This document shows positions 1 to 64,000 of a stretch of 64,000 bases of DNA, piece after piece; position 1 is the first letter of the stretch, and every line of letters starts with the position of its first letter. Where the stretch lies: the NCBI GenBank assembly GCA_015059305.1, contig SVAQ01000002.1:1-64000 (forward strand), given 5' to 3'. Position numbers and translations under genes: made by a program. The notes under the pieces are model-generated. The model was not told the DNA's origin. It saw only the letters and a program-made list of their open reading frames with translations, and did not search any database. The DNA comes from Bacillota bacterium. Lineage in GTDB: Bacteria; Bacillota_I; Bacilli_A; RF39; UBA660.

Positions 1-1072
1 TTTCTTTTATACTAATAAAATACATATTAATATTACGATTTTTTATTTTTAATATTTCTTTAATTTTATTTATTTGTTTATTATCTATTTTATCAGAAAA
101 AGGAATAATTATATCTAAAGTTCCAAAAAAACGATTATTATAAGGCTTAATTTTAAACCAGTCATTTCCATTCATTCGGCCTAAAAATTTAAAATACTTT
201 CCTGTTTTTAATAATAAAGGAAAATAATTTAATACAATTTCATTATGATTTAAATCATGATATTTTTTATAATCAAATAAAAATAATTCTTGTAAAGTTT
301 TAGTAAAATTATATGGATATACTTCAGGATGCCAGGGAAAATTATCAAAATCATCTCTTCCATTGATACAATATTGACAATCTTCAAGCGGTTCTGAAAT
401 TAATTTCATTAAATCTTCTTCACTTTTTAAATCATTTATATTTATATATGATTTTGGATTTTCTTCAAGATTTAAGTATTCCATCATATAAGGAAGAGTG
501 CAACAAGAATAAATTTTATTTTTATATAAAATAAATTGATATGGTTTCTCATTAAAATGTCTGCAATTTTTAAAAGCCTATAAATAATCTTGTTTAATAA
601 ATTTACTATATAAAAATCTATTAAAAAATAATCTTAATCCTGAAACTCTTAATGGAATATTTAATTTTTTAAAACGTTCATCCTATTCTTCATGTTTTTC
701 AAGGAAAATTGGATAAAGAGATTTTTGAAAATAAATATTATTATTATATAATTTAATTAAATTGTCATCTGATATTTTATCTAATAATAAACCATTTGTC
801 CAAACTTGAGTATGTGCTGCTGTATTATTATATTTAATTAATATATCCATTAAATCCATAAAATCTGGATGTATTAAAGTTTCTCCACCGGTAATATCAA
901 TTGTTCTTAAATTTGGTAATTTTTCTTTTAAAATTTTTATATTATTTTCAAATTCTTCTTTAGAAATAGACCACCCTTCGTTTTTTGTAGAACATAAAAC
1001 AGAACAGCCAGTACAATTTAAATTACATTTTGTATTAATAATTACTAAAAATGAATATTTACTATTATTCAT
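1..1072 (-). CDS. Radical SAM/SPASM-like enzyme, 3' end outside window
   Basis: The N-terminus has the radical SAM motif CNLNCTGC (CX3CX2C) near residues 16-23, then GGETLIHP, the SAM-binding GGE motif. Two in-frame TAG codons (683-685, 578-580) must be read as sense. Beyond them the frame stays open to the window edge with downstream cysteines (CRHF, SCC, CQYC) like an auxiliary SPASM/twitch cluster. It is a tandem paralogue of the next gene, and its start overlaps that gene's TAA. Such enzymes cleave SAM at a [4Fe-4S] cluster and often modify ribosomal peptides. The substrate here is unknown; the Tyr-repeat protein at 6278-6943 is a candidate by neighbourhood. Confidence 0.85.
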
Positions 1073-2345
1073 TTATTTTTCTCCTTTTTATAATTTTATA
1101 ATCATTATTTTGATTATTATCTAAAGGTAAATAATAAATATATTTACTAAAAGTATATTTATTTACTATTTCTTCTAAAGTAATATTTTCTGTTTTTAAA
1201 AAGAAAATATTATTTTGATTCATATTACCAGGTCTAAATAAATTATAAATTTGATTTTCTATATTTATATTATTTTCTTTTATACTAATAAAATACATAT
1301 TAATATTACGATTTTTTATTTTTAATATTTCTTTAATTTTATTTATTTGTTTATTATCTATTTTATCAGAAAAAGGAATAATTATATCTAAAGTTCCAAA
1401 TATTTTTTTATAATAATTTCTAATTGCATAAAAATCATTTCCACGATGTCTTCCCATATACTAAATATATTTATTAGCATTTGTTAAAATTTCAGAAATT
1501 GATTTAATTGAATTAATATCATTAAGTAAATTAAAATATTCATCATAATTATATAGATATAAATCTTTTAATGATTTAAAATTATAATTTTTATTTTTAA
1601 AATTTCCAGCAGACCATGGAAAAACATCATTTCCCATATTTTTATCTCTACAATATTTACATATATTATGGCCTTCTGAAACTAATTTCATTAAATCTTC
1701 TTCACTTTTTAAGTCACTGATATTTATATAACATTTTGGATCATCTGGTAAATTTAAGTTTTCAATCATATGGGGTTCGGTTGGGCAACAATAAATTTTA
1801 TTTTTATATAAAATAAATTGATATGGTTCATGAAAATATTCACATGTTTTAAATTGTTCTTCTATATCCATATGGCCATTTAAATTATATCTAGGTTTAT
1901 TAAAGAAAATTCGCATACCATTGCTATGTATATTTAATTTTAATTTTTTAAATCGTTTTTTCTAATTTTCCTAATACTATAAAATTCCAGGATAAATAGC
2001 AATCTAAAAATAAATATTATTATTATATAATTTAATTAAATCTTCATCTGATATTTTATCTAATAATAAACCATTCGTCCAAACTAAATGTGAAGTTTTT
2101 TCTTTAAAAGAAATTAATATATCCATTAAATCCATAAAATCTGGATGTATTAAAGTTTCTCCGCCTGTAATATCAATTGCATCTAAATTTGGTAATTTTT
2201 CTTTTAAAATTTTTAAATTATTTTCAAATTCCTTTTTAGGAATAAACCACTTATTTTCTTCATTTATATTACTACACATCCAGGCACATCCGCTACAATT
2301 TAAATTACAATTATTAGTTATAGCAATTAAAAATGAATATTTCAT
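1065..2345 (-). CDS. Radical SAM/SPASM-like enzyme (five in-frame TAG)
   Basis: This is a 426-residue frame once five TAG codons (2004, 1977, 1971, 1962 and 1461, lower coordinates) are read as Gln; it ends at TAA 1065-1067. It has CNLNCSGC at residues 13-20 and GGETLIHP near residue 60. Later cysteines (CEYF, YCCP, CKYC) fit a C-terminal Fe-S domain. It shares long stretches with the preceding paralogue, including 127 identical base pairs (1274-1400 versus 1-127). The frame starts ATGAAATATTC and couples by TAATG to the upstream gene. Confidence 0.85.
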
Positions 2346-3163
2346 TAATTATAAATCCTTTCTGTATAATTTATTTCTGGATAATAAGAATAATCACTAG
2401 AATATAATATATAATCTCTTAAAATATCTCTAGTTGGCCACCCTCTATCTTGTATTTTAAATATTTCTATATATGGAGAAAATAAATCTAAATCCATTGG
2501 TCTAATTCTTGTAGCATATTTCCATTTTAATAAATTTCCACCTAATCTTCCTGGACAATAACTATTTTCTGTTTTATATTCTCTTTCCCAATGATGTTTT
2601 CCATCGCAATGAGCATGACAATAAGCATTTACTAATAAGATATATTTATATTTTTTTGTTAATTGTTTTATTTCATTTAAATTTCTACAAAAAGGAAAAT
2701 GTAAAACTATATAATCAAAATAATTTTCATAATTATGATTATTATTTATTTCTTTTAATGTTAATCGCATTGAAATAGAACCAACTACAATAAAATTAGA
2801 ATCAATATTTTTAATAATTTTTGCTTGTTCTAAATTTCCTACGCAAAAATTAGAAAAACCTAAATTTATATAGTATTGTAATTTTTCTTTTGACATTATT
2901 TGCTCTTGTTTTTGTAATAATAATTGTAATTTATTTGGAAACATACTATTAATGAGATGAATATGTTTTTCATATTCATCTCTTGTTAATATATTTATAA
3001 GTAAATTTGATTCATGCCCTCTTAAAATTGTTTCATAATCTTCATAAAATGGAGGTATATAAATACAAGCAATTGTTAATCCTTCTGGATCAAAAATTTT
3101 TAAACTTTCTATTAATTTTATATCAAAATTGTAAGGAATTTCAAATAACCGTTTTTTTGTCAT
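2345..3163 (-). CDS. U32-peptidase-like TIM-barrel protein
   Basis: 272 residues, no in-frame TAG. The central and C-terminal part (KYILLVNAYCHAHCDGKHHW followed by a later Cys, YCPGR) resembles U32 'peptidase' family proteins, which bind a [4Fe-4S] cluster through conserved cysteines and act in tRNA or ubiquinone hydroxylation rather than proteolysis. The N-terminal region has alternating beta/alpha character. It is coupled to both neighbours (TAATG, ATGA), so it belongs to the radical SAM operon. Family assignment rests on the cysteine block only. Confidence 0.5.
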   Translation of the reverse strand: MTKKRLFEIPYNFDIKLIESLKIFDPEGLTIACIYIPPFYEDYETILRGHESNLLINILTRDEYEKHIHLINSMFPNKLQLLLQKQEQIMSKEKLQYYINLGFSNFCVGNLEQAKIIKNIDSNFIVVGSISMRLTLKEINNNHNYENYFDYIVLHFPFCRNLNEIKQLTKKYKYILLVNAYCHAHCDGKHHWEREYKTENSYCPGRLGGNLLKWKYATRIRPMDLDLFSPYIEIFKIQDRGWPTRDILRDYILYSSDYSYYPEINYTERIYN

Positions 3164-3570
3164 ATATTATATGCCCCTTTAACTTTTTCACGAAATACTT
3201 TTATATATTCTTCAGGTAAATGAATTTCTGAGTGAACACTACATATTCTTTTTTCTTGATCCAAATCAATAATTGGAGAAGAAATTCTTTGTAAATATTT
3301 ATTTTTAAAAATAAAATTATCAGAAATTTGTTTTTTTATTTTATTTAATTTTTCTTCTATTTCTTGATTATCTGAAAAATTTTGTTCAATATATATTAAC
3401 TATTCATAATTAATTGCATCATAATTAAAAGAATTATCATACATAAAATTTTCATTTGTTAATATTTTTAAATATTCTAATGCTTCTTCAGCATTATTAA
3501 ATAGAGGAAAAGTATTTTTTGTATTTGATATTAAAAAATTTATCATTGTATAATTTGGATACTCTCTCAT
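3160..3570 (-). CDS. Hypothetical protein, radical SAM locus
   Basis: 136 residues beginning MREYPNYTMINFLISN, with one in-frame TAG at 3400-3402. Its TGA stop overlaps the start of the downstream U32-like gene (ATGA), and its start overlaps the TGA of the upstream SPASM gene, so it is translationally coupled on both sides. It is acidic/lysine-rich and helical with no recognisable motif. A small partner or recognition protein for the enzymes is possible but unproven. Confidence 0.65.
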
Positions 3571-4820
3571 ACTAAACCCCCTGTTTGTGAACTATTTATT
3601 AAATTATTACATAAAATAGAAAAATATTGTTTATAAGATTCTTCTGTTATTTCATTTTTTATTTTTTCGGATAAATTTAATTTTAATATTTTATATATTA
3701 AAAAAGAATATTTAGCTCTTTTTAATTGACAGGTTTCTCTAATTGGAATTAATGGATTTAAAACTTTATAATAAGCATCTCCATGACAAAAACCTGGACA
3801 TAAAGGCATATAAAAACAATATTCACATTGAGGTGTCATATTATGTTTTGAATGAGCGCATACAATTAAAGCTGAAATATTATTTGGAATACATTTAGTA
3901 ATAATATTATTTTCAACTTCAAAAAATCCTATAGTTAAATCATCATATTGAATTTTTTTACACATTGTTAAAGATAAATCATTTAAAATAATATGTAAAT
4001 TTTTATGCAAATTACAATTTTGTTTACAAGTTCCTGTATTATTTATTATTCCTTTATCTTTCAAAGAAATAATAGAATTTTCATTTAATAAAAAATTTAT
4101 AAAATTGTCTTGTTTTAATTGAATAAAATAATCAATATAAAAATTTATAAAATCTATATAAATATCAATATTTTCTTCATTCCATAATTCACTTTCTTGT
4201 TCAATTATTTGAATTTGAGAATAAGGAATTGTTTGAATTAAAAACTTAAAGAAATTCTTTTGATCTATTATATTTTCTGGAGTAATTCTATTATAAATAT
4301 TTAAATTATATTCTTTACAAAATGATAAAAAATTATGTATATTACATTGAGTAGATTTAGATATTTCAAGATTAAAATTAATTTTTATATCTAAATTATA
4401 TAATTTAAATTCTTTAATTTTTTCTTCTAAAAAAATCAAATCTTGGTCTTTTAATTTTTCTATTTCAAAAGTAAAATTAATAATTTTATTTACTTTACTA
4501 TCTGAAAAATTTTCAGATAGTAAAGTAAAAACTTTTTCTTTTAAAATATCATTAAAAAACCAATTATCATCTTCTATATATAAATCGCAAATAAAATTAT
4601 TATTATTATACCAATTTAAAAATAATATAAAATTATTAATAATTTTATTTATATCATTATTTATTTCTTGTTCTTTAATAAATATACTATTATTATAATC
4701 ATTATTATTATAAAAAGAAATTGATATATTTTTTGTATTTCCTTTTTTATAATAATAATAATAATTACGATTTAATATATCATTAATTAATAAAATATCT
4801 TGTTCTTTTACTGATATCAT
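3567..4820 (-). CDS. SPASM-domain protein lacking the radical SAM CX3CX2C motif
   Basis: 417 residues without TAG. The N-terminal two thirds are Asn/Ile-rich with no CX3CX2C. The last 170 residues carry a cysteine pattern typical of SPASM auxiliary-cluster domains: GTCKQNCNLH, MCKK, a single Cys near CAHS, then CEYCFYMPLCPGFCHGD and a final Cys. It therefore looks like a degenerate radical SAM protein keeping only the auxiliary Fe-S domain, perhaps a scaffold or peptide-binding partner of the complete enzymes next to it. It lies 5 bp from the upstream radical SAM stop. Confidence 0.7.
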   Translation of the reverse strand: MISVKEQDILLINDILNRNYYYYYKKGNTKNISISFYNNNDYNNSIFIKEQEINNDINKIINNFILFLNWYNNNNFICDLYIEDDNWFFNDILKEKVFTLLSENFSDSKVNKIINFTFEIEKLKDQDLIFLEEKIKEFKLYNLDIKINFNLEISKSTQCNIHNFLSFCKEYNLNIYNRITPENIIDQKNFFKFLIQTIPYSQIQIIEQESELWNEENIDIYIDFINFYIDYFIQLKQDNFINFLLNENSIISLKDKGIINNTGTCKQNCNLHKNLHIILNDLSLTMCKKIQYDDLTIGFFEVENNIITKCIPNNISALIVCAHSKHNMTPQCEYCFYMPLCPGFCHGDAYYKVLNPLIPIRETCQLKRAKYSFLIYKILKLNLSEKIKNEITEESYKQYFSILCNNLINSSQTGGLV

Positions 4821-4825
4821 AAAAT

Positions 4826-6262
4826 TTATTCTTCCAATCTTTGAATTTTATCACTAATACTTTCTTTAATAGTCCATTTTAAATCTTCTAAATGATAATT
4901 ATAAGCAGTTTGAGAATAACCATTTAACCATCTTCTAATAATATCCTATCCAGATAAATAAGGAAAACTTGTAACCTAACAAGACGTTTTAAAACATTCA
5001 TTAATCATTCCAGAAGAAATAAAATGAACATATAATAACTCCGGACTTTTTACATATACTTCATCTAATTGATGAGATAATGCTAATTCTTGACACATTG
5101 CATATCCTAAAGAAATATACGGAAAATAAGTGTCTTTAAAACCTCCCATAATATCATACCATTTATGATCAGCAGTCTCTTTTTCAGTTGCTGTTAAAGG
5201 ATTATAAAACTAATGACTAGCAATTAACATTTTTTTATATTTTTTATAGTCTTTTTCTTCTAAAAATTCATTTTGAAATTTTTCAGTATGTTCAATCCAT
5301 CCATCTGGACACTAACAAATTGTTCCATCTGGAATAATTGTAACAGCTCTCTAAGAAGCTTCAGGACATTCATGATTTGATTTACATAAAGGCCAATCTA
5401 ATTCATGGTTATAAAATAATCTCATAATCTAATCATTTGTTCTACGAAAAGCATTTTCTGTATATAAAGTTTGTTCAATTACTTTAATTAATTTTACAAT
5501 TTCCATTCCTTCTGTAGAAGATGTTTCTTGTGGAGTTGCAATTGTTGGAAAATTTATCATAGAATTAACAAATATAGAAGGATTCTTTGCATTCTTAGTA
5601 GTTTCAATTAATTGACGAATTTCTTTATCCCAAAAGTTAATATGTTTTTTTATATTATCTAAATTAGAAAAATGTTTAAGAAAATTTTTTTGAGTTCCTG
5701 TACTACTTACACAAAAATGTACTGAAATATTTGGTAAATACATTTCTTCTAATTGTTCATATAATTCATAACAATTACGATGATACTATTTCCAACTTGC
5801 AGTATGACCATCTTGAATAAATATATCTCCTTCAGTACCATCGATAGACATTTGAACATGGAAATGCAAAAGATTATTTTCTTTTCTTGGAGTTATATTA
5901 TCATTAATTACTTGTAATAATTGACATAAATCAGATATATTTGTATGAACCCAGTTAGTAGGAACAACAATGCCTTGTATATCTGGACAAAATTTAATAA
6001 GTTCTATCATTCCATCAATTATTTTATCAATATGAATAAAAGGTTCTCCACCCCAAAAAGAAAGATCTGTAACTTCTTTTGGATCGCAATTTAATTTTTC
6101 AAAAACTTTTTTTATGTTCTATACATATGTTCCATCTTTCCAAGACTCAATAATCCATTTATCATATTGTCTAAAACTTCTATTTTTATGTAAAAAACAA
6201 TAAGAACATTTTAAATCGCAAAAAGATGAAGTTATAATATTTAAATGTTCAATTGAATACAT
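4826..6262 (-). CDS. Radical SAM/SPASM-like enzyme (at least eight in-frame TAG)
   Basis: A 478-residue frame open from ATG 6260-6262 to TAA 4826-4828 only if TAG is sense, with TAGs including 5786-5788 and 5429-5431. It has CDLKCSYC at residues 15-22 and WGGEPFIH near residue 73. A C-terminal cysteine region (CKSNHECPEA, then GTICQCPDGW) is consistent with SPASM. One TAG sits between the two Cys of CQC, so termination there would destroy the auxiliary cluster. It lies directly downstream of the Tyr-repeat gene (15 bp gap). Confidence 0.85.
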
Positions 6263-6277
6263 ATATTATTTTTCTCC

Positions 6278-6943
6278 TTATGTTTTTTCATAAGCAAATG
6301 AATATCTATTACTATATTTATCACTATAAGCGCCATATCTAGAACCATAATTTCCACTGTATTGTGAACTATATCTAGAACCATAATTTCCATTATATTG
6401 TGAACTATATTGTCCATTATATTGTGAACTATATTGTCCATTATATTGTGAAGTATATTGTGCGCTATATTCGTTCCAATAGAAACCAAAATAAGCATCA
6501 GAATAAGCAACAGTATATTTACCACTATAAACTGGACATATACCTTCAAGAGTTTTTAACTAAGAATCTAATGTATTAAAATCTGTTGCTTTTATTAAAG
6601 CTCCTGCACTAGGTATAGTAAAATTCGCCTATGAAGATAAACTTTGTGTAGGTACATAAGTATCACTGGTACTATATCCATATGTTGCCCAAGTCTAATA
6701 CCAAGTAGAACGTTTTAAAGTATTTAAATTAGTTTGTAATTGTTGTATATTTGCTTGTGTAATTTTATTTCCTGCTGAAGCAACAGTTGTTGAAAAAGGA
6801 GAAGAAATGCTAGATTTATTTATCTAAGTGCCAGCATTATAATGAGTCTATCTTAAATTTTCAAGTCTAGCAAATAGTGTATTGAATCCTAGAGGAGAGC
6901 CTGATGAAGGGGTATTTGCAAAAATTTTATCTCCCTAATTCAT
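6278..6943 (-). CDS. Tyrosine-periodic repeat protein, putative radical SAM substrate
   Basis: 221 residues with six in-frame TAG, all in the N-terminal part. Residues 1-135 form a Ser/Thr/Gln-rich region (starts MNQGDKIFANTPSSGSPLGF). From residue 139 a Tyr recurs exactly every four positions to 203, then 206, 210, 214 and 218, with repeats such as YSSQYNGQYSSQYNGQ and YGSRYSSQYSGN: 21 Tyr in 80 residues. Gln in the repeat is always CAA. A strong RBS (GGAGG, 5 bp) precedes ATG. Flanked by radical SAM/SPASM genes, it is a plausible leader-plus-core modified protein. A surface or tail-fibre protein with an aromatic repeat is the main alternative. Confidence 0.75.
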
Positions 6944-6960
6944 TTTTACCTCCTTTTATA

Positions 6961-7323
6961 TTATTCTTTTAATTTAATAGTAAATTCAAAAGTTTCAATA
7001 TTATCTTTCTGTTCATATAAATCTCTACAATATACTTCTGAAAGTTCTTCTCTTTCATAAGTATATTGATTACTATTTAAAATAATATTAATTTTTTCAA
7101 TAGTAATATTATTAACTAAAATTAATTTTATAATTTCTTCAGTGAAAGTTAAAAAATCATTTTTTTCTTCACCAGTATCAAGACATCTGAAAGTCCATTC
7201 GCGTCCAAGCTCAGTATCACCTGGATTAATAAGAGTTACATTTTTTCTAATGAAAAAATTTTTATTATCAAAATTATATACTTTTGTTTCTCCATTAGAT
7301 AAAATTAATTCAATTTGTTTCAT
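6961..7323 (-). CDS. Hypothetical protein
   Basis: 120 residues (MKQIELILSNGETKVYNFDN...), no TAG, ends TAA. It is mixed beta-strand-like, with no motif recognised. It lies 17 bp upstream of the Tyr-repeat gene in the same operon and overlaps the end of the 94-residue gene, so it is probably co-expressed. A small virion or accessory protein is as likely as a peptide-recognition partner. Confidence 0.65.
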   Translation of the reverse strand: MKQIELILSNGETKVYNFDNKNFFIRKNVTLINPGDTELGREWTFRCLDTGEEKNDFLTFTEEIIKLILVNNITIEKINIILNSNQYTYEREELSEVYCRDLYEQKDNIETFEFTIKLKE

Positions 7324-7594
7324 TTATATTTTTTTCCTTTCCTAATAAAAAAATTATTTTATTATTATTTTTTTCTAAAAAGACTCCTTGAATATAATAT
7401 AAAGATAATGGTAATTCATCACTTAATATTTTTATATTCTAATATCTATATTTTGAAAAAATATCAAATAAATTATCTATATTTTCATCTTCATTAAAAG
7501 ATATAAAAATATAAGCTTTAAAATTAGGTGTTAACGAAATTTCATACGATATATCTTTAACATTATTATATTCAATATTATTAATATTAATCAT
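7310..7594 (-). CDS. Hypothetical protein with one in-frame TAG
   Basis: 94 residues starting MININNIEYNNVKDISYEIS, ending TGA 7310-7312 and overlapping the next gene by 14 bp. One TAG (in KYRYQNIKIL) must be sense. A good RBS (GGGGGATTAATAAAA) precedes ATG. No domain recognised. Confidence 0.6.
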
Positions 7595-7639
7595 TTTTAT
7601 TAATCCCCCTTTATAAAAGGGAAAAATATTAAAAATAGA

Positions 7640-8614
7640 TTAATCATTTTTGCTTAGTTTAGAAAAGCTTAAACAACCGCCTTGACATTTTTTATTTTTA
7701 AATTCTATACAATCATTACACTTTCCAAAATTATTATTATTTGTTTTATCTACAATAACTCCTTTTAAAAAGAAATTTCTTAATTCTTCACAATTATTAA
7801 ATTTATTACAATCAATTAAACTATCATAAGAACCAAAACAAGGACTTGCTTTAAAATCTGCTGTAATGTCAACACAAGGAATACAAAAATCATTTATTAT
7901 ATCTTTATTAGTAACTTTTTTAATTAATGATAATTCTAAATCTGTAAAATAACAATCAGGAATATGATTACAATCTATTCCAACTTTAACTTTTCTATAA
8001 TAAGCATTTAAAATAAAATTTAAAAAAACAGGTTTTAATTTAGTATAATATAATTCTTTATTTTGTTTATATTCAAAATTCATGGGTGCTGTAACAGATA
8101 CTCTAACCCTTTTTATTTTAAATTTATCTATTATATCCCAAAAAAAAGAATAATCTTCAATTTCTAAACATAAATTACAACCGCATGTAAATTGAGAATT
8201 TTCTTCACTAAGTTTATTTTTTAAATAAAGAATATTTAATACTTTATTTAAAGCTAAAAAATAATCTTCGGACATATTTTTAGGAGAATTTATATTAATT
8301 AAAACACTCATTTGAGGACTAATATATTGTAAAAAGGGTTGTAAATTAATACCATTTGTGAATAAAATAGAATCTGTATTATTCTTTGAACAATGATTAT
8401 TTACAATTGATAAAATTTCTTTAAATTGCGGATGTAGTGTAGGTTCACCACCAATTAATCCTACTCTTTCTCTAGGTGTTTTTTCTAGCCAAGATAAAAT
8501 ATTTTTTAATATATTTAAATCAATATTTTTTTTATCTTTTTCAGTCATCATATCCTCTGCAAAGCAATAAGGACATTTTAAATTACAATATTTTGTAATT
8601 GCAATATTAGCCAT
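7640..8614 (-). CDS. Radical SAM/SPASM enzyme
   Basis: 324 residues, no TAG. It is a compact complete enzyme: CNLKCPYC at residues 10-17, IGGEPTLHP near residue 54, then a cysteine-rich C-terminus (CGCNLC; FCIPCVD; SPCFG; GKCNDC and KKCQGGC), the classical SPASM ligand pattern. Members usually install thioether, C-C or Cbeta links on ribosomal peptides. It starts at MANIAITKYC behind an AGGAG RBS, 17 bp after the FkbM gene. Confidence 0.88.
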   Translation of the reverse strand: MANIAITKYCNLKCPYCFAEDMMTEKDKKNIDLNILKNILSWLEKTPRERVGLIGGEPTLHPQFKEILSIVNNHCSKNNTDSILFTNGINLQPFLQYISPQMSVLININSPKNMSEDYFLALNKVLNILYLKNKLSEENSQFTCGCNLCLEIEDYSFFWDIIDKFKIKRVRVSVTAPMNFEYKQNKELYYTKLKPVFLNFILNAYYRKVKVGIDCNHIPDCYFTDLELSLIKKVTNKDIINDFCIPCVDITADFKASPCFGSYDSLIDCNKFNNCEELRNFFLKGVIVDKTNNNNFGKCNDCIEFKNKKCQGGCLSFSKLSKND

Positions 8615-8631
8615 ATAAAATAATTCTCCTT

Positions 8632-9396
8632 TTATTTACCAAATAAATATAATCCCTAACCATTCTTTTCTAAGAAAAAATATAAATTATATAAAAAATT
8701 ATAATTTTTTATTAAAAAAGTAATATTATTATTATTATTTTCATGATATAAACCCATACTTAAAATAGGTTTATATTTTTGCAATAATTTTTCAGCACCT
8801 ATAATTAATTCTTCTTCAGAACCTTCTACATCAATTTTTAAAAAAGTTGGAATAATATTTGTATTTTGAATAAAATAATCTAAAGAAATACAATTTACTT
8901 GTTCAGAAAATATTATTTTATTTTCAAAATTAACTAATAATTGCTAATCATGACTAGCTCCAAGATTATCGCACTAAACAAATATTTTTGTACATTTTTC
9001 ATTTTTTAATGCAAAAGGCTAAATATGAATATTATTAGGATATAATTTAGCAGTTTCTTCAAGTAAACTTCTTGTAAAAGACATTGGTTCAAATGCATAT
9101 ACTTGAGCTCCCTATGCAGCTGCATATGCTGAAAATAAACCCATATTAGCTCCACAATCAAAAATTATATCTTTATTAGAAATTTTATATAAATTATTTT
9201 CATAAAAAATAGTATCATTTATAAAATAATTAGAATATATTTTATACAATAAATGACAAAATTCCCACTAAATTATTTTATTATTACTATATTTTTTATA
9301 AAAATTAGGAATTTTTACATTTTTAATTATAATAATATCATCATTTTCAATATTTATATTATAAGCTTTAAAAAAAGAAATTACTTGATTAATCAT
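8632..9396 (-). CDS. FkbM-family methyltransferase (six in-frame TAG)
   Basis: 254 residues, recovered only by reading six TAG codons as Gln. Conserved FkbM blocks follow in order: DCGANMGLFSAYAA (SAM site, about residues 80-93), VYAFEP, FLKIDVEGSEEELI, and KPILSMGLYH. The family methylates O-groups, mostly on sugars and natural products. In this operon it may methylate the modified protein or a cell-surface sugar. One TAG sits in AAQGAQVYAFEP, inside the SAM-binding fold, so truncation would kill the enzyme. Confidence 0.88.
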
Positions 9397-9417
9397 TTTT
9401 TAACCCCATTATTATAA

Positions 9418-10272
9418 TTATGATAAATTACAATTAGGACAAACAAAATATAAATTTTCTAAATTAATATTATCTTTATTATTATCTCTATATTTTACTA
9501 AAAGAGTAATAGGTTTATTATTCCAAGTTGAAATACCACATTTTGAACATTTATATTTATTTTCTGGTACAACAATAATATTATCATAAATTTTTATTTC
9601 TTCATTATTATTTTTTAATGTTTCAATAGATTCAGTTTTATAAATATGTTCTTTCATAGCATTAATTAAATTTAATGTTTTATGTTCTTCTTTATCTTCT
9701 TCTATAATTACTTCATTATTTTCTAATTCAGATAAAAATGAGGCAATAAAATCAATATCTTGATTCTTCTCTTGCCCTTCATTTAAATAATCTTGTTTAC
9801 ATTCTTTAACTATTTCAATCATTTTATCATTATGACTATCATGAACATTATTAGATTTTGGAAAAGTTTTAGAATCAATTTCTAAAGTATTAAAATATTC
9901 TAAAATTTTATTTAATTGACTAATAATTATTGGATGTCTTAAAAAATAATTTTCTTGTTTATTTAAAACAGAATTAATATCATTTAATAATTTTAATAAA
10001 TCTTTGATATTAGTCATATCAAAATTATCATAATTTATTTTTGTTTCATCAAATGGTGCGTCTAAATTAAAATTATTAAAATTTAATATTGCATCAATTG
10101 TTATTTTTAAATTTTCTTGTAAAGATAAATAAATTTCATCACTTTTTTCATTTTCTACAAAAATTTCATTTACAAATAATAATAATAAATAATGACAATA
10201 AATATTATCGTTATCATAAAAAAATCTAAAATCATCTAATCTAGCAAATAAATCAATACTATAATTATCCAT
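9418..10272 (-). CDS. Protein with degenerate C-terminal HNH/zinc-ribbon
   Basis: 284 residues, no TAG. A helical, acidic N-terminal 230 residues is followed by YKCSKCGIS and FVCPNCNLS, i.e. two CX2C pairs framing KYRDNNKDNINLENLYF. This is the layout of an HNH endonuclease finger, but the first catalytic His (LxxDH) is replaced by K-Y-R-D and the final NCH is NCN. It is probably a DNA- or RNA-binding zinc ribbon rather than a nuclease. It is the first gene after the promoter at 10307-10335 and may head the radical SAM operon. Confidence 0.65.
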   Translation of the reverse strand: MDNYSIDLFARLDDFRFFYDNDNIYCHYLLLLFVNEIFVENEKSDEIYLSLQENLKITIDAILNFNNFNLDAPFDETKINYDNFDMTNIKDLLKLLNDINSVLNKQENYFLRHPIIISQLNKILEYFNTLEIDSKTFPKSNNVHDSHNDKMIEIVKECKQDYLNEGQEKNQDIDFIASFLSELENNEVIIEEDKEEHKTLNLINAMKEHIYKTESIETLKNNNEEIKIYDNIIVVPENKYKCSKCGISTWNNKPITLLVKYRDNNKDNINLENLYFVCPNCNLS

Positions 10273-10306
10273 TTATAAACTCCTTTTTCTCGTATTTTAT
10301 ATAAAT

Positions 10307-10335
10307 ATTATATCAAAAAAAAATGGGAAAGTCAA
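10307..10335 (-). promoter_or_regulatory. Promoter upstream of the HNH-like gene and radical SAM locus
   Basis: TTGACT (10330-10335), 17 bp spacer, TATAAT (10307-10312) on the minus strand. It is the only clear promoter seen for the block 10272 to 1. Confidence 0.7.
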
Positions 10336-10360
10336 AAACATTTTCCCTAAAAATATTATC

Positions 10361-10651
10361 TTAAATTCCAAGCATATTCATTAATTCATTAATTTTAGAT
10401 TGCTCATTTTCACTAATTTCAACTGATGGCTGTTGTGACATTGCTGTATCAACAGTTTGAATCATTTCAAAATTCATTCCACCAATAGGATTCTTAGGAC
10501 AAGTCATAGAAATAGCAACCTGAACCTTTTCTCCACCTTCATATGCTTGAATATAAATTTTCTTATCCTGTTCGCCAAGATAATCTTCACCAAAAGCTTC
10601 TGCTATTTTTTTAGCAACTAATTCTTTCGCAATTGCACCTTTTATAGCCAT
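10361..10651 (-). CDS. Hypothetical protein
   Basis: 96 residues (MAIKGAIAKELVAKKIAEAF...), with an Ala/Lys-rich helix at the start and a polar tail. No TAG, ends TAA. AAAGGAGAAAAA RBS. It sits 10 bp after the nuclease gene and just before the TTGACT promoter. No domain recognised. Confidence 0.65.
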   Translation of the reverse strand: MAIKGAIAKELVAKKIAEAFGEDYLGEQDKKIYIQAYEGGEKVQVAISMTCPKNPIGGMNFEMIQTVDTAMSQQPSVEISENEQSKINELMNMLGI

Positions 10652-10661
10652 TTTTTCTCCT

Positions 10662-11384
10662 TTAAACTATATATTTATCATCATTTAACAACATATCAAT
10701 AGTTATATCATTTAGATGCCAATAAGGTATTCTAACTAAAGGAATATTGTATTGTTTAGCAATTTCATTTTTTTCTTTATCTCTCTTTTGAGTTTCTTCT
10801 AAAGTAGAATTTGCAGACCAGTGATTAGCCTTAGGTCTATAATAATGCTAAATTCCATCAAATTCAATTAGTCTAATAACTTTATTATTTTCATCTAAAA
10901 TAGCAAAATCAAATCTTCTATTTTTATAATCTAAAAATTTATACTCACTAATAAAACTTATAGAATTTTCTTTTAATAATTCCATAATTTTAAATTCACC
11001 TTTTGATTTTTGGCAACCACAAGAAATAGTTCCATTATTTAATGAAGTAGAACTAATAGATTTAATTTCATTACATTTATGGCATAAACAAATCCAATGA
11101 GAAGGAATTTGTTTTCCATAAAAATTCATATCTCTTTCTAAAACTTCTAAAAATCCAAAATATTTTCCAGTTAAATCTTTTAATGAACTTTTTGAAGTTT
11201 GTTCTTTCTAAAAACATCCACAAGAAATAGTATGACCTCTTCGTAAATCTGCCGTATCAACGACTATTTCTTTACCACATTCACACTAACATTTCCATCT
11301 TGTTCTATTATTTTTATTAGGAGCTTTTTCTAATGCTATTAATCTTCCAAATTTTTGATTTGTTAAATCAAGTCTTTTACCCAT
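10662..11384 (-). CDS. Homing-type endonuclease, PD-(D/E)xK fold (three in-frame TAG)
   Basis: 240 residues. Two repeats of the phage zinc-like module GRL-x-W/RWKC-x-CxCG-x-SCGC (about residues 12-62 and 74-124) are followed by a nuclease domain: RRFDFAILDEN, IRLIEFDGIQHY, a Lys/Arg/Asp-rich helix and IPLVRIPY. The Q of the conserved QHY is encoded by TAG, direct support for TAG = Gln. Selfish endonucleases with this architecture are common in phages. It ends TAA 10662-10664. Confidence 0.8.
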
Positions 11385-11442
11385 AAAATTTTTCACCTCT
11401 TTCTAATTATATATGAAAAATTCTGGCAAAAGATTTTTTAAA

Positions 11443-11459
11443 AATGGCCTTCGCCATTA
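11443..11459 (-). terminator. Terminator spanning the stop codon of 11457-12809
   Basis: On the minus strand ATGGC-gaag-GCCAT is followed by TTTTT; the hairpin begins inside the TAA stop codon. Confidence 0.6.
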
Positions 11460-12809
11460 GTATTCCTCCATATGTTTACAATTATAACATTCATAATATC
11501 CGCCATCTCTATTGTAATAAATATCATCCTCATAGAAATATTGACCACAACATTCACATCTATGCAAATTTTCTAAACATTCATCACAAACAAGTTCATC
11601 ATCGTTTATCCAATGTGTCCTATCTACATGTGTTCTACGTCCGCAAGAAGCACAATAAGCAAAGTTTTCATTTTCTTCACTACCATATTCTTCTTCACAA
11701 GAATTACACATCATAGTTCCAGTAGAAGTAATATCATTACTTTCACATCGTAAGCATTTCGGCACTCCACCAACTGTAATAGTAGTAGCTAAAGAACTGA
11801 TTCCATAATATCTACTTCCAGACCAATAATTATTTCTACGATATAAAAATAAAGGTTCATAACAAGATGATTTCAATAAATCATTATAATGTAAATCACT
11901 TTTATCTATAATTACATCTCTTTTTGGTTTTATACCTCCACCAACAATAATATGCGGATACTCTAACCAAATTTTTTCTTCATTTGCTCCAACAAACTTA
12001 TTTACTGTTGGAGTCCAAGAAGAATATCCTGATAATGGGAAAATTACTTCTTTTAATTTTTCTCTAACAACTTCAAGTCCAATAGTAGAAGTAAATGGAT
12101 ACTGCCGACCAGCTGCAATCATGCTCCAATCATCAGATGCATATAATAATACTCGCCACTTTTTGGAATTCCATTTAACATCTTCCGGAAAGTTAGAAAT
12201 TTGCTGATCATATGGAGATTTTAAATAACAAATAAAAGTAGACCTATCCAGCATATAGGATAGATTCCCCCCACAATAATCTCCATCAAGAGCATGACAA
12301 GAGCGCCAGTTATGAGCATTCTCACTTAAACTTAAAAAATCCAAAGGATGAACTGAAAAACATAATTTTCCACTAACTTTATCTTCCTGAATAATTTGAC
12401 TTGCTTTACTTTGAAGCAAATCCAGCACATATTTATCCTTTTCAAAGAATTTAAAAGCCTTTACTAACTTTGTTCCCTTTTGGATTTTTGTTCCATCGGC
12501 GCAAATATAATCTTCTGGTGTCATATTATTATAAAAACCATCTGACATAGATTCTATAAATTTGACCAATTCGGGATTAGGATACTGCCAAGTAATCATA
12601 TCCTCAAAAGCACCAATTCTTTTTCTTTTCTCAGATTCATCTAACTCAAAGGTAATAGTTTCTGGAAATTCATAAATCATTTCCCCATTAAAGAAATGAA
12701 GAAAATCTGCTTTTGCTTCTTTCCAACGTAAAATTAAATCATCTACTTTTGGTTCTGGAATATCCTGAGAATAAGTAATAACTTTCTGAAAATCTTCTTT
12801 AAATGACAT
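11457..12809 (-). CDS. Zinc-ribbon protein, paralogue of 15327-17048
   Basis: 450 residues. The central core (LCFSVHPLDFLSLSENAHNW, RSCHALDGDYCGGN, then a FICYLK strand) is shared with the gene at 15327-17048. The C-terminal 100 residues hold four CX2C pairs (CLRC, CNSC, CASC, CDEC) and a final CECC/CYNC, i.e. tandem zinc ribbons. The function is unknown; an RNA- or protein-binding scaffold is possible. It abuts the upstream peptidase gene (TAAATG), which also ends in zinc ribbons. Confidence 0.75.
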   Translation of the reverse strand: MSFKEDFQKVITYSQDIPEPKVDDLILRWKEAKADFLHFFNGEMIYEFPETITFELDESEKRKRIGAFEDMITWQYPNPELVKFIESMSDGFYNNMTPEDYICADGTKIQKGTKLVKAFKFFEKDKYVLDLLQSKASQIIQEDKVSGKLCFSVHPLDFLSLSENAHNWRSCHALDGDYCGGNLSYMLDRSTFICYLKSPYDQQISNFPEDVKWNSKKWRVLLYASDDWSMIAAGRQYPFTSTIGLEVVREKLKEVIFPLSGYSSWTPTVNKFVGANEEKIWLEYPHIIVGGGIKPKRDVIIDKSDLHYNDLLKSSCYEPLFLYRRNNYWSGSRYYGISSLATTITVGGVPKCLRCESNDITSTGTMMCNSCEEEYGSEENENFAYCASCGRRTHVDRTHWINDDELVCDECLENLHRCECCGQYFYEDDIYYNRDGGYYECYNCKHMEEY

Positions 12810-13778
12810 TTAGTCCCTCATCTTTCTACAGTCATAACATTCTAAGCTATTATTTACATCGCCTTCTACTTCGTATGCTTCAAAGCAGGTACTGCACCAA
12901 GCAATATTTGAAGAAGCAATACAATCTGGACAATAAAATTTAGTACCACCAGAGCGAGATTTAACAGGAACTAATTCAAATTCAAAAAATTCCCGTCCGC
13001 AATGATCGCACTTCATAATTTCATCAGATAAATAATCATTCCACATATAACTAAATCTACTCTTATATGTAGGAATATATTCAAACTGCTCAACATTATC
13101 AACATCTTCGAGCATGTTTATTACTCTTTTAATTGTTTGTAATACAACGTTGATGTTTAATGTTTCAATATAGGTATGTTCATTCTTATATCCAATAGAA
13201 AGATTAACTCCGGCAATTCCCCAATAAGGACAAAGTACACTAATATCAGAGAATGTTCCCCATTCTTCAAGAAATCCAAAAGATTCAACATATTCTACGA
13301 ATGGAATATTATTACAATTATAGAATACGCAATCATTTTTTCCCTGCCGATCAAGTTCAATGATATATTTAATATCTTCGAAAGGGCCCATAGGATAATC
13401 TGCGGCTAATGCTTGTGCGCCCTTGCCACCGATTTCTTCACCAGTAGTAAAAATAATATGCGGTTTATATCCAGCTCTAATAATTTTTAAAATTGCATAT
13501 ACACCGGCTCTATCATCAGCTCCTAATCCTTCTGGACTCCACATAATACCAGCTTTTTCATCGTAATAGATATTATCTGGCGGTGAAGTAAAAACAGTAT
13601 CTAAATGCGCGACAAGAGCAATAGGAATATTACCTTCCGCGCATAGATACTTATCTGACTTAATTACTTTATCATATCTTTTTTCTAAAAAAGTGCCTAA
13701 TGTTTTTAATAAGACTTTTTCTTCCATTGAGGCAATTTGTTTAAAAAGCTGCGTATCATTATAACTCAATACCTTCAT
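12810..13778 (-). CDS. M20/M28-like metallopeptidase fused to zinc ribbons
   Basis: 322 residues from the chosen ATG (13776-13778, 8 bp after GGGGAG; an in-frame ATG 18 bp further upstream exists). Metal-site motifs occur in order: AHLDTV, GADDRAGVYA, FTTGEEIGG, IELDRQG and a late NEHTY His, as in aminopeptidase/deacylase M20-M28 enzymes. After residue 250 there are two CX2C pairs (CDHC, CPDC) and two more (CSTC, CYDC). The zinc-ribbon tail matches those of the neighbouring gene and is unusual for this peptidase family. Confidence 0.8.
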   Translation of the reverse strand: MKVLSYNDTQLFKQIASMEEKVLLKTLGTFLEKRYDKVIKSDKYLCAEGNIPIALVAHLDTVFTSPPDNIYYDEKAGIMWSPEGLGADDRAGVYAILKIIRAGYKPHIIFTTGEEIGGKGAQALAADYPMGPFEDIKYIIELDRQGKNDCVFYNCNNIPFVEYVESFGFLEEWGTFSDISVLCPYWGIAGVNLSIGYKNEHTYIETLNINVVLQTIKRVINMLEDVDNVEQFEYIPTYKSRFSYMWNDYLSDEIMKCDHCGREFFEFELVPVKSRSGGTKFYCPDCIASSNIAWCSTCFEAYEVEGDVNNSLECYDCRKMRD

Positions 13779-13817
13779 TCGCATCTCTCCCCACATTTTA
13801 TTTTTATCTTATAATAT

Positions 13818-13846
13818 ATTATAACACTTTTTTAATAAAAAATCAA
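13818..13846 (-). promoter_or_regulatory. Promoter for 13778-11457
   Basis: Minus strand TTGATT, 17 bp, TATAAT within the palindrome TTATAATATATTATAA. Confidence 0.7.
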
Positions 13847-14638
13847 TTAAGCTTTCTTGAAGCCTAGACCTGGAACCCATTCTGCCTTGGCTCTATCAAG
13901 TGCTTGACTTAGTTGAATTGCGTTAAAGCATAGCTTACAAGAGCCACCACGCTGACAATTCTGGCGACATTGAGTGCGGGCTTCACCAAATTGTTCTGGA
14001 ATAGCACGATTATCAACATTTTCACCAAAATTAGTAAGAATAAGATTTAAATTACCAGGCCATTTTTTATCTTCTTGATAAACTTTAATTAAAACTGCTT
14101 CTTTTTTAATATCATTAGTTTCAAATTCTAATGTTTCAACATATTTTTCATATGCAGGCACATCTTCCGGACGAACATATGTTCCGCAAACACCATTAGG
14201 TCTTGGAATATATCCATCAAAACATAAATTCGCAACTAATCGAATTGGAAGTCCTTGTTTCTTCACTTCAGCAAGATCAAAATATAGCGGTGCCCCAAGT
14301 AAAAGTTCGCAAACTCCAAGATATACACAGCCACGAAGTTCGTAGAATGAAGTGATTGGATATGCCCAATAGAATTTTAATTTATAAGTATGGCAAGCTT
14401 TGGCCATGCGCAGATTCGCTAATGCGAGCGTCAGATCGACCTTGGCCGCGAACATTTCTAATTCTTTCCAATCAATGCCTTCATCTTCTTTTGGAATAAT
14501 CATAATATATTTCTTATTCTTTAAATCTTCATCTTCAATGAAATTATATAAACCTTTTCTATCTTTATAATCAAATTTGATTTCATCAGCTTTTTTGAGA
14601 ACATCCTTTGGCTGTCTCGCAGATACACAATATTTCAT
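13847..14638 (-). CDS. Hypothetical cysteine-containing alpha/beta protein
   Basis: 263 residues. The middle (WAYPITSFYELRGCVYLGV, then PLYFDLAEV) looks like TIM-barrel strands and helices. The C-terminal CRQNCQRGGSCKLCF packs four Cys in about 16 residues, suggesting a metal or Fe-S site. It is reminiscent of U32-like proteins but not assignable. It stands alone between promoters. Confidence 0.65.
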   Translation of the reverse strand: MKYCVSARQPKDVLKKADEIKFDYKDRKGLYNFIEDEDLKNKKYIMIIPKEDEGIDWKELEMFAAKVDLTLALANLRMAKACHTYKLKFYWAYPITSFYELRGCVYLGVCELLLGAPLYFDLAEVKKQGLPIRLVANLCFDGYIPRPNGVCGTYVRPEDVPAYEKYVETLEFETNDIKKEAVLIKVYQEDKKWPGNLNLILTNFGENVDNRAIPEQFGEARTQCRQNCQRGGSCKLCFNAIQLSQALDRAKAEWVPGLGFKKA

Positions 14639-14659
14639 ATATTCACTCTCCTTTATTAT

Positions 14660-14688
14660 ATTATAACATAAAATTTGACAATTTACAA
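14660..14688 (-). promoter_or_regulatory. Promoter for 13847-14638
   Basis: Minus strand TTGTAA, 17 bp, TATAAT, 21 bp before the start codon region. Confidence 0.55.
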
Positions 14689-14785
14689 CTAAAATTTTGA
14701 AGAGTGATTTTGGTTTCAGGTGTCGGTGTGGCCAGTTGTGAGCGGCCCAGGCAAATTTTTCCAGTAATTTCCTTTACTCTTGGAC
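14689..14785. other. Non-coding gap with a short GC-rich segment
   Basis: No gene is seen. A GC-rich stretch at about 14721-14752 with two GGCC blocks ends in GCAAATTTTT. It loosely resembles the GC stem-loop elements of 39.5-48.6 kb. Confidence 0.3.
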
Positions 14786-14820
14786 AAAGAAAAAAGGTGG
14801 TTCATTATCGAACCACCTTA
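14786..14820 (-). terminator. Rho-independent terminator
   Basis: AAGGTGGTTC (14794-14803) pairs with GAACCACCTT (14810-14819), followed on the minus strand by a T-rich tract. It ends the 14836-15240 unit. Confidence 0.85.
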
Positions 14821-14835
14821 AAGAGGAGTGTTTTA

Positions 14836-15240
14836 TTATGCTTCAACGCATTCTTCACAATCACATTCAGCAAGCTTATATGCTTTCTTCTTAGATTTCT
14901 TACCATCTTCGCCAACGATGGAAACATCTTCCTTAACTACTACGCCAGCCTTATATAGCTTGCTCATTCTGGAAGTAATCTTTGCCACGGATACATCTTC
15001 ACCTTCAATCTGAGCGGCGATATCACCCAGAGTCTGGAAATCGTGAGTCAGAACAGCCTTAACTGCTTCCATCAGTTCATCTACTTCTTCCTTTTTCTTA
15101 GCAGCAGCTTCCTTAGCCTTTTCAGCCTTTCTATCCAGAGCCGCAATTTCCTTTTCGATGAATTCTCTTTCTTCTTCAGTCAGAGCGTACTTTTCAGCGA
15201 TAGCAACGAACATTTCTCTCTTAGTAATCTTCTTTTCCAT
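14836..15240 (-). CDS. Winged-helix-like small DNA-binding protein
   Basis: 134 residues. The N-terminal MFVAIAEKYALTEEEREFIE segment is shared with 40047-40406. A Lys/Ala coiled stretch follows, then a wHTH-like part (TLGDIAAQI, VAKITSRMSKLYKAGVV) and a Lys-rich wing. Codon use (GCA, GCG) is less AT-rich than its neighbours. It is probably abundant and DNA-binding; the regulatory target is unknown. Confidence 0.7.
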   Translation of the reverse strand: MEKKITKREMFVAIAEKYALTEEEREFIEKEIAALDRKAEKAKEAAAKKKEEVDELMEAVKAVLTHDFQTLGDIAAQIEGEDVSVAKITSRMSKLYKAGVVVKEDVSIVGEDGKKSKKKAYKLAECDCEECVEA

Positions 15241-15296
15241 TTCTAAATCCTCTCAACTTTCTTAAAAATTATCTTTTATGATTTATCTTATAATTT

Positions 15297-15325
15297 ATTA
15301 TAACATTTTTTTTTAATTTTTTCAA
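15297..15325 (-). promoter_or_regulatory. Promoter for 14836-15240
   Basis: TTGAAA, 17 bp, TATAAT on the minus strand. Confidence 0.65.
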
Positions 15326-15326
15326 A

Positions 15327-17048
15327 TTAGAAATCATTTACAAAGTTATGAATTCTTCCATAAATAGTTTGAAATTCTTTCTCTAAGTCAGAAAAAATTT
15401 TATATTTTTTTTCAGAAAACCTTTTATATTTTCTTTCCAAATCTTCCTACCACACGATTGGAGCAACCTCTGTGCGAATGGGAGTTAAATCATAATAAAT
15501 AGCCTGACGATGATAATATCTATCTTCAATATTATCTCTATCTTTTTTATCCACACCGAATAAATCAAAGAATTTTTCATCATTGATATATTCAGCATCA
15601 ATATATCTAACATCACCATACCATCGAACATTTTTACAAATTTTAATCAATCCATTTTCTTCATAACCTTTATAACAATCATCACATAAAGAAATGGTAA
15701 AGTTTCTTGCAATTTGATTATCATCGTGATCAAAACGAATTGAAACAACAGTATAATCATCAGTTAATTCTTCGCATTCAAAACAAGTAGGAATCTGACC
15801 AAAGCAATAACTACAATAAGGTCTATCATTAAACCAAACCGCATCTTCATCATTTATAAGGCATCCACAATCAGCGCAATAAGTAGGATTATAACAATCT
15901 TCGCAGGCAAGGAAATTACAAGCATCCTTACTATAATATCCTGTAGCAGTCCCGCAGCCAATGCATACCATTGGACCAGAATAATTAATGTAATATGTAT
16001 TTGGTTCAAGATTTTTCTTTAAACAGATAGCATGCTTATCATAAACAAAATCATTATACATATCGCAAGTTTCAAAGATAAACTTGTGGTCTCTAATGCG
16101 AACAGAAGCATCATAGTCAAACTGAATTACTTCATCTTCATAATATCCTTCATTCAGCTCCGCAATCCATTTAATTACAAGTTCCTGTAATTCAAGATTC
16201 CAATATGGATATCCTTTAATGCCTACAATAGCTTCATCAGAGATAATAAATAATTCTCTCCACTTCTTGTTATTCCAGAAGATATCTTCTTCGATATAAG
16301 GAATTTTCATATCGGTGGAACTTTTTAAATAAGCCATAACAACACAACCAGAGTTCATCATTTCAATAACACCTCTACGATAATCTCCACTATCTATAAT
16401 AGACATACAAGAAGACCAATCACAGTTATTATCACTCATTGTTAAAAAGTCCATAGGATGAATAGATAAGCATAATTCACCGTGGAATTCTAAATCATTC
16501 AGCACCTGTGAATGAGCCAATCTGAATTCCTCAAATCCCTCAATTTCATAAGCAGAAGCTATCTTCGCGAAAATCTTCATAAGTTTATGCCCATTCAGCA
16601 CTCGATATTTCTTATTTCCTGGCAGAGGAATTTCAAATGATTCATCAAGATAAACATTATCAACTAATCTAGAACTATTCATTAATTCTCTTAATTTAAT
16701 AGCTAAAACATAGTTAATAGTATTATTATTTTCTAACTGAAAAATTTTATCCGTATATTTCTGTCTAAAAGGAGACATTCTACCTTCTTTACCATTTTCA
16801 TTCCAAAGAGCATTTCTCATATCAGTTTCTTTTTCTTCGTGGCTCTTTTTTAAAGAAATTTTTTTTGTTAAAATGAAATTTTCTTTGAACATTCCATTGA
16901 AGAAGTGAGTCTTATTTGCATCCCAAAATCGCAGGTATTCTTTCATTGAGATACCTCTATAAGATTCCTGAGTACAAAAAACATCAACATATTTAGTTAA
17001 AATGTCAACTTCTTCTGCTGGAAGCTTTTCAAACAGCATATCTATCAC
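15327..17048 (-). CDS. Zinc-ribbon protein, paralogue of 11457-12809, possible TAG readthrough
   Basis: The frame runs 533 residues to a TAG at 15447-15449. Read as Gln, it continues 39 more charged, protein-like residues (QEDLERKYKRFSEKKYK...) to TAA 15327. The core LCLSIHPMDFLTMSDNNCDW, SSC and YLK matches the paralogue. Zinc ribbons (CIGC, CEDC, CADC, CSYC, CFEC, CDDC) follow from about residue 350. Whether TAG stops or extends this protein is undecided; extension leaves just enough space for the next promoter. Confidence 0.7.
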
Positions 17049-17075
17049 TTTCCTTTCTCATTTTCTTTATAATAT

Positions 17076-17104
17076 ATTATATCATATATTTATAAAAAAA
17101 TCAA
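17076..17104 (-). promoter_or_regulatory. Promoter for 15327-17048
   Basis: TTGATT, 17 bp, TATAAT. The palindromic -10 region is TATAATATATTATA. Confidence 0.7.
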
Positions 17105-17115
17105 TTAAAGATTAT

Positions 17116-17403
17116 TTACCAAAAACAATTTGTAGAATTCCAAAAAAGATTAAAACTTATTAAGTTAAAATTATTATTTAATAACTCATTAAACATTTTA
17201 AAAACTTCTTCTTCTCCAAGTTCATAAATTTCAGAACTTAAATCTCCTACAATAGAAAATACTTTTACTTCATAATTTTCTTTATGTGGTTTTGATAAAA
17301 AATCTATTAATACTCTAATATTAGGAAAACAATCACCATTTTCTGAAATATAAAAAGGAGAATGATAATCATCATCTAGACCAAGAATCCTAATAGTATT
17401 CAT
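17116..17403 (-). CDS. Hypothetical protein
   Basis: 95 residues (MNTIRILGLDDDYHSPFYIS...), acidic and AT-rich, ending in SFNLFWNSTNCFW just before the next promoter. It is monocistronic with its own promoter. No domain recognised. Confidence 0.6.
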   Translation of the reverse strand: MNTIRILGLDDDYHSPFYISENGDCFPNIRVLIDFLSKPHKENYEVKVFSIVGDLSSEIYELGEEEVFKMFNELLNNNFNLISFNLFWNSTNCFW

Positions 17404-17433
17404 AAAATCACCTCTTATTTTTTATTATAATAT

Positions 17434-17462
17434 ATTATAACATTTTTTAATAAAAAAATCAA
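17434..17462 (-). promoter_or_regulatory. Promoter overlapping a terminator T-tract
   Basis: TTGATT (within the TTTGATTTTTT tract of the preceding terminator), 17 bp, TATAAT. Confidence 0.75.
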
Positions 17463-17491
17463 AGGAGGTTTCTATCTTCTAGAAACCTCCG
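17463..17491 (-). terminator. Terminator of the lipoprotein unit
   Basis: GGAGGTTTCT (17464-17473) pairs with AGAAACCTCC (17481-17490); the T-tract doubles as the -35 of the next promoter. Confidence 0.85.
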
Positions 17492-17499
17492 TTCTTTAT

Positions 17500-17763
17500 T
17501 TAGCAATAAGGGCAAGCGTTGCTATCGCTAAACATCATGTAGGTACCTTCACTAAGGAATACTGTTGAGCCACCTTCAATCTTTAATTCAATGCCAGTAG
17601 CATCTTCATTCCACTGTTCAAGATTAAAACAATGGCCGCCAATAGCATCACTAATATGAACATGCTCATAAGTGAAATTACCCCATAAAAGATTCTGGTT
17701 GCCGCACGCCGTTAATGCGAGCGCCATAACCAAGATCAGCATTACCGCAATTACTTTCTTCAT
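17500..17763 (-). CDS. Small phage-encoded lipoprotein
   Basis: 87 residues. A Lys-rich start (MKKVIAVM), hydrophobic core and lipobox LTAC-G at residues 17-21 form a type II signal peptide, so the mature protein would be lipid-anchored outside the cell. The mature part has His-Cys (GGHCF) and ends SNACPYC. Small phage lipoproteins often mediate superinfection exclusion, but no homology shows that here. It is coupled by TAATG to the zinc-ribbon gene upstream. Confidence 0.8.
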   Translation of the reverse strand: MKKVIAVMLILVMALALTACGNQNLLWGNFTYEHVHISDAIGGHCFNLEQWNEDATGIELKIEGGSTVFLSEGTYMMFSDSNACPYC

Positions 17764-17996
17764 TAAAAGACCTCCTTATCATAATCTTTTTCTAAATATA
17801 TAGTTTTTTGACAATATGGACAAGTTAATTTTCGATAAATTATTGGTGCCCACTGATCTTCAATATATAATCCTGGGCAATCAATAGAAGGCCATAATAT
17901 ATCCACAACTACATCAGATTTGTCAAATCCAATCTTTGCTCCACAATGAGGACATTTTGTTATTAATTCACTAGGTTTTTCAATTACTCTTGCCAT
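17763..17996 (-). CDS. Small zinc-ribbon protein A
   Basis: 77 residues beginning MARVIEKPSELITKCPHCGA with a second pair LTCPYC. It is a two-CX2C zinc ribbon in a family of neighbouring paralogues that share the MxKVI-type start (17984-18172, 18174-18383). Confidence 0.75.
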   Translation of the reverse strand: MARVIEKPSELITKCPHCGAKIGFDKSDVVVDILWPSIDCPGLYIEDQWAPIIYRKLTCPYCQKTIYLEKDYDKEVF

Positions 17997-18172
17997 TCAG
18001 GCACCTCCTCTACCCTATAACACATCGGGCAAGTAATATACCAATAATTCCTTGTATTATAAGTTTTGTCTGCCTTATGAAATTTTACATCACATTTATA
18101 ATATTGCAAAAGAGAAAGACATCTTGAACATCTAACTCTTTTTCCTTTTGGATATTGTATAATTTTTATCAC
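17984..18172 (-). CDS. Small zinc-ribbon protein B
   Basis: 62 residues (MIKIIQYPKGKRVRCSRCLS; TCPMCYR). It overlaps the next gene by 13 bp and is a paralogue of A and C. Confidence 0.7.
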   Translation of the reverse strand: MIKIIQYPKGKRVRCSRCLSLLQYYKCDVKFHKADKTYNTRNYWYITCPMCYRVEEVPEWQE

Positions 18173-18173
18173 T

Positions 18174-18383
18174 TTACCAATCCTCTGTCATAATACGCAC
18201 TTTAACAGGAATAACTTTTTTACAAGCAGGACAGGTAATTCTTTGAATCTCAAAATAATCACCTTCATCTTCAATAAATTTATATCTTTTATCAGTTTCA
18301 TTATAACTTATAGTTGCTTCACATTTATGACAAATAATAGTATCTTCAAATATTTTATATCTATGCTTAATTACTTTTGCCAT
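18174..18383 (-). CDS. Small zinc-ribbon protein C
   Basis: 69 residues (MAKVIKHRYKIFEDTIICHKCEA without the last three; TCPACKK). Two CX2C pairs frame a polar strand region. It lies 1 bp from paralogue B, so it is polycistronic. Confidence 0.7.
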   Translation of the reverse strand: MAKVIKHRYKIFEDTIICHKCEATISYNETDKRYKFIEDEGDYFEIQRITCPACKKVIPVKVRIMTEDW

Positions 18384-18393
18384 TTTCCTCTCC

Positions 18394-18516
18394 TTAAAAC
18401 ATTGGAATCATACCACCGCAAACCGGACATTCGAAATGCGGGAAGCCTCCCAGAATCGCATCACCAGGTTCATAGACAATTAATTCACCACAATTAGGGC
18501 ATTTATAAATATCCAT
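18394..18516 (-). CDS. Mini zinc-ribbon protein
   Basis: 40 residues: MDIYKCPNCGELIVYEPG then FECPVCGG and MIPMF, TAA 18394-18396. RBS AAGGAGATGATGTA. It couples by TAATG to the 81-residue gene upstream. Confidence 0.65.
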   Translation of the reverse strand: MDIYKCPNCGELIVYEPGDAILGGFPHFECPVCGGMIPMF

Positions 18517-18761
18517 TACATCATCTCCTTATATAATTTCGCATAAAGTTCTAAATCTTCAGTAAATGTAATATTTTCACCACATTCTAACTGATCAATA
18601 CAAATTAAATCACATCTACCATCTTTTGCAGTTTCTTGCGCTTCAATAATTTCAGTAGCTTCTCCCCAAGAATTAGCAGCAATTACTCCTGCAAACTGAA
18701 TAGTTTTAGTTTCATCAAGTTCATTAATTGTTGTATATTTAAAATAATATAAATTAGCCAT
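18516..18761 (-). CDS. Hypothetical protein
   Basis: 81 residues (MANLYYFKYTTINELDETKT...), an acidic mixed alpha/beta protein. It overlaps the upstream gene by 8 bp. The pattern FAGVIAANSWGEATEIIEA resembles small phage proteins of the 'ANNxEEA' strand-helix type. No function known. Confidence 0.65.
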   Translation of the reverse strand: MANLYYFKYTTINELDETKTIQFAGVIAANSWGEATEIIEAQETAKDGRCDLICIDQLECGENITFTEDLELYAKLYKEMM

Positions 18762-19044
18762 TAAAAAATGCTCCTTTCAGAATATCATCAACAGAAACTG
18801 GTTCAATTGAATCTTCTTCTTCAAATTCTTCTACTATTTCAAAATTATATCCAATACATTCTTCGGATTTAATAGTTGTATTTCCCCAACCAACGATCCC
18901 TTTTCTATCATGAAACCAAACATTTTCAAAATGTTCTTGCTTTTTTTCAATTTCTTCATCAAGTTCTTCTTGTGAATCTATAGTCGCAATTGCGGAAATC
19001 GTCATACCATTTTTCATGTAAAAACTACATTTTACTTTTACCAT
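18754..19044 (-). CDS. Hypothetical protein
   Basis: 96 residues (MVKVKCSFYMKNGMTISAIA...), acidic C-terminus. RBS GGGAGGAATTCA. It overlaps the upstream gene, whose TAG stop lies inside it. Confidence 0.65.
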   Translation of the reverse strand: MVKVKCSFYMKNGMTISAIATIDSQEELDEEIEKKQEHFENVWFHDRKGIVGWGNTTIKSEECIGYNFEIVEEFEEEDSIEPVSVDDILKGAFFNG

Positions 19045-19441
19045 TGAATTCCTCCCAAGTCATTAACTTTGTTTTTGCGTCACTCGGTAGTGCGGGGATT
19101 TCTTCAGTTGATACAAAATACCAACCAACGTCGCAAGCATAACGAGCATTTGATTTACTTAAAAATTCTTTATCTTTCGTAGTAATAAGAGTGATAGGAC
19201 CCGCAGAGAATCCGCGGGCCTTTTTGAGGTCCACAGCACCAAGATGCCGTTTTGGCGCCTCTGCGCTCGCAGAACCAGCGCTGCCGCCATATGCTTTACG
19301 AAATTCAATTTCAGTATAAAGTCGCACGCTGCGCACATTCCCAGTATTAGGATGCTTCACATCGACATACATTTTCTTATTCTTTTCATACGGCTCACTT
19401 ACTTTTTCAAAGTTAGTGAATGATGGTGCTGTGTAATACAT
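19025..19441 (-). CDS. Hypothetical basic protein ending in TAG
   Basis: 138 residues (MYYTAPSFTNFEKVSEPYEK...). Its C+G content is higher than neighbours in the middle (GGSAGSASAEAPKRHLGA). The stop is TAG at 19025-19027. Reading through would add 22 unconvincing codons and overlap the next gene by 86 bp, so TAG probably terminates here. Confidence 0.65.
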   Translation of the reverse strand: MYYTAPSFTNFEKVSEPYEKNKKMYVDVKHPNTGNVRSVRLYTEIEFRKAYGGSAGSASAEAPKRHLGAVDLKKARGFSAGPITLITTKDKEFLSKSNARYACDVGWYFVSTEEIPALPSDAKTKLMTWEEFNGKSKM

Positions 19442-19572
19442 TATTCTTCTCCGTTCATAATAGCATCTTCTTCATCAATTCCGCCAAATAAATATTCAGC
19501 TTCATCAACATTTTCCGCAATAACGAATTGCTGACCCTTCTCAGCATCACATTTTTCAAATAAAAAATACAT
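19441..19572 (-). CDS. Small acidic protein
   Basis: 43 residues, MYFLFEKCDAEKGQQFVIAE... to NGEE, TAA 19441-19443 overlapping the next ATG (TAATG). No motif. Confidence 0.6.
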   Translation of the reverse strand: MYFLFEKCDAEKGQQFVIAENVDEAEYLFGGIDEEDAIMNGEE

Positions 19573-19814
19573 TAGTAATAAATAACCTCCATACTCATTC
19601 TTTTACCTTCTGGATTTAAACGAATATTTAGTGCGGCAACATCTACATCAGAGGCGCACTCCGGACATTGAACATACTTGGCATGGATATTTAACTTTTC
19701 TCCGTTATCATAAGTCAAAGTGGTAGAATAGTCATTATATTCATTTTCTATATTTAAAGAATCATCATACTTAATTTCTATACCACATACCGGACATTTT
19801 ACACTTCTTACCAT
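19572..19814 (-). CDS. Zinc-ribbon protein
   Basis: 80 residues (MVRSVKCPVCGIEIKYDD...) with a second pair CPECASD. It is the first gene after promoter 19846-19874 and is related in layout to the 17.8-18.4 kb ribbons. Confidence 0.7.
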   Translation of the reverse strand: MVRSVKCPVCGIEIKYDDSLNIENEYNDYSTTLTYDNGEKLNIHAKYVQCPECASDVDVAALNIRLNPEGKRMSMEVIYY

Positions 19815-19845
19815 AAATTTACCTCTTTATTTTTTATTATAATAT

Positions 19846-19874
19846 ATTATATCATATTTTTATAAAAAAATAAA
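19846..19874 (-). promoter_or_regulatory. Promoter fused to terminator
   Basis: TTTATT (shared with the T-tract), 17 bp, TATAAT in the palindromic -10 block. Confidence 0.6.
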
Positions 19875-19898
19875 GTTGGAAGTTATGCTCCCAACTTT
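19872..19898 (-). terminator. Terminator
   Basis: AAAGTTGG (19872-19879) pairs with CCAACTTT (19891-19898); T-rich on the minus side. It contains the stop codon of the 26-residue peptide. Confidence 0.75.
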
Positions 19899-19963
19899 AT
19901 TACTTTTATAACTATCCATGCGGTTCCTACAACCGCCAATTCCGCAATCACAACGCCTATCAT
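19883..19963 (-). CDS. 26-residue membrane peptide
   Basis: MIGVVIAELAVVGTAWIVIK followed by six more residues is one transmembrane helix with a Lys-containing end. Its ATG overlaps the TGA of the upstream gene (ATGA), and its TAA lies in the terminator stem. It could be a holin-like or toxin-like peptide; no direct evidence. Confidence 0.6.
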   Translation of the reverse strand: MIGVVIAELAVVGTAWIVIKVIKLGA

Positions 19964-20202
19964 TCTTCTTCTCCTAGATGAGTCATTTCATAAAGTTTTT
20001 TAATTGCCCAACAATCAAGATTACCATTTTTTACTATTTCAAATAAATAAAATATTCTTGTTCGTGTTTGATGATATTTATCATGGGTTTTACTACATTC
20101 ATAAAGAGCATTTGAAATATCTCTGAGTTCATCATAGGTTAATTCAACAGTAGCACTTTTAGTTTTCATTTCTGGATAATGATTAATTTCTCTAATTAAC
20201 AT
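19960..20202 (-). CDS. Hypothetical protein
   Basis: 80 residues (MLIREINHYPEMKTKSATVE...), helical (LTYDELRDISNALYECSKTH). It is coupled by ATGA to the membrane peptide and by TAATG-like contact to the upstream gene. Confidence 0.6.
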   Translation of the reverse strand: MLIREINHYPEMKTKSATVELTYDELRDISNALYECSKTHDKYHQTRTRIFYLFEIVKNGNLDCWAIKKLYEMTHLGEEE

Positions 20203-20433
20203 TTATTCCACCACCTTTTCAAAATGAAAACCCTCGATAAAAAACTCTTTATATTCAGTAAAAGGTTTTCCAGCACCATATAAATCGGTGCCAATACCTA
20301 AGCATAATATTCTTAATAAAGAGATTTCATAAGGATAATCAGGACCTTCTTCCCAAGTAATTACTTGATTATCTTTAACATAAAATAACATTAATTTTTT
20401 ATCTTTGTTTTTAAACCACCATTTTTCCATCAT
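20203..20433 (-). CDS. Hypothetical protein, paralogue of 20430-20660
   Basis: 76 residues starting MMEKWWFKNKDKKLMLFYVK and ending FHFEKVVE. It aligns end to end with the next upstream gene (W-x-F-K-x-KD/N, FF-I-x-x-x-HFEK-VE), a tandem duplication. ATGA overlap. Confidence 0.65.
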   Translation of the reverse strand: MMEKWWFKNKDKKLMLFYVKDNQVITWEEGPDYPYEISLLRILCLGIGTDLYGAGKPFTEYKEFFIEGFHFEKVVE

Positions 20434-20660
20434 TCTACCGCCTTTTCAAAATGATAATCATTAATAAAAAATTTCTTAAACTTTTCAAAGTCTTCACATC
20501 GATCCATTAAAGCTTCTTCAATTCCATAACAAAGAATTTCTTCTAATGGAGTTCTGAAAATTAAATCTTCGGGAAACTCTACTTCAAAAACAAATTTATC
20601 ATATTCGACATAGAGAATCATTAAAATTCTATCTTTATCTTTAAAATACCATTTAGACAT
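20430..20660 (-). CDS. Hypothetical protein, paralogue of 20203-20433
   Basis: 76 residues from MSKWYFKDKDRILMILYVEY to HFEKAVE. The start at 20658-20660 is chosen because it overlaps the upstream TAA (TAATG); an upstream in-frame Met would overlap the previous gene more. Confidence 0.65.
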   Translation of the reverse strand: MSKWYFKDKDRILMILYVEYDKFVFEVEFPEDLIFRTPLEEILCYGIEEALMDRCEDFEKFKKFFINDYHFEKAVE

Positions 20661-20815
20661 TATTCTATCCTTTCCCAATTAGTTCCTACCCTTTCAATAG
20701 CCCATTCCCATACAGCTTCTTCAATTTCTGCGTCAGTAGCATCATCATCTACTTCAATAATACATTCATCATTAGTATTAACCCAACCATATTCTGCGTA
20801 TGCTTTAATTTTCAT
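20660..20815 (-). CDS. Small acidic protein
   Basis: 51 residues, MKIKAYAEYGWVNTNDECII... then an acidic helix DDATDAEIEEAVWEW. It is similar to small phage proteins with a strand then a 'DDATDEEI' helix. No known function. Confidence 0.6.
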   Translation of the reverse strand: MKIKAYAEYGWVNTNDECIIEVDDDATDAEIEEAVWEWAIERVGTNWERIE

Positions 20816-20816
20816 A

Positions 20817-20969
20817 TTAATCAACTCCTATAACATTATTTAAATCAACAATTAACTTATGAATACAACGAAGTTTATAATGATCATTATCATAGATTTG
20901 ATAAGGACATTCTCCGCATAAAAATTCAGCACAACATTTTAATCCTTTATAAATATCAAGTTTCTCCAT
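20817..20969 (-). CDS. Small cysteine-containing protein
   Basis: 50 residues, MEKLDIYKGLKCCAEFLCGE then CPYQIYD and LRCIHK. Cys spacing (CC, C, C, C) suggests metal binding. It overlaps the upstream gene by 14 bp. Confidence 0.55.
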   Translation of the reverse strand: MEKLDIYKGLKCCAEFLCGECPYQIYDNDHYKLRCIHKLIVDLNNVIGVD

Positions 20970-21384
20970 TCATTTTCACCTTTTTATAAATAACTTTATG
21001 ACCATCTAAGTCTCTACCATACTGATAGCCATGTCTTGATAAGAAATGATAATAAATATCTCTTCTTCTATTATCTGCCCAATTTACATAAATAACTATA
21101 TTTACATAATCAAAGCGTTCGATAATCCATTTTTCTAATTCAAAAAATGCTTGCTTTGTCCATCGCCAAGTAGTAAGGAATGTATCTTTACCGGTAGTGC
21201 GAATCGCATCTTCATTTTCCCTAGCTTGCTTTCTTTTGGAATATAAAGATAAACAAGTGTTAAAATAAACTGTATCATCATTCCAATACCATTCACTCAT
21301 AGATAATTCAATCGTTTGACCATTATCAAGTTTTTCTTCTATGCGAGCTATATAGTTTTTTGAATCCCAATGAACTCTTGACAT
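20956..21384 (-). CDS. Hypothetical protein
   Basis: 142 residues (MSRVHWDSKNYIARIEEKLD...). The C-terminal VNIVIYVNWADNRRRDIYYHFLSR (split here: VNIVIYVNWADN, RRRDIYYHFLSR) resembles the end of GNAT-like folds but the core motif is missing. It is the first gene of its operon. Confidence 0.55.
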   Translation of the reverse strand: MSRVHWDSKNYIARIEEKLDNGQTIELSMSEWYWNDDTVYFNTCLSLYSKRKQARENEDAIRTTGKDTFLTTWRWTKQAFFELEKWIIERFDYVNIVIYVNWADNRRRDIYYHFLSRHGYQYGRDLDGHKVIYKKVKMNGET

Positions 21385-21418
21385 TCTTTAATTCCTCTCT
21401 TATTTTTCTTTATATAAT

Positions 21419-21447
21419 ATTATAACATATTTTTATAAAAAAATAAA
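21419..21447 (-). promoter_or_regulatory. Promoter fused to terminator
   Basis: TTTATT, 17 bp, TATAAT, for the 21384-19883 operon. Confidence 0.6.
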
Positions 21448-21470
21448 GGAGAGATTTTTTAATCTCTCCT
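21447..21470 (-). terminator. Terminator
   Basis: GGAGAGATT (21448-21456) pairs with AATCTCTCC (21461-21469); the T-tract merges into the promoter. Confidence 0.8.
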
Positions 21471-21784
21471 TAAATTCCTACGATTGGGACATATTCTAAA
21501 TATGGTGAATTGTTAATAAATTCAATTACATCTGGCCGATCCGCATGAACATGGACATTGATATGAAACTGAATATCTGTTTCTTTTTTGAGATATGCTG
21601 CTCCTGCGTGAAGCTCTTTCACCCAATATAAATCATTTACTGAATAAAGATCCACTGTAAAAGAATTATATCCATAATGCTCTATTATTTTAATTAAACT
21701 TGCTTGATCCTCTTGAGTTTTTGCCGAAGGGTGATATACCCACGCAATACTCTGCGGATCTGGTTCACCAATCCATATTTTCAT
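21470..21784 (-). CDS. Hypothetical, possible degenerate receiver-like protein
   Basis: 104 residues (MKIWIGEPDPQSIAWVYHPS...). A late strand FHINVHVHADRPDVIEFI recalls phage 'cyclic-phosphate processing receiver' proteins, but the acidic pocket is not clear. Low-certainty family guess. Confidence 0.5.
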   Translation of the reverse strand: MKIWIGEPDPQSIAWVYHPSAKTQEDQASLIKIIEHYGYNSFTVDLYSVNDLYWVKELHAGAAYLKKETDIQFHINVHVHADRPDVIEFINNSPYLEYVPIVGI

Positions 21785-22030
21785 TTAATTAACCCTCTTT
21801 GGATGTAGTTCTAAATTTAATACTTCTACGACAACTTCATCATCAAATTCTTCCTGAATACCGTCTTCTAATTGAATAGCAATAGGATAATAATTAATCT
21901 CACCTAATTCATCCATATCAATAATGCCAGCTTTCATATATACATTGCCATCGAATAAAAATGTGTCTCCATACACTAATGAGCCGAAACGCATTAGTGT
22001 ATGAAACTCAATATCTTTACTAATAAACAT
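21785..22030 (-). CDS. Hypothetical protein
   Basis: 81 residues (MFISKDIEFHTLMRFGSLVY...), beta-rich and acidic. It is coupled by TAATG-type contact on both sides and encoded between the receiver-like and the Met-rich protein genes. Confidence 0.6.
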   Translation of the reverse strand: MFISKDIEFHTLMRFGSLVYGDTFLFDGNVYMKAGIIDMDELGEINYYPIAIQLEDGIQEEFDDEVVVEVLNLELHPKRVN

Positions 22031-23412
22031 TACTTCTTTTCCTTATTCATATTCATCATCATCATAAATGGCAGCATATCATTCATCTTATTGTCGCCCA
22101 TCAGTGCGAACATCATCATTGGATTAGACATATCCATTTCACCACCATTCATCAGCATCATCATAGGCAGCATATCAGTCATCTTACTGCCATTATTCAG
22201 CATTAAGAAAGGCAGCATGTTGCCGAATGGCTGATCCTTAGAAGTATTAAAACTCATATCGCCCATGATATTAACCAGCTTTGTGTAGAAATCAAAACCG
22301 AATGGACTCTTGGTAGGAATAATTGTCTTCTGTTCCTTATTAAAGATATCTTCCACGATAGGATATGCAGTATTTTCATCAAAGTCGATTACTCTTACCC
22401 AAGTGCCATTGTGCTTAATAAAATCATTTACTGTAACCTTATCCTTTGGCACAGGCATCTGGTAGAATGGAATATCCATATCAAACATCAGAGCAGTTAC
22501 ATCTACCCAGTCGCCAGTCTTCTTTTCCAGAGCAATCCATTCAGAAGTGCCACTATTATCCATAGACTGGAATGCTGGACCATACATAGACATCTTAACG
22601 CCACTTGCCTTACCGAAATTAAAATCCTTCATAATACTCTTCATATTCATATTTCTCTTTTCCTCTCTTAATTTTAAATTATCTACTGCTTCTTTTAATT
22701 CTTTAATTGAATCTGCTGCTGTTTCCGCAGATATTGCTACATTTGACCAGAAACCATCATTTTGAATCTTTAATACAGAAGGATCTATATCAGAAGAAAT
22801 TTTTAATGAATCTGGATCTACTGTAATCTTTGTTGAAATTGTTTCTGGTAACTTATAATCTACTTCAGTAGCTGTCGTTCCATAAAAATTGATAGGATTT
22901 TCTACTGCTGAACTAGCAGTTGCATATGCCTCATCAACATACCAAGTTGAACTTTCATTTGCGCAATTACATGTTAATGGTGCTCCTTTTCCAAACCATG
23001 CTGGTGTCATACTTCTATTATCCTCCACTATATCATCGAAGGAGTAAAAATCAAGAAAATCACTAACTTCCATTACTGCAACAGTTTCTAATGGAGTATC
23101 ATCTTCATCGAAATTAATCTTATGCTTATTTCGAAGTTCTGCTTTCTTAATCTTTGGTCTATCCGGATAAGCACTATCAGAAATTTCTTCTGCATTAGTA
23201 AATATTACAAAATTGTGATATCTACTCTTGCTTTCACAGGTCATTTCCCATGTAGGGAAATTATAAACCCACTTACCATCATTTCTGTTCCGTGCCGCAA
23301 AATATTCTGTATCATTAATATCACTAAAAATCTTATCTGATACTCGATAAATGTAGCTCTTTTCGGATAACTTACCACTCGGATTCAGAAATCTCGCTGT
23401 CAGTGCATACAA
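22030..23412 (-). CDS. Large protein with methionine-rich C-terminus
   Basis: 460 residues. The middle is a charged helix (ADSIKELKEAVDNLKLREEK) and a beta-rich region. Residues after about 365 are extremely Met-rich (DMLPMMMLMNGGEMDMSNPM then MMMFALMG), with repeats of the type D/N-M-L-P-F/M-M-M. Such tails could be amphipathic, metal-binding or signal-recognition-like. The start at 23410-23412 overlaps the upstream gene by 41 bp. Confidence 0.7.
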   Translation of the reverse strand: MYALTARFLNPSGKLSEKSYIYRVSDKIFSDINDTEYFAARNRNDGKWVYNFPTWEMTCESKSRYHNFVIFTNAEEISDSAYPDRPKIKKAELRNKHKINFDEDDTPLETVAVMEVSDFLDFYSFDDIVEDNRSMTPAWFGKGAPLTCNCANESSTWYVDEAYATASSAVENPINFYGTTATEVDYKLPETISTKITVDPDSLKISSDIDPSVLKIQNDGFWSNVAISAETAADSIKELKEAVDNLKLREEKRNMNMKSIMKDFNFGKASGVKMSMYGPAFQSMDNSGTSEWIALEKKTGDWVDVTALMFDMDIPFYQMPVPKDKVTVNDFIKHNGTWVRVIDFDENTAYPIVEDIFNKEQKTIIPTKSPFGFDFYTKLVNIMGDMSFNTSKDQPFGNMLPFLMLNNGSKMTDMLPMMMLMNGGEMDMSNPMMMFALMGDNKMNDMLPFMMMMNMNKEKK

Positions 23413-23632
23413 TAAAATCGTCCTCCTTCTCTCTTAACTCTGGAAATAATTCCAGGATATGTTTATTTTTATTTAAATAAGGTTTTGCTTCTTCATGAAG
23501 TTCATATACTTCTGATGCAATATCTGCATAAGAAAAAATATTAGAACAATGAATTTTAATATTTCGAACTGCTTCATCGACAGTGCTAAGTCCGCAAGCA
23601 TAACCAATATCACACGCTTCTTTTAATTTCAT
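23372..23632 (-). CDS. Hypothetical protein
   Basis: 86 residues from MKLKEACDIGYACGLSTVDE, 7 bp after AAAGGAG. Helical; the gene product ends in an acidic stretch SEISESEW. Confidence 0.6.
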   Translation of the reverse strand: MKLKEACDIGYACGLSTVDEAVRNIKIHCSNIFSYADIASEVYELHEEAKPYLNKNKHILELFPELREKEDDFIVCTDSEISESEW

Positions 23633-23642
23633 ATTTACTCCT

Positions 23643-23897
23643 TTACCAAGATACATCAATTAGAACATAATCATTATCTGGAAAAACATCCTGTAAGAAT
23701 GCCTTTACGCAAACTTCAATAGGTTCTTCTTCTTCGCTTTCCCACTTTGATCTGAAATAATATTTCTTAAAGCAATCATTAGAATAATAATCGCCAAATA
23801 AGATACTTCTTAAATCATCAGTATCAATATCATACTGAGTTTCCAATGCCTTTTCTAATTCACGGATATCAATAACCGGAGCAAATGTGTACTTCAT
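23643..23897 (-). CDS. Hypothetical protein
   Basis: 84 residues (MKYTFAPVIDIRELEKALET...), with a YDIDTDDLRSILFG acidic helix. It is the first gene of a three-gene operon. Confidence 0.6.
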   Translation of the reverse strand: MKYTFAPVIDIRELEKALETQYDIDTDDLRSILFGDYYSNDCFKKYYFRSKWESEEEEPIEVCVKAFLQDVFPDNDYVLIDVSW

Positions 23898-23933
23898 ATT
23901 TGTTATTTCCTTTCTTATTTTTCTTTATAATAT

Positions 23934-23962
23934 ATTATAACATTTTTTTTATAAAAAATAAA
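23934..23962 (-). promoter_or_regulatory. Promoter fused to terminator
   Basis: TTTATT, 17 bp, TATAAT in the palindromic block; drives 23897-21470. Confidence 0.6.
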
Positions 23963-23984
23963 GTAGAGATTTTTTCTCTACTTT
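23960..23984 (-). terminator. Terminator
   Basis: AAAGTAGAGA (23960-23969) pairs with TCTCTACTTT (23975-23984); overlaps the stop codon of the membrane protein. Confidence 0.8.
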
Positions 23985-24306
23985 ATTTTTCCCTTACTCT
24001 AAATACCCACTTATATAAACCTGGTAATAAGGATATTAAAAATGTGGCACTATAAGCTATAAAATAGAAAGGATACATAGGAAGTAATGTAATAAATGGA
24101 AATAACTTTCCAAAGAAATTAACATCTTTCCATGTTAAAATCCATCCCAATGGACCTAATACTTTATCTTTATAATAATGAAAAATAGGAAAATAATAAT
24201 GCCATACTGATTTATCTACTGAATAATCAGTAGCAGTAAATATAGCAAATGATATACCAAAACTAACGTCAGTTATAAAATAGGCAAGAATTATATAAGA
24301 TAACAT
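23983..24306 (-). CDS. Integral membrane protein
   Basis: 107 residues. Hydrophobic segments lie at about 3-25 (MLSYIILAYFITDVSFGISF), 45-60 and 68-95, ending in basic KWVFRVREK. It forms a cluster with two smaller membrane peptides upstream. Function unknown. Confidence 0.65.
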   Translation of the reverse strand: MLSYIILAYFITDVSFGISFAIFTATDYSVDKSVWHYYFPIFHYYKDKVLGPLGWILTWKDVNFFGKLFPFITLLPMYPFYFIAYSATFLISLLPGLYKWVFRVREK

Positions 24307-24386
24307 TTAATCTTCTCCTTTAAAAGCATTATACCTGCGCTCGCAAGTATAAAACACCAAAATACTAACGCATATAAATTTCTCAT
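24291..24386 (-). CDS. 31-residue membrane peptide
   Basis: MRNLYALVFWCFILASAGIM then LLKEKIKCYLI: one transmembrane helix and a basic tail. It overlaps the next gene by 16 bp. No clear RBS, so translation may depend on coupling. Confidence 0.45.
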   Translation of the reverse strand: MRNLYALVFWCFILASAGIMLLKEKIKCYLI

Positions 24387-24388
24387 AA

Positions 24389-24556
24389 TTATATAAAATA
24401 TGACGCACAAACTGGAACTACAACGGAAATCATATAACAAATATATAATACCCACAACTGAGTCCAAGATGGAGCAATTCCTCTATATTGCTGAATACCA
24501 TACATAACGCCACAAAGAATCCATAAAACTGAAATAATAATAGCATGTATATCCAT
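24389..24556 (-). CDS. 55-residue two-helix membrane protein
   Basis: MDIHAIIISVLWILCGVMYG then a polar loop, then a second hydrophobic helix ending VVPVCASYFI. It is coupled by TAATG to the phosphoesterase gene. The small two-helix form resembles holins, but phage holins usually lie near late genes. Confidence 0.6.
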   Translation of the reverse strand: MDIHAIIISVLWILCGVMYGIQQYRGIAPSWTQLWVLYICYMISVVVPVCASYFI

Positions 24557-25383
24557 TATTTTACTCCCTTCTGTTGTAATAATCTATATCCATAACAACA
24601 ATCATTTATATAGAAATTAGGACTTTTCAGCATATATCTATAATCCAAATCTCTATGACGTTCATGAATTTCATCAATCTCATAGAATCTTCTAAAAAGC
24701 ATTTCCATATGCGGACGCTCTAAACGATCCTGGTGATAGTGGCCCCAAAGCCAGATATGCCAGTCAAAGGTATCCATAATTTCATCAAACCAAAATTCCA
24801 TAGATTTATCTACGGTGCTCTGATCTACCATTGGTAAAAATAAATCACGAGGTTCATATTGCGCAGGACAGGTATGAGTGAAAACAAAATCAACACTCAA
24901 ATTCGCAACCTTGGCCGCAATCTTCTCTCTTTCTTCTGGACTTAACTGTTCATTCTCGAACCATCTCCAACCCTTTGATAATCTATAATATTTATCAACC
25001 GAATAAGCGCCGCCAATAGTAAGAACTAAATGATTTTTAATAAGATATAATTCACCATCAATGAAATATCTGATTGCGGGATAATCTGGATGAACCCATA
25101 CAATATTATTTACTTCACCATCATATTCTTGAACCATTCCTGGTATATTAGATGGTCTTGCCTCGTGATTACCACGAAGTAAATAAAATGTAAAACCGGA
25201 TTCTTGTAATTCTTTCTTTAATTTTTTATCTCGACCATCAAGATAATAATCTACACCAGCATCACCAAGAACAATGATTGCAGTTTCGTCTTCTTTACCC
25301 CAATAACCCGCCTCTCTAATCTGAATAAGCCTATCAGTGAAGACACCATGAGTATCACCGGTAATTATGTAGTTTTTTATCAC
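24556..25383 (-). CDS. Calcineurin-like metallophosphoesterase
   Basis: 275 residues. Motifs of the family occur in order: ITGDTHG (D-x-H), VLGDAGVDY (GD), LLRGNHEA (GNHE), TIGGAYS, FTHTCP (H) and LWGHYHQ (GHxH). Members cleave phosphomono- or diesters using two metals. The substrate is unknown; nucleotide or RNA-end processing would fit its coupling (ATGA) with the nucleotidyltransferase gene. Confidence 0.9.
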   Translation of the reverse strand: MIKNYIITGDTHGVFTDRLIQIREAGYWGKEDETAIIVLGDAGVDYYLDGRDKKLKKELQESGFTFYLLRGNHEARPSNIPGMVQEYDGEVNNIVWVHPDYPAIRYFIDGELYLIKNHLVLTIGGAYSVDKYYRLSKGWRWFENEQLSPEEREKIAAKVANLSVDFVFTHTCPAQYEPRDLFLPMVDQSTVDKSMEFWFDEIMDTFDWHIWLWGHYHQDRLERPHMEMLFRRFYEIDEIHERHRDLDYRYMLKSPNFYINDCCYGYRLLQQKGVK

Positions 25384-26168
25384 TTTAATTCCTCCTTCAT
25401 AGCAATCTTCATTACATCATAAACAAAATTATTTAATATTTCTTCTGCTTCTGGATTACATTTATTTTCAATCTTTTCGCAATAGATATCTGCGGCATCA
25501 GAAATAATTTTTACATTTTCCGCAGCCAAAAATCTCGCATCATCAAGAGAGTATTTACCTTTTTTAACTTCAATTAACCACTCTGGATCAGTTGCTTTTA
25601 AACAATCAACATATGATTCTTCGGCAATATACTTCCATAAGAAATCTTTCATGCGGAAAATGTGATGAAGTTGTTTTGGGTCGTATCCATTTTGTGCGAG
25701 CACATCTACCTTGCTTGGGTAAGGATGTTCAAGAGCATGATACTTTTCAAGAGCCATACCTTTCATACATTTAACCGCAAGATAAGGATTATATCTCGCA
25801 ACTAATTCAGAATTATCAATAAGAGTCTTAACTGGCTGCTCATACTTAGGATTTACCCACATCCAATCAGTAAATAACACTTCTACGAAGTTAATATTCT
25901 GCTTGCGCCATGATTGAACCATGAGCCGCACATCTTTGAAATCAATGTGTTCATCATTTTCTCTTACATGAGTAGTAGAAACAGGTCTCTTATTAAAGAC
26001 AATGTCTTCAAATGTAGGAACAATCAGAGCCTTGGTATCTACGTCAGAATCTTCATAAGCTAAACCATAGTTCTGTGAACCCTGAAGCGCAACCATTAAA
26101 GCCTTATTACCATGAATTGAATATGCTTCTTCAACATGCTCAAGAAATCTTTTATCTGTTGTCATCAT
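25380..26168 (-). CDS. Predicted nucleotidyltransferase (pol-beta superfamily)
   Basis: 262 residues. ALQGSQNYGLAYEDSDVDTK is the G-S-x(n)-DxD nucleotidyltransferase signature (about residues 28-47), followed by a third Asp region (EHIDFKDVRLM). It resembles the YcgL-like predicted nucleotidyltransferases common in large phages. Paired with a metallophosphoesterase and, 6 kb on, a Thg1-like enzyme, a role in RNA or nucleotide end modification is plausible. Confidence 0.85.
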   Translation of the reverse strand: MMTTDKRFLEHVEEAYSIHGNKALMVALQGSQNYGLAYEDSDVDTKALIVPTFEDIVFNKRPVSTTHVRENDEHIDFKDVRLMVQSWRKQNINFVEVLFTDWMWVNPKYEQPVKTLIDNSELVARYNPYLAVKCMKGMALEKYHALEHPYPSKVDVLAQNGYDPKQLHHIFRMKDFLWKYIAEESYVDCLKATDPEWLIEVKKGKYSLDDARFLAAENVKIISDAADIYCEKIENKCNPEAEEILNNFVYDVMKIAMKEELK

Positions 26169-26256
26169 CCCAAAACTCCTTTCTTTTAATATCTATCAAA
26201 AAACAAATAGGAATAGACATTAACATTCCTAATATATAAGCTATTATAAATTCCAT
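26152..26256 (-). CDS. 34-residue membrane peptide
   Basis: MEFIIAYILGMLMSIPICFL then IDIKRKEFWDDDNR: a transmembrane helix with a basic, then acidic, cytoplasmic tail. It overlaps the nucleotidyltransferase start by 17 bp. Confidence 0.5.
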   Translation of the reverse strand: MEFIIAYILGMLMSIPICFLIDIKRKEFWDDDNR

Positions 26257-26324
26257 TAGTAACCTGCTTTCTTCTAACCTATAGTAATAAGAATAGAAAC
26301 AAAAATATTACATTTTAATTCATG

Positions 26325-27137
26325 TTATCTCCAGTAAGGATTTTCTTCCCATACTTCTTGCTGAGCGGGTGATGCGCAATGTCCTGCTCTTTCCCAATCA
26401 GGCATATATCTTAAAGCATCTGCTTCTTTGGAAGAAATAAGTGTTGTTGCTTTATTAAGACCTCCGATCGCATCAGCAATCTTTGACATATCCACTTTAA
26501 CCCAAGTTGCTTCATATTCTTTCTTTAATTTAGCATCTTCTTCGTATAATTTATCATAGTCGTTTTTTAACAAAGATAATTCATAAGCAATACTTTCTTT
26601 TTCACCCTTTAATTTATCACATTCAGTCATTCTCATATCAAGAGCCTGTTTTAATTTAATATTTTCTTCATATAATTCATCATAATCTTTTAAAAGATTC
26701 TGATAATTATTTTCCATATCGGTAGCAAGTCTTTCTGCAATTTTCTTTTCAGTATATTGTTCAGACCATTCACGTACGTGCTGATCATTTTCTGTCTGTA
26801 ATTTCTTTGCTTTTTTACGAAGATCGTTATAATCTTTTTCTAATTCTTCATATTCTTCTTCTAACTTTTTATAATTTTCATGCAAATAATTTGCTTCAGT
26901 TATTGCAGCATCACGTTCTTTGCACATTTTATTAAAATCCTCATTAAAAGCTTCATAAGTTTTATTTAAAGCATTATATTCTGCGCACTTCTGAACATAA
27001 TCTTTATGAAGAGTTTCATAATATTTATTAAGTTCATTAGCTTGATAAAGCTCTCCTTCAAGTTCTATTGTCCTTTGGCGAAAATAATCTAAAGTTTGTA
27101 ATAAAACAATTTCACCGGTACCATATTCAGTCTTCAT
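26325..27137 (-). CDS. Long coiled-coil protein
   Basis: 270 residues from MKTEYGTGEIVLLQTLDYFR. Residues 25-210 are an almost continuous Glu/Lys/Leu/Tyr coiled coil (YEELEKDYNDLRKKAKKL, YDELYEENIKLK). The last 50 residues are different and contain two Trp. The start is chosen after GAGGAGC; a longer frame exists. Probably a structural or scaffolding protein of the infected cell; partner unknown. Confidence 0.7.
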   Translation of the reverse strand: MKTEYGTGEIVLLQTLDYFRQRTIELEGELYQANELNKYYETLHKDYVQKCAEYNALNKTYEAFNEDFNKMCKERDAAITEANYLHENYKKLEEEYEELEKDYNDLRKKAKKLQTENDQHVREWSEQYTEKKIAERLATDMENNYQNLLKDYDELYEENIKLKQALDMRMTECDKLKGEKESIAYELSLLKNDYDKLYEEDAKLKKEYEATWVKVDMSKIADAIGGLNKATTLISSKEADALRYMPDWERAGHCASPAQQEVWEENPYWR

Positions 27138-27138
27138 T

Positions 27139-27531
27139 TTATTTAAGCTCCTCGTCACTATAATATTCGTCTAACTTACCATTTAAGTCATCAATAATAT
27201 TTTTTAAAGTAACAATTTCAGATTCCAGTTCAGCAATTTCGCTTTCATATTCAAGATTATCTCTTTCATAAGTTCTTAATTCAGCTTCAAGAGAATAGGT
27301 TTCATCTAAAAGACCTTCAACTTTGTTTTTTAATTCACCATTTTCTTCTTCTAAAGAAATATTAAGATTCTTTAAATTAACATTTTCCTTAAATAAAGCA
27401 TTATTTTCATTGTAATAATCACTTGTTTCTTCTTTATAAGAATCAATTACTCCATGTAATCTCTGATTCTCTCTTCTATAATCTTCAATAATAGATAAAA
27501 ATAGGTTAACCTGTTCAGCTGGTGTCATCAT
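27139..27531 (-). CDS. Coiled-coil protein
   Basis: About 130 residues, MMTPAEQVNLFLSIIEDYRR then heptads (LEAELRTYERDNLEYESEIA). Coupled to the longer coiled-coil gene downstream, so the two may form a heteromeric coil. ATG 27529-27531 is placed 8-9 bp after AAAGGAA. Confidence 0.65.
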   Translation of the reverse strand: MMTPAEQVNLFLSIIEDYRRENQRLHGVIDSYKEETSDYYNENNALFKENVNLKNLNISLEEENGELKNKVEGLLDETYSLEAELRTYERDNLEYESEIAELESEIVTLKNIIDDLNGKLDEYYSDEELK

Positions 27532-27570
27532 AAGATTCAATTCCTTTCTATTTATTTTTCTTTATATAAT

Positions 27571-27599
27571 ATTATATCATATTTTTTTAAAAAAATAAA
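27571..27599 (-). promoter_or_regulatory. Promoter fused to terminator
   Basis: TTTATT, 17 bp, TATAAT, driving 27531-24291. Confidence 0.6.
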
Positions 27600-27622
27600 A
27601 GAGAGATAATTTTATCTCTCTT
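27599..27622 (-). terminator. Terminator
   Basis: AAGAGAGATAA (27599-27609) pairs with TTATCTCTCTT (27612-27622). Confidence 0.8.
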
Positions 27623-27800
27623 AAATATGTCTTATTCTATGTTCAATTAATGCACAAGGAATAGTTCCCATCGAATAATAAGCAGGACACTCATCTTTTA
27701 AACATTCCGCAAAAACTTCTGTTGTTGCTTCGTCAATTATTATACCATCTTCTCTTAATTCTTTGGTTGTTGAAATAATTTTTCTAAAAGGACACTTCAT
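27621..27800 (-). CDS. Small cysteine protein
   Basis: 59 residues, MKCPFRKIISTTKELREDGI then FAECLKDECPAYYSM and IPCALIEHR. The CxxxxC pattern is like zinc-binding phage proteins. TAA lies at the edge of the terminator. Confidence 0.6.
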   Translation of the reverse strand: MKCPFRKIISTTKELREDGIIIDEATTEVFAECLKDECPAYYSMGTIPCALIEHRIRHI

Positions 27801-27804
27801 ATTA

Positions 27805-28275
27805 TTACCCCACTATTAACTGATAAAACATAATTTCTGGGATAAAAATCCATTTAATAAATGTGCCAATTACACAAGTAAAACCAACACCGCCAAATAT
27901 AGTAGCTACTGCTCCATATATTAAACGAACAAATCCTATAACGGTTATATCTTCAAGATAAATATCTCCTTGATAATCAGTTTTCCAAGAAAAATATCCT
28001 TTATCAATATATTGATAACGAGCTTTTCCATCTGGAAAATCTTCATAACTAATATCATCAAAACCTTTAATCATCTTTATTAAAATAATTAAACCAGTAA
28101 TGAATAGAAAAAGCCAAATAGCTAATACAAAACCTTTAGAAAATAATTCATATGTTCTATATCTCATTAAGATATCTATTATTTGTGGAACAACATTATC
28201 GGAAGTCCAGTCAATGAACATACCAAACTTTTCAGCAATAGCGTCTACAAATTCTTTATTTATATTCAGTTCCAT
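27805..28275 (-). CDS. Membrane protein
   Basis: 156 residues with hydrophobic segments at about 48-68 (FVLAIWLFLFITGLIILIKM) and 118-150 (VRLIYGAVATIFGGVGFTCV and onward). A soluble acidic loop lies between. It overlaps the next gene by 20 bp. Confidence 0.65.
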   Translation of the reverse strand: MELNINKEFVDAIAEKFGMFIDWTSDNVVPQIIDILMRYRTYELFSKGFVLAIWLFLFITGLIILIKMIKGFDDISYEDFPDGKARYQYIDKGYFSWKTDYQGDIYLEDITVIGFVRLIYGAVATIFGGVGFTCVIGTFIKWIFIPEIMFYQLIVG

Positions 28276-28621
28276 TTACAATCTCCTCCAATTTTACTTT
28301 AACAAAGATAAGAGCCGACTGTACCCCATCCGCAAATTGTGTTGTCTTCTGCTCATAAATATCAATTTTATGATCGATTAAACTCATTAAATCCAAAAGG
28401 TCATTAATAATTGGGACTTCAACATTATATGTATCCATCAATTCATCAACCTTAGAAGTGTATTCATAACAATCTTCTTTTTCATCATATTCCATTATAT
28501 TATAATCAACCATCGCATCCCAATAAGAAGGCCATTCGTACACGCCTTCCTGTTCCAATGCGTCTAGTTTAAGTGCGCTCTGAGCCAAAGCCCGCATTTT
28601 ACTTTCACTAAGCAAATACAT
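28256..28621 (-). CDS. Hypothetical acidic protein
   Basis: 121 residues from MYLLSESKMRALAQSALKLD (8 bp after GGAG). Tyr/Asp-rich middle, helical end. No domain recognised. Confidence 0.6.
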   Translation of the reverse strand: MYLLSESKMRALAQSALKLDALEQEGVYEWPSYWDAMVDYNIMEYDEKEDCYEYTSKVDELMDTYNVEVPIINDLLDLMSLIDHKIDIYEQKTTQFADGVQSALIFVKVKLEEIVNGTEYK

Positions 28622-28635
28622 ATAATCACTCCTTA

Positions 28636-28989
28636 TTAAGGCTGACAAACAACAATAACCTGTTCAATATTTAATTCTTCTTCAACCAGCCAATCTTTAA
28701 CAGCATCCATAATATTTGCTTCTGGAAGTTCTGGTGTATAGATAATTAAATAATCATAATGCTTACCGCCTTCGATAAATTCATCTAGAGAAATATCCAT
28801 GTATGCCATAAAGTTTGCGAGAGACTTATGCTTATTAGAATTTACATGCACAGAATTGTGGAGCATCTGAATCGGCGCAGCCGCATAAGAAAACACAATG
28901 TTATTTAAATGGTCACTACATAAAGATTCAACAATTTTATCAGTGCCCTTAACTCCTTTTAAAATTAAAATATCTTCAATATGAATCAT
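28636..28989 (-). CDS. Hypothetical alpha/beta protein
   Basis: 117 residues from MIHIEDILILKGVKGTDKIV, 9 bp after GGAGG. Alternating strands and helices (FSYAAAPIQM, DYLIIYTPELPE, EQVIVVCQP) suggest a small Rossmann-like or receiver-like fold. Confidence 0.6.
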   Translation of the reverse strand: MIHIEDILILKGVKGTDKIVESLCSDHLNNIVFSYAAAPIQMLHNSVHVNSNKHKSLANFMAYMDISLDEFIEGGKHYDYLIIYTPELPEANIMDAVKDWLVEEELNIEQVIVVCQP

Positions 28990-29398
28990 AGAAAAAAACC
29001 TCCACATCTTCAAAGTGCTTAATTGCCCATTTAATATTTCTAATCATTTTAATACCTTGCCAGATATTAAATTTAAAGTAATGCCATGTCCCAAACCACC
29101 AATAATCTGTATTAGATTTTCGGAAGTTCTTTGGATTTTTATATACATTTTTTACTATTTTATAGATAGATTCAAGACTAGCCTTGTCCGCAATTCGATA
29201 TACGGAACCAAAGCCTTCTAATTTTTCTTTTTCTTTTGGCATATATGCCATAATATCGCCTCTAAGTGCCCAATATCTGCGCCAATACGCTACTTCATAG
29301 ATGCCGCCTGGCACAATATGAGGAAGTCTTTCAATTCTTTTAGGCACTTTTATTTTGTTATTACGAGGACGAAATATAATTCCATTATCTAAACCCAT
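28976..29398 (-). CDS. Phage 'MGLDNG' family protein
   Basis: 140 residues. It starts MGLDNGIIFRPRNNKIKVPK, the N-terminus typical of a widespread small phage protein family of unknown function. It is aromatic/basic (YWRRYWALRGD, YWWFGTWHYFKF). TGA overlaps the downstream start. Confidence 0.65.
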   Translation of the reverse strand: MGLDNGIIFRPRNNKIKVPKRIERLPHIVPGGIYEVAYWRRYWALRGDIMAYMPKEKEKLEGFGSVYRIADKASLESIYKIVKNVYKNPKNFRKSNTDYWWFGTWHYFKFNIWQGIKMIRNIKWAIKHFEDVEVFFYDSY

Positions 29399-29400
29399 AT

Positions 29401-29553
29401 TTATTCCTCCTCACAATATAAATCTACTGTATTTACAAAACTATAATCAATATTACCTGAATTAAACAGATCTTTAATTATATCATATGCTTCATCATCA
29501 TTATTTGCTTCGATAAAAAGTGGAATAGTGCAATAGGCGCTATATCTTTTCAT
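29401..29553 (-). CDS. Small protein, paralogue of 29553-29720
   Basis: 50 residues, MKRYSAYCTIPLFIEANNDD then an acidic helix. Shares the strand-helix M-K-x-Y-x-x-x-C-T plan with the next gene. TAATG coupling. Confidence 0.6.
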   Translation of the reverse strand: MKRYSAYCTIPLFIEANNDDEAYDIIKDLFNSGNIDYSFVNTVDLYCEEE

Positions 29554-29720
29554 TACTTCCACCCATCTCCTTCATAAAGGAAATTAGGTTCAATATCATT
29601 AAAATCTTCAGCATAATAATGAGTTTCATTTAACATTGCTTCTGCGTATGCTACTGCTGCATCTTCATTCTCTGCTTCCACCATTAAAAGCAGGGTACAA
29701 CTTACTCCATATGTTTTCAT
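29553..29720 (-). CDS. Small protein, paralogue of 29401-29553
   Basis: 55 residues from MKTYGVSCTLLLMVEAENED (RBS GGAGTG). A single beta strand then an AAVAYAEAML helix, an arrangement common in minute phage proteins. Confidence 0.6.
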   Translation of the reverse strand: MKTYGVSCTLLLMVEAENEDAAVAYAEAMLNETHYYAEDFNDIEPNFLYEGDGWK

Positions 29721-29724
29721 ATAC

Positions 29725-29910
29725 TCACTCCTCATCCGGCAAAAAGAATTCACATTCTTCTGTTAATATATCTCCAATGCTACAATCACAATGACAAGGT
29801 ATGTCAAGTGACGTAATTAATTCATTAACTGAATCATTGTCTTCATTACGAGCGCAAATTCTACATAAGCAATCTGCGCAATCCATATCTGATGTAATAT
29901 ATCTTACCAT
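29725..29910 (-). CDS. Cysteine-rich small protein
   Basis: 61 residues with eight Cys (DCADCLCRICAR, PCHCDCS, EECEFF), probably zinc-binding. Coupled to both neighbours. Confidence 0.6.
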   Translation of the reverse strand: MVRYITSDMDCADCLCRICARNEDNDSVNELITSLDIPCHCDCSIGDILTEECEFFLPDEE

Positions 29911-30146
29911 TAAAATTCTCCTATATAGTTTGAAAAATCAACCCACATTCCATATTCCTTGATTGCTTTTTCTCTTGGAATACCGCAGAATTCAGCATCT
30001 GCGATTACATCATCAATTTCAAAGATAGCTCCGCAGCATGCGCAGATAATTTCATTGCCATATGCGATACCATTTTCAAATCTTATTTCATTTTCTGTAT
30101 CAGGACAAAAGAACTTTACCTGAACTGGGATTGGATATTTTGCCAT
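29910..30146 (-). CDS. Zinc-binding small protein
   Basis: 78 residues from MAKYPIPVQVKFFCPDTENE, after GGAGGAATAAT. Pairs FC...ICACCG give a zinc-ribbon-like site. Confidence 0.6.
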   Translation of the reverse strand: MAKYPIPVQVKFFCPDTENEIRFENGIAYGNEIICACCGAIFEIDDVIADAEFCGIPREKAIKEYGMWVDFSNYIGEF

Positions 30147-30147
30147 A

Positions 30148-30462
30148 TTATTCCTCCGGTACATAATAAACTAAAACTGCGTCATCATTAACCCAAGTCC
30201 GCAAATTTCTTCTCATAGCAATCTGCGCTTCGATTTCTACACAGTATCCATCATAAAACCAATCATTATTTTTTGCGTATTCGATAGCTTCGTAATCATT
30301 TTTAATAGCTTCATCAGTGATATAAAATGGAACATAAGTATCATATTCTTCAAATTCAAAACAAGGAAGATGATGACAATGAAGTGGATAGCCTAAACCC
30401 GCCATCTCTTTTTCAAAATCCTTAGATTTAATTACAGCTTTTAAATACAACTTATCTTTCAT
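30148..30462 (-). CDS. Hypothetical protein
   Basis: 104 residues (MKDKLYLKAVIKSKDFEKEM...), with a HCHHLPCF histidine/cysteine cluster in the first third. First gene after promoter 30502-30530. No family recognised. Confidence 0.6.
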   Translation of the reverse strand: MKDKLYLKAVIKSKDFEKEMAGLGYPLHCHHLPCFEFEEYDTYVPFYITDEAIKNDYEAIEYAKNNDWFYDGYCVEIEAQIAMRRNLRTWVNDDAVLVYYVPEE

Positions 30463-30501
30463 ATCCTAATCACTTTCCTTTCTTATTTTTTATTATAATA
30501 T

Positions 30502-30530
30502 ATTATAACATTTTTTTATAAAAAAATCAA
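30502..30530 (-). promoter_or_regulatory. Promoter fused to terminator
   Basis: TTGATT, 17 bp, TATAAT in the palindrome TTATAATATATTATAA. Confidence 0.7.
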
Positions 30531-30531
30531 A

Positions 30532-30556
30532 AGAGGTGTCTAGTAACTAGACCTCT
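30532..30556 (-). terminator. Terminator
   Basis: AGAGG and TCTAG pair with CTAGA and CCTCT across a short loop; it follows the TAG stop of the 66-residue gene at once. Confidence 0.75.
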
Positions 30557-30755
30557 ATCTGTTAATGCCAAATATTTCTTTATATGCTTCATCAACTTTT
30601 TTCCAAAGCGCTTCATAATCCTCTGCTGTTTCTTTTGGAGCATCAGGATAAAGGTCAAAGAATAATATATCTGAAAAATAATCTTGACTAATAGCAATAT
30701 CAACAGCAGCTGCAAATGCTTTCATCCATTTTTCTTTTGGTAATGTTTCTAACAT
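30555..30755 (-). CDS. Hypothetical protein ending in TAG
   Basis: 66 residues from MLETLPKEKWMKAFAAAVDI, RBS GTGGAGG. The stop at 30555-30557 is TAG. Readthrough would run 13 residues through the terminator hairpin to TAA, so TAG is likely a true stop here. Confidence 0.65.
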   Translation of the reverse strand: MLETLPKEKWMKAFAAAVDIAISQDYFSDILFFDLYPDAPKETAEDYEALWKKVDEAYKEIFGINR

Positions 30756-30806
30756 AGTATAATCCTCCACATGTTGATCTTTTATCTAAAATATGATATA
30801 ATAATA

Positions 30807-31283
30807 TTAGAAAGGAGATTGAAAATCATGTTCAATACAATATCCATCTTCACGCCGGCAATACTGACCTATCTTATCATAACATTTACACCCTGCCTCG
30901 CACGTCTTACTTACGAGGTCTGGATTGCGCACCTGGGTCTGTATCACCATGTTTCCTTGCTGAATGGTCTTCATAACAACCTTCGGAAGGGTCGTGTCAG
31001 ACTCGAAAGCACAGCTCCTCCCTGACGCGCACATGCGGCAAGTAGAGAAAGAGCGGAAACATTCTGGACAAATTAGATGATGATCATGGGTGAACTCACT
31101 CTCCCAAATCATTTCAATTGCTATTGGATTGCCACATACTTCACAATTAAATAATTCATCGGTCCACTCTGCGCAATAATGGTCGAGAGTGATATTTTGT
31201 CCTGTGCGCCTACAAGCTAAGGACTGTGGATGCTTTAAAGCACAAGTCGCGCAAGTATCAGGTGTTGTTTTCCAAGGTTTCAT
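30807..31283 (-). CDS. Cysteine-rich zinc-finger-like protein
   Basis: 158 residues from MKPWKTTPDTCATCALKHPQ, 7 bp after GGGAGG. About 20 Cys in pairs (CATC, CEVC, CPEC, CRMC, CEAGCKC) with intervening His. Probably a multi-zinc protein; function unknown. Confidence 0.65.
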   Translation of the reverse strand: MKPWKTTPDTCATCALKHPQSLACRRTGQNITLDHYCAEWTDELFNCEVCGNPIAIEMIWESEFTHDHHLICPECFRSFSTCRMCASGRSCAFESDTTLPKVVMKTIQQGNMVIQTQVRNPDLVSKTCEAGCKCYDKIGQYCRREDGYCIEHDFQSPF

Positions 31284-31452
31284 ACGATGCCTCCCAAATT
31301 TCATCCATTTTACGCTTACAATTAGGACATACTTTATAAGATATAATAGAAAATTCTTTACATTCGGCGCATTGGAATATTTTTTCTTTTGGATATACTA
31401 TCCAATGGCTATAATTTAATTTTTTTATATAGGATATCCATTTAATAATCAT
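31258..31452 (-). CDS. Zinc-ribbon protein
   Basis: 64 residues, MIIKWISYIKKLNYSHWIVY then CAECKEF and CPNCKRK. It overlaps its downstream neighbour by 26 bp and its upstream one by 11 bp. Confidence 0.6.
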   Translation of the reverse strand: MIIKWISYIKKLNYSHWIVYPKEKIFQCAECKEFSIISYKVCPNCKRKMDEIWEASYETLENNT

Positions 31453-31708
31453 GTGATTCCTCTACTCCTTCTTCTTTTTGAACGATGTAAGTCATTTCAC
31501 TTTCACAGTGGGGGCAGGTTTTGTAAGGTTTAATAGCAATTCCTTCGCAAACAGAACAAACGAATAAAGAATAATCATAATCTGCTGCCCAATAATTATT
31601 ATTTGACATCCAATAATTATTATTTGCCAATCCTTCAAAATATCCTTCACCGGTAATTTCAATGGTTTTATTTCTGGATAATGTAAAAATTGGTTTCGTC
31701 TGTTCCAT
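31442..31708 (-). CDS. Zinc-ribbon protein with NNNYW repeats
   Basis: 88 residues from MEQTKPIFTLSRNKTIEITG (RBS GGAGGGTCT). Contains an imperfect repeat NNNYWMSNNNYWAAD, encoded by a visible 15-17 bp DNA duplication near 31590-31626, then CSVCEG and CPHCES. Confidence 0.65.
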   Translation of the reverse strand: MEQTKPIFTLSRNKTIEITGEGYFEGLANNNYWMSNNNYWAADYDYSLFVCSVCEGIAIKPYKTCPHCESEMTYIVQKEEGVEESHDY

Positions 31709-31868
31709 AGACCCTCCAAGTAGTGCCTTTTGTATCAATTTCAAGAAAATCTATATCTTCATAGGTATCGAGAATCTTGTGATCAAACATATCTTTCCAG
31801 TATTTCATTCGTTTTTCGGTGAGTTCTGCTACATGAGGAGAAATGCGTGTTTTACTTAATCCAAACAT
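31668..31868 (-). CDS. Hypothetical protein
   Basis: 66 residues (MFGLSKTRISPHVAELTEKR...), basic N-terminus, beta-strand end TTWRVYGTDETNFYI. Overlaps the next gene by 41 bp. Confidence 0.55.
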   Translation of the reverse strand: MFGLSKTRISPHVAELTEKRMKYWKDMFDHKILDTYEDIDFLEIDTKGTTWRVYGTDETNFYIIQK

Positions 31869-32110
31869 TATTCGTCACCTTTATGATATTCTATAACTGG
31901 GAAACAAACTAAATCAGAAGCACCATAGATTTCATTACCATCATTTAGAATAATTTTAGCATTTTCTAACAATTCAGATGTTTCAATTACTAAATCTTTG
32001 TATTCTGGATTTACAGTAATAAGATGTTCAGCTTCTTTTTTAGTTTCTGCTTCAATAAAACGATTTGTGTCAATAAGTTGATAAACTTTTTGGTAAATGT
32101 GATATTTCAT
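31868..32110 (-). CDS. Hypothetical protein
   Basis: 80 residues, MKYHIYQKVYQLIDTNRFIE then an AETKKEAEHLI helix, a strand-helix plan as in other small phage proteins. TAATG coupling. Confidence 0.6.
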   Translation of the reverse strand: MKYHIYQKVYQLIDTNRFIEAETKKEAEHLITVNPEYKDLVIETSELLENAKIILNDGNEIYGASDLVCFPVIEYHKGDE

Positions 32111-32136
32111 ATAATTATCTCTCCGTAATATAAAAA

Positions 32137-32340
32137 TTATTTTAACACTCCTGCATCTTCATCTCCAGCTTCTTCGCCTCTGTGCGGACAAGGACCTGGC
32201 ACGCAATAGTTACAACTAGATTCTTTTAAATAACAAATAGCCATATTAATATTCCTCCTATTATATATACAGTCTATACCTTTAGCGCAATATGCACATG
32301 ACATAGTCGGCGCGCAACAGTCTAATTCGCAAGTAGCCAT
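32137..32340 (-). CDS. Cysteine-rich protein with possible internal start
   Basis: 67 residues from MATCELDCCAPTMSCAYCAK, with eleven Cys. Inside the frame the codons for IYNRRNIN contain AGGAGG 9 bp before an in-frame ATG (32242-32244), so a 35-residue form (MAICYLKESSCNYC...) may also be made. Function unknown. Confidence 0.6.
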   Translation of the reverse strand: MATCELDCCAPTMSCAYCAKGIDCIYNRRNINMAICYLKESSCNYCVPGPCPHRGEEAGDEDAGVLK

Positions 32341-32341
32341 A

Positions 32342-33136
32342 TTATTTATCCTCATCATAACCAATTTCTTTATTTACTATGAAGCGCAAATCTTCATGGT
32401 TATCTGGGGCCGCAAAACAATTCCAGACGCCTTCAAACTTATAAATAATAGTGCCATAAAGATAATGTTTACAGTAATAATCCCAAGGATCAACTGTTTC
32501 AAGCATTTCTATAATATTTGCGCAGGTTTTGCCTTGGAGTTCTTTGTGAGAGAAGTTAGCCTGACCTATCATTTGAATAGAGTTGCGTTTTGCGTCCATC
32601 CATCGCCAAACGATTAAGTTAGCTACTTCTTCTTTTGGAACATTGAAACAACGAGCATCAAACATTGCTCCTTGTTCTAATGCGCGCTTATAAGCAGCAA
32701 CATGTTTTTGTTCTTCTTCTATATCAAAATCCTGCATTGCGGCTATATAATCTATATATTCATTAGCTAGTTCGGCAAAGATTTGATTGAACTTCATGGT
32801 TGCCATTGAGGCCGCAATTGAGCACATCTTTTGAAGTTTATAATCAAACCAAGCATTAGTTTCAAGAGTGTCATAGTCAGTGAGGATAAGGGTAATTTCA
32901 TCAGACTGAGTATATGCGAGTTTACAACCTTGAATATTTTTACAAAGATAAAGAGCTGTACGTTCCATAGCATTGTTTAATTCTCTATCAAATGGTTTAG
33001 AAAAACCTTTTGTAAAAGTATGGAAGGCTCTGCCGTCAAGGCGAATTACTACGGGCGTGCGGCGTGTTAATTTATATTGTGTAATCTCTTCGTAGTTTTC
33101 TTTCATTCTACGACCAAGATCATCGTTAATTGGCAT
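32342..33136 (-). CDS. thg1: Thg1-like 3'-5' nucleotide-adding polymerase
   Basis: 264 residues. The family core is clear: VIRLDGRAFHTFTKGFSKPFD (residues 31-51, written here in parts: VIRLDGRAFHTF, KGFSKPFD) and YTQSDEITLIL (about 77-87), i.e. the metal-binding Asp/Glu triad, then NSIQ and an FDARCFN strand. Thg1-like proteins add nucleotides to 5' ends of tRNA by templated 3'-5' synthesis. In a phage it may repair tRNAs cut by host defences or finish phage tRNAs. Starts MPINDDLGRRMK behind GGAGGAATAAT. Confidence 0.92.
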   Translation of the reverse strand: MPINDDLGRRMKENYEEITQYKLTRRTPVVIRLDGRAFHTFTKGFSKPFDRELNNAMERTALYLCKNIQGCKLAYTQSDEITLILTDYDTLETNAWFDYKLQKMCSIAASMATMKFNQIFAELANEYIDYIAAMQDFDIEEEQKHVAAYKRALEQGAMFDARCFNVPKEEVANLIVWRWMDAKRNSIQMIGQANFSHKELQGKTCANIIEMLETVDPWDYYCKHYLYGTIIYKFEGVWNCFAAPDNHEDLRFIVNKEIGYDEDK

Positions 33137-33138
33137 AA

Positions 33139-33291
33139 TTATTCCTCCTCTAATATTTGTGGTAATAATTTATGATCTCGCCAAAGACATAATTTTTGAG
33201 AACAATAATGCCGGCGAATTTCTTCATCAAAGCAGAAACCTTCGCAGTCTCTACAAATGACGGAACTAATAAATTCATATTTCATAATCAT
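33139..33291 (-). CDS. Small cysteine protein
   Basis: 50 residues, MIMKYEFISSVICRDCEGFC then HYCSQKLCLWRDH; CxxC plus C/H, probably zinc-binding. It may start two codons later at MKYEF. Confidence 0.55.
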   Translation of the reverse strand: MIMKYEFISSVICRDCEGFCFDEEIRRHYCSQKLCLWRDHKLLPQILEEE

Positions 33292-33294
33292 AAC

Positions 33295-33639
33295 TTAAAA
33301 TAAAAAATTTGGTTGTTCTTGCGGTTCAGGGTAAACTTTTTGCAATGCTTTACCATATAAATGGTAATCCATCATAGACCATCCTCCGCGAGCCCAAGCG
33401 TCTTTAGAAGTAACGGTTGTTTTTAAGATATTAATTTCAGCTTTTAAACAAGTTATTACACCTTTGCTATATTCGCAAACGATTTCACCATTAAATTTTA
33501 TTTTTCCCCATTCACTAGGATTTTCTTTTACGACAATTAAAATAAAATCCGCAATAGTCATATCGGGGAAAATAACATCATATTTAGACATTTCATCGCC
33601 GAATGGTCCTACGGCACGAACGAGTTTAATAGTTTTCAT
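33295..33639 (-). CDS. Hypothetical protein
   Basis: 114 residues from MKTIKLVRAVGPFGDEMSKY, RBS AAGGAG. Beta-rich; resembles small phage proteins with a 'tvaDFI' helix. No clear family. Confidence 0.55.
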   Translation of the reverse strand: MKTIKLVRAVGPFGDEMSKYDVIFPDMTIADFILIVVKENPSEWGKIKFNGEIVCEYSKGVITCLKAEINILKTTVTSKDAWARGGWSMMDYHLYGKALQKVYPEPQEQPNFLF

Positions 33640-33671
33640 AATCACTCCTTAGGGGACAGCTCTGCTGGCCA

Positions 33672-33887
33672 CTACTCTTCTCCAAGACAATTTGTGGATA
33701 AACCAACGGTAAAATCGATCATAGGATGATCAAGCATATCTTCTTCGCAATGATAACACAAACTATCGCTATCTTCGATTTCAAGTTCATCCCATGCTTT
33801 TTCCATGGCTTCTTCTTCGGTTTCCGCCCAAACTTTGCCGACGGATTTCCAATACATATATGGGGCAAAAATTTCGTACTGTTTCAT
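33672..33887 (-). CDS. Hypothetical protein ending in TAG
   Basis: 71 residues (MKQYEIFAPYMYWKSVGKVW...), strand-helix plan with AETEEEAMEKAW. TAG at 33672-33674; readthrough adds only ten residues to TGA at 33642. Confidence 0.6.
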   Translation of the reverse strand: MKQYEIFAPYMYWKSVGKVWAETEEEAMEKAWDELEIEDSDSLCYHCEEDMLDHPMIDFTVGLSTNCLGEE

Positions 33888-33889
33888 AA

Positions 33890-34186
33890 CTAAAATTCTC
33901 CTACAATTACATCACAATAAACTCCGTAGTTGTTGCGCAAATGCTTAATTACATCAAGCATATTAATGAAGCGTCTATATTCTTCCGGATCAGACTCAGG
34001 GTCATTAAACATTTTTTCATCTCTTTCGAGATACCACTGATAGCTTTCATTGTCGCAATGAAGAGTCATATCGTCAAAATATTCACTATTATCATATCCA
34101 TCTCGCCAAGGAAGATCCCAAGGCTCGATACCCATTTCTTCGCAGAGTTCATGGATACTAACTTCATATACTTTATTTAACTTCAT
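33890..34186 (-). CDS. Member 1 of a four-gene tandem family
   Basis: 98 residues. It ends I-K-HLRNNYGVYCDVIVGEF, matching the C-terminal AIK-LR-x-KYG-x-x-D-x-V pattern of the next three genes. TAG stop at 33890 is backed by TGA two codons later. Confidence 0.65.
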   Translation of the reverse strand: MKLNKVYEVSIHELCEEMGIEPWDLPWRDGYDNSEYFDDMTLHCDNESYQWYLERDEKMFNDPESDPEEYRRFINMLDVIKHLRNNYGVYCDVIVGEF

Positions 34187-34247
34187 AGTTTTTTCTCCTC
34201 TTTTGGACTTTTAGACTTTGGCTAACGAATCGGTTTCCAACGAAGAT

Positions 34248-34556
34248 TTAATGTTTTCTGACGAGAACGTGATCATTAAATCCGTATTTTTCTCGGAGTA
34301 ATTTAATTGCCGCAATATCTGCTTCGAACAAAGGAATCCATGCTGGATTGTAATAATATCCGCAAGCAACATCTGGATCATCTACTTCTTCGATAATTTT
34401 AATTTCTCTTTCGAGATAAGTAATTGCGGTCTGAGTTGTGTCCAGAAGGTATACATCAGTTGGTTCATCACAGAATGAGAAATTATCTGGATTAAGGTTG
34501 AGTTCTGCGGCCAGCTCTTTAATGTCGATCATTGGTTCATGTTTAATATTTAACAT
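34248..34556 (-). CDS. Member 2 of a four-gene tandem family
   Basis: 102 residues; N-terminal IDIKELAAELNLNPDNFSF, C-terminal IAAIKLLREKYGFNDHVLV. Same helix-strand-helix plan as its neighbours. Confidence 0.65.
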   Translation of the reverse strand: MLNIKHEPMIDIKELAAELNLNPDNFSFCDEPTDVYLLDTTQTAITYLEREIKIIEEVDDPDVACGYYYNPAWIPLFEADIAAIKLLREKYGFNDHVLVRKH

Positions 34557-34571
34557 TGTATCATTCCTTTC

Positions 34572-34862
34572 TTATAAGAAAAAGAGAATTAAAACTGATT
34601 CTTTCAGAGAATATACATTGCGCAAATGTTTGATTGCCTTAATATCGTTCTGAAGAGCAGTGATGTAATCTTCAGATAGATCTTCTTGAATTGCGAACTT
34701 TAATTCGTCAATAACTTCTTGTAAACCTTCATCAGAAGTATCTAACCAAACATGAGAATTTTCGCCACATTCATGGATGAAATTAAATTCATCAAGATGG
34801 GAAATATTTAATTCCTCTTTTAAATCACGTGCGTAAACAAATTTAGTATTAAAAACTAACAT
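34572..34862 (-). CDS. Member 3 of a four-gene tandem family
   Basis: 96 residues; N-terminal ARDLKEELNISHLDEFNFI, C-terminal DIKAIKHLRNVYSLKESVL. Paralogue of members 1, 2 and 4. Confidence 0.65.
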   Translation of the reverse strand: MLVFNTKFVYARDLKEELNISHLDEFNFIHECGENSHVWLDTSDEGLQEVIDELKFAIQEDLSEDYITALQNDIKAIKHLRNVYSLKESVLILFFL

Positions 34863-34883
34863 AGCTAAACCATTCCTTTCTTA

Positions 34884-35168
34884 TTAGTCAAAATATACAA
34901 AGATTTTGTCGGTGATTCCATACTTTGTGCGAAGGAGATTAATTGCGTTAATCTCATTCTTTGCTTTCTGAAGATAGTGATGATTAGAGTTTGCTTCTTC
35001 AAGATACTCTACATATTCGATTAAGTCTTTTAATTTTTCTTCATCGCAAGAGAGAAACGCACCCTCACTATTTTCAGTGTCCCAGAAAAATATGAAATCA
35101 GTAATGTATTTGGCATCAATTGCCGCACCTAATTCACTTAAATTAACATAGTTCATAGTTCTAATCAT
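34884..35168 (-). CDS. Member 4 of a four-gene tandem family
   Basis: 94 residues; N-terminal MNYVNLSELGAAIDAKYITD, C-terminal INAINLLRTKYGITDKIFV. Paralogue of members 1-3; probable start MNYVN four codons inside the frame. Confidence 0.65.
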   Translation of the reverse strand: MIRTMNYVNLSELGAAIDAKYITDFIFFWDTENSEGAFLSCDEEKLKDLIEYVEYLEEANSNHHYLQKAKNEINAINLLRTKYGITDKIFVYFD

Positions 35169-35180
35169 AACTATTCCTCT

Positions 35181-35327
35181 TTAAATGAAGTCACGACGAA
35201 TATTAATGCGGAATGCTTCGCCAGTATTTTCATCTTTAATAATCATTACTCCAACGGCATAATTATGTAAATATAAAGAATAATTGCTAGGTAAACTATC
35301 AATAATGTTATCCATTAAATTAATCAT
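35181..35327 (-). CDS. Small hypothetical protein
   Basis: 48 residues, MINLMDNIIDSLPSNYSLYL then VGVMIIKDENTGEAFRINIR, beta-hairpin-like. First gene after promoter 35364-35392. Confidence 0.6.
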   Translation of the reverse strand: MINLMDNIIDSLPSNYSLYLHNYAVGVMIIKDENTGEAFRINIRRDFI

Positions 35328-35363
35328 AATTAAGTATTCCTTTCTTATTTTTTATTATATAAT

Positions 35364-35392
35364 ATTATAACATATATTTTTATATTTTTCAA
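35364..35392 (-). promoter_or_regulatory. Promoter fused to terminator
   Basis: TTGAAA, 17 bp, TATAAT on the minus strand. Confidence 0.65.
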
Positions 35393-35394
35393 TT

Positions 35395-35426
35395 AAATAG
35401 GAAAGAGTAAAGACTCTTTCCTATTT
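35395..35426 (-). terminator. Terminator
   Basis: A perfect 14-bp stem, AAATAGGAAAGAGT (35395-35408) with ACTCTTTCCTATTT (35413-35426), directly before the next -35. Confidence 0.9.
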
Positions 35427-35435
35427 AGGGGGAGG

Positions 35436-35615
35436 TTAAATTAAATTTAACTCTTTTAAATGTTCTCTTGCATAATCATAATTTTCAAGTGCAACAGAAA
35501 TAAATCCCATTAAGCATTGACATAAAGATATAAAATCTTCAGTTGGTAGAGTAACAGTTTCCTGCCCTTCTGTAGCCATTGCTAATATTTCTTCAATTTT
35601 GTTATAAAGTTCCAT
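35436..35615 (-). CDS. Small hypothetical protein
   Basis: 59 residues, MELYNKIEEILAMATEGQET then a helical rest ending REHLKELNLI. Leftmost-facing gene of the divergent region. Confidence 0.6.
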   Translation of the reverse strand: MELYNKIEEILAMATEGQETVTLPTEDFISLCQCLMGFISVALENYDYAREHLKELNLI

Positions 35616-35658
35616 AAATTTTTCTCCTTTTTGAAATTTTTATTTTGTTTGTATATAT

Positions 35659-35687
35659 ATTATAACAAAATTTTTGAAAATTTTCAA
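35659..35687 (-). promoter_or_regulatory. Promoter for 35436-35615
   Basis: TTGAAA, 17 bp, TATAAT on the minus strand. Confidence 0.65.
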
Positions 35688-35692
35688 CTAGC

Positions 35693-35775
35693 TTCTGCGC
35701 GCTCGCACGCCAGTCGGACTACGGTTGCCGGATCATTCGGTTAAGAGATCCCGGGACCGGCCTTCGCGCAGGAAT
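35693..35775. other. GC-rich structured segment between divergent promoters
   Basis: CTGCGCG near 35696 pairs with CGCGCAG near 35765, and CCGGATCATTCGG forms an inner stem. Not a tRNA: no T-loop was found. It separates leftward and rightward promoters; an operator, small RNA or origin element is possible. Confidence 0.4.
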
Positions 35776-35777
35776 TG

Positions 35778-35806
35778 TTGTGCTAATTGTTAAAATTTGT
35801 TATAAT
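35778..35806 (+). promoter_or_regulatory. Rightward promoter
   Basis: TTGTGC (35778-35783), 17 bp, TATAAT (35801-35806), upstream of the CopG-like gene. Confidence 0.65.
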
Positions 35807-35875
35807 AAATGTAGGATAAAATAATAAAATCTATTAAAAATAATTTTTATGTATTATTAAAAGGAGTGTGAAATA

Positions 35876-36013
35876 ATGGTTATTATTTCTATTAGAATAG
35901 ATGAAAAAGAAAAAGAATTATTAAATGAATATGCTGATAAAAATGATTTATCTATGTCACAAGTAGTTCGTAAAGCTATTAAAGAATTTTTAAAAGATAA
36001 GGGGAGTAATTAA
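35876..36013 (+). CDS. Ribbon-helix-helix (CopG/Arc-type) regulator
   Basis: 45 residues. MVIISIRIDEKEKELLNEYA then DLSMSQVVRKAIKEFL is a canonical RHH fold: one strand with alternating IxIRI, then two helices with S-x-x-x-V-R-x-A-I. It is AAGGAG-led and couples by TAATG. It probably represses promoters in the adjacent divergent region, with palindromic sites expected. Confidence 0.85.
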   Translation: MVIISIRIDEKEKELLNEYADKNDLSMSQVVRKAIKEFLKDKGSN

Positions 36014-36192
36014 TGGAAACTAAAATAGTTTATAATACTAAGTTAGCCAGTAAATTATGTTAGTAGGGTTTTATGATTGTTAAGACTGTGCCAAATCCGC
36101 AAAAGCCTTGGTTAACTAGTTATTTGTTTGAAGAAACAGAAGAACTATTGAATGCTCTTGAAAAAGAAATCCAACAAATGAAATCTGACTAA
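36013..36192 (+). CDS. DUF5659-like small protein with tandem TAGTAG
   Basis: 59 residues. TAG codons 16 and 17 (36058-36063) are read as QQ in LASKLCQQGFMIVKTVPNPQ, continuing KPWLTSYLFEET. This is the KLAxxLxxxGFxI...NPxxP...FEET plan of DUF5659-type phage proteins. Without readthrough only 15 residues would be made. Confidence 0.7.
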
Positions 36193-36212
36193 AAAAGGAG
36201 ACTAAATACTAA

Positions 36213-36707
36213 ATGATTACTAAATTCAAAGATAGCTCCGTTCGTCAGTCAGGCGTAATTTATAGCGGAGTATTCGAACAAATTAAAAAATTACATAAAC
36301 AAGCACCAGAAAAAGCAGGAGAGCTTGCTATTAGTGCAATTGAATATATATTAACAGGTGAAATGAGTTCTGATGATCCTTATATGGAAATATTTTTACA
36401 ACCCGTGGTTCCTGTTATTGATAAAGACGTTAATAATTATAATGAAAAGGTTAGTAGAGATTTAGACAAAAGAAAAGATAAATTATGTCTTGATGATATT
36501 GCTAAATTATATAATGAAGGTTATAAACAAAAGGAGATTGCTAAAAAATTAAAAATAAATGAGAAAACTGTTAGTTATCGTATGGGTATTATTAGATCTG
36601 AGTATCCAGAATTATTGAATGAACCGCAGCGTAAAAAGAAAGAAGAAGAAGTTCAAGAAATGATTGAAGAAGAAGTTGATTATAGCAGTCCTAATTTTGT
36701 TTTTTAA
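36213..36707 (+). CDS. DUF6291-like protein with HTH
   Basis: 164 residues. Residues 18-75 (GVFEQIKKLHKQAPEKAGEL, AISAIEYILTGEMSSDDPYM) match the DUF6291 region found in phage replication-initiation proteins. Residues 90-125 hold an HTH (IAKLYNEGYKQKEIAKKLKI, NEKTVSYRMGI). It ends acidic. Its position beside the AT-rich repeat region suggests it binds there as replication initiator or partition protein (inference). Confidence 0.75.
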   Translation: MITKFKDSSVRQSGVIYSGVFEQIKKLHKQAPEKAGELAISAIEYILTGEMSSDDPYMEIFLQPVVPVIDKDVNNYNEKVSRDLDKRKDKLCLDDIAKLYNEGYKQKEIAKKLKINEKTVSYRMGIIRSEYPELLNEPQRKKKEEEVQEMIEEEVDYSSPNFVF

Positions 36708-36709
36708 TT

Positions 36710-37000
36710 AAAATCTAAAAATCTAAAAGTCTAAATTGGATTTTTTGGATTTTAGATTTTTTGGAATTTTTTAGAAATCTAAAAAATCTAATTTTGGATT
36801 TTTGGATTTTATTCAAAATTTTTAGACGAAAAAATCTAAAAATGTGGATACCATTTAGACGAAAAAATCTAAAAATTATTTAAAAAAGTAGATAAAATCT
36901 AAAAAATCTAAAAGTGAAATTTTTAGAAATCTAAAAAAATACCATAAATCCAAAAAATCTAAAACAATGAGAATGATAATGAAAATGAGAATTATAATAA
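36710..37000 (+). repeat. Iteron-like AT-rich repeat region, candidate replication origin
   Basis: About ten copies of AATCTAAA (variants GTCTAAA, ATCTAATT), several inverted counterparts (TTTAGATT, TTGGATTTTTGG), and a 23-bp direct repeat containing TTTAGACGAAAAAATC at about 36818-36842 and 36857-36880. No coding frame. Dense short iterons next to an HTH gene are typical of phage origins or partition sites. Confidence 0.55.
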
Positions 37001-37007
37001 TTTTTAG

Positions 37008-37050
37008 AGTGCTTACGCACTCATAAAAATTTAATGGCCCCTTCGGGGCT
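37008..37050 (+). promoter_or_regulatory. Two consecutive stem-loops in the 5' region of 37079
   Basis: GAGTGC-ttac-GCACTC (about 37009-37024) and GCCCC-ttcg-GGGGC (about 37037-37050, a UUCG tetraloop), without strong T-tracts. They could be terminators, processing sites or mRNA stabilisers before the AAGGAGG-led gene. Confidence 0.5.
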
Positions 37051-37078
37051 TAAAGAGATAAAGGAGGTAATATATAAA

Positions 37079-37201
37079 ATGAAATATGATAAGTATAGTA
37101 AAGAAGAACTAATAGAAATATTAGAATTAAGAGATAGAATATTTGAATCAATAGAAGATAGATATGTTTTAAAATATTTAAAAGTAATAGGAGTAATGTA
37201 A
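37079..37201 (+). CDS. Small helical protein
   Basis: 40 residues, MKYDKYSKEELIEILELRDR then IFESIEDRYVLKYLKVIGVM. RBS AAGGAGGT. TAATG coupling to the next gene. Confidence 0.6.
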   Translation: MKYDKYSKEELIEILELRDRIFESIEDRYVLKYLKVIGVM

Positions 37202-37467
37202 TGAATGATAAAGAAATAACAAGAAAAGAATTAGAACAATTTACAAAAGATCAAATAATAGATTTATATTTAGCAATGGATGCTGGATATTATTATGAAA
37301 AGAAAGATAAAGCAGAAAAATTAGATGTAATAGAAGATACTATTAAATATATATTAGATGGAAAATATCAAGAAGCTATTGAAATGTTAGTTTTAGCTTT
37401 TTATAATGGATATATTCCTATGAGTATATTACAAAGTGTTTTAGATCGCTATTACCGGGAGGTATAA
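37201..37467 (+). CDS. Hypothetical helical protein
   Basis: 88 residues (MNDKEITRKELEQFTKDQII...), all-alpha. No TAG. Confidence 0.65.
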   Translation: MNDKEITRKELEQFTKDQIIDLYLAMDAGYYYEKKDKAEKLDVIEDTIKYILDGKYQEAIEMLVLAFYNGYIPMSILQSVLDRYYREV

Positions 37468-37472
37468 TAAAA

Positions 37473-37718
37473 GTGGCATACTATGATGGATATACAATAG
37501 ATGAATTAAAAAATGAAATAGAAAGATTAAATAAAGATTTTAAGAATCTATTAGATGCTTATGAGTGTTTAATGTGTAAAATAGCAATTCATTTAAATAA
37601 AAAAGACTATAATATGTTATTAAAAGAAGTGTTAAGATCAGAATATTTTAATAAAGATGATGTTATTGATATGTTAATTGAGGAGAGAGAAAAAAGTGAG
37701 CAATATAGAATTTGTTAA
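37473..37718 (+). CDS. Hypothetical helical protein, GTG start
   Basis: 81 residues from GTG 37473-37475 behind GGGAGGT; coiled helix (IDELKNEIERLNKDFKNLLD). The next gene starts inside its last 23 bp. Confidence 0.6.
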   Translation: MAYYDGYTIDELKNEIERLNKDFKNLLDAYECLMCKIAIHLNKKDYNMLLKEVLRSEYFNKDDVIDMLIEEREKSEQYRIC

Positions 37719-37923
37719 AGCATTAAAAGAATAGGTTCCTTCTGATGCTAAATAGGTTGATATATATTTAAAAGATAATGTAATATATTTTGTAAATAAA
37801 GATGAAAAAAGTATGGAAGATATAATATATTAGAAAAATCAAAAGGAAATTAATGAGTATGTATTAAGAGAATTAAGAAAAAATATTGAAGTAATACCAG
37901 GAAGGATAAGTAGTTGGGGATGA
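37696..37923 (+). CDS. Hypothetical protein with three in-frame TAG, GTG start
   Basis: 75 residues, MSNIEFVKALKEQVPSDAKQ then VDIYLKDNVIYFV; TAG codons at residues 13, 20 and 46. RBS GGAGAGAGA. It ends TGA overlapping the next ATG (ATGA). Confidence 0.6.
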
Positions 37924-38093
37924 TATTAGAATTAATAGATATGTTAGTGGAACAAAACTTAAAAAATTGTTGGGAGGAAGTAATAAATGAAGCAAGAAAA
38001 AATATCAGTTATGATCCCTGCGGGCTCATAGGTTCCGGTTCAATTTATAAGATGCAACTCTGGATAGATTCAAGAATTGATTTCAAAAAATGA
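37920..38093 (+). CDS. Small protein, overlaps another frame
   Basis: 57 residues, MILELIDMLVEQNLKNCWEE then VINEARKNISYDPCGL; ATGA-coupled. Its second half overlaps 37987-38190 in another frame. Which frame is used beyond 37987 is unclear. Confidence 0.45.
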   Translation: MILELIDMLVEQNLKNCWEEVINEARKNISYDPCGLIGSGSIYKMQLWIDSRIDFKK

Positions 38094-38190
38094 AATTAAA
38101 AACTCTTTGAGCCTCGCAGAGGATCAAAAGGAACCAGAGGAAAATTCAATCGAAAATCTCATAAAGGAACTAGAGAAAGTTTCAGTTTAA
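37987..38190 (+). CDS. Small protein with two in-frame TAG
   Basis: 67 residues, MKQEKISVMIPAGSQVPVQF then an acidic helix to LEKVSV, TAA 38188-38190. Strong RBS GGGAGGAAGTAATAA. Two TAG must be sense. Confidence 0.55.
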
Positions 38191-38276
38191 AAGTTGAGCT
38201 TGAGCGTAGCGAAAGATCAAAAAAAGGAGCTATTGTAATAATAGCTCCTACGATAAAGAGAGAGGGAAAAGATTTT

Positions 38277-38387
38277 TTGAGGTTTTTGCTAACTGCCGCG
38301 TATAGGGGAGATATAAATTATATAATTAAGAAACAATCCAGAAAAGAATTATATAATTTAGAATATTTTAGTAGAATAAAATTGTAA
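38277..38387 (+). CDS. Possible small protein
   Basis: A frame open from at least 38104 to TAA 38385-38387 with no ATG. TTG 38277 would give 36 residues (MRFLLTAAYRGDINYIIKKQ...). Weak RBS. A hairpin GGAGCTATT/AATAGCTCC (about 38226-38248) lies upstream. Confidence 0.3.
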   Translation: MRFLLTAAYRGDINYIIKKQSRKELYNLEYFSRIKL

Positions 38388-38410
38388 AGTTTTAATATGT
38401 TTTGGAGGAT

Positions 38411-38451
38411 GAGTGGTGGCCTCCCCTGGGCCAGACCACTCACCACTTTTT
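38411..38451 (+). terminator. Rightward terminator
   Basis: GAGTGGT (38411-38417) pairs with ACCACTC (38435-38441), with inner GGCC stems and a T-tract at 38447-38451. It closes the plus-strand block. Confidence 0.7.
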
Positions 38452-38476
38452 CCTCGTCTCCGTTACCCTTATTTAA

Positions 38477-38944
38477 TTAAATATGAAAATCTTTAAAGAA
38501 TTCCGCAAACACTTCTTCTATCCAGTTTTCTGCTTCCTGACCAGTCTTAACAGTTGTCTTAACCTTACCATCAGGTGTCTTTACAGACTGCTTTACAGTA
38601 GCCTTAATTTCATTAACGCTATTGCCAACTTCATTGGCAGTCTCAATCACCTTATCGATCACATTCAGCATCTTAGCTACGTCATCGGCGGCCAGAACCA
38701 AACCTTCGGCAGTTACCTTATCTTCAGTTGCGCCGCAATACTTCTTAAAGTAATCATTCATTACTTCCGCAAGCAGTTCCGCATCCTTCATCTGCCATGC
38801 CTTTGCTTCTTCTTCTTTTCTCTTGGCCTCATCTTCAGCCTTCTTATCTGCGATCGCTTCGTTCAGAATAGCCACCAGTTCATTTCCAATTACTGTTGGA
38901 TCTTCACCTGCGCGCAGACGTTCTAAAATATTTTCTTTTGTCAT
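38477..38944 (-). CDS. Hypothetical helical protein
   Basis: 155 residues (MTKENILERLRAGEDPTVIG...), Ala/Glu/Lys-rich helix in the middle. The start MTKENILERLRAGEDP resembles small phage nucleoid or accessory proteins. G+C is higher than the flanks. Confidence 0.65.
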   Translation of the reverse strand: MTKENILERLRAGEDPTVIGNELVAILNEAIADKKAEDEAKRKEEEAKAWQMKDAELLAEVMNDYFKKYCGATEDKVTAEGLVLAADDVAKMLNVIDKVIETANEVGNSVNEIKATVKQSVKTPDGKVKTTVKTGQEAENWIEEVFAEFFKDFHI

Positions 38945-39010
38945 TTTACCTCCTTGACTCTGTAAGAGTCAAACCTCATAAAATATATTTTTTATTTTTT
39001 ATTATACTAT

Positions 39011-39039
39011 ATTATAACATTTTTTTTGAAAAATTTCAA
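39011..39039 (-). promoter_or_regulatory. Promoter for 38477-38944
   Basis: TTGAAA, 17 bp, TATAAT on the minus strand. Confidence 0.65.
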
Positions 39040-39214
39040 GTAGAATTTCTCACATTTCATTAAAAAATTTGCGCAGAGGGGTTATTAAAAATGCTTTTAC
39101 TGAACTATGCTATCGTTAATTCAGGGCCTAATTTATTACCTCTCCTGGAACGTTCTCCATAAAAAAATAATCGTGGCAAATTTAATTGCGTTTTTAAAAA
39201 AGTCTTTTTTTTAT
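39040..39214. other. Gap without a convincing gene
   Basis: Transcribed from the promoter at 39215-39243 if active. Only a 14-codon frame (MENVPGEVINQALN, with TAG as Q) behind no clear RBS is seen. Confidence 0.35.
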
Positions 39215-39243
39215 ATTATAACATATTTTTTTATAAAAATCAA
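39215..39243 (-). promoter_or_regulatory. Promoter in non-coding gap
   Basis: TTGATT, 17 bp, TATAAT on the minus strand. Confidence 0.6.
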
Positions 39244-39279
39244 AGGCGCGCTCGCATATGCTAGATCCGCAAAGAGTAT

Positions 39280-39592
39280 GAAAAAAGTAGGGCTCAACAT
39301 ATGGAGCCCTACCCGGGAGGCGTTAGGCGCGCCGACACCTAACTAAAGATAATTTAAAAAGAAAGGGAGTGTGGCCATATGAGGCCAGGCGCGGCCACTT
39401 GAACTTCAGAGCCTGGCCATATGTGATACAAAAGCCAGCATATGATCCACTGGTTATGGGAAAATGTGGGATAGGTGGAAGATGCTGGAAAAGCTGGAAA
39501 AAATTCCCATTACTGGAAAAATCTGGAAATTCGGCCTGACTCGCCCAAAGGCGGGCCGCCAAACCAATTTTTTACATTTTTTCCTATCTTTA
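39280..39592 (-). ncRNA. Candidate structured RNA with own promoter and terminator
   Basis: It starts after TTGACT/17/TATAAT (39600-39628) and ends at a perfect 9-bp hairpin, GTAGGGCTC (39287-39295) with GAGCCCTAC (39304-39312), plus a T-tract. No long frame with RBS. Internal perfect stem GGCCAGGC/GCCTGGCC extended by CATATG/CATATG with a bulge (about 39374-39431). Confidence 0.45.
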
Positions 39593-39599
39593 TATAAAT

Positions 39600-39628
39600 A
39601 TTATAACATTTTTTTTGAAAAAAGTCAA
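39600..39628 (-). promoter_or_regulatory. Promoter for the candidate RNA, fused to terminator
   Basis: TTGACT overlaps the T-tract of terminator 39633-39654; 17 bp; TATAAT. Confidence 0.7.
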
Positions 39629-39632
39629 AAAA

Positions 39633-39654
39633 ACTCCCAAAAATGGGAGTTTTT
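39633..39654 (-). terminator. Terminator of 39656-39997
   Basis: ACTCCC (39633-39638) pairs with GGGAGT (39645-39650); T-tract on the minus strand continues into TTGACT. Confidence 0.8.
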
Positions 39655-39655
39655 A

Positions 39656-39997
39656 TCATTTTCTCTTCTTTGTAAGGGTCAATTCATAGGAATTTTCTCC
39701 CATTTTAAAGAAAATTTGTCTTTCTTTGTTAATAATTTCCAAATTTTCTACATCTTCTTGTAAAAATTCGGCAATTTTAGCAATTATTTCGGCTTTTTCT
39801 GTGTCTGCCTTGCGTGTGCGTGGCTTACTTTCAGTTTTTGCTCTTGAACCTGTGGCTCTCATTTTCTTTTCTGCTTGTTTTTGTTCGGCAGATAATGGAA
39901 ACGGGTCTGCTCCTCGGTCTATGGCTTTATCTTGAGCGATAATGTCAAGAGCCTCTTCCTCGGTGCAGCCCAGCTTTGTCATTAACTTGTTAACCAT
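39656..39997 (-). CDS. Small basic protein, paralogue of 43081-43443
   Basis: 113 residues, MVNKLMTKLGCTEEEALDII (a UBA-like or lambda-Cro-like helix), a Lys/Arg-rich middle and a beta end YELTLTKKRK. The same plan (TREEAIELI..., YKVVLSKPRK) occurs at 43081-43443. Both are followed upstream by a wHTH gene, so the pair was duplicated. Confidence 0.7.
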   Translation of the reverse strand: MVNKLMTKLGCTEEEALDIIAQDKAIDRGADPFPLSAEQKQAEKKMRATGSRAKTESKPRTRKADTEKAEIIAKIAEFLQEDVENLEIINKERQIFFKMGENSYELTLTKKRK

Positions 39998-40046
39998 TTA
40001 ACAACCCCCTTTTATAGGGGGCAGGGTCTATGCCCTGCCCTGTGGA

Positions 40047-40406
40047 TTACTCCGCTAACTTATAGAGAGATTTTCTCTTTTCCACAATCTTTACAACCTT
40101 TTCAGCCTTTTCGAGTGCGGACATCAGAGGAGAAACTTTCTGAGTGGAAAGTCCTGCCAGTTCTGGCACTTCCTTAATCAACTCGGAAATGGAGAACAGT
40201 CTGTTTGGTTCATTTGCCATATAGGCAAGGATACCAACCTTTAAGCCCTCATTTGCTACCTGTGTAGCAGTCGGCTTTCTTTCGCCTGTAGACTTCTTGT
40301 TGAGCAGTTCAATTTCATGCTCACAAAATGCTCTTTCTTCTGCTGTCAGTGCATACTTTTCAATCAGCTGTGCAAACATTTCTTTCTTAGTCATCTTCTT
40401 AGTCAT
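40047..40406 (-). CDS. Winged-helix DNA-binding protein
   Basis: 119 residues, MTKKMTKKEMFAQLIEKYAL, then GERKPTATQVANEGLKVGIL, ISELIKEVPELAGLSTQKVS and a Lys/Arg wing VEKRKSLYKLAE. Strong paralogue of 43559-43927; shares its N-terminus with 14836-15240. Confidence 0.75.
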   Translation of the reverse strand: MTKKMTKKEMFAQLIEKYALTAEERAFCEHEIELLNKKSTGERKPTATQVANEGLKVGILAYMANEPNRLFSISELIKEVPELAGLSTQKVSPLMSALEKAEKVVKIVEKRKSLYKLAE

Positions 40407-40463
40407 AGTATCAACTCTCTTTCTCGCTATTAGGTGGCGACCCTTGATTTAACTTATACCTTA

Positions 40464-40492
40464 TTATAGCATTTGGTATGCTATTTGTCAAG
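40464..40492 (-). promoter_or_regulatory. Consensus promoter for 40047-40406
   Basis: TTGACA, 17 bp, TATAAT on the minus strand; the spacer holds the inverted repeat GCATaccaaATGC. Confidence 0.8.
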
Positions 40493-40635
40493 CACTTTTT
40501 TTCAATTTCTTGAAAAAAGTTTTTTCAGTGTGAGGAAGTGTTTTCCTTTAACTGATAACTCATTATAACATAGCGGTAGGGGAAAGTCAATAGGTTTTGG
40601 GAAAATAATTTTTTAAAAAATTTTCGAAAAAAGTC

Positions 40636-40664
40636 TTGACAAAAAGTGCTGGGTGTGGTATAAT
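40636..40664 (+). promoter_or_regulatory. Perfect sigma-70 promoter facing right
   Basis: TTGACA (40636-40641), 17 bp, TATAAT (40659-40664) on the plus strand, with no gene downstream except the stem-loop element. Confidence 0.85.
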
Positions 40665-40667
40665 GGA

Positions 40668-40740
40668 AAATTCGCGCTGACTCGATGGTCAGCGCGGCGT
40701 GCAAATTAAAAAGGTGATTTAATCATAAACCACCTTGGCA
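40668..40740 (+). ncRNA. Candidate small RNA, stem-loop element B
   Basis: Downstream of the perfect promoter. GCGCTGAC (40674-40681) pairs with GTCAGCGC (40688-40695), then GGCGTGCAAATT and the hairpin AAGGTG/CACCTT (40711-40736) shared with the end of the minus-strand gene. It belongs to a family with elements at 39.5, 43.0, 44.9, 46.07, 47.5 and 48.6 kb. Confidence 0.55.
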
Positions 40741-40847
40741 AAATGACAATCTTCATTTAGTAATACACAAAGAATTGCTTTCCAAAAAATCATTTTACTT
40801 AATTTCCATTCTCTGTAAACAGAATCCCACCATTCAATATACATCAT
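40719..40847 (-). CDS. Small Trp-rich protein
   Basis: 42 residues, MMYIEWWDSVYREWKLSKMI then FWKAILCVLL. RBS AAAGGAG; stop in the terminator hairpin. Confidence 0.55.
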   Translation of the reverse strand: MMYIEWWDSVYREWKLSKMIFWKAILCVLLNEDCHFAKVVYD

Positions 40848-40860
40848 AGTATCAACTCCT

Positions 40861-41123
40861 TTACTCACATGGAGCCCAGCCATAGACTTCCAAAAGCTCC
40901 CATCTAGCCTCATGTAAACAGTCTTTTTCAAACTTTTCCCATACTTCTTTTTTATCTTCATCTGATAAAAAGAATATATTTGAAATATAATAATTGTTCA
41001 TGTGAAGCCAATCTTCAAACCAGACATTATCTTCTATCCATTCTTGAGTTTTTTTTTAAGTAATTTTTCAAACTCTTTATCACTAATAATTTTACCTTCT
41101 TTATTTATATAATTTTTAATCAT
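40861..41123 (-). CDS. Hypothetical protein with frameshift at A9
   Basis: The frame starts MIKNYINKEGKIISDKEFEK and reaches a run of nine A (minus strand, about 41049-41057). A -1 shift or one extra A continues in TQEWIEDNVWFEDWLHMNNY and on to YGWAPCE, TAA 40861-40863. Without a shift the product ends after about 30 residues. Slippage, a mutation or an assembly error are all possible. Confidence 0.55.
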
Positions 41124-41127
41124 TGTA

Positions 41128-41343
41128 TCATCTCCTTATAAATTCTTCACTAACACAACCATGACAGTAGCAATGTCCATTATCATCAACTAAAGCACTT
41201 GGCAATGCCATAGTCATTCCACATTCAGTACATTCTACAATCATTGGTAGACCTTGTTCAGCAAACCATGCCCCAGAGATTTCACCCTTTGGCATTTCCA
41301 CACCCATTTCTTCCAAAACATATTTTTCTGCTGTTCTTAACAT
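41128..41343 (-). CDS. Small zinc-binding protein
   Basis: 71 residues, with CTECGMT and CYCHGC pairs in the last 40 residues. TGA overlaps the downstream start region. Confidence 0.6.
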   Translation of the reverse strand: MLRTAEKYVLEEMGVEMPKGEISGAWFAEQGLPMIVECTECGMTMALPSALVDDNGHCYCHGCVSEEFIRR

Positions 41344-41374
41344 AGTATCAATTTCCTTTCTTATTTATACTTCT

Positions 41375-41403
41375 ATTATACATTAAAACTGCTCAGTTGT
41401 CAA
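41375..41403 (-). promoter_or_regulatory. Promoter inside the 3' end of 41383-41910
   Basis: TTGACA (41398-41403) is part of the codons V-L-T-T; 17 bp; TATAAT. Confidence 0.75.
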
Positions 41404-41910
41404 TACCTTTTTTTCACTTTCTTTTTTCATTTTAGTTTCTACTGCACAGTAATTGATGTTAAAGTTTTCCAATACACTTTCAATCATTTTAGATTCTTTC
41501 TGTGTGTTGCTGAAAATCTGTAAACTGTATAATTCATCTTTCACAACTTCATTGTATAACAGTTTAATACCTGCCTGCTTTAACATGTCATCAACTTTGT
41601 GTAATTCTGCTAAATCAGTTTTGGCAGTTGCAAGGAATACCCATAACTTGTCTTTAGTTGCTTTCTGTTCAACCCATTTAACTAATAATACACCTACAAA
41701 GTTACAGATAAAAGTAATTACTGCTTTCTGCCACAGTGTTAATGTATCATCTGCTGTGAAGAATACTAAATAGGTATACACTCCATAGGTAAAAGCGTTC
41801 ATAAATGCAGCTGCCCACATTCCACCCTTAATGGTGATTAAAGATTTTGCTGTGGATAATACCACATTGATAATTGTTAATGCTGTAAAAATAATTAAGA
41901 TTTCTTTCAT
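41383..41910 (-). CDS. DUF5698/DUF2179-like membrane protein
   Basis: 175 residues. Three or four hydrophobic helices in the first 95 residues (MKEILIIFTALTIINVVLST, AFMNAFTYGVYTYLVF, VITFICNFVGVLLVKWVE), then a soluble alpha/beta domain (KTDLAELHKVDDMLKQAGIK). This is the plan of UPF0316/DUF5698 proteins. Role in the phage unknown; a membrane-located defence or exclusion function is possible. Confidence 0.7.
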   Translation of the reverse strand: MKEILIIFTALTIINVVLSTAKSLITIKGGMWAAAFMNAFTYGVYTYLVFFTADDTLTLWQKAVITFICNFVGVLLVKWVEQKATKDKLWVFLATAKTDLAELHKVDDMLKQAGIKLLYNEVVKDELYSLQIFSNTQKESKMIESVLENFNINYCAVETKMKKESEKKVLTTEQF

Positions 41911-42153
41911 TTATTTCACCAGTCCTTTCAAAGCCTTTTTTTTACTTTTTATCATATTTTTCATAAACTCTTCATCAATAAAATTGATTGCATCTTCATC
42001 TTCAGTTTTGTAGGCAATCCATTCCATTAAGGTAGAAATACCATACATAAATCCTGTATTATCATTTCTTGCGTCATACTCACCAATAAACATTGCCGGA
42101 CCATTATTGATAATATCCGTTAAAACTTCCATGTATGCGTCTTTAACTGCCAT
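41911..42153 (-). CDS. Hypothetical protein
   Basis: 80 residues (MAVKDAYMEVLTDIINNGPA...), helical with basic end. Coupled to the membrane protein gene. Confidence 0.6.
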   Translation of the reverse strand: MAVKDAYMEVLTDIINNGPAMFIGEYDARNDNTGFMYGISTLMEWIAYKTEDEDAINFIDEEFMKNMIKSKKKALKGLVK

Positions 42154-42237
42154 TTAAAACACCTCACTTAACAGATAAAATATTCCTAAGATTAAACTTA
42201 CACTCATTAGTAAACCTACTGCTTTCATAGTTTCCAT
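42154..42237 (-). CDS. 27-residue membrane peptide
   Basis: METMKAVGLLMSVSLILGIF then YLLSEVF, one transmembrane helix; RBS GGAG 9 bp before ATG. Confidence 0.55.
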   Translation of the reverse strand: METMKAVGLLMSVSLILGIFYLLSEVF

Positions 42238-42263
42238 AGTTTCTATCTCCTTTCTATGGTTCT

Positions 42264-42292
42264 ATTATAACACAGGGGATTTAATTTGTCAA
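42264..42292 (-). promoter_or_regulatory. Promoter overlapping the end of 42281-42445
   Basis: TTGACA (42287-42292) encodes the L-T of ...WGLTN-stop; 17 bp; TATAAT. Confidence 0.8.
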
Positions 42293-42445
42293 CCCCCAAT
42301 TTATTAAAACTTCAAATAAATTCCAAGCACTGTACTGTGGGTCACCACTTGTATTGAATAATACAACCTCAAACCAACTTATTATAAACCATACTTGAAA
42401 TAATACTATAATTACTGTAAATAATTTACCTAAATTCTTCATCAT
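42281..42445 (-). CDS. Small membrane protein, paralogue of 48902-49057
   Basis: 54 residues, MMKNLGKLFTVIIVLFQVWF then a transmembrane stretch and NLFEVLIN-W. 48902-49057 has the same plan (LFTIIMVLFLVWFV, WNLFELLINM). Its last codons form the next promoter's -35. Confidence 0.65.
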   Translation of the reverse strand: MMKNLGKLFTVIIVLFQVWFIISWFEVVLFNTSGDPQYSAWNLFEVLINWGLTN

Positions 42446-42479
42446 TTCTCTTACCTTTCCTTTCTTATTTCTTGTCTTT

Positions 42480-42508
42480 ATTATAACACAAGGGGTTGAT
42501 ATTGTCAA
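42480..42508 (-). promoter_or_regulatory. Promoter inside an inverted repeat
   Basis: TTGACA, 17 bp, TATAAT; the -35 is one arm of the hairpin AGGGGTTGA/TCAACCCCCT (about 42490-42513). Confidence 0.8.
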
Positions 42509-42527
42509 CCCCCTATTTTTATTTTTT

Positions 42528-42851
42528 TTAGATAAATTCATAATCTGAATCTTCTAATGTTGTATACTGAATGTCATCATCATCCATCCAATTATACTCA
42601 AGTAAGAAATTCAAAAATCTTAAAGCTGAATCTGAAACTCTTAATTGAACTTTCTCACAATCACAGGTATTTTCTAACAAAATGTTGTGAACTCTTTCTG
42701 TATTTTGAGGAGTATTAGGTAAACCACCTTTAACTCTAACTAACTGCTGATACAGTCCATTTAATTCTTCTTTTGTGCCAGATACTGTACAACCTGAATC
42801 ATCCATAATTGTGAACCAATTTTTTCCACTATTCTGATTTAATTTTAACAT
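42528..42851 (-). CDS. Hypothetical protein
   Basis: 107 residues (MLKLNQNSGKNWFTIMDDSG...), alpha/beta with an acidic C-terminus (MDDDDIQYTTLEDSDYE). Monocistronic. Confidence 0.65.
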   Translation of the reverse strand: MLKLNQNSGKNWFTIMDDSGCTVSGTKEELNGLYQQLVRVKGGLPNTPQNTERVHNILLENTCDCEKVQLRVSDSALRFLNFLLEYNWMDDDDIQYTTLEDSDYEFI

Positions 42852-42887
42852 AATTTTTACTTCCTTTCTTATTTTTGATTATACCTA

Positions 42888-42916
42888 ATTATAGCATGAG
42901 CCAATAGAAAAGTCAA
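42888..42916 (-). promoter_or_regulatory. Promoter for 42528-42851
   Basis: TTGACT, 17 bp, TATAAT on the minus strand. Confidence 0.7.
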
Positions 42917-42961
42917 TAGTTTTAGGAAAATTATTTTTTTAATTTATTTGCGGAAAATCGC

Positions 42962-42990
42962 TTGACAAATTTGCGGGACTGTGGTATAAT
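42962..42990 (+). promoter_or_regulatory. Perfect sigma-70 promoter facing right
   Basis: TTGACA (42962-42967), 17 bp, TATAAT (42985-42990), plus strand. Confidence 0.85.
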
Positions 42991-42993
42991 GGA

Positions 42994-43082
42994 AATTCTG
43001 GCCACCTACGCACGTGGGCGGCCAGCTCAAAGGCCGGCCCGCACTGAAAAATAAAAGGAAAATGTTTCCATTTTCCTTTTTT
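42994..43082 (+). ncRNA. Candidate small RNA, stem-loop element C
   Basis: CTGGCC (42998-43003) pairs with GGCCAG (43020-43025), inner CCAC/GTGG; a GGCCGGCC palindrome follows; the terminator AAAGGAAAATG/CATTTTCCTTT with T-run lies at about 43054-43081. Same layout as element B, different stem sequence. Confidence 0.55.
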
Positions 43083-43443
43083 ACTTCCTTGGCTTTGACA
43101 ACACCACTTTGTATTTTTCACCATTTACAGTAAATGTAAATTCTCTTTCATCATTTAAGATTTCAAAATCTGTTGCCATTTCAAGGGAGTTTTTCAAAGT
43201 TTCAATTAGCATTTTCTTTGTGTTGTCAACTTTCTTTTCCCTTTTGGTTGGAGTTGTAGAAATCTTTCTTCCTGTTTTCTTGGTGTCTTTGATAACCTTT
43301 TTCTGTTCTTCTGTTAAGTCAGAATCCCACTGCTTTGATGATGTCATTTTGTCTACTTCTTCATCAGCCTTAATCAATTCAATGGCTTCTTCTCTGGTGA
43401 GGTCTAAATTTTTCATCATCTTTTCAATTCTTTCTTTATCCAT
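43081..43443 (-). CDS. Small basic protein, paralogue of 39656-39997
   Basis: 120 residues, MDKERIEKMMKNLDLTREEA then Lys-rich middle and VNGEKYKVVLSKPRK. Paired with the wHTH gene upstream as at 39.7-40.4 kb. Confidence 0.7.
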   Translation of the reverse strand: MDKERIEKMMKNLDLTREEAIELIKADEEVDKMTSSKQWDSDLTEEQKKVIKDTKKTGRKISTTPTKREKKVDNTKKMLIETLKNSLEMATDFEILNDEREFTFTVNGEKYKVVLSKPRK

Positions 43444-43475
43444 GTTATCACTTTCCTTTCCTATTTTCTATAATA

Positions 43476-43504
43476 ATTATAACATAATTTTAATTATTTG
43501 TCAA
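43476..43504 (-). promoter_or_regulatory. Promoter for 43081-43443
   Basis: TTGACA, 17 bp, TATAAT. Confidence 0.75.
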
Positions 43505-43558
43505 TAGGGAATTCTTTAATCGAGGGGCTGACATTTTCTGTCAACCCCTCTTTGGGAA

Positions 43559-43927
43559 TTAGGCGATAGAGAAGTAAGACTTTCTCTTTTCAACTGTTTT
43601 TACGATTTTCTTTTCATCCACTAACTTTGTAAGCTGTGGAGATATTTTCTGCGTGCTGAGTGTAGCAAGTTCAGCATGTGCCTTGATGATTTCGGAGACT
43701 GTCATTGGCTTGGTTGCCTCTGTCAGCACGCCTAAAATTACATCCTTTAAGTGTTCATTAGCAATCTGTGTTGCTGTTGGCTTTCTTTCAGCACTAGCTT
43801 TCTTTTCATAAGATGCTAAAATCTTTTCGAGCTTTTCAGCAACGTCCTTTGGCACTGTGCAGTTTTCGATTACGTAAGCGATAGCCTTTGCATTTGTCAT
43901 TTTTTCCATAGTATCAATTCCTTTCAA
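43559..43927 (-). CDS. Winged-helix DNA-binding protein
   Basis: About 120 residues, likely from MEKMTNAKAIAYVIENCTVP; ERKPTATQIANEHLKDVILG, VSEIIKAHAELATLSTQKIS and wing VEKRKSYFSIA. Paralogue of 40047-40406. Confidence 0.75.
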   Translation of the reverse strand: MKGIDTMEKMTNAKAIAYVIENCTVPKDVAEKLEKILASYEKKASAERKPTATQIANEHLKDVILGVLTEATKPMTVSEIIKAHAELATLSTQKISPQLTKLVDEKKIVKTVEKRKSYFSIA

Positions 43928-43955
43928 ATTTTTTATTTGTTTTAACTTATGCTTT

Positions 43956-43985
43956 ATTATACCATAGGGGTTGAGGTTTTGTCAA
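43956..43985 (-). promoter_or_regulatory. Promoter inside an inverted repeat
   Basis: TTGACA, 18 bp, TATAAT; hairpin AGGGGTTGA/TCAACCCCT overlaps the -35. Confidence 0.7.
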
Positions 43986-44001
43986 CCCCTATTTTTAACT
44001 T

Positions 44002-44697
44002 TTACCAAAGTTTTTTATCCATTTTTTTATGCTGTTTGTAGCAGTAAGCTAGGATTTCCTTTTCTATCATCACATCTTCAAGTGCTGTGTGTTCTTCAAC
44101 ATATTCGGGGTCGTTGATTATGAATCTGTAAAGGTTTTCAGCTGTCATGGATAATCTACCATTTTTTGTAAACAAACCATATGTTTCACAAAATAGGCGG
44201 TATGTTGGCATTTTGCCGATTACATCTCTTGCCATTTTGAGAGTGTCGCAAATTTCAGTGCCGTATGGGAAAACATACCGGTATTTTGATTTTGTAAGCC
44301 ATCGCTGGGTGGTTACTGTCGTGCCATAATCAAAACGCATATTGTGAGCGAACACTTCAGTAATACCATATTCTTCCATGTCTTCATGCAGTCTATTAAC
44401 AATGGTTTTCCACTTTGCAACAATTCGCTTGCCGGACTTAATATCTTCCATATAGCGAGGAATTTTATTTGCATAGTATGCAGAGTTCATCAGTTCATCT
44501 TCATAGAAGAATATATCAGCAACGATATAGGAACGGGTCTTATATACATTGCCCCTTTTGTCTACAACTGCCCAGCCTATGTCATAGGTGAACATATTAT
44601 AAGGGTTTACTTCTTCCAATGTTCTATCCAGTGGACAAGTTTCTGTGTCAAGTACCAGTTTATAACTGATACGGCGGTCGATTTTGTTCATCTTCAT
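44002..44697 (-). CDS. DnaQ-like (DEDD) 3'-5' exonuclease
   Basis: 231 residues. Exo motifs: LVLDTETCPL (ExoI D-E), FAHNMRFDYG (ExoII D), HTALEDVMIEKE (ExoIII H-x4-D, DEDDh). Stand-alone exonucleases of this fold degrade ssDNA or RNA. Common in phage early regions. Confidence 0.88.
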   Translation of the reverse strand: MKMNKIDRRISYKLVLDTETCPLDRTLEEVNPYNMFTYDIGWAVVDKRGNVYKTRSYIVADIFFYEDELMNSAYYANKIPRYMEDIKSGKRIVAKWKTIVNRLHEDMEEYGITEVFAHNMRFDYGTTVTTQRWLTKSKYRYVFPYGTEICDTLKMARDVIGKMPTYRLFCETYGLFTKNGRLSMTAENLYRFIINDPEYVEEHTALEDVMIEKEILAYCYKQHKKMDKKLW

Positions 44698-44726
44698 CAA
44701 TCCTTTCTTTATTTAACTTATACCTT

Positions 44727-44756
44727 ATTATAGCATACACTTAGTAATTTTGTCAA
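44727..44756 (-). promoter_or_regulatory. Promoter for the exonuclease
   Basis: TTGACA, 18 bp, TATAAT. Confidence 0.75.
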
Positions 44757-44799
44757 GCACTTTTTTCATGTTTTTATTTTAATACAATCCTTTAACGCT

Positions 44800-44928
44800 T
44801 TAGATCAGTAAAGTGCTTTCGGGATTTAGCACTTTAATGCGGTAAAGCGCCACTTTCAATCGCTTTTTTGCTTTAACACTTTAATGCGGTAAAACGCGTC
44901 GCCCCGGTCCAGGGCGGCGCGCCAAATG
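44800..44928 (+). repeat. Non-coding gap with stem-loop element D and internal repeats
   Basis: Repeats of CACTTTAATGCGGTAAA at about 44838-44854 and 44876-44892. Stem GCGTCGCCC (44896-44904) with GGGCGGCGC (44912-44920), then GCCAAAT. The layout matches elements B, C, E, F and G. Confidence 0.5.
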
Positions 44929-45156
44929 AAAAAGCTCCCAGTTTTGGGAGCCTCTTCTGAAAGAAAGGTATAAAATGAACTTTGATAATTGCGAAAGGAG
45001 AGCGGAGTCTAAGGTCTCTCCGCATGACCAGCCAAAAGAAAGGTAGGTAGGGTGTTGTCGGAGTTGCACCGGCCATACTTCTACACCCATATTATTGAGG
45101 TCTTGAGAGAGTGAGTTAAGGAGAACAGGAAACCTCACTCTCTCTCCCTCTTTATG
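44929..45156 (-). ncRNA. Candidate structured RNA
   Basis: Own promoter (45162-45190) and terminator GCTCCCA/TGGGAGC with T-tract (44929-44951). An 11-bp perfect stem, GAGAGAGTGAG/CTCACTCTCTC (45105-45115 with 45134-45144), plus GGAGAG/CTCTCC and GGGTG/CACCC stems. Overlapping frames lack an RBS. No known RNA family recognised. Confidence 0.55.
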
Positions 45157-45161
45157 TATTT

Positions 45162-45190
45162 ATTATAATATGGTTTGTGCTATTTGTCAA
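45162..45190 (-). promoter_or_regulatory. Promoter for the candidate RNA; overlaps the HAD gene end
   Basis: TTGACA (45185-45190) lies in the last codons (L-L-D-K-TAG) of 45180-45626; 17 bp; TATAAT. Confidence 0.8.
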
Positions 45191-45626
45191 GCAGATTTTT
45201 TAAGTTTTCTAAAATATTTTCTACATCATAGGCTGTGCCATTCCAGTTTTCTCTGTTCTGAATTTCATCATCAAAGAGAATATCTGTTTCATTTCCAAAA
45301 ATTTCCTTTGGTGTGCCATATTTTACAATATGGATTTCATCAAAGTTTACGCTTTTTAGATGTCTTGCTAACCACTTCATCTTAGCTTGCGCTACTCTGT
45401 GGTTATATTCATCCGTGCCATTCTTTGCAGTCCAGCTGATAATTGTTAAAGTGTAACCCTCTTTCTGCAACTTGTTTAAGTATCTTGCCATAAGGCTAAG
45501 GTTTACTAATGGTTTTGCGTGTGTATATGGAAATGTCATTTCGTTTCTTATCATTGGGAGCCAGTTTTCTACTCCATATAAGTCAACAAATGTGCCGTCC
45601 ATGTCTAAGCAAATCTTTCTTTTCAT
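45180..45626 (-). CDS. HAD-family phosphatase, ends in TAG
   Basis: 148 residues from MKRKICLDMDGTFVDLYGVE (RBS GGGAG). HAD motif I DMDGT, motif II TIISWTAK, motif III/IV DILFDDEIQN. Probably a small nucleotidase-like phosphatase. TAG 45180-45182 lies within the next promoter, and readthrough would run through its -10, so TAG is a stop here. Confidence 0.82.
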   Translation of the reverse strand: MKRKICLDMDGTFVDLYGVENWLPMIRNEMTFPYTHAKPLVNLSLMARYLNKLQKEGYTLTIISWTAKNGTDEYNHRVAQAKMKWLARHLKSVNFDEIHIVKYGTPKEIFGNETDILFDDEIQNRENWNGTAYDVENILENLKNLLDK

Positions 45627-45627
45627 T

Positions 45628-45756
45628 TTATTTTTCTCCCTTTTCTTCCTTGATTTCTTCTGCAACTTCCATTACGATTTCTGCTAATTCTTCATCTGTA
45701 AAGAAACATTTTGCAATATTGAGTATTCCTGTAAGCAATAATTCTTCTCTTGTCAT
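45628..45756 (-). CDS. Small acidic protein
   Basis: 42 residues, MTREELLLTGILNIAKCFFT then acidic helix ending EEKGEK; TAAAATG link to the HAD gene. Confidence 0.6.
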   Translation of the reverse strand: MTREELLLTGILNIAKCFFTDEELAEIVMEVAEEIKEEKGEK

Positions 45757-45792
45757 TTTTCTGTACCTCTTTCTTAATTTTGATTATACCTA

Positions 45793-45821
45793 ATTATAGC
45801 ATCGCTTGAGCCATTTGTCAA
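45793..45821 (-). promoter_or_regulatory. Promoter for 45756-45180
   Basis: TTGACA, 17 bp, TATAAT. Confidence 0.8.
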
Positions 45822-45835
45822 GCACTTTTTTTAAC

Positions 45836-45914
45836 TTTTTTTAAGAAGTTTTCGTGGAGAGCTGACCCGTCGGGGTACCACCTGTGTCAGGTTCGCACTA
45901 CTCACTTCTTGATT
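45836..45914 (-). ncRNA. Candidate compact structured RNA
   Basis: Closing stem AAGAAGT/ACTTCTT (45843-45849 with 45904-45910). Inside: CTGAC/GTCAG, CCTG-aca-CAGG and CCC-gtc-GGG stems. A promoter-like TTGACT/16/TATACT (45917-45944) precedes it. Much more GC-rich than its surroundings. Not a recognisable tRNA. Confidence 0.5.
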
Positions 45915-45916
45915 AT

Positions 45917-45944
45917 AGTATACCACAAATATGGAAAAAGTCAA
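45917..45944 (-). promoter_or_regulatory. Promoter-like sequence before the compact RNA
   Basis: TTGACT, 16 bp, TATACT on the minus strand. Confidence 0.5.
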
Positions 45945-46059
45945 TAGTTTTTTTAAAAATAATTATGTTTTTATTTTAGTACAATACTTTCAGGATTTAA
46001 TACTTTACCGTGTGAAAGCAAGCGCTTTAACGAATAAAAGTGCTACACATTTAACACGC

Positions 46060-46137
46060 GAAACTCGGCGCGCTACAATCGCCAGCGCGCCGCCAAACAA
46101 AAAAAGAATAAAAAAATAGGATTTTTCAATCCTATTT
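46060..46137 (+). repeat. Stem-loop element E and terminator
   Basis: CGGCGCGC (46066-46073) with GCGCGCCG (46085-46092), then CCAAAC and a hairpin AATAGGATT/AATCCTATT shared with the end of the minus-strand gene. Confidence 0.5.
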
Positions 46138-46823
46138 TAAATAAAATATTTGGCTATAATTTCATCAAATACATCGGGTGAAATGTCAACCCCAAAGAAC
46201 CTGTCATTTTTGCGGAAGGCTGTTGGGTATTGCTGAATAAGTTCTGCTCTTAACGCACTTTCTGCCCCCTCTGCGGGATTACAACCACAACTTACGATTC
46301 GATGAATTTCAACTCTTGCAATGTCAAACTTTTTTGAATAGTCGCCAATTTCATCTCTTAATCTTGCCACCACATCTCTTGTTGAAGTGCCGATTTTATT
46401 AAATTCTAAACTATTTGGATTATAGAATTTAAAGAAATAAACTGCTTGCTCATTCTTGATGTTTGGTCCGCATTTCGGCATAAATTCCATAGCTACCGCA
46501 GGTCTGCCGTCTCTAAATCTACGATAAAGAGTTGTTGGTTCAAGAATGATTTCCTCTTTTTTTTCTTCTTCTTTTTCTTCTTCTACTATTGGAATGTCAG
46601 TAAAAAGTAATTCTGCAAGGTATGCAAAATCCCACATGTCATGTCTTTTACGAGATACTGTTGAGACTGCATAGCCGAGGTGTTCTGCAATCATAGCTCT
46701 GCGCCAACCGGCAATTTCGTATAAAGCATAAATTTGAGCTAAATTTACATCGTGGAATGGATAACCACTTTCTGCACAGAACATTCTAATTTCCGGCATT
46801 GTTGCAAACATTGTAATTTTCAT
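46137..46823 (-). CDS. HTH plus GIY-YIG/T5orf172-like protein
   Basis: 228 residues. An HTH-like N-terminal half (ALYEIAGWRRAMIAEHLGYA, VSTVSRKRHD) and a Glu-rich linker precede AVYFFKFYN, NKIGTSTRDVVARLRDEI and later E/R residues, the order of T5orf172/MUG113 GIY-YIG-like domains. It may be a DNA-binding or nicking protein. The catalytic Arg/Glu are not certain. Confidence 0.6.
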   Translation of the reverse strand: MKITMFATMPEIRMFCAESGYPFHDVNLAQIYALYEIAGWRRAMIAEHLGYAVSTVSRKRHDMWDFAYLAELLFTDIPIVEEEKEEEKKEEIILEPTTLYRRFRDGRPAVAMEFMPKCGPNIKNEQAVYFFKFYNPNSLEFNKIGTSTRDVVARLRDEIGDYSKKFDIARVEIHRIVSCGCNPAEGAESALRAELIQQYPTAFRKNDRFFGVDISPDVFDEIIAKYFI

Positions 46824-46852
46824 AATTTTGTATTCCTTTCTTATTTTCTTTT

Positions 46853-46881
46853 ATTATATCATGGGGTTGATTATTTGTCAA
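46853..46881 (-). promoter_or_regulatory. Promoter overlapping the end of 46871-47353
   Basis: TTGACA encodes V-D of ...NGVDK-TAA; 17 bp; TATAAT; hairpin ATGGGGTTGA/TCAACCCCAT. Confidence 0.8.
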
Positions 46882-47353
46882 CCCCATTTTCAATCATTCT
46901 GAAAATTATTTCTGTCCAACCGTTATAGCAGTCGCCAACTTCCTTTGTAAAGCCTTCAAGTTCAAACTTGTTGATGAGGTAATCTCTCACTTCACCACCC
47001 CAACGGTCTGTGTGTATTCTCCACCATCTGCGGTCTTTGATTTTGATTTTCTTATTGTGGCACTTCATACCCCAGCCCATTCCGTTGTCTGCAAAGTAAA
47101 ATTCTTTTTCTTCTGCATCCCATTCAGCATGGCGAGGAATGTAATAATTAAGAATTTCGTCTGCTCTTTCTTCGCTCCATTCACACTTGGAATTGAGATG
47201 TGCTTCGATTTTTTCCTCTGCCTTAATGCCCCACCAAATAGGGAAAAGGATAACTCTCATTACCTTATAGCCGTTCTTATTCCACCATTTGCGGATTGTA
47301 CTTGTCTTTGTTTCTTTCTTGTTCATTGCCTTTACTACTTCTTTGTTCATCAT
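46871..47353 (-). CDS. Hypothetical basic protein
   Basis: 160 residues (MMNKEVVKAMNKKETKTSTI...), one hydrophobic stretch VMRVILFPIWWGI, then basic KKIKIKDRRWWRIHTDR. Possibly membrane-associated. Ends on the next promoter. Confidence 0.65.
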   Translation of the reverse strand: MMNKEVVKAMNKKETKTSTIRKWWNKNGYKVMRVILFPIWWGIKAEEKIEAHLNSKCEWSEERADEILNYYIPRHAEWDAEEKEFYFADNGMGWGMKCHNKKIKIKDRRWWRIHTDRWGGEVRDYLINKFELEGFTKEVGDCYNGWTEIIFRMIENGVDK

Positions 47354-47393
47354 TTTTTTACTTCCTTTCTTCTCTGCTCCCTTTTATAATTAT

Positions 47394-47422
47394 AATATAC
47401 CATACTTCAAGAGAAATGTCAA
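47394..47422 (-). promoter_or_regulatory. Promoter for 46871-47353
   Basis: TTGACA, 17 bp, TATATT. Confidence 0.65.
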
Positions 47423-47497
47423 TAGGTTTCGGGAAACTTTTTTTGAAAATTTTTTTGTTATTTTTTTAACACTTTTTTGCTGTAGCACTTTAATGCG

Positions 47498-47562
47498 TGA
47501 AATTCCGGCCGCAACACTCGCGCGCGGCCGGCCAAAATTAAAAGACCTACTTTGTAGGCCTT
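47498..47562 (+). repeat. Stem-loop element F and terminator
   Basis: CCGGCCGC (47505-47512) with GCGGCCGG (47524-47531), then GGCCAAAATT and hairpin AAAGACCTAC/GTAGGCCTTT. Confidence 0.5.
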
Positions 47563-47693
47563 TTATCTCCAATTATGAAAAATTTTCCTTCGGGATGCCA
47601 CCAAATTCGACCGAACAAGTGTTTTGCGGTGTCTCCTCTCTTCTCAATACATTCAAGAATAAAACATGTTGGTAAGTGTTTTATTTTAATCAT
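47547..47693 (-). CDS. Small basic protein
   Basis: 48 residues, MIKIKHLPTCFILECIEKRG then GRIWWHPEGKFFIIGDKRPT. Stop TAG within the terminator stem, backed by TAA two codons later. Confidence 0.6.
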   Translation of the reverse strand: MIKIKHLPTCFILECIEKRGDTAKHLFGRIWWHPEGKFFIIGDKRPTK

Positions 47694-47696
47694 TTC

Positions 47697-47831
47697 TTAT
47701 TCCTCCTCGCCCCAAATTATTTCTCTCGCTTCTTCGGCTGTGATACCCAGTTCCGCAATGACCTCTGCCACGCAACCAAAGTTTTCTGCTACGATTAACA
47801 TTTCTCTTTCTTCTGGACTAATCTTTCTCAT
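47697..47831 (-). CDS. Small acidic protein with HTH-like helix
   Basis: 44 residues, MRKISPEEREMLIVAENFGC then VAEVIAELGITAEEAREII. RBS AAAGGAG. Confidence 0.6.
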   Translation of the reverse strand: MRKISPEEREMLIVAENFGCVAEVIAELGITAEEAREIIWGEEE

Positions 47832-47862
47832 TTTCTTTTCTCCTTTCGTTCTTTGTATCTTT

Positions 47863-47891
47863 ATTATACACGATAAAAGGGGTTTTGTCAA
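47863..47891 (-). promoter_or_regulatory. Promoter for 47831-47547
   Basis: TTGACA, 17 bp, TATAAT; hairpin AAAAGGGG/CCCCTTTT overlaps. Confidence 0.8.
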
Positions 47892-47899
47892 CCCCTTTT

Positions 47900-48082
47900 T
47901 TACATAAATTCAGCAATTACATCTTCAAGCATTGCCAGGTCTAAAACTCCAAATACTGTAAACTCGAAATAGTCTTCGTTGATGTCTTTCCAATAGCACA
48001 TAGCACCTGGGAAAGCCTTTACGATAATTGTTTCTAATACTGCTGGACTAATTGTTTCGTATTCAATCTGTACTGTTTTCAT
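47900..48082 (-). CDS. Hypothetical protein
   Basis: 60 residues from MKTVQIEYETISPAVLETII (RBS GAGAGG); alpha/beta, ends AMLEDVIAEFM. Confidence 0.6.
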   Translation of the reverse strand: MKTVQIEYETISPAVLETIIVKAFPGAMCYWKDINEDYFEFTVFGVLDLAMLEDVIAEFM

Positions 48083-48114
48083 TTTATTTACCTCTCTTTC
48101 CTTTCTATGGTTTA

Positions 48115-48143
48115 AGTATAACACAAAAGGTGCTTGTTGTCAA
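48115..48143 (-). promoter_or_regulatory. Promoter for 47900-48082
   Basis: TTGACA, 17 bp, TATACT; hairpin AAAGGTGCTTG/CAAGCACCTTT contains the -35. Confidence 0.75.
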
Positions 48144-48162
48144 GCACCTTTTTTAATTTTTT

Positions 48163-48387
48163 TTACATTTCTTCATAAAATCTTTCAATTGTTTCAGTTG
48201 CTACATAGGTTACCACTTCCCATTCAATAGTAACCATTATTTCTCCAGTAGCACAACACATGCAGTCAATTATTTCCACATTGTCACATTTGGCAATTTC
48301 TAACATTCTGTTTAAGCTTTCAATTAAGCCATAGTGCTGTTCTACATACTCATTGCTTGCTGTTCTAATAATAATTTGATACATCAT
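48163..48387 (-). CDS. Hypothetical protein
   Basis: 74 residues (MMYQIIIRTASNEYVEQHYG...), strand-helix plan, CMCC motif in the middle. Confidence 0.6.
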   Translation of the reverse strand: MMYQIIIRTASNEYVEQHYGLIESLNRMLEIAKCDNVEIIDCMCCATGEIMVTIEWEVVTYVATETIERFYEEM

Positions 48388-48420
48388 TTTCTTTTCCTCT
48401 CTTTCTTTTGGTTATGTCTT

Positions 48421-48449
48421 ATTATAGCATTACCGAAAACATTTGTCAA
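48421..48449 (-). promoter_or_regulatory. Promoter for 48163-48387
   Basis: TTGACA, 17 bp, TATAAT. Confidence 0.8.
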
Positions 48450-48499
48450 GGGTTTTTTATAAAAAATTTTTTGTTAATTATTTAACAAGGATCATACTG

Positions 48500-48660
48500 T
48501 AACTTTCAGGATTTAATGCGTTAATGCTTTAACCTACTAAAGTGATCATAAAAACCGCAACACCCTTTTATACGCCAACTTGGGCCGTGGCGTCCCACCG
48601 CGGCCCACCCAAATCAAAGGAAGCATATAAAAAATTGAGGCGAAAAATTATTTCACCTCA
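48500..48660 (+). repeat. Gap with stem-loop element G
   Basis: TGGGCCG (48581-48587) with CGGCCCA (48601-48607), inner TGG/CCA; then CCCAAATC and hairpin TTGAGG/CCTCAA (48635-48662). Upstream CAGGATTTAATGCGTTAATGC is shared in part with elements D and E. Confidence 0.5.
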
Positions 48661-48896
48661 ATGCAGATGCTTTTATTTTCAGTCCATATGTCAATTATTT
48701 CTCTGCCATTAAAAGCGTCAATCTTTTCTTTTATCCAATAGGTTTCGGGATAAGCTCGCCAAAGCCTATGTTCCCAGAACCAGTCACTCTCATCATCACG
48801 CACGCATATGTTTAGGTTATGGGATGCGGCATATTCGGCAACCGCACTTATCTCTCTTTTGGCTATATGTTCCAACATCTTTTCAAGTTCGTTCAT
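48648..48896 (-). CDS. Hypothetical protein
   Basis: 82 residues (MNELEKMLEHIAKREISAVA...), acidic helix then Trp-rich DWFWEHRLWRAYPETYW. Confidence 0.6.
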   Translation of the reverse strand: MNELEKMLEHIAKREISAVAEYAASHNLNICVRDDESDWFWEHRLWRAYPETYWIKEKIDAFNGREIIDIWTENKSICIEVK

Positions 48897-48901
48897 TTTT
48901 C

Positions 48902-49057
48902 TTATCCTCGCATATTGATTAACAGTTCAAATAAGTTCCACGCTTTATACATAGGTTCGTCATCAAGGTTGTGCATTACTATGTCCATATAGCTTGCCAC
49001 GAACCACACCAAAAATAATACCATTATAATAGTGAATAATCTGCTTAATATCTTCAT
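48902..49057 (-). CDS. Small membrane protein, paralogue of 42281-42445
   Basis: 51 residues, MKILSRLFTIIMVLFLVWFV then DDEPMYKAWNLFELLINMRG. One transmembrane helix. Confidence 0.65.
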   Translation of the reverse strand: MKILSRLFTIIMVLFLVWFVASYMDIVMHNLDDEPMYKAWNLFELLINMRG

Positions 49058-49089
49058 TATATTATCCTCTCTTTCCTTATGGTGGTAGC

Positions 49090-49407
49090 TTATGCTACCA
49101 CCTCGTAGATGTAAGTATCTGCATATTTGCGTGTCTTGTTATACTGTAAGCCGTATTCCTTAATCTCAAACTCTATGAGAGACATTACTTCATCAAAAGT
49201 CGCCTGGTCTGGTGGTATGCACATATCAACAGCGTCATAATCTGCTCTTGCATATGCATTGCAGTAACAAGCATCTGCTGCCTCTGCTATGCGAGTGCAT
49301 AATTCTTCAATAATATTTTCTTCTTCTTCATAGTCTGCCCATTGGAGCGCAAACTCAATATTTAAGCCGTCTATATCGTTCTTGATTGTGTATTTAAAGT
49401 TCATCAT
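49090..49407 (-). CDS. Hypothetical acidic protein
   Basis: About 105 residues from MMNFKYTIKNDIDGLNIEFA; central Ala/Cys/Tyr segment AEAADACYCNAYARADYDA. Coupled operon with the flanking genes. Confidence 0.6.
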   Translation of the reverse strand: MMNFKYTIKNDIDGLNIEFALQWADYEEEENIIEELCTRIAEAADACYCNAYARADYDAVDMCIPPDQATFDEVMSLIEFEIKEYGLQYNKTRKYADTYIYEVVA

Positions 49408-49443
49408 TATATTCACCTATTTCTTTCCTTATTCTCTTGGAGT

Positions 49444-49470
49444 GGCAAGGGACTTTATAGCCCCTTGCCT
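49444..49470 (-). terminator. Hairpin after 49482-49775
   Basis: GGCAAGGG (49444-49451) pairs with CCCTTGCC (49463-49470); no strong T-tract, so it may attenuate rather than end transcription. Confidence 0.5.
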
Positions 49471-49481
49471 TATAGTTTTAT

Positions 49482-49775
49482 TTACCATTCAAATTCTGCA
49501 ATGCATACGCGACCATTTTCTTCGGTATGACTATGGATACATTCCGCGCCGTATTCTTCTAACAGCATTTTGCTAGTAGCGTCTGCAATATCAGTGCCGT
49601 CAATATAGAATTTGCAAGCATTTGAGTCTATGCAGTAAATTTTTAATCCATAGTGATTACTTCCCACATAATCCATAAGCTGACATAATTCTGTCAATGC
49701 TACTTTATAATCATGGTGCTTAATTTCTACACAAGTATCATCACTTTTAAAACTCTTAATAATAATAGCCTTCAT
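49482..49775 (-). CDS. Hypothetical protein
   Basis: 97 residues (MKAIIIKSFKSDDTCVEIKH...), alpha/beta. Its 5' leader holds a two-tier hairpin (GGAACG/CGTTCC with inner GAGCC/GGCTC, about 49799-49839), suggesting regulation or a stabilised leader. Confidence 0.6.
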   Translation of the reverse strand: MKAIIIKSFKSDDTCVEIKHHDYKVALTELCQLMDYVGSNHYGLKIYCIDSNACKFYIDGTDIADATSKMLLEEYGAECIHSHTEENGRVCIAEFEW

Positions 49776-49854
49776 TTTATACCTACCTTCCTGTATTTGG
49801 AACGTTTAACCTTGAGCCTTTTGTTTACGGCTCCGTTCCCTTTTTACATTTTAA

Positions 49855-49883
49855 ATTATAGCACAGGTGAAAACACATTTCAA
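49855..49883 (-). promoter_or_regulatory. Promoter for 49775-48648
   Basis: TTGAAA, 17 bp, TATAAT. Confidence 0.7.
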
Positions 49884-49909
49884 GCACTTTTTTCAACTTT
49901 TTTAAATTT

Positions 49910-50070
49910 TTTTTATTGCGTAATTAGTGTTGACTAACTGATAGGGGTGTAAAGGCTGATCATTTGACAGCCTGTAGGAAGTCCTGCAATAGACTTGTTA
50001 GGAAACGCCCGGGCCCGTGTTATGGGACATTAAAGAACGCATGTTCTAAAATCGTTTTCCCACGTAACAA
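49910..50070. other. Structured non-coding gap
   Basis: AGGCTG/CAGCCT and AGTC/GACT stems, and a GCCCGGGC palindrome. No frame with an RBS, no tRNA pattern. A small RNA is possible. Confidence 0.4.
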
Positions 50071-50144
50071 TTCCCACCAAGTCAATTTTCAATTTCAAAT
50101 AACGAAATTCCCACCAAGTCAATTTTCAATTTCAAATAACGAAA
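50071..50144. repeat. Two perfect tandem 37-bp repeats
   Basis: 50071-50107 and 50108-50144 are identical, beginning TTCCCACCAAGTC and ending TAACGAAA. No third copy, no spacers, so not CRISPR. Confidence 0.85.
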
Positions 50145-50172
50145 AAAATAGAGTTCAATAGAACTCTATTTT
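50145..50172 (-). terminator. Bidirectional terminator
   Basis: A perfect 12-bp stem, AAAATAGAGTTC (50145-50156) with GAACTCTATTTT (50161-50172); ends the RF2 operon. Confidence 0.9.
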
Positions 50173-51544
50173 ATACTAATATAACATCTACGCAACCCTC
50201 GGTCCGCAAATCCTGTAATGATCTACCAGTTACATCTCGTTCTCTACCCATTCTAAATCCAGTACAAGCAATAATAATTTTAGTTATATGAGTATTTGGA
50301 TGTTTTTCTCTATATTTATTTAAAGTTTTTAAATAATCTTCAATAGTGATTAAACCATTTACACAAATATTCCCTCCAAAACTTTCATTTTTTGCACAAA
50401 CTAAATTTATATTATTATTTTCAAACAATCCCATACGTTCTAAAGATTGTTTAATAATTGGATAACTTGCTTCAGAAGTAATTACTAAAGAATGAGTCAT
50501 ATCTTGTTTAATATTATTATATATATCTTGAATAATACCATGTTCAACAATACAATTAATAAAAATATTTTCTGCAATCATTGGTCCATTTAAATTTTTT
50601 AATAAAATAAAAGTATTATCTCTTTTAACAATCATTTTTTCAATAAAAATAGTATTATATAATAAATTCATTGCGTGATCTCCATTAATAATTAATGTAT
50701 TATTAATTTCTATAATTTCATCACCAATTTGTAAACCTATATCTTCCGCATATGAATTTGAAAAAACATTTTGAATTTTATTAAAATCTCCAAATGGATA
50801 TAATCTAATTATAGTATTAGATTTTGATATTTTAAAAATATCTTTTAAAGTTAAAATAATTTTTGCAATTCTATCACATTCATCTTTTAAATTTGTAATT
50901 TCTTCTTTTTTTGCAAATTTTGAAAAAGATGCAACCCATATATCAACACATTCAATATTATTTTCAATTAAAAATTTTAAAGTATTGTAAATATCTTCAT
51001 TTGGCATAAAAGCCATTGGTACTAATCTAATTGCTTCAATTTTAATTTTTTCTTGTAAACATTTTTTTAAACCATTAATAGCAATATTTGCTCTTTCTAA
51101 TGTATTTCCTGTAATTTTTGCTCGTATTTCAGGGTTAATAGAGTGAATTGAAATAATTAATGAAATATTATTTTCTTTTAAGAAATATATAACATCATCT
51201 GTTAATGAATTTCCTCCAGTTGTTAAAATAATTTTTGCTGAAGGCCTTTGTTTTTTTATTTCTAAAATTAATTCTTTAAAATATGGATATTCTAAAATAT
51301 CTCCTTCAGTAGTATTAAAAGTAGTTTCACCCATATGAATACGTTTAATATTTTTTGGAAAAAATTTAATTTCATCAAATAAATCTTCTTTTTTACGGTT
51401 TCCAACTTTAATAACATTTACTTCTTCAGGATTATGATTATTACTGCAAAATAAACATTTATTACCACAAATATCAGAAGTTAATAAATTACCCCATAAT
51501 GCCATTCTCATTGAAATATATTTTTTTATTTGTTCATTATTCAT
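50171..51544 (-). CDS. Radical SAM - PDZ - DUF512-like protein
   Basis: 457 residues, no TAG. CGNKCLFC at residues 26-33 is the CX3CX2C motif. A TIM barrel to about 250, then a PDZ-like stretch (SYAEDIGLQIGDEIIEINNT) and a C-terminal part with SFGGNICVNGLITIEDYLKT, like the IGGsitVtGLLtgqD motif of DUF512 proteins. In bacteria the combination occurs as PDZ-rSAM-DUF512 of unknown reaction; here the order differs. Confidence 0.75.
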   Translation of the reverse strand: MNNEQIKKYISMRMALWGNLLTSDICGNKCLFCSNNHNPEEVNVIKVGNRKKEDLFDEIKFFPKNIKRIHMGETTFNTTEGDILEYPYFKELILEIKKQRPSAKIILTTGGNSLTDDVIYFLKENNISLIISIHSINPEIRAKITGNTLERANIAINGLKKCLQEKIKIEAIRLVPMAFMPNEDIYNTLKFLIENNIECVDIWVASFSKFAKKEEITNLKDECDRIAKIILTLKDIFKISKSNTIIRLYPFGDFNKIQNVFSNSYAEDIGLQIGDEIIEINNTLIINGDHAMNLLYNTIFIEKMIVKRDNTFILLKNLNGPMIAENIFINCIVEHGIIQDIYNNIKQDMTHSLVITSEASYPIIKQSLERMGLFENNNINLVCAKNESFGGNICVNGLITIEDYLKTLNKYREKHPNTHITKIIIACTGFRMGRERDVTGRSLQDLRTEGCVDVILV

Positions 51545-51545
51545 A

Positions 51546-52034
51546 TTAAAACCCCACGATAAATGTCATTGTTTTTTGTTGAAATTTTTCTAAGTCAATA
51601 TTTTTTTCATTATTTAAAATATTTTGAATAATTCTAGTAGGAATAAATAAAATATTAATTAATTTATTTGGATATTGTTTTCTATATTTTTCTAAAGCTT
51701 GTTCACAATCTTTTAAAGTAATATTTTTTTCTTCAAATATATCTTTTGTAATAATAGCTTCTGTTTTAATTGATATATTTAAATTTAATAATTGAGTTGT
51801 TAATATATCTAAATTATAATCTGGATATAAAATTAAACTATTATCCTTATATAAGTTTGATAATTCTCTTAATAAATCATAATTCTCTACAAGATGTTTA
51901 CTTAAATGAATATTATTTAAAAAATCTTTTTTATTAAAACACTCAACAAACATTTCTTTATTATTTCTTAATACTCTAAAATTACAACATCCTTCAAAAT
52001 TATATAAATATTGCAATAACATATTATTATTCAT
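51546..52034 (-). CDS. Hypothetical protein, part of radical SAM system
   Basis: 162 residues, MNNNMLLQYLYNFEGCCNFR..., no TAG. Its C-terminal KDCEQALEKYRKQYPNKLIN echoes IEDYLKTLNKYREKHPNTHI in the neighbouring radical SAM protein, so it may carry a degenerate copy of that DUF512-like end. Coupled to both neighbours. Confidence 0.6.
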   Translation of the reverse strand: MNNNMLLQYLYNFEGCCNFRVLRNNKEMFVECFNKKDFLNNIHLSKHLVENYDLLRELSNLYKDNSLILYPDYNLDILTTQLLNLNISIKTEAIITKDIFEEKNITLKDCEQALEKYRKQYPNKLINILFIPTRIIQNILNNEKNIDLEKFQQKTMTFIVGF

Positions 52035-52730
52035 TACTTTAATAAAATCATTTATTGCTATAATTAAATCATTATTATGAAAATAAACTTCCTATTTATT
52101 ATTTATTTTAATAATTTTACAATATACATCTTTATATACATTTTCTAATTGTGAAAAAATAATATTATTACGTTTATTCATTTCATCAATATATCCTAAA
52201 TATTCATATTTATTTCTTTTTTCACAACAATAAAAATAATAAATATTTGGATATAATAAATCTAATTCATCAAAATTAATTTGCGAATTTTGCGGATAAG
52301 GTATATAAAAACAATTAATATTTGGTAAAATTTTATTTTTTAATTCATTTAAATTATCAATATTATATAAATCAATATTTAAAGATAAATTATAATAAGT
52401 TTGTTCATAATTTAAAATAGAATCTACTGTAGCACTAATTACAACTGGGATATTAATATATTTTTTTTCAATATATTTTAATACTTCTACTAAATGCGGA
52501 TAAGCTAAAGCATCTGTATTAAATACTTCTCCAGAGTACGGATCTACCCCAATACCAATTATTTCACAATTATCAGCAATATCATCAATATTATATAATA
52601 CATCCTCTAAAGATCTATATTGTTTATTATCTTCATGTTTTTTTAAATCTTCTTCAGGTTTAATCATTATAATACCATTAGAAGCTTTATTCATATATTT
52701 ATATTTATCAATTTTTTCTTGCGTTATCAT
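52026..52730 (-). CDS. TIM-barrel-like protein lacking radical SAM cysteines (one TAG)
   Basis: 234 residues, MITQEKIDKYKYMNKASNGI..., with TAG at 52092 read as Gln and TAA at 52026. GIGVDPYSGEVFNTDALAYP followed by HLVEVLKYIEKK resembles the GGE-loop region of radical SAM folds, but no CX3CX2C exists. Probably a degenerate partner. ATGA coupling to folD. Confidence 0.6.
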
Positions 52731-53482
52731 TTTATAATTTGCTCCAATAATGCACATCTTGTAAGTAATCCCACTCCACCAGGAACAGGAGTAATGCGGT
52801 TCGCTTCGCTCCCGTATTGACTTTGAACATCACCAACAATTTTGCCATCTTTAAAATTAATACCTACATCAATAATTATCTTTGCGCTTTTTGCTAATTC
52901 TGGATCAAACCATTCTGGTTTTCCAACAGCAACAACTACTAAATCTGCCCATTCAGTATAATGTGCTAAATATTCTGTTTTACTATGACAAATTGTTACT
53001 GTACAATTCTTATCAAGAAGCATTTTCGCCATTGGTTTGCCAACCACATCACTTCTACCAATGATTACTGCGTCTGCGCCGCAATAATCGAAATTACATG
53101 CATCTAAGTATTTAATAATTCCAAGCGGTGTATTATGAAAATGATTGGATTTACCACTTATATTATCAATATCTTTTTGCGGATCAATACATTTTTTTAA
53201 TTCTTCTACATCAATTGTAGGGGGGAGTGGGGTTTGCAGGATAATATAATCATTATATCGTTCTGCACAATATACTATTTTCATATAGTCCGCAAAATTA
53301 ATATCTTCTTCATAATCATAAACTTTTGTATGAATACCGATTTGCGTACAGTCTTTTACAATTCCCTTTACATAAGGTAAATCTTTATGCCCTATAATTC
53401 CTAAATGCTTTGGTTTTGCGAGCGCATTAGCTTTGTCCCGCAGTTCATTTTTCCACTATTGACAAAATTCTTTTATATCCAT
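52727..53482 (-). CDS. folD: FolD: methylenetetrahydrofolate dehydrogenase/cyclohydrolase-like
   Basis: 251 residues with one in-frame TAG near the start (EFCQQWKNELRD). Motifs: YIILQTPLPP, GRSDVVGKPMA (NADP-binding), VGINF and PVPGGVGLLT. The catalytic Lys of the usual Y-V-x-x-K is not at its place (LPYVKGIVKDC has Ile there), so cyclohydrolase activity may be lost. It supplies one-carbon units; here it may support folate use in phage nucleotide synthesis or the adjacent enzyme. Confidence 0.88.
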
Positions 53483-53766
53483 TAACATACCTCTCTAACG
53501 TAGATATGCCAAACATATCCATCCATATCTTCTATGGTTCCAATATAACCCATAATTTCGCCACAAACTATTTCATCAATATCCCAACCAGTTCCAAAAG
53601 AAATAAATTCTACTTCCCATTCATCTGTGCTTTTATCATCTGTTTCTACCCAAACATACATGCGGCCATCGGATAACATTTTTGCTCCTAAAAAAAGTTT
53701 AAAATGTCCTTTATATCTTACTGGAACACCATTGGGATATACTTCATATTTTAATATTTTTCTCAT
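53482..53766 (-). CDS. DUF7352-like small phage protein
   Basis: 94 residues: beta-rich MRKILKYEVYPNGVPVRYKG, GAKMLSDGRMYVWVETDD, FGTGWDI, YIGTIED and VWHIYV follow the GAxIL...LWA...GTG...YIGT...HVF plan of this family. Function unknown. TAATG with folD, overlaps RF2 by 23 bp. Confidence 0.65.
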   Translation of the reverse strand: MRKILKYEVYPNGVPVRYKGHFKLFLGAKMLSDGRMYVWVETDDKSTDEWEVEFISFGTGWDIDEIVCGEIMGYIGTIEDMDGYVWHIYVREVC

Positions 53767-54796
53767 ATTTTAAATACGCATTAATAAAATCATCAAGGTC
53801 TCCATCCATAATCTTACTTAATTTTGCGGTTTCATATCCAGTTCTTTCGTCCTTAACCAACTGATAAGGCATGAATACATAGCTGCGAATTTGGCTTCCC
53901 CAACCATTGGACATTTGAATACCTCTGATTTTATTAATCTCCTCTCTTTGTTTTTCTAATTCTAATTCTGCTAATTTACCTCTTAATACCTTTAAACAAG
54001 TATTGCGGTTTTGGATTTGCGAACGCTCTTGACGACTTTCCGCAATTAATCCAGTAGGCTTATGAATGACTCTGATGCCGGACTCGGTAGTGTTTTGATA
54101 CTGACCACCTGCTCCTCCAGATCTAAAAGTCTGATATTCAAGGTCTTCTGGACGTAATTCAATCTGCGTGTCATCATTTAATTCTGGAATAACTTCCGCT
54201 GCTGAGAAAGAAGTATGCCGCCTGCCTTTCGCATCAAAAGGTGATACTCTTACTAATCTATGAACTCCATGTTCACTTTTTAATAATCCGTATGCGTTTT
54301 CACCTTCAATGAGCATGCTGACCGACTTTAATCCTGCGGTTTCGCCGTTCAAGAGATCCACGAGGCTAACCCTAAATCCTCTCGAATCGGCCCATCGGCA
54401 ATACATTCTGTATAACATTTCAGTCCAATCTTGCGCCTCAACTCCACCTTCACCCGCATGAAGAGTTAAAATAGCATTATTATTATCATATTTACCATTT
54501 AATAATAATTCAGTTTCAAATTTATTTATTTTATTTTCTAAATCTTTAAATAATAAATTATATTCTTCTTCAAAATCTTTATCTTCATCTTTTAATTCTT
54601 CAAGAACTTCTAATGCTTCAAATGCTTTTTCGATTGTTAATTTAAATGCTAATTTATTATTTAATCTACTTAATTCTTTTGCGATTTCAATTTGCCGATT
54701 GGTGTTCCCATAACACTGTTCTGCGCAAAGTTCATCATATCTTTCTTCATCCTGGGAGAAATCATACAATTCTTCCCACTTATTTTTTAATTCCAT
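53744..54796 (-). CDS. prfB: Peptide chain release factor 2
   Basis: 350 residues from MELKNKWEELYDFSQDEERY, 5 bp after GGGAGG. The tripeptide SPF that reads UAA/UGA occurs in VRVSPFDAKGRRHTSF; the catalytic GGQ in SGGAGGQYQNTTES. No PxT motif, so it is RF2, not RF1. No TAG and no programmed frameshift. It lets TAA and TGA genes terminate while UAG becomes sense. First gene after a perfect promoter. Confidence 0.96.
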   Translation of the reverse strand: MELKNKWEELYDFSQDEERYDELCAEQCYGNTNRQIEIAKELSRLNNKLAFKLTIEKAFEALEVLEELKDEDKDFEEEYNLLFKDLENKINKFETELLLNGKYDNNNAILTLHAGEGGVEAQDWTEMLYRMYCRWADSRGFRVSLVDLLNGETAGLKSVSMLIEGENAYGLLKSEHGVHRLVRVSPFDAKGRRHTSFSAAEVIPELNDDTQIELRPEDLEYQTFRSGGAGGQYQNTTESGIRVIHKPTGLIAESRQERSQIQNRNTCLKVLRGKLAELELEKQREEINKIRGIQMSNGWGSQIRSYVFMPYQLVKDERTGYETAKLSKIMDGDLDDFINAYLKYEKNIKI

Positions 54797-54826
54797 AATT
54801 CCTCCCATAACTTTTTATTATAATTT

Positions 54827-54855
54827 ATTATAACATAAAAAAATTTTTTTGTCAA
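54827..54855 (-). promoter_or_regulatory. Perfect promoter of the RF2 operon
   Basis: TTGACA, 17 bp, TATAAT on the minus strand. Confidence 0.85.
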
Positions 54856-54859
54856 TTCT

Positions 54860-54888
54860 TTGACTTTTCACAAAAATTTTGGTAATAT
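54860..54888 (+). promoter_or_regulatory. Promoter of the head gene operon
   Basis: TTGACT (54860-54865), 17 bp, TAATAT (54883-54888), diverging from the RF2 promoter. Confidence 0.7.
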
Positions 54889-54917
54889 TTAAGTAGGAAA
54901 AATGGAGGTATAAATGA

Positions 54918-55964
54918 TTGATTAAATTAGATTATTCATTAGAATCTCCAGAAGAAAGAAACGAGCTAGTTAAATAGATTTTAAAAGAAAACCCAGAACC
55001 AAATGAAAAGTATTTAGAAATTTTAACTGATTATCTCGTTCTTTGTATGGAGAAACAAGAAAAGAAAGAGAAGAAAATTCTCACAGATAACAGGGGCGTC
55101 ACAATTAATAAGCGTGAAACTTCTTTTGAAGGTCTTGTTTCCCAGTTAGAAAATGGCGAAGATGGCATATATAATTTAATGACAGATAATAAATAGATAA
55201 TTTTTCAACCTAAAATATCAATAACAAAAAAAGATGTAGAAGAAATACCGTTTTTAAAATAGTTAAGAGAAACCATAAATCTATGGGAAACAAAATTAAA
55301 ATAGACAGAAGGAAAAGATGCCTTTATTATAAAACGCGCATTAATTGAAATGCGTAAAGATCAATATATAATTAAAAATGCTTATCGAAAACCAAATGGT
55401 ATTATGCATTTAGTGCGGTCCAAACATTATCATCAATTGGAAGATACTACACATGAATTTGATGATAAGGGATTGCCGATTCCAAAAGGAGTTTCAATGT
55501 TAAATCCCAAAGTTGTTTCAATGATATTATGTAATTATTCTCGTTTAAAACAAGATAGTTGGGATTAGTTAGCAAGTGATACTTGGCATGTAATGTATGA
55601 TTTTGATGAACTTTGCGACCAGGCTTTAAAAGAATTTCCTATGTATGAAAGAATTGTTTAGTATAAAATTGATGGATTACAAAACATTGAAATTCAAGAT
55701 CTTTTGGAATAGGAATTTGGAATAACACATAGTTTAGAATATATTTCAAGTTTATGGCGAAATAAAATTCCAAAATTAATAGCTTCAACTGCGGAAGACC
55801 AATGGTTAGATAATTATTATTTAAATATTGAAAAAGGTAGATATAAGAAGTGTAGTCGTTGCGGTCAAATTAAATTAGCTCATAATAAGTATTTTTCGAA
55901 GAATAAAACATCAAAAGATGGATTTTATAGTATTTGTAAAAAATGTCGAAATGCGAAAAAATAA
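54918..55964 (+). CDS. Late protein with C-terminal zinc ribbon, likely DNA-packaging associated (seven TAG)
   Basis: 348 residues from TTG 54918 (behind GGAGG), open only if seven TAG are sense. Charged helical body, C-terminal KCSRCGQIK and ICKKCRN form a zinc finger. Position just before the terminase small-subunit-like and large-subunit genes suggests packaging. An overlapping ATG frame is only three codons long. Confidence 0.7.
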
Positions 55965-55978
55965 AGGAGTGATAATTA

Positions 55979-57178
55979 ATGGCAGCAATTGATACTGCGA
56001 ATAAAGTTTATTATTGTGAACGATGTAATAAAACCATGCGTGGCGATGAATTTTATTCGTCTAATAATTTAGAAAAGTATCCAGAAGAAGGAAAACTGCG
56101 CCAATGTAAAAAATGTATTAGTGCGCATGTGGACAATTTTAATCCAGATACTTATTTATGGATTTTATAGGAATGTGATGTTCCTTATATTCCCGATGAA
56201 TGGAATAAATTACTTGCTTCATATGGAAAAGATAAATCTAAATTAACAGGAATGACAATTCTTGGTAGATATCTTTCTAAGATGAAATTAAAACAATGGC
56301 GAGATTATCGTTGGGAACATACTGAACATTTACAAGAAATTGCAAATAAAAAAATTGAAGAAACAATGAAGCGTCAAGGTTATGATGCAGTTCAAATTGC
56401 AGAAGCAATAGACAAGGCAACTTTTACAGTGCCCGAAGGAGAACTCGTTGAACCTGTTCACGCACCAGCTCCATTAGCTACAGAAGATTATTTTGATAGA
56501 GGTTATGAAGATGAAACTGATGAACTTGATTTAACCGATGAAGATAAAATGTATTTGCGGCTCAAGTGGGGAAAATCATATAAACCCGAAGAATGGGTTC
56601 GATTAGAACAATTATATATGGAAATGATGGAATCTTATGACATTCAATCTGCCGGACATATAGATAACTTAAAATTATTATGTAAGACATCCTTAAAGGC
56701 AAATCAACTGATCGACATTGGTGATGTTGAAGGTTTCCAGAAGATGAGTAAAGTCTATGATTAGTTAATGAAATCCGGAAAATTTACTGCGCAACAGAAT
56801 AAAGCAGAGCAAGGTGAATTTGTAGATTCTATTAGTGAATTAGTAACTCTTTGTGAAAAAGAAGGATTTATTCCAAGATATTATACTGATGGTCCAATGG
56901 ATAAAGTTGATGAAACTTTATTAGATATGAAAAACTATACTCGTTCTCTTGTTACAGAAGAAATGAATTTAGGAAACTTAATTGAAAATGCAGTTAAGCA
57001 AATGGCAAGAGAAGAAGCTAAACCTTCAGAAGAAGATATTGATGAAGAAGAAATTACATTAGATTCTTTAACAGTAGAAAATTCTCTTACAGATGAAGAT
57101 TATGCAGAGTATGGTGATTTTATAGAAGAACAAATTGAGGAAGATGAGCAATTGTTAAAGATGCTCCAAGAGATTTAA
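55979..57178 (+). CDS. Probable terminase small subunit-like protein (two TAG)
   Basis: 399 residues: N-terminal zinc finger (YCERCNKTM, QCKKCIS), central helical part, acidic C-terminus. TAG codons at residue 64 (WILQEC) and near 262 (YDQLMK). TAA then ATG of the terminase. The role is assigned mainly from position. Confidence 0.65.
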
Positions 57179-58912
57179 ATGGCATTAGATGACTTACTAA
57201 ATCTATCTTCACAAAGACAAAAAATTGGATTATCAGAAGAAAGAGTGCGGGCTATAATTCCAGAAGCAAGAAAATACATTGCCTTTTGGAGAGAGTATCC
57301 AGATTTATTTGTGGATTTTCTTGCCGGACCTGATGGTGGCCCGCAGAAATTTCATTTTTACTTTTATCAAAGAGTATTTTTACGTGCGGCCATAAGACAT
57401 AAGTATTGTTATGCGGTATTTCCGCGTGCGTATTCTAAATCATTTTTAGTTATGATGATTCTTATGATTCGTTGTATATTATATCCTGGAAGTAAACTAT
57501 TTGTTACTTCTGGAGGTAAAGAACAGGCTGCAGGTATTTTAAAAGAAAAAGTTTAGGAAATATGTACTCTCATTCCAGCTTTTAAAAAAGAAATTGACTG
57601 GAGTCGTGGTGTTACTCTTGAAGGTAAAGACTATTGTAAATATGTATTTAAAAATGGTTCTTTCGTAGATAATATTGCGGCCCGAGAAAGTTCTAGAGGT
57701 AAGCGTCGACATGGAGGCGCGATAGAAGAATGTGTTGGTGTAGATGGTGATATTTTATCAGCAGTTATTATTCCTACGATGAACATCGACCGTAGATGCG
57801 CCGATGGTACAACGCAAGAAAATGAAACTCTTAATAAATCACAAATCTATATTACAACTGCGGGATGGAAAAATACATATCCTTATGATAAACTTATTCA
57901 ATTGCTGATTTGGCAAATTGTTAAACCAGAAAAGTCATTTGTAATGGGTGGGACCTGGAGAATACCAGTATTAGTTGGCCTTCAATCTAGGACATTCGTA
58001 CAAGACTTAAAAATGGATGGAACATTCAATGAAGCTTCATTTGATAGAGAATATGAAAGTATTTGGTCTGGTTCCGTTGAAGATGCCTTCTTTAATGCGG
58101 AAATGTTTGATAGAAATAGAATATTAAAACAACCAGAATATGAAGCATCTGGTAGAGCTAGTAAAGCGAGTTTTTATATACTGTCTGCGGACGTAGGCCG
58201 TAAGGGCTGCGACACCGTAGTGTGTGTATTTAAAGTAACACCTTAGCCGCAAGGTTCTTCTATTAAGAGTTTAGTTAATATTTATACTATTAATAATGAA
58301 CACTTTGAAGATTAGGCTATTGAATTAAAACGACTATTTTACAAATATAAAGCAAAAAGACTTGTAATCGACGGAAATGGTCTTGGTATTGGTTTAGTGG
58401 ATTATATGGTTAAAACATAGATTGATCCAGATACCGGGGATACTTTTCCGGATTTTGGTGTGTATAATGATGGTGACGCAGAATATAAAAAATATAGAAC
58501 ACCAAATTGCGAACAAGATGCTATGTATATAATTAAGGCTAATGCGCCTATTAATACCGAAGCACATGCGAACGCGCAATCTCAACTATCTTCTGGAAAG
58601 GTAAAAATGTTGATTGATGAAAGAGTTGCTAAGGTAAAATTATTAGGAACAACAAAAGGTCAAAATATGAAACCTGAACAAAGGACAGATTATTTAAAAC
58701 CATTTGTTCTAACTTCCATATTAAAAGAAGAGATGATGAATTTACGTGAAGAAAATGAAGGCGTAAATATTATCTTAAAGCAGGCTAATAAAGGAATTAA
58801 AAAGGATAAATTTTCTGCTTTTGAATATGGACTTTATTATATTAAACAAGAAGAAGATAATAAGAAGAAAAAGAAACGTTTTAATGCTAAAGATTGGATG
58901 TTGATGAATTAA
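57179..58912 (+). CDS. terL: Terminase large subunit (four TAG)
   Basis: 577 residues. ATPase: FPRAYSKSF (variant Walker A, about 81-89), VTSGGKEQA, RHGGAIEECVG (Walker B). Nuclease: LSADVGRKGCD (first Asp) and LVIDGNGLGIGLVDYM. TAG codons lie in KVQEIC, TPQPQG, FEDQAIE and KTQIDP; stopping at the first would remove the Walker B region. Confidence 0.93.
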
Positions 58913-59992
58913 ATGAGAATAGTGTTTGATATAGATGATACAATTTCTAGGAGTAGAAATGGTGATTATGCTAATGCTATTCCAGATTTAGAAGTAATTG
59001 AAAAAATAAATACTTTATATAATGAGGGTATTGAAATTTATTTATATACTTCAAGAGGAATGTTATCTTGTAATGAAAATCTTGATTTAATAAAAGAAAA
59101 AAATCAAGATATATTAATAGATTGGCTTTCTAGATATAAAGTAAAATATCATCAATTGATTTTTGGGAAACCATTAGCAGATTTATATGTTGATGATAAA
59201 GCTATGAATATACAAAACTTTAAAAAAGAAAGTTTTTATCCTTTAAAGGGTGGTAGCGGTCAACAAATTTATAAAATGGGTTCTATTGTAAAAAAACAAT
59301 TAGAAAATAAAGATAAGTTAGAAGAATTTTTAAATTGGATTCAATAGGCAGAAAATATGTGTAATTATCCAAAATTTATTTCAGCAACAAGAGATAATAA
59401 TATATATTATAATTATATAGAAGGATAGTTATTAAATGAAAATTTTACTAATGATAAATTATTAACATTAATTTTAACAATTTCAAATTTTAAAAATAAA
59501 AAATATGATAATTTTAATTTAAAATATCATTTTGATATTTTAGATAAAAATTTAATAGATAATTTAATTGAAGATAAAATTAATTATTGTAAAAATTTAT
59601 TAAAAGAAAAAGAAGATTTATTATAGAAAAATGCTTCTTTTTCTCATGGAGATACTATTTTAAGCAATATAATAGAAAATAATAATTTATTATATTTTAT
59701 AGATCCATAGTTTAATATAAATGCTTCTTCTTATTTAATGGATTTTGCTAAATTAAGAATGTCATTAGATAATTATGAATATAATTTTAATATTAGTAAA
59801 AATAAATTAAGTTAGGAATATAAAGATATTTTAGATAATTATTTAAAAATAAATAATATTTATGATATTGTAGTTATTTTAGAATATATGTATATTATTA
59901 GATTATATAGATATAAAAAAGAAGAAGAAAGAAAAATTGTTTTACAGATGTTAAATAATTTAGAAAAGGAACAAAAATGGAAGATAAATTAA
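58913..59992 (+). CDS. HAD phosphatase fused to small-molecule kinase (five TAG)
   Basis: 359 residues. N-terminal HAD domain: MRIVFDIDDTISRSRNGDYA, LYTSRGM, YVDDKAMN. C-terminal phosphotransferase domain: KGGSGQQIYKMGSIVKKQ (ATP loop), ASFSHGDTILSNII (catalytic HGDxxxxN), LYFIDPQF (metal D), as in choline/aminoglycoside kinases. The TAG in DPQF lies next to the metal-binding Asp. With the next gene it suggests making an activated CDP-linked small molecule. Confidence 0.82.
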
Positions 59993-60447
59993 ATCAGTTA
60001 AAAAAAGAAAATAAAATAATTGGTTTTACTTCTGTAGTAGGAGATTTTTTACACGCAGGACATTGTTTGATGCTTGATGAATGTAAAAAATATTGTGATT
60101 ATTTAATTGTTGGATTAATTGCTGATCCTACTATAGATCGTCCATTAATTAAAAATAAGCCTATTGAATCTTTATTAGAACGTTATTTACAATTAAGAAC
60201 TCACAGAGCAGTAGATGAAATTTTTCCTTTAATGGGGGAAAAAGATTTAGAATTAATATTAAAATGTTTACCTATAGATGTTAGATTTGTTGGTGCTGAT
60301 TATATTAATCGTGATTTTACTGGTAAATAGCTTTGTAAAGATTTAAATATAAATATTATTTATAATACAAGGAAACACGATTTATCTTCAACCAATATTA
60401 GAGAAAGAATTAGAGAGGAGGAAAACTGTGAGAGCCAGTAGAGGTGA
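59977..60447 (+). CDS. Cytidylyltransferase-like enzyme (two TAG)
   Basis: 156 residues. GFTSVVGDFLHAGHCLMLDE (HxGH motif), RFVGADYINRDFTGK and STNIRERI (ISTxxxRxxI) match glycerol-3-phosphate / ethanolamine cytidylyltransferases. It overlaps the HAD-kinase by 16 bp, a typical kinase-CTP transferase pair for CDP-alcohol synthesis. Confidence 0.85.
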
Positions 60448-60784
60448 AATTAAAATTGAAGAAATTTTAACAGAAGCTGGATTACGATTTTAGATGGAAT
60501 ATATTTTTCCAGATTTAAGAAGTGAAAATGGTAGACCTCTTCGCTTTGATTTTGTTGTTTTTGATGATGATGGTAATATTGATTTTATTATTGAATATCA
60601 AGGAAGATAGCATTATGAAGCTAGTTCTAAATTTGGTGGTAAACGAGGTCTTTATCAATAGTAGCACAATGATAACAAAAAGAGAAGATTTTGTGCTTTG
60701 CATGATTTTAGATTAATTGAAATTCCATATAATGAAGAAAATCTTATTTCTTACGATTATATAATGCAAAAAGCAGGATATTAA
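60428..60784 (+). CDS. PD-(D/E)xK homing-type nuclease (four TAG)
   Basis: 118 residues from GTG (RBS GGAGGAAAACT). RGEIKIEEILTEAG, RFDFVVFDDDG, IIEYQGRQHYE and RLIEIPY are nuclease blocks; the Q before HY is TAG. LYQQQHND uses two TAG. It lies between terminase and portal, a typical free-standing nuclease insertion. Confidence 0.82.
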
Positions 60785-60798
60785 GAGGAGGTGGAATT

Positions 60799-62412
60799 TT
60801 GGAAAAAGAATTATCTCGTAATGAGCAAATTCATGCCAAAGGTTTCGATATGAATGGATATCGAGATTATTCCACAGTTTCTGATTATAAAAAGATTAAG
60901 GTGGGGCCTAAAGTTTTAGACGATGCAGTTTTAGAGTTAGGCTCCTTAAATTCTTCTAGATAGGATTGTTTAAGACACCCATTTGGAAGTAAAAAAGAAG
61001 TGTTAAGAGCTTTGATGGAAAAAGATATTCCAACATTGCGCGCTATATCAAATTTTTATTATCAGACAAGTGGTATTTATGAAAGAGTATGTAATTATTT
61101 TGCTTTTTTATATAGATATGATTGGTATGTAGTTCCTGAGATTTATGATGATAAAGTAAAAGAAGAAAAAGTATTAACAGATTTTTGTAAAGTATTAAAT
61201 TATTTAGATAATTCTTATCTTAAAAAGATTTGCGGAGATATTGCTCTTGAAGTAATAAAGAATGGTTGTTATTATGGTTATGTAGTTCCTTCTACAGAAG
61301 GTATTATTTTACAACAACTTCCTGTTGAATATTGCCGTTCAAGATACTCTGTTCAAGGCATGCCGGCAATTGAATTTAATATGAAATTTTTTGATACTTT
61401 TAGAGATGTTAATTATCGTATGAAAGTATTAAATTTATTCCCAGATGAATTTAAGAAGGGATATATTTTATACCAAAAGAGAAAATTAGAACCAGATTTT
61501 TAGGGAGATAGTGGTAGTTGGTATTTATTAGATCCTAAAAATTCTGTGAAATTTAATTTTAATGGAAGCGATGTGCCGCAATTCATTACTGCAATTCCTT
61601 CTATCATTGATTTAGATGCGGCCCAAGATTTAGACCGCAGAAAACAAATGTAGAAGTTATTAAAGATTTTAATTCAAAAACTTCCAATGGATAAGAATGG
61701 CGATTTAATTTTTGATATTGATGAAGCAAGAGATATTCATAATAATGCGGTTCAAATGTTAAAACGTGCGGTTGGGGTAGATATTTTAACTACATTTGCC
61801 GATGTAGAGTCGATTGATTTATCTGATAAAAATACAACTACAACTACTGATGATTTAGCTAAAGTAGAACGAACTGTATATAATTCACTTGGTGTTTCAT
61901 AGAATTTATTTAATACGGATGGAAATTTATCTCTTGAAAAATCTATTTTAAATGATGAATCATCAGGACGCAATCTATTATTACAATTTTCAATGTTCTT
62001 TGATAGACATATTCAATCAAAGAATACAAATAGAAAAAAATATAATTTTAAATTATATATGTTAGAAACAACGCAATATAATTATAAAGAATTAGCAAAA
62101 TTATATAAAGAGCAAACTCAAATTGGATATTCAAAAATGCTACCTTAGATTGCTCTTGGACATTCACAAAGTTTTATTTTGAATTCTATTACTTTTGAAA
62201 ATGATTTCTTACATTTAAGCGAAATTATGATTCCTCCATTATCAAGTAATACTATAAATGGAGAAGATGTTTTGGGTAAAAAAGATTAGACAAGCACAAG
62301 TAAAAGTCAAAGTAAAACAGGTGCTTCTTCTGGAGATAAGGGTGGTAGACCTGAAAAGGAAGATAGTTAGAAAAGTGAAAAAACAATAAAGAATAAAGAG
62401 TCAATGTCTTAA
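60799..62412 (+). CDS. Portal protein (seven TAG)
   Basis: 537 residues from TTG (RBS GGAGGTGG). Typical portal order: ISNFYYQTSGIYERVCNYFA, DIALEVIKNGCYYGYVVP, LPVEYCRSRYSVQG, a QKLLKILIQKLPMDKNGDLI stem region, and a Ser/Lys-rich tail. Fits the place after terminase. It dodecamerises at the head vertex. Confidence 0.85.
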
Positions 62413-62428
62413 TGGGGAGGATTATTGA

Positions 62429-63952
62429 ATGAAACATATGAGTATTAAATTGGATAGCCCAATTGAAATTATAAATGTTAAGCCTCTTAATCCATTGATT
62501 TCTAAATGCTAGATTAAAGTTTGTTATGTTGGTGATGAACCAAATCGTAACCGCAGTATTATTACAAAAGATGTTGCGCGTGAAATGGCTAATTCATTAC
62601 CTGGAAGTCCAATTGTTGGATTCTTTAATAAGAACGCAAAAGATTTTGAAGAACATAATAGACAGATTACAATTTCTAATGGTGAATTCAATATTGAAGA
62701 TACTACTAGACCTTATGGTTTTGTTGATTTAGGAGCTAAGGTTTGGTTTTAGAAATTTTTAGATGATGGAAAAAATGAACATGAATATTTAATGACTGAA
62801 GGTTATCTTTGGACAGGACAATATCCAGAATGTCAAAGAATAATAACTTCCGGAAATAATCAATCTATGGAATTAGATGAAGAAACAATTAAGGCTGAAT
62901 GGTCAAAAGATGAAAATGGATATCCGGAATTTTTTATTATAAATGAGGCTATTATCTCTAAATTATGTATTTTAGGGGAAGAGTTCGAACCTTGTTTTGA
63001 AGGTTCTCAAATTACAAACGTTTAGTTCTCATTCAAGGAAGATTTCAAACAACAATTATTCTCCATGATGCAAGAACTAACAGAATTCTTAAAAGAAGGA
63101 GGAGCAAAAATGTTTAATAGATACGCTGTTGAAATTGGCGATGCTCTATGGACAGCTCTATACAGCTATTTAAAAGAAACTTATTCAGACACAGAATATC
63201 GCATTGTAGAATTTTGTGAAAATGAAGAACAGAAATTTGCAGTTCTACAGAACGGCGAAGAATATTATTCTTTAAACTTCTCTATGTCTGAAGAAGAAGG
63301 ATTTATTCCTGCGAAATTAGAAAAATTAGTTGATTATGCTGAAAAAGAAGAACCTCAATTTTCTTTAGAAAAAATTCAAGAATTTGTGGACAATTTAGAA
63401 AAAGTTGATAATCAACAAATTGATGATAATTTAGAAGGCAAAGAAACAGAATTTGCTGAAGACAATAAGGAAGAAGAAAAGTGTCCTGAATGCGGTAAGC
63501 CAAAAGATGAGTGTACTTGCAAGAAAGAAGAAGATAAGAAGGAATATTGCTTAGATGAAATTCCAGAATATCAAGATTTAATGACACAATATTCTGAATT
63601 AGAACAAAAATATAACGCTTTAGTAGAAGAAAAAAATGCTTTAGAAGAAGAAATTCAACCTTTAGCTGAATTTAAGAAACAGGCTGAAAGAAAAGAAAAA
63701 GAAGAAATGATTGCTAGTTTCTATATGCTAACTGATGAAGATAAAGCAGATGTAATTGCTAATATTGATACTTATTCTTTAGGTGATATTGAAGCAAAAC
63801 TTTCTATTATTTGCGTGCGCAACAAAGTAAGCTTTAACTTAGAAGAAGAAGACGATATGCCTGGAGCAACAACTTTCAATTTAGAAGATACACAAGATGA
63901 ATCTGTTCCAGCTTGGGTTAAGGCCGCACTTAAAACTGCGAAAAATATGTGA
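62429..63952 (+). CDS. Capsid protease/scaffold fusion (three TAG)
   Basis: 507 residues. N-terminal 210 residues resemble phage prohead-protease-like domains (NPLISKCQIKVCYVGDEPNR, GFVDLGAKVWF). A small zinc ribbon KCPECGKPKDECTCKK is inserted at about 350. A long coiled-coil scaffold (YSELEQKYNALVEEKNALEE) follows, then the tail SVPAWVKAALKTAKNM. It lies before the capsid gene. Confidence 0.8.
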
Positions 63953-63979
63953 TAATAATACAAGGAGGATATACTGAAT

Positions 63980-64000
63980 ATGTTTACTGATTTCTTAAAG
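63980..64000 (+). CDS. Start of next gene, probable major capsid protein
   Basis: MFTDFLK after AAGGAGG; runs off the window. Assigned by order only. Confidence 0.5.

What the first reader, a model, noticed from the sequence alone, without database searches (positions are those of the whole stretch)
4826..9396. Phage radical SAM locus with a tyrosine-every-four-residues protein, a candidate viral RiPP-like system
The product of 6278-6943 has 21 tyrosines in its last 83 residues, 17 of them in strict register (139 to 203, step 4), behind a Tyr-poor 135-residue N-terminus. It is surrounded on one strand by four radical SAM/SPASM enzymes (to 1), a SPASM-only protein, a U32-like protein and an FkbM methyltransferase. 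Radical SAM/SPASM enzymes are known to modify aromatic-containing ribosomal peptides. Leader-core architecture plus neighbouring maturases is the usual layout of a RiPP locus, here in a lytic-type phage genome. That the protein is the substrate is inference.
Basis: partly seen in the sequence, partly recalled or inferred. Interest (0 to 1): 0.95.

Follow-up and report, generated by a model that had tools for sequence, protein, structure and literature searches.

The report
Phage enzymes beside a tyrosine-ladder protein
A large virus of bacteria, related to human-gut phages, carries radical-chemistry enzymes right beside a protein whose tail has a tyrosine at every fourth position, and a second enzyme set beside a cysteine-repeat protein, suggesting that the virus chemically remodels its own proteins; this has not been shown at the bench.

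Summary
On the minus strand, with TAG read as Gln, window 6278-6943 encodes a 221-residue protein: a Tyr-poor N-terminus (5 Tyr in 135), Cys136, then 21 Tyr in 83 residues, 17 of them at period 4. A radical SAM (rSAM) gene starts 15 bp downstream; three more rSAM genes, an FkbM methyltransferase and a SPASM-motif protein flank it. 'U32-like' has no support. Five relatives keep the leader-Cys-Tyr plan; more distant ones vary it, and six of those end in a Hint domain. New here: the same phage has a second locus, two rSAM genes beside a Cys-repeat protein, and Phage Phass-1 has a similar arrangement. Nine related phages without large rSAM genes showed neither repeat. The phage also carries YcaO, ThiF and weakly glycogenin-like genes. 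Against: unrelated phage proteins also have Tyr every fourth residue, mostly with no rSAM on the record; leader homology between Tyr and Cys proteins is not significant; no ABC exporter or PqqD-type domain was found. Best reading: a leader-core substrate, probably late, modified by the adjacent rSAM enzyme. Chemistry and role are unknown.

The parts
6278..6943 (-). Tyr-tetrad repeat protein, 221 aa under TAG=Gln (6 TAG); leader aa 1-135 (6539-6943), Cys136, core aa 139-221 (6281-6529)
   Evidence: no Pfam or NCBIfam family; only PHROG hit E 0.012, unknown function
4826..6262 (-). radical SAM enzyme, 478 aa, 8 TAG, starts 15 bp after the repeat gene's stop; most likely maturase
   Evidence: CxxxCxxC at residue 15; 31 homologues of 472-501 residues; AlphaFold pLDDT 87.6, pTM 0.87; Foldseek top 8ai3 EpeE E 1.3e-4, TM-score 0.28 by query
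7640..8614 (-). radical SAM/SPASM-like protein, 324 aa
   Evidence: PF04055 43.0 bits; NCBIfam PapB model residues 4-318, E 1.1e-6, far below its curated cut-off; CxxxCxxC at residue 10
8632..9396 (-). FkbM-family methyltransferase, 254 aa, 6 TAG
   Evidence: PF05050 56 bits, TIGR01444 76.7 bits
6961..7323 (-). 120-aa protein of unknown function, upstream of the repeat gene (17 bp gap)
7310..7594 (-). 94-aa protein of unknown function
3567..4820 (-). 417-aa protein with a SPASM-like Cx2Cx5Cx3C motif and no rSAM motif
   Evidence: TIGR04085 17.7 bits, below cut-off 27; motif at residue 332
3160..3570 (-). 136-aa protein of unknown function
2345..3163 (-).
1065..2345 (-). radical SAM protein, 426 aa, 5 TAG; part of its C-terminal half is duplicated in the next gene
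   Evidence: PF04055 36.6 bits; 315 identical bases shared with the next copy
2..1072 (-). radical SAM protein, open at the window edge (still open at the record's end)
   Evidence: PF04055 45.3 bits

Best explanation
The locus is a phage-encoded, RiPP-like protein-modification system. The 221-residue protein is a substrate with a helical N-terminal leader, a boundary Cys136, and a core of about 20 tetrads Tyr-[Ser/Gly]-[Ser/Gly/Thr]-[Arg/Phe/Gln/His/Lys]. The adjacent radical SAM enzyme (4826-6262) binds the leader and runs along the core, using a 5'-deoxyadenosyl radical to modify Tyr side chains or their neighbours, most likely by crosslinking within tetrads; the second rSAM/SPASM-like protein and the FkbM methyltransferase may add further changes. 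The genes share the TAG-rich codon usage of the structural genes, so I infer late expression and a product that acts in or on the virion or at lysis rather than as an exported bacteriocin. Shown: the sequence, the repeat, its conservation, the adjacency, the enzyme families, the second rSAM-repeat locus, the TAG usage. Inferred: that the protein is the substrate, the chemistry, the timing, the role.
For: Leader-Cys-Tyr plan kept in six proteins (window plus P0003-P0007; 44-54% identical to the window's, by alignment used), with 14 Tyr columns invariant in the 8-row alignment while tetrad positions 2-4 vary. Over 13 chosen relatives 186 of 214 Tyr-Tyr steps are exactly 4 (P0014's count runs into its Hint domain). 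Gaps of 15 and 17 bp on one strand. P0004 and P0032 share contig length 3,445 and source. Second locus in the same phage: two rSAM genes (the first PapB-like, 150.6 bits; PDB 5wgg E 6.7e-23), the second overlapping the start of a 228-aa protein with 10 Cys in its last 60 residues. Phass-1 also has two rSAM genes followed by a Cys-rich-tail protein. 0 of 9 TerL relatives without large rSAM genes showed either repeat. TAG share of Gln codons 0.25 in the locus, 0.30 in the structural block, 0.05 in the replication block (p 2e-8).
Against: No direct evidence of modification. In 15 of 17 virus records with unrelated Tyr-every-four proteins no rSAM was found (9-63 kb, completeness unknown), so the repeat alone does not imply a maturase. 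Leader similarity between the Tyr and Cys proteins is not significant (hhalign E 0.057 and 0.028, probability under 2%; motif HMM: Phass-1 i-E 0.26, beaten by an unrelated 70-aa ORF; this phage's Cys protein i-E 20). In Phass-1 the homologue of the PapB-like gene is the second rSAM gene, in this phage the first, so the order of the two is not conserved. The Cys locus has no TAG, unlike the Tyr locus. No PqqD-type RRE and no ABC exporter matched. The repeat protein's model is poor (mean pLDDT 54.4; core below 50). FkbM and glycosyltransferase neighbours are equally at home in glycan clusters.
Confidence: 0.6

Rival explanations
1. The protein is an ordinary virion or tail-associated repeat protein. 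Tyr every fourth residue is a structural repeat, as in very large proteins of other phages, and the rSAM, FkbM and glycosyltransferase genes beside it serve something else, such as glycan or cell-surface tailoring.
For: Analogous Tyr- or Trp-every-four proteins up to about 3,000 residues in other virus records, e.g. L135 and L137; 15 of 17 such records with no rSAM found. TAG usage like the structural genes. FkbM and weakly GT8-like neighbours. GC of 20-23% at 1-12 kb against 29-37% in the rest of the window, perhaps acquired DNA.
Against: The analogues have different N-termini. Here the rSAM gene is directly adjacent, and a second rSAM-repeat locus exists in this phage and one in Phass-1. No PHROG structural family matched P0001 or P0003.
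Confidence: 0.22
2. The tyrosines (or serines) are glycosylated: two glycogenin-like (GT8) glycosyltransferases decorate the repeat, and the rSAM enzymes act on the sugars or elsewhere.
For: Of 20 PDB sequences matching G000:936-1712, 19 are glycogenins, which glycosylate a tyrosine (recalled), best E 0.0006. The record's first and last 117 bases are identical, which would place the two genes just downstream of the last rSAM gene if the genome is circular. Their TAG share, 0.29, is like the locus.
Against: Marginal E-values; no Pfam GT8 hit at E up to 5. The other PDB hit, and the only one for the first gene (E 0.02), is a glucoside-Skp1 galactosyltransferase, which by its name adds to a sugar. 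The overlap lies in a repeated stretch. No GT sits next to the repeat gene itself.
Confidence: 0.12
3. The Tyr ladder is a by-product of 12/24-bp DNA repeat expansion without function.
For: Tandem DNA repeats of period 12, 24, 36 and 48 in the core; P0002 lacks one 8-residue unit.
Against: Tyr register and Cys136 kept in relatives at 44-54% identity whose other core residues differ; the first and last tetrads are not copies of the 24-bp unit.
Confidence: 0.03

Closest known systems
Radical SAM 'CXXX-repeat' peptide systems (TIGR04115 maturase family)
   Same: rSAM maturase beside a protein with a period-4 repeat of one reactive residue. The phage's second locus (Cys repeat) is the nearest analogue.
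   Different: The second locus's first rSAM scores 69.4 bits against a cut-off of 350. The window's repeat is Tyr, not Cys. That these systems use CXXX-repeat substrates comes from the model's name and is otherwise recalled.
Ranthipeptides / PapB and SCIFF / CteB
   Same: The second locus's first rSAM is PapB-like (150.6 bits, cut-off 340); best PDB match 5wgg (named only 'Radical SAM domain protein' there; CteB is recalled) at E 6.7e-23.
   Different: Below the family cut-off; the putative substrates are 174-228 aa. The window's own enzymes are much more distant.
Cyclophane-forming rSAM/SPASM systems (YhhB, WgkB, FxsB)
   Same: Aromatic residues in short motifs beside rSAM (recalled); weak profile matches.
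   Different: All far below cut-offs; the third residue of the tetrad is Gly in 48 of 186 tetrads, which has no beta carbon for a three-residue cyclophane (motif recalled).
Phage Phass-1 (OQ749652.1), code-15 clade
   Same: TAG-recoded phage, TerL 44.5% identical; two rSAM genes, then a protein with a Cys-rich tail.
   Different: No Tyr-every-four protein found. The two rSAM types are in the other order, and gyrase-type genes follow directly, against 8.7 kb downstream here. The Cys-protein gene is unannotated in the record.
Very large Tyr/Trp-every-four proteins in other virus records
   Same: Period-4 aromatic ladder in phage proteins.
   Different: Different N-termini, far longer; in 15 of 17 records no rSAM found.

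Membership tests
Radical SAM superfamily (4826-6262) | CxxxCxxC cluster motif in an rSAM fold | tested here: met
   Motif at residue 15, cysteines invariant in 32 sequences; Foldseek EpeE, viperin, DesII; but PF04055 under its cut-off
SPASM domain (4826-6262) | Auxiliary-cluster cysteines Cx2Cx5Cx3C | tested here: not met
   No such motif; further invariant Cys299, 318, 423
RiPP system | Leader-core precursor encoded beside a maturase | tested here: met
   layout only
RiPP system | Ribosomal product is post-translationally modified and leader cleaved | not testable with these tools
   needs mass spectrometry
RiPP system | PqqD-type RRE or ABC exporter (common, not universal) | tested here: not met
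   No match in the record (the PqqD control was over its cut-off in only 3 of 14 genomes). Proteases and other RRE types were not searched for
CXXX-repeat rSAM maturase TIGR04115 | Score above curated cut-off 350 | tested here: not met
   69.4 and 36.8 bits for the second locus's rSAM proteins
PapB ranthipeptide maturase NF047865 | Score above curated cut-off 340 | tested here: not met
   150.6 bits for L004:990-2177; 28.1 bits for 7640-8614
Three-residue cyclophane (triceptide) systems | Aromatic-X-X with a beta carbon at the third residue (recalled) | tested here: inconclusive
   Third position Ser 85, Gly 48, Thr 19 of 186 tetrads
GT8 / glycogenin (outside window, G000:936-1712) | Significant family match | tested here: inconclusive
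   PDB best E 0.0006; Pfam none for GT8
Peptidase U32 (2345-3163) | Family match | tested here: not met
   None at E up to 5 in Pfam; PDB best E 0.67

The most novel reading that the evidence does not exclude
A TAG-recoded phage, related to phages of Firmicutes, carries several independent peptide-maturation systems (rSAM with a Tyr-tetrad protein, rSAM with a Cys-repeat protein, and possibly YcaO/ThiF) and uses them to make covalently hardened or crosslinked viral proteins: a viral branch of RiPP-like chemistry that serves the virion or lysis rather than antibiosis.
Probability: 0.35. Interest if true: 0.92.

Novelty: new variant of a known kind. Interest (0 to 1): 0.8.

Why it matters
If true, phages use radical SAM chemistry on their own repeat proteins, which would be a new source of crosslinking enzymes and of unusual protein materials, and would give a function to unannotated genes in code-15 gut phages. 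The Tyr ladder offers some 20 near-equivalent sites in one substrate, convenient for reading enzyme processivity. Such loci are easy to miss because in-frame TAG breaks the genes: the Phass-1 Cys-protein gene has no annotation in its record, and the phrase 'radical SAM' does not occur in the main text of the Phass-1 paper.

Tried and rejected
Scans that gave no distant relatives of the Tyr-repeat family: viral contigs (only the near-identical strain IMGVR_UViG_3300029705_000049 or nothing), genome contigs (28 stretches matched, none confirmed; 64 stretches, none a family member on reading the matches), INPHARED phages. Adjacent rSAM: none, only the strain, none (that scan missed even the known strain, probably because TAG is not among its Gln codons, so it is weak evidence).

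rSAM was found in 2 of 17 and 0 of 23. The choice was not blind, so I do not count this as support. One of the two, G002, has a cluster of rSAM genes at 19.6-27.5 kb, some 43 kb from its giant Tyr/Trp proteins. A tblastn of one giant protein's N-terminus found no named phage.

Leader homology between Tyr and Cys proteins: tested three ways, not significant. One search was flawed (it read gapped alignment rows); one search replaces it. A regular-expression count (5 of 218 ORFs, both repeat proteins among them) was post hoc. The zinc-finger filter wrongly dropped the Phass-1 Cys protein; one search removed it. MT835472 (W11) was fetched because it matched the Phass-1 rSAM and set aside as bacterial-looking DNA. 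Contig-length matching is weak evidence: within the rSAM list two other rows also share a length, 2,154.

Rejected: chance periodicity; three-residue cyclophane at every tetrad (48 of 186 third positions are Gly); exported bacteriocin (no ABC transporter match; host exporters not excluded).


Full report
What is there. The window is part of a 188,323-bp virus record. Its TerL is 61% identical to that of a human-faecal phage contig, 51-52% to those of Enterococcus phages VRE9_4 and H1 and Geobacillus virus E3, and 44.5% to that of Phage Phass-1. ARAGORN lists 20 tRNAs, a tmRNA and a further tRNA with anticodon CTA in the record's first 20 kb; Rfam agrees on the tmRNA and the CTA tRNA. TAG is read as Gln: residues opposite TAG in standard-code relatives behave much like those opposite ordinary Gln. 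No Phage_integrase or Resolvase match.

The repeat protein. Minus strand 6278-6943, 221 residues, six in-frame TAG, all in the N-terminal 128 residues. The last 83 residues hold 21 Tyr, 17 consecutive at period 4; 200,000 shuffles reached at most 10. Homologues: 7 proteins in a direct search, 26 with a profile. Of the 26, P0024, P0026 and P0027 look like chance Tyr repeats and P0018 and P0020 lack the repeat, by eye. Across 13 chosen relatives the tetrad is Tyr-[Ser 119, Gly 45 of 186]-[Ser 85, Gly 48, Thr 19]-[Arg 47, Phe 39, Gln 37, His 15, Lys 13] (in P0014 the cut before the Hint domain failed). P0008, P0009, P0010, P0012, P0013 and P0014 carry Hint or intein-like domains after the repeat (P0008 rechecked), which suggests self-cleavage just after the repeat in those versions (inference). 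P0021, P0022, P0023 and P0025 vary the repeat with His and Arg.

The enzymes. The adjacent 478-residue rSAM belongs to a family with 31 detected homologues of 472-501 residues, keeping CxxxCxxC, GGE and cysteines 299, 318 and 423. The model is confident (pLDDT 87.6, pTM 0.87), with best solved-structure matches to the radical SAM epimerase EpeE (E 1.3e-4), viperin-like enzymes and DesII, at low TM-scores of 0.24-0.35 by query. A profile search of PDB sequences found nothing at E 0.01. The other enzymes are as in the parts list.

The model of the repeat protein is poor (mean pLDDT 54.4): helices at 20-40 and 63-78 with block pLDDT of 72-79, a third at 119-135 with 54-67, and the core below 50.

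A second rSAM-repeat locus. G000:20990-22177 and 22174-23373 are rSAM genes; the first is PapB-like (150.6 bits, cut-off 340) and matches PDB chain 5wgg at E 6.7e-23. The second overlaps the start of a 228-residue protein with 10 Cys in its last 60 residues, partly at period 4. Phass-1 has an rSAM gene (343 aa, 10 TAG; PF04055 37 bits), a second rSAM gene (397 aa) and then a 174-residue protein with 8 Cys in its last 60 residues. The homologue of this phage's first rSAM gene is the second of the pair in Phass-1 (32.5% identity, E 2e-34), so the arrangement is similar but the order of the two enzymes is not the same. In Phass-1 two gyrase-type genes (named by eye) follow directly; here a gyrB gene (Pfam) and a gyrA-like gene (by eye) start 8.7 and 12.1 kb downstream. 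The two Cys proteins are 25% identical in a pairwise alignment.

Co-occurrence. Of 95 phage records with a TerL match I examined 10: Phass-1 and nine others. rSAM genes over 250 residues were found in G000 and Phass-1 and in 0 of the nine by motif scan; Pfam finds rSAM in three of the nine, in open frames of 178-202 residues. Tyr-every-four runs of 6 or more: G000 only. Tails with 8 or more Cys in the last 60 residues: G000 and Phass-1 only. Not covered: 131-5,294 bases at one end of six of the nine records, genes cut by stretch borders, and for the Cys scan G000:140001-169999. For 2 of 2 against 0 of 9, Fisher p is 1/55, but the records are not independent.

Timing. TAG makes up 29 of 117 Gln codons in the locus (0.25), 238 of 804 in the structural block (0.30; p 0.33), 14 of 293 in the replication block (0.05; p 2e-8), and 0 of 35 in the Cys locus. 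Recoding is thought to regulate certain genes (passages of PMC10607447); late expression of this locus is my inference. The Cys locus would then be expressed differently.

Neighbourhood. The record's first and last 117 bases are identical, although IMG/VR calls it linear; the stretch also occurs in the tandem rSAM copy, so circularity is likely but not proven. If circular, two glycosyltransferase-like genes (G000:134-1712) follow the rSAM pair; for the second, 19 of 20 PDB matches are glycogenins, best E 0.0006. ThiF (E 6.3e-29) and YcaO (E 9.5e-30) genes lie at 8.9-14.0 kb, with two weakly HipA-like genes. YcaO was found in G000 only, of three records (G001 is a fragment).

What I conclude. 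The rSAM-substrate reading is the best single account because enzyme and repeat protein are adjacent, the leader-core plan is conserved, and a second rSAM-repeat locus exists. It is not proven; the chemistry is open. A product that stays with the phage fits the TAG-rich usage and the absence of ABC transporters better than a secreted peptide (inference).

Literature seen. PMC10607447: abstract and 12 of 37 passages; its main text has no occurrence of 'radical SAM', 'RiPP' or 'SPASM'. PMC9413430 and PMC9523058: start of abstract in listings only. Searches for radical SAM with phage genomes and RiPP, CXXX repeat with radical SAM and phage-encoded RiPPs with YcaO returned no paper; the library lacks most subscription papers. 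Listings of related searches showed no title on this system; one search listed 10 of 55 papers and one search listed 8 of 23.

Noticed in passing
G000:20990-24028 (L004:990-4028): Second rSAM locus: two rSAM genes and a Cys-repeat protein; a similar arrangement in Phage Phass-1 (L241:6992-9728).
   Followed up: yes
G000:8944-9675 and 12217-14007 (L003): Phage-encoded ThiF-family and YcaO-family proteins with two weakly HipA-like genes; a possible third peptide-modification system. No precursor sought.
   Followed up: partly
G000:134-1712 (L003): Two tandem glycosyltransferase-like genes; the second matches glycogenins weakly. Adjacent to the rSAM pair if the genome is circular.
   Followed up: partly
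G000 ends: First 117 bases equal the last 117 although IMG/VR calls the record linear; the stretch lies inside a duplicated rSAM C-terminus.
   Followed up: partly
L015/G002 (L135, L136) and L112/G015 (L137, L138): Phage proteins of about 3,000 residues with hundreds of Tyr/Trp at period 4; G002 also has a cluster of rSAM genes with carbamoyltransferase- and oxygenase-like genes (names by eye).
   Followed up: partly
window 1-12000: GC 20-23% against 29-37% in the rest of the window.
   Followed up: no
L003:14154-15710: DUF2828/DUF7788 protein downstream of the tRNA array and the YcaO gene.
   Followed up: no
P0002 versus window 6278-6943: A near-identical protein lacks one 8-residue repeat unit, so repeat number varies in steps that keep the Tyr register.
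   Followed up: no
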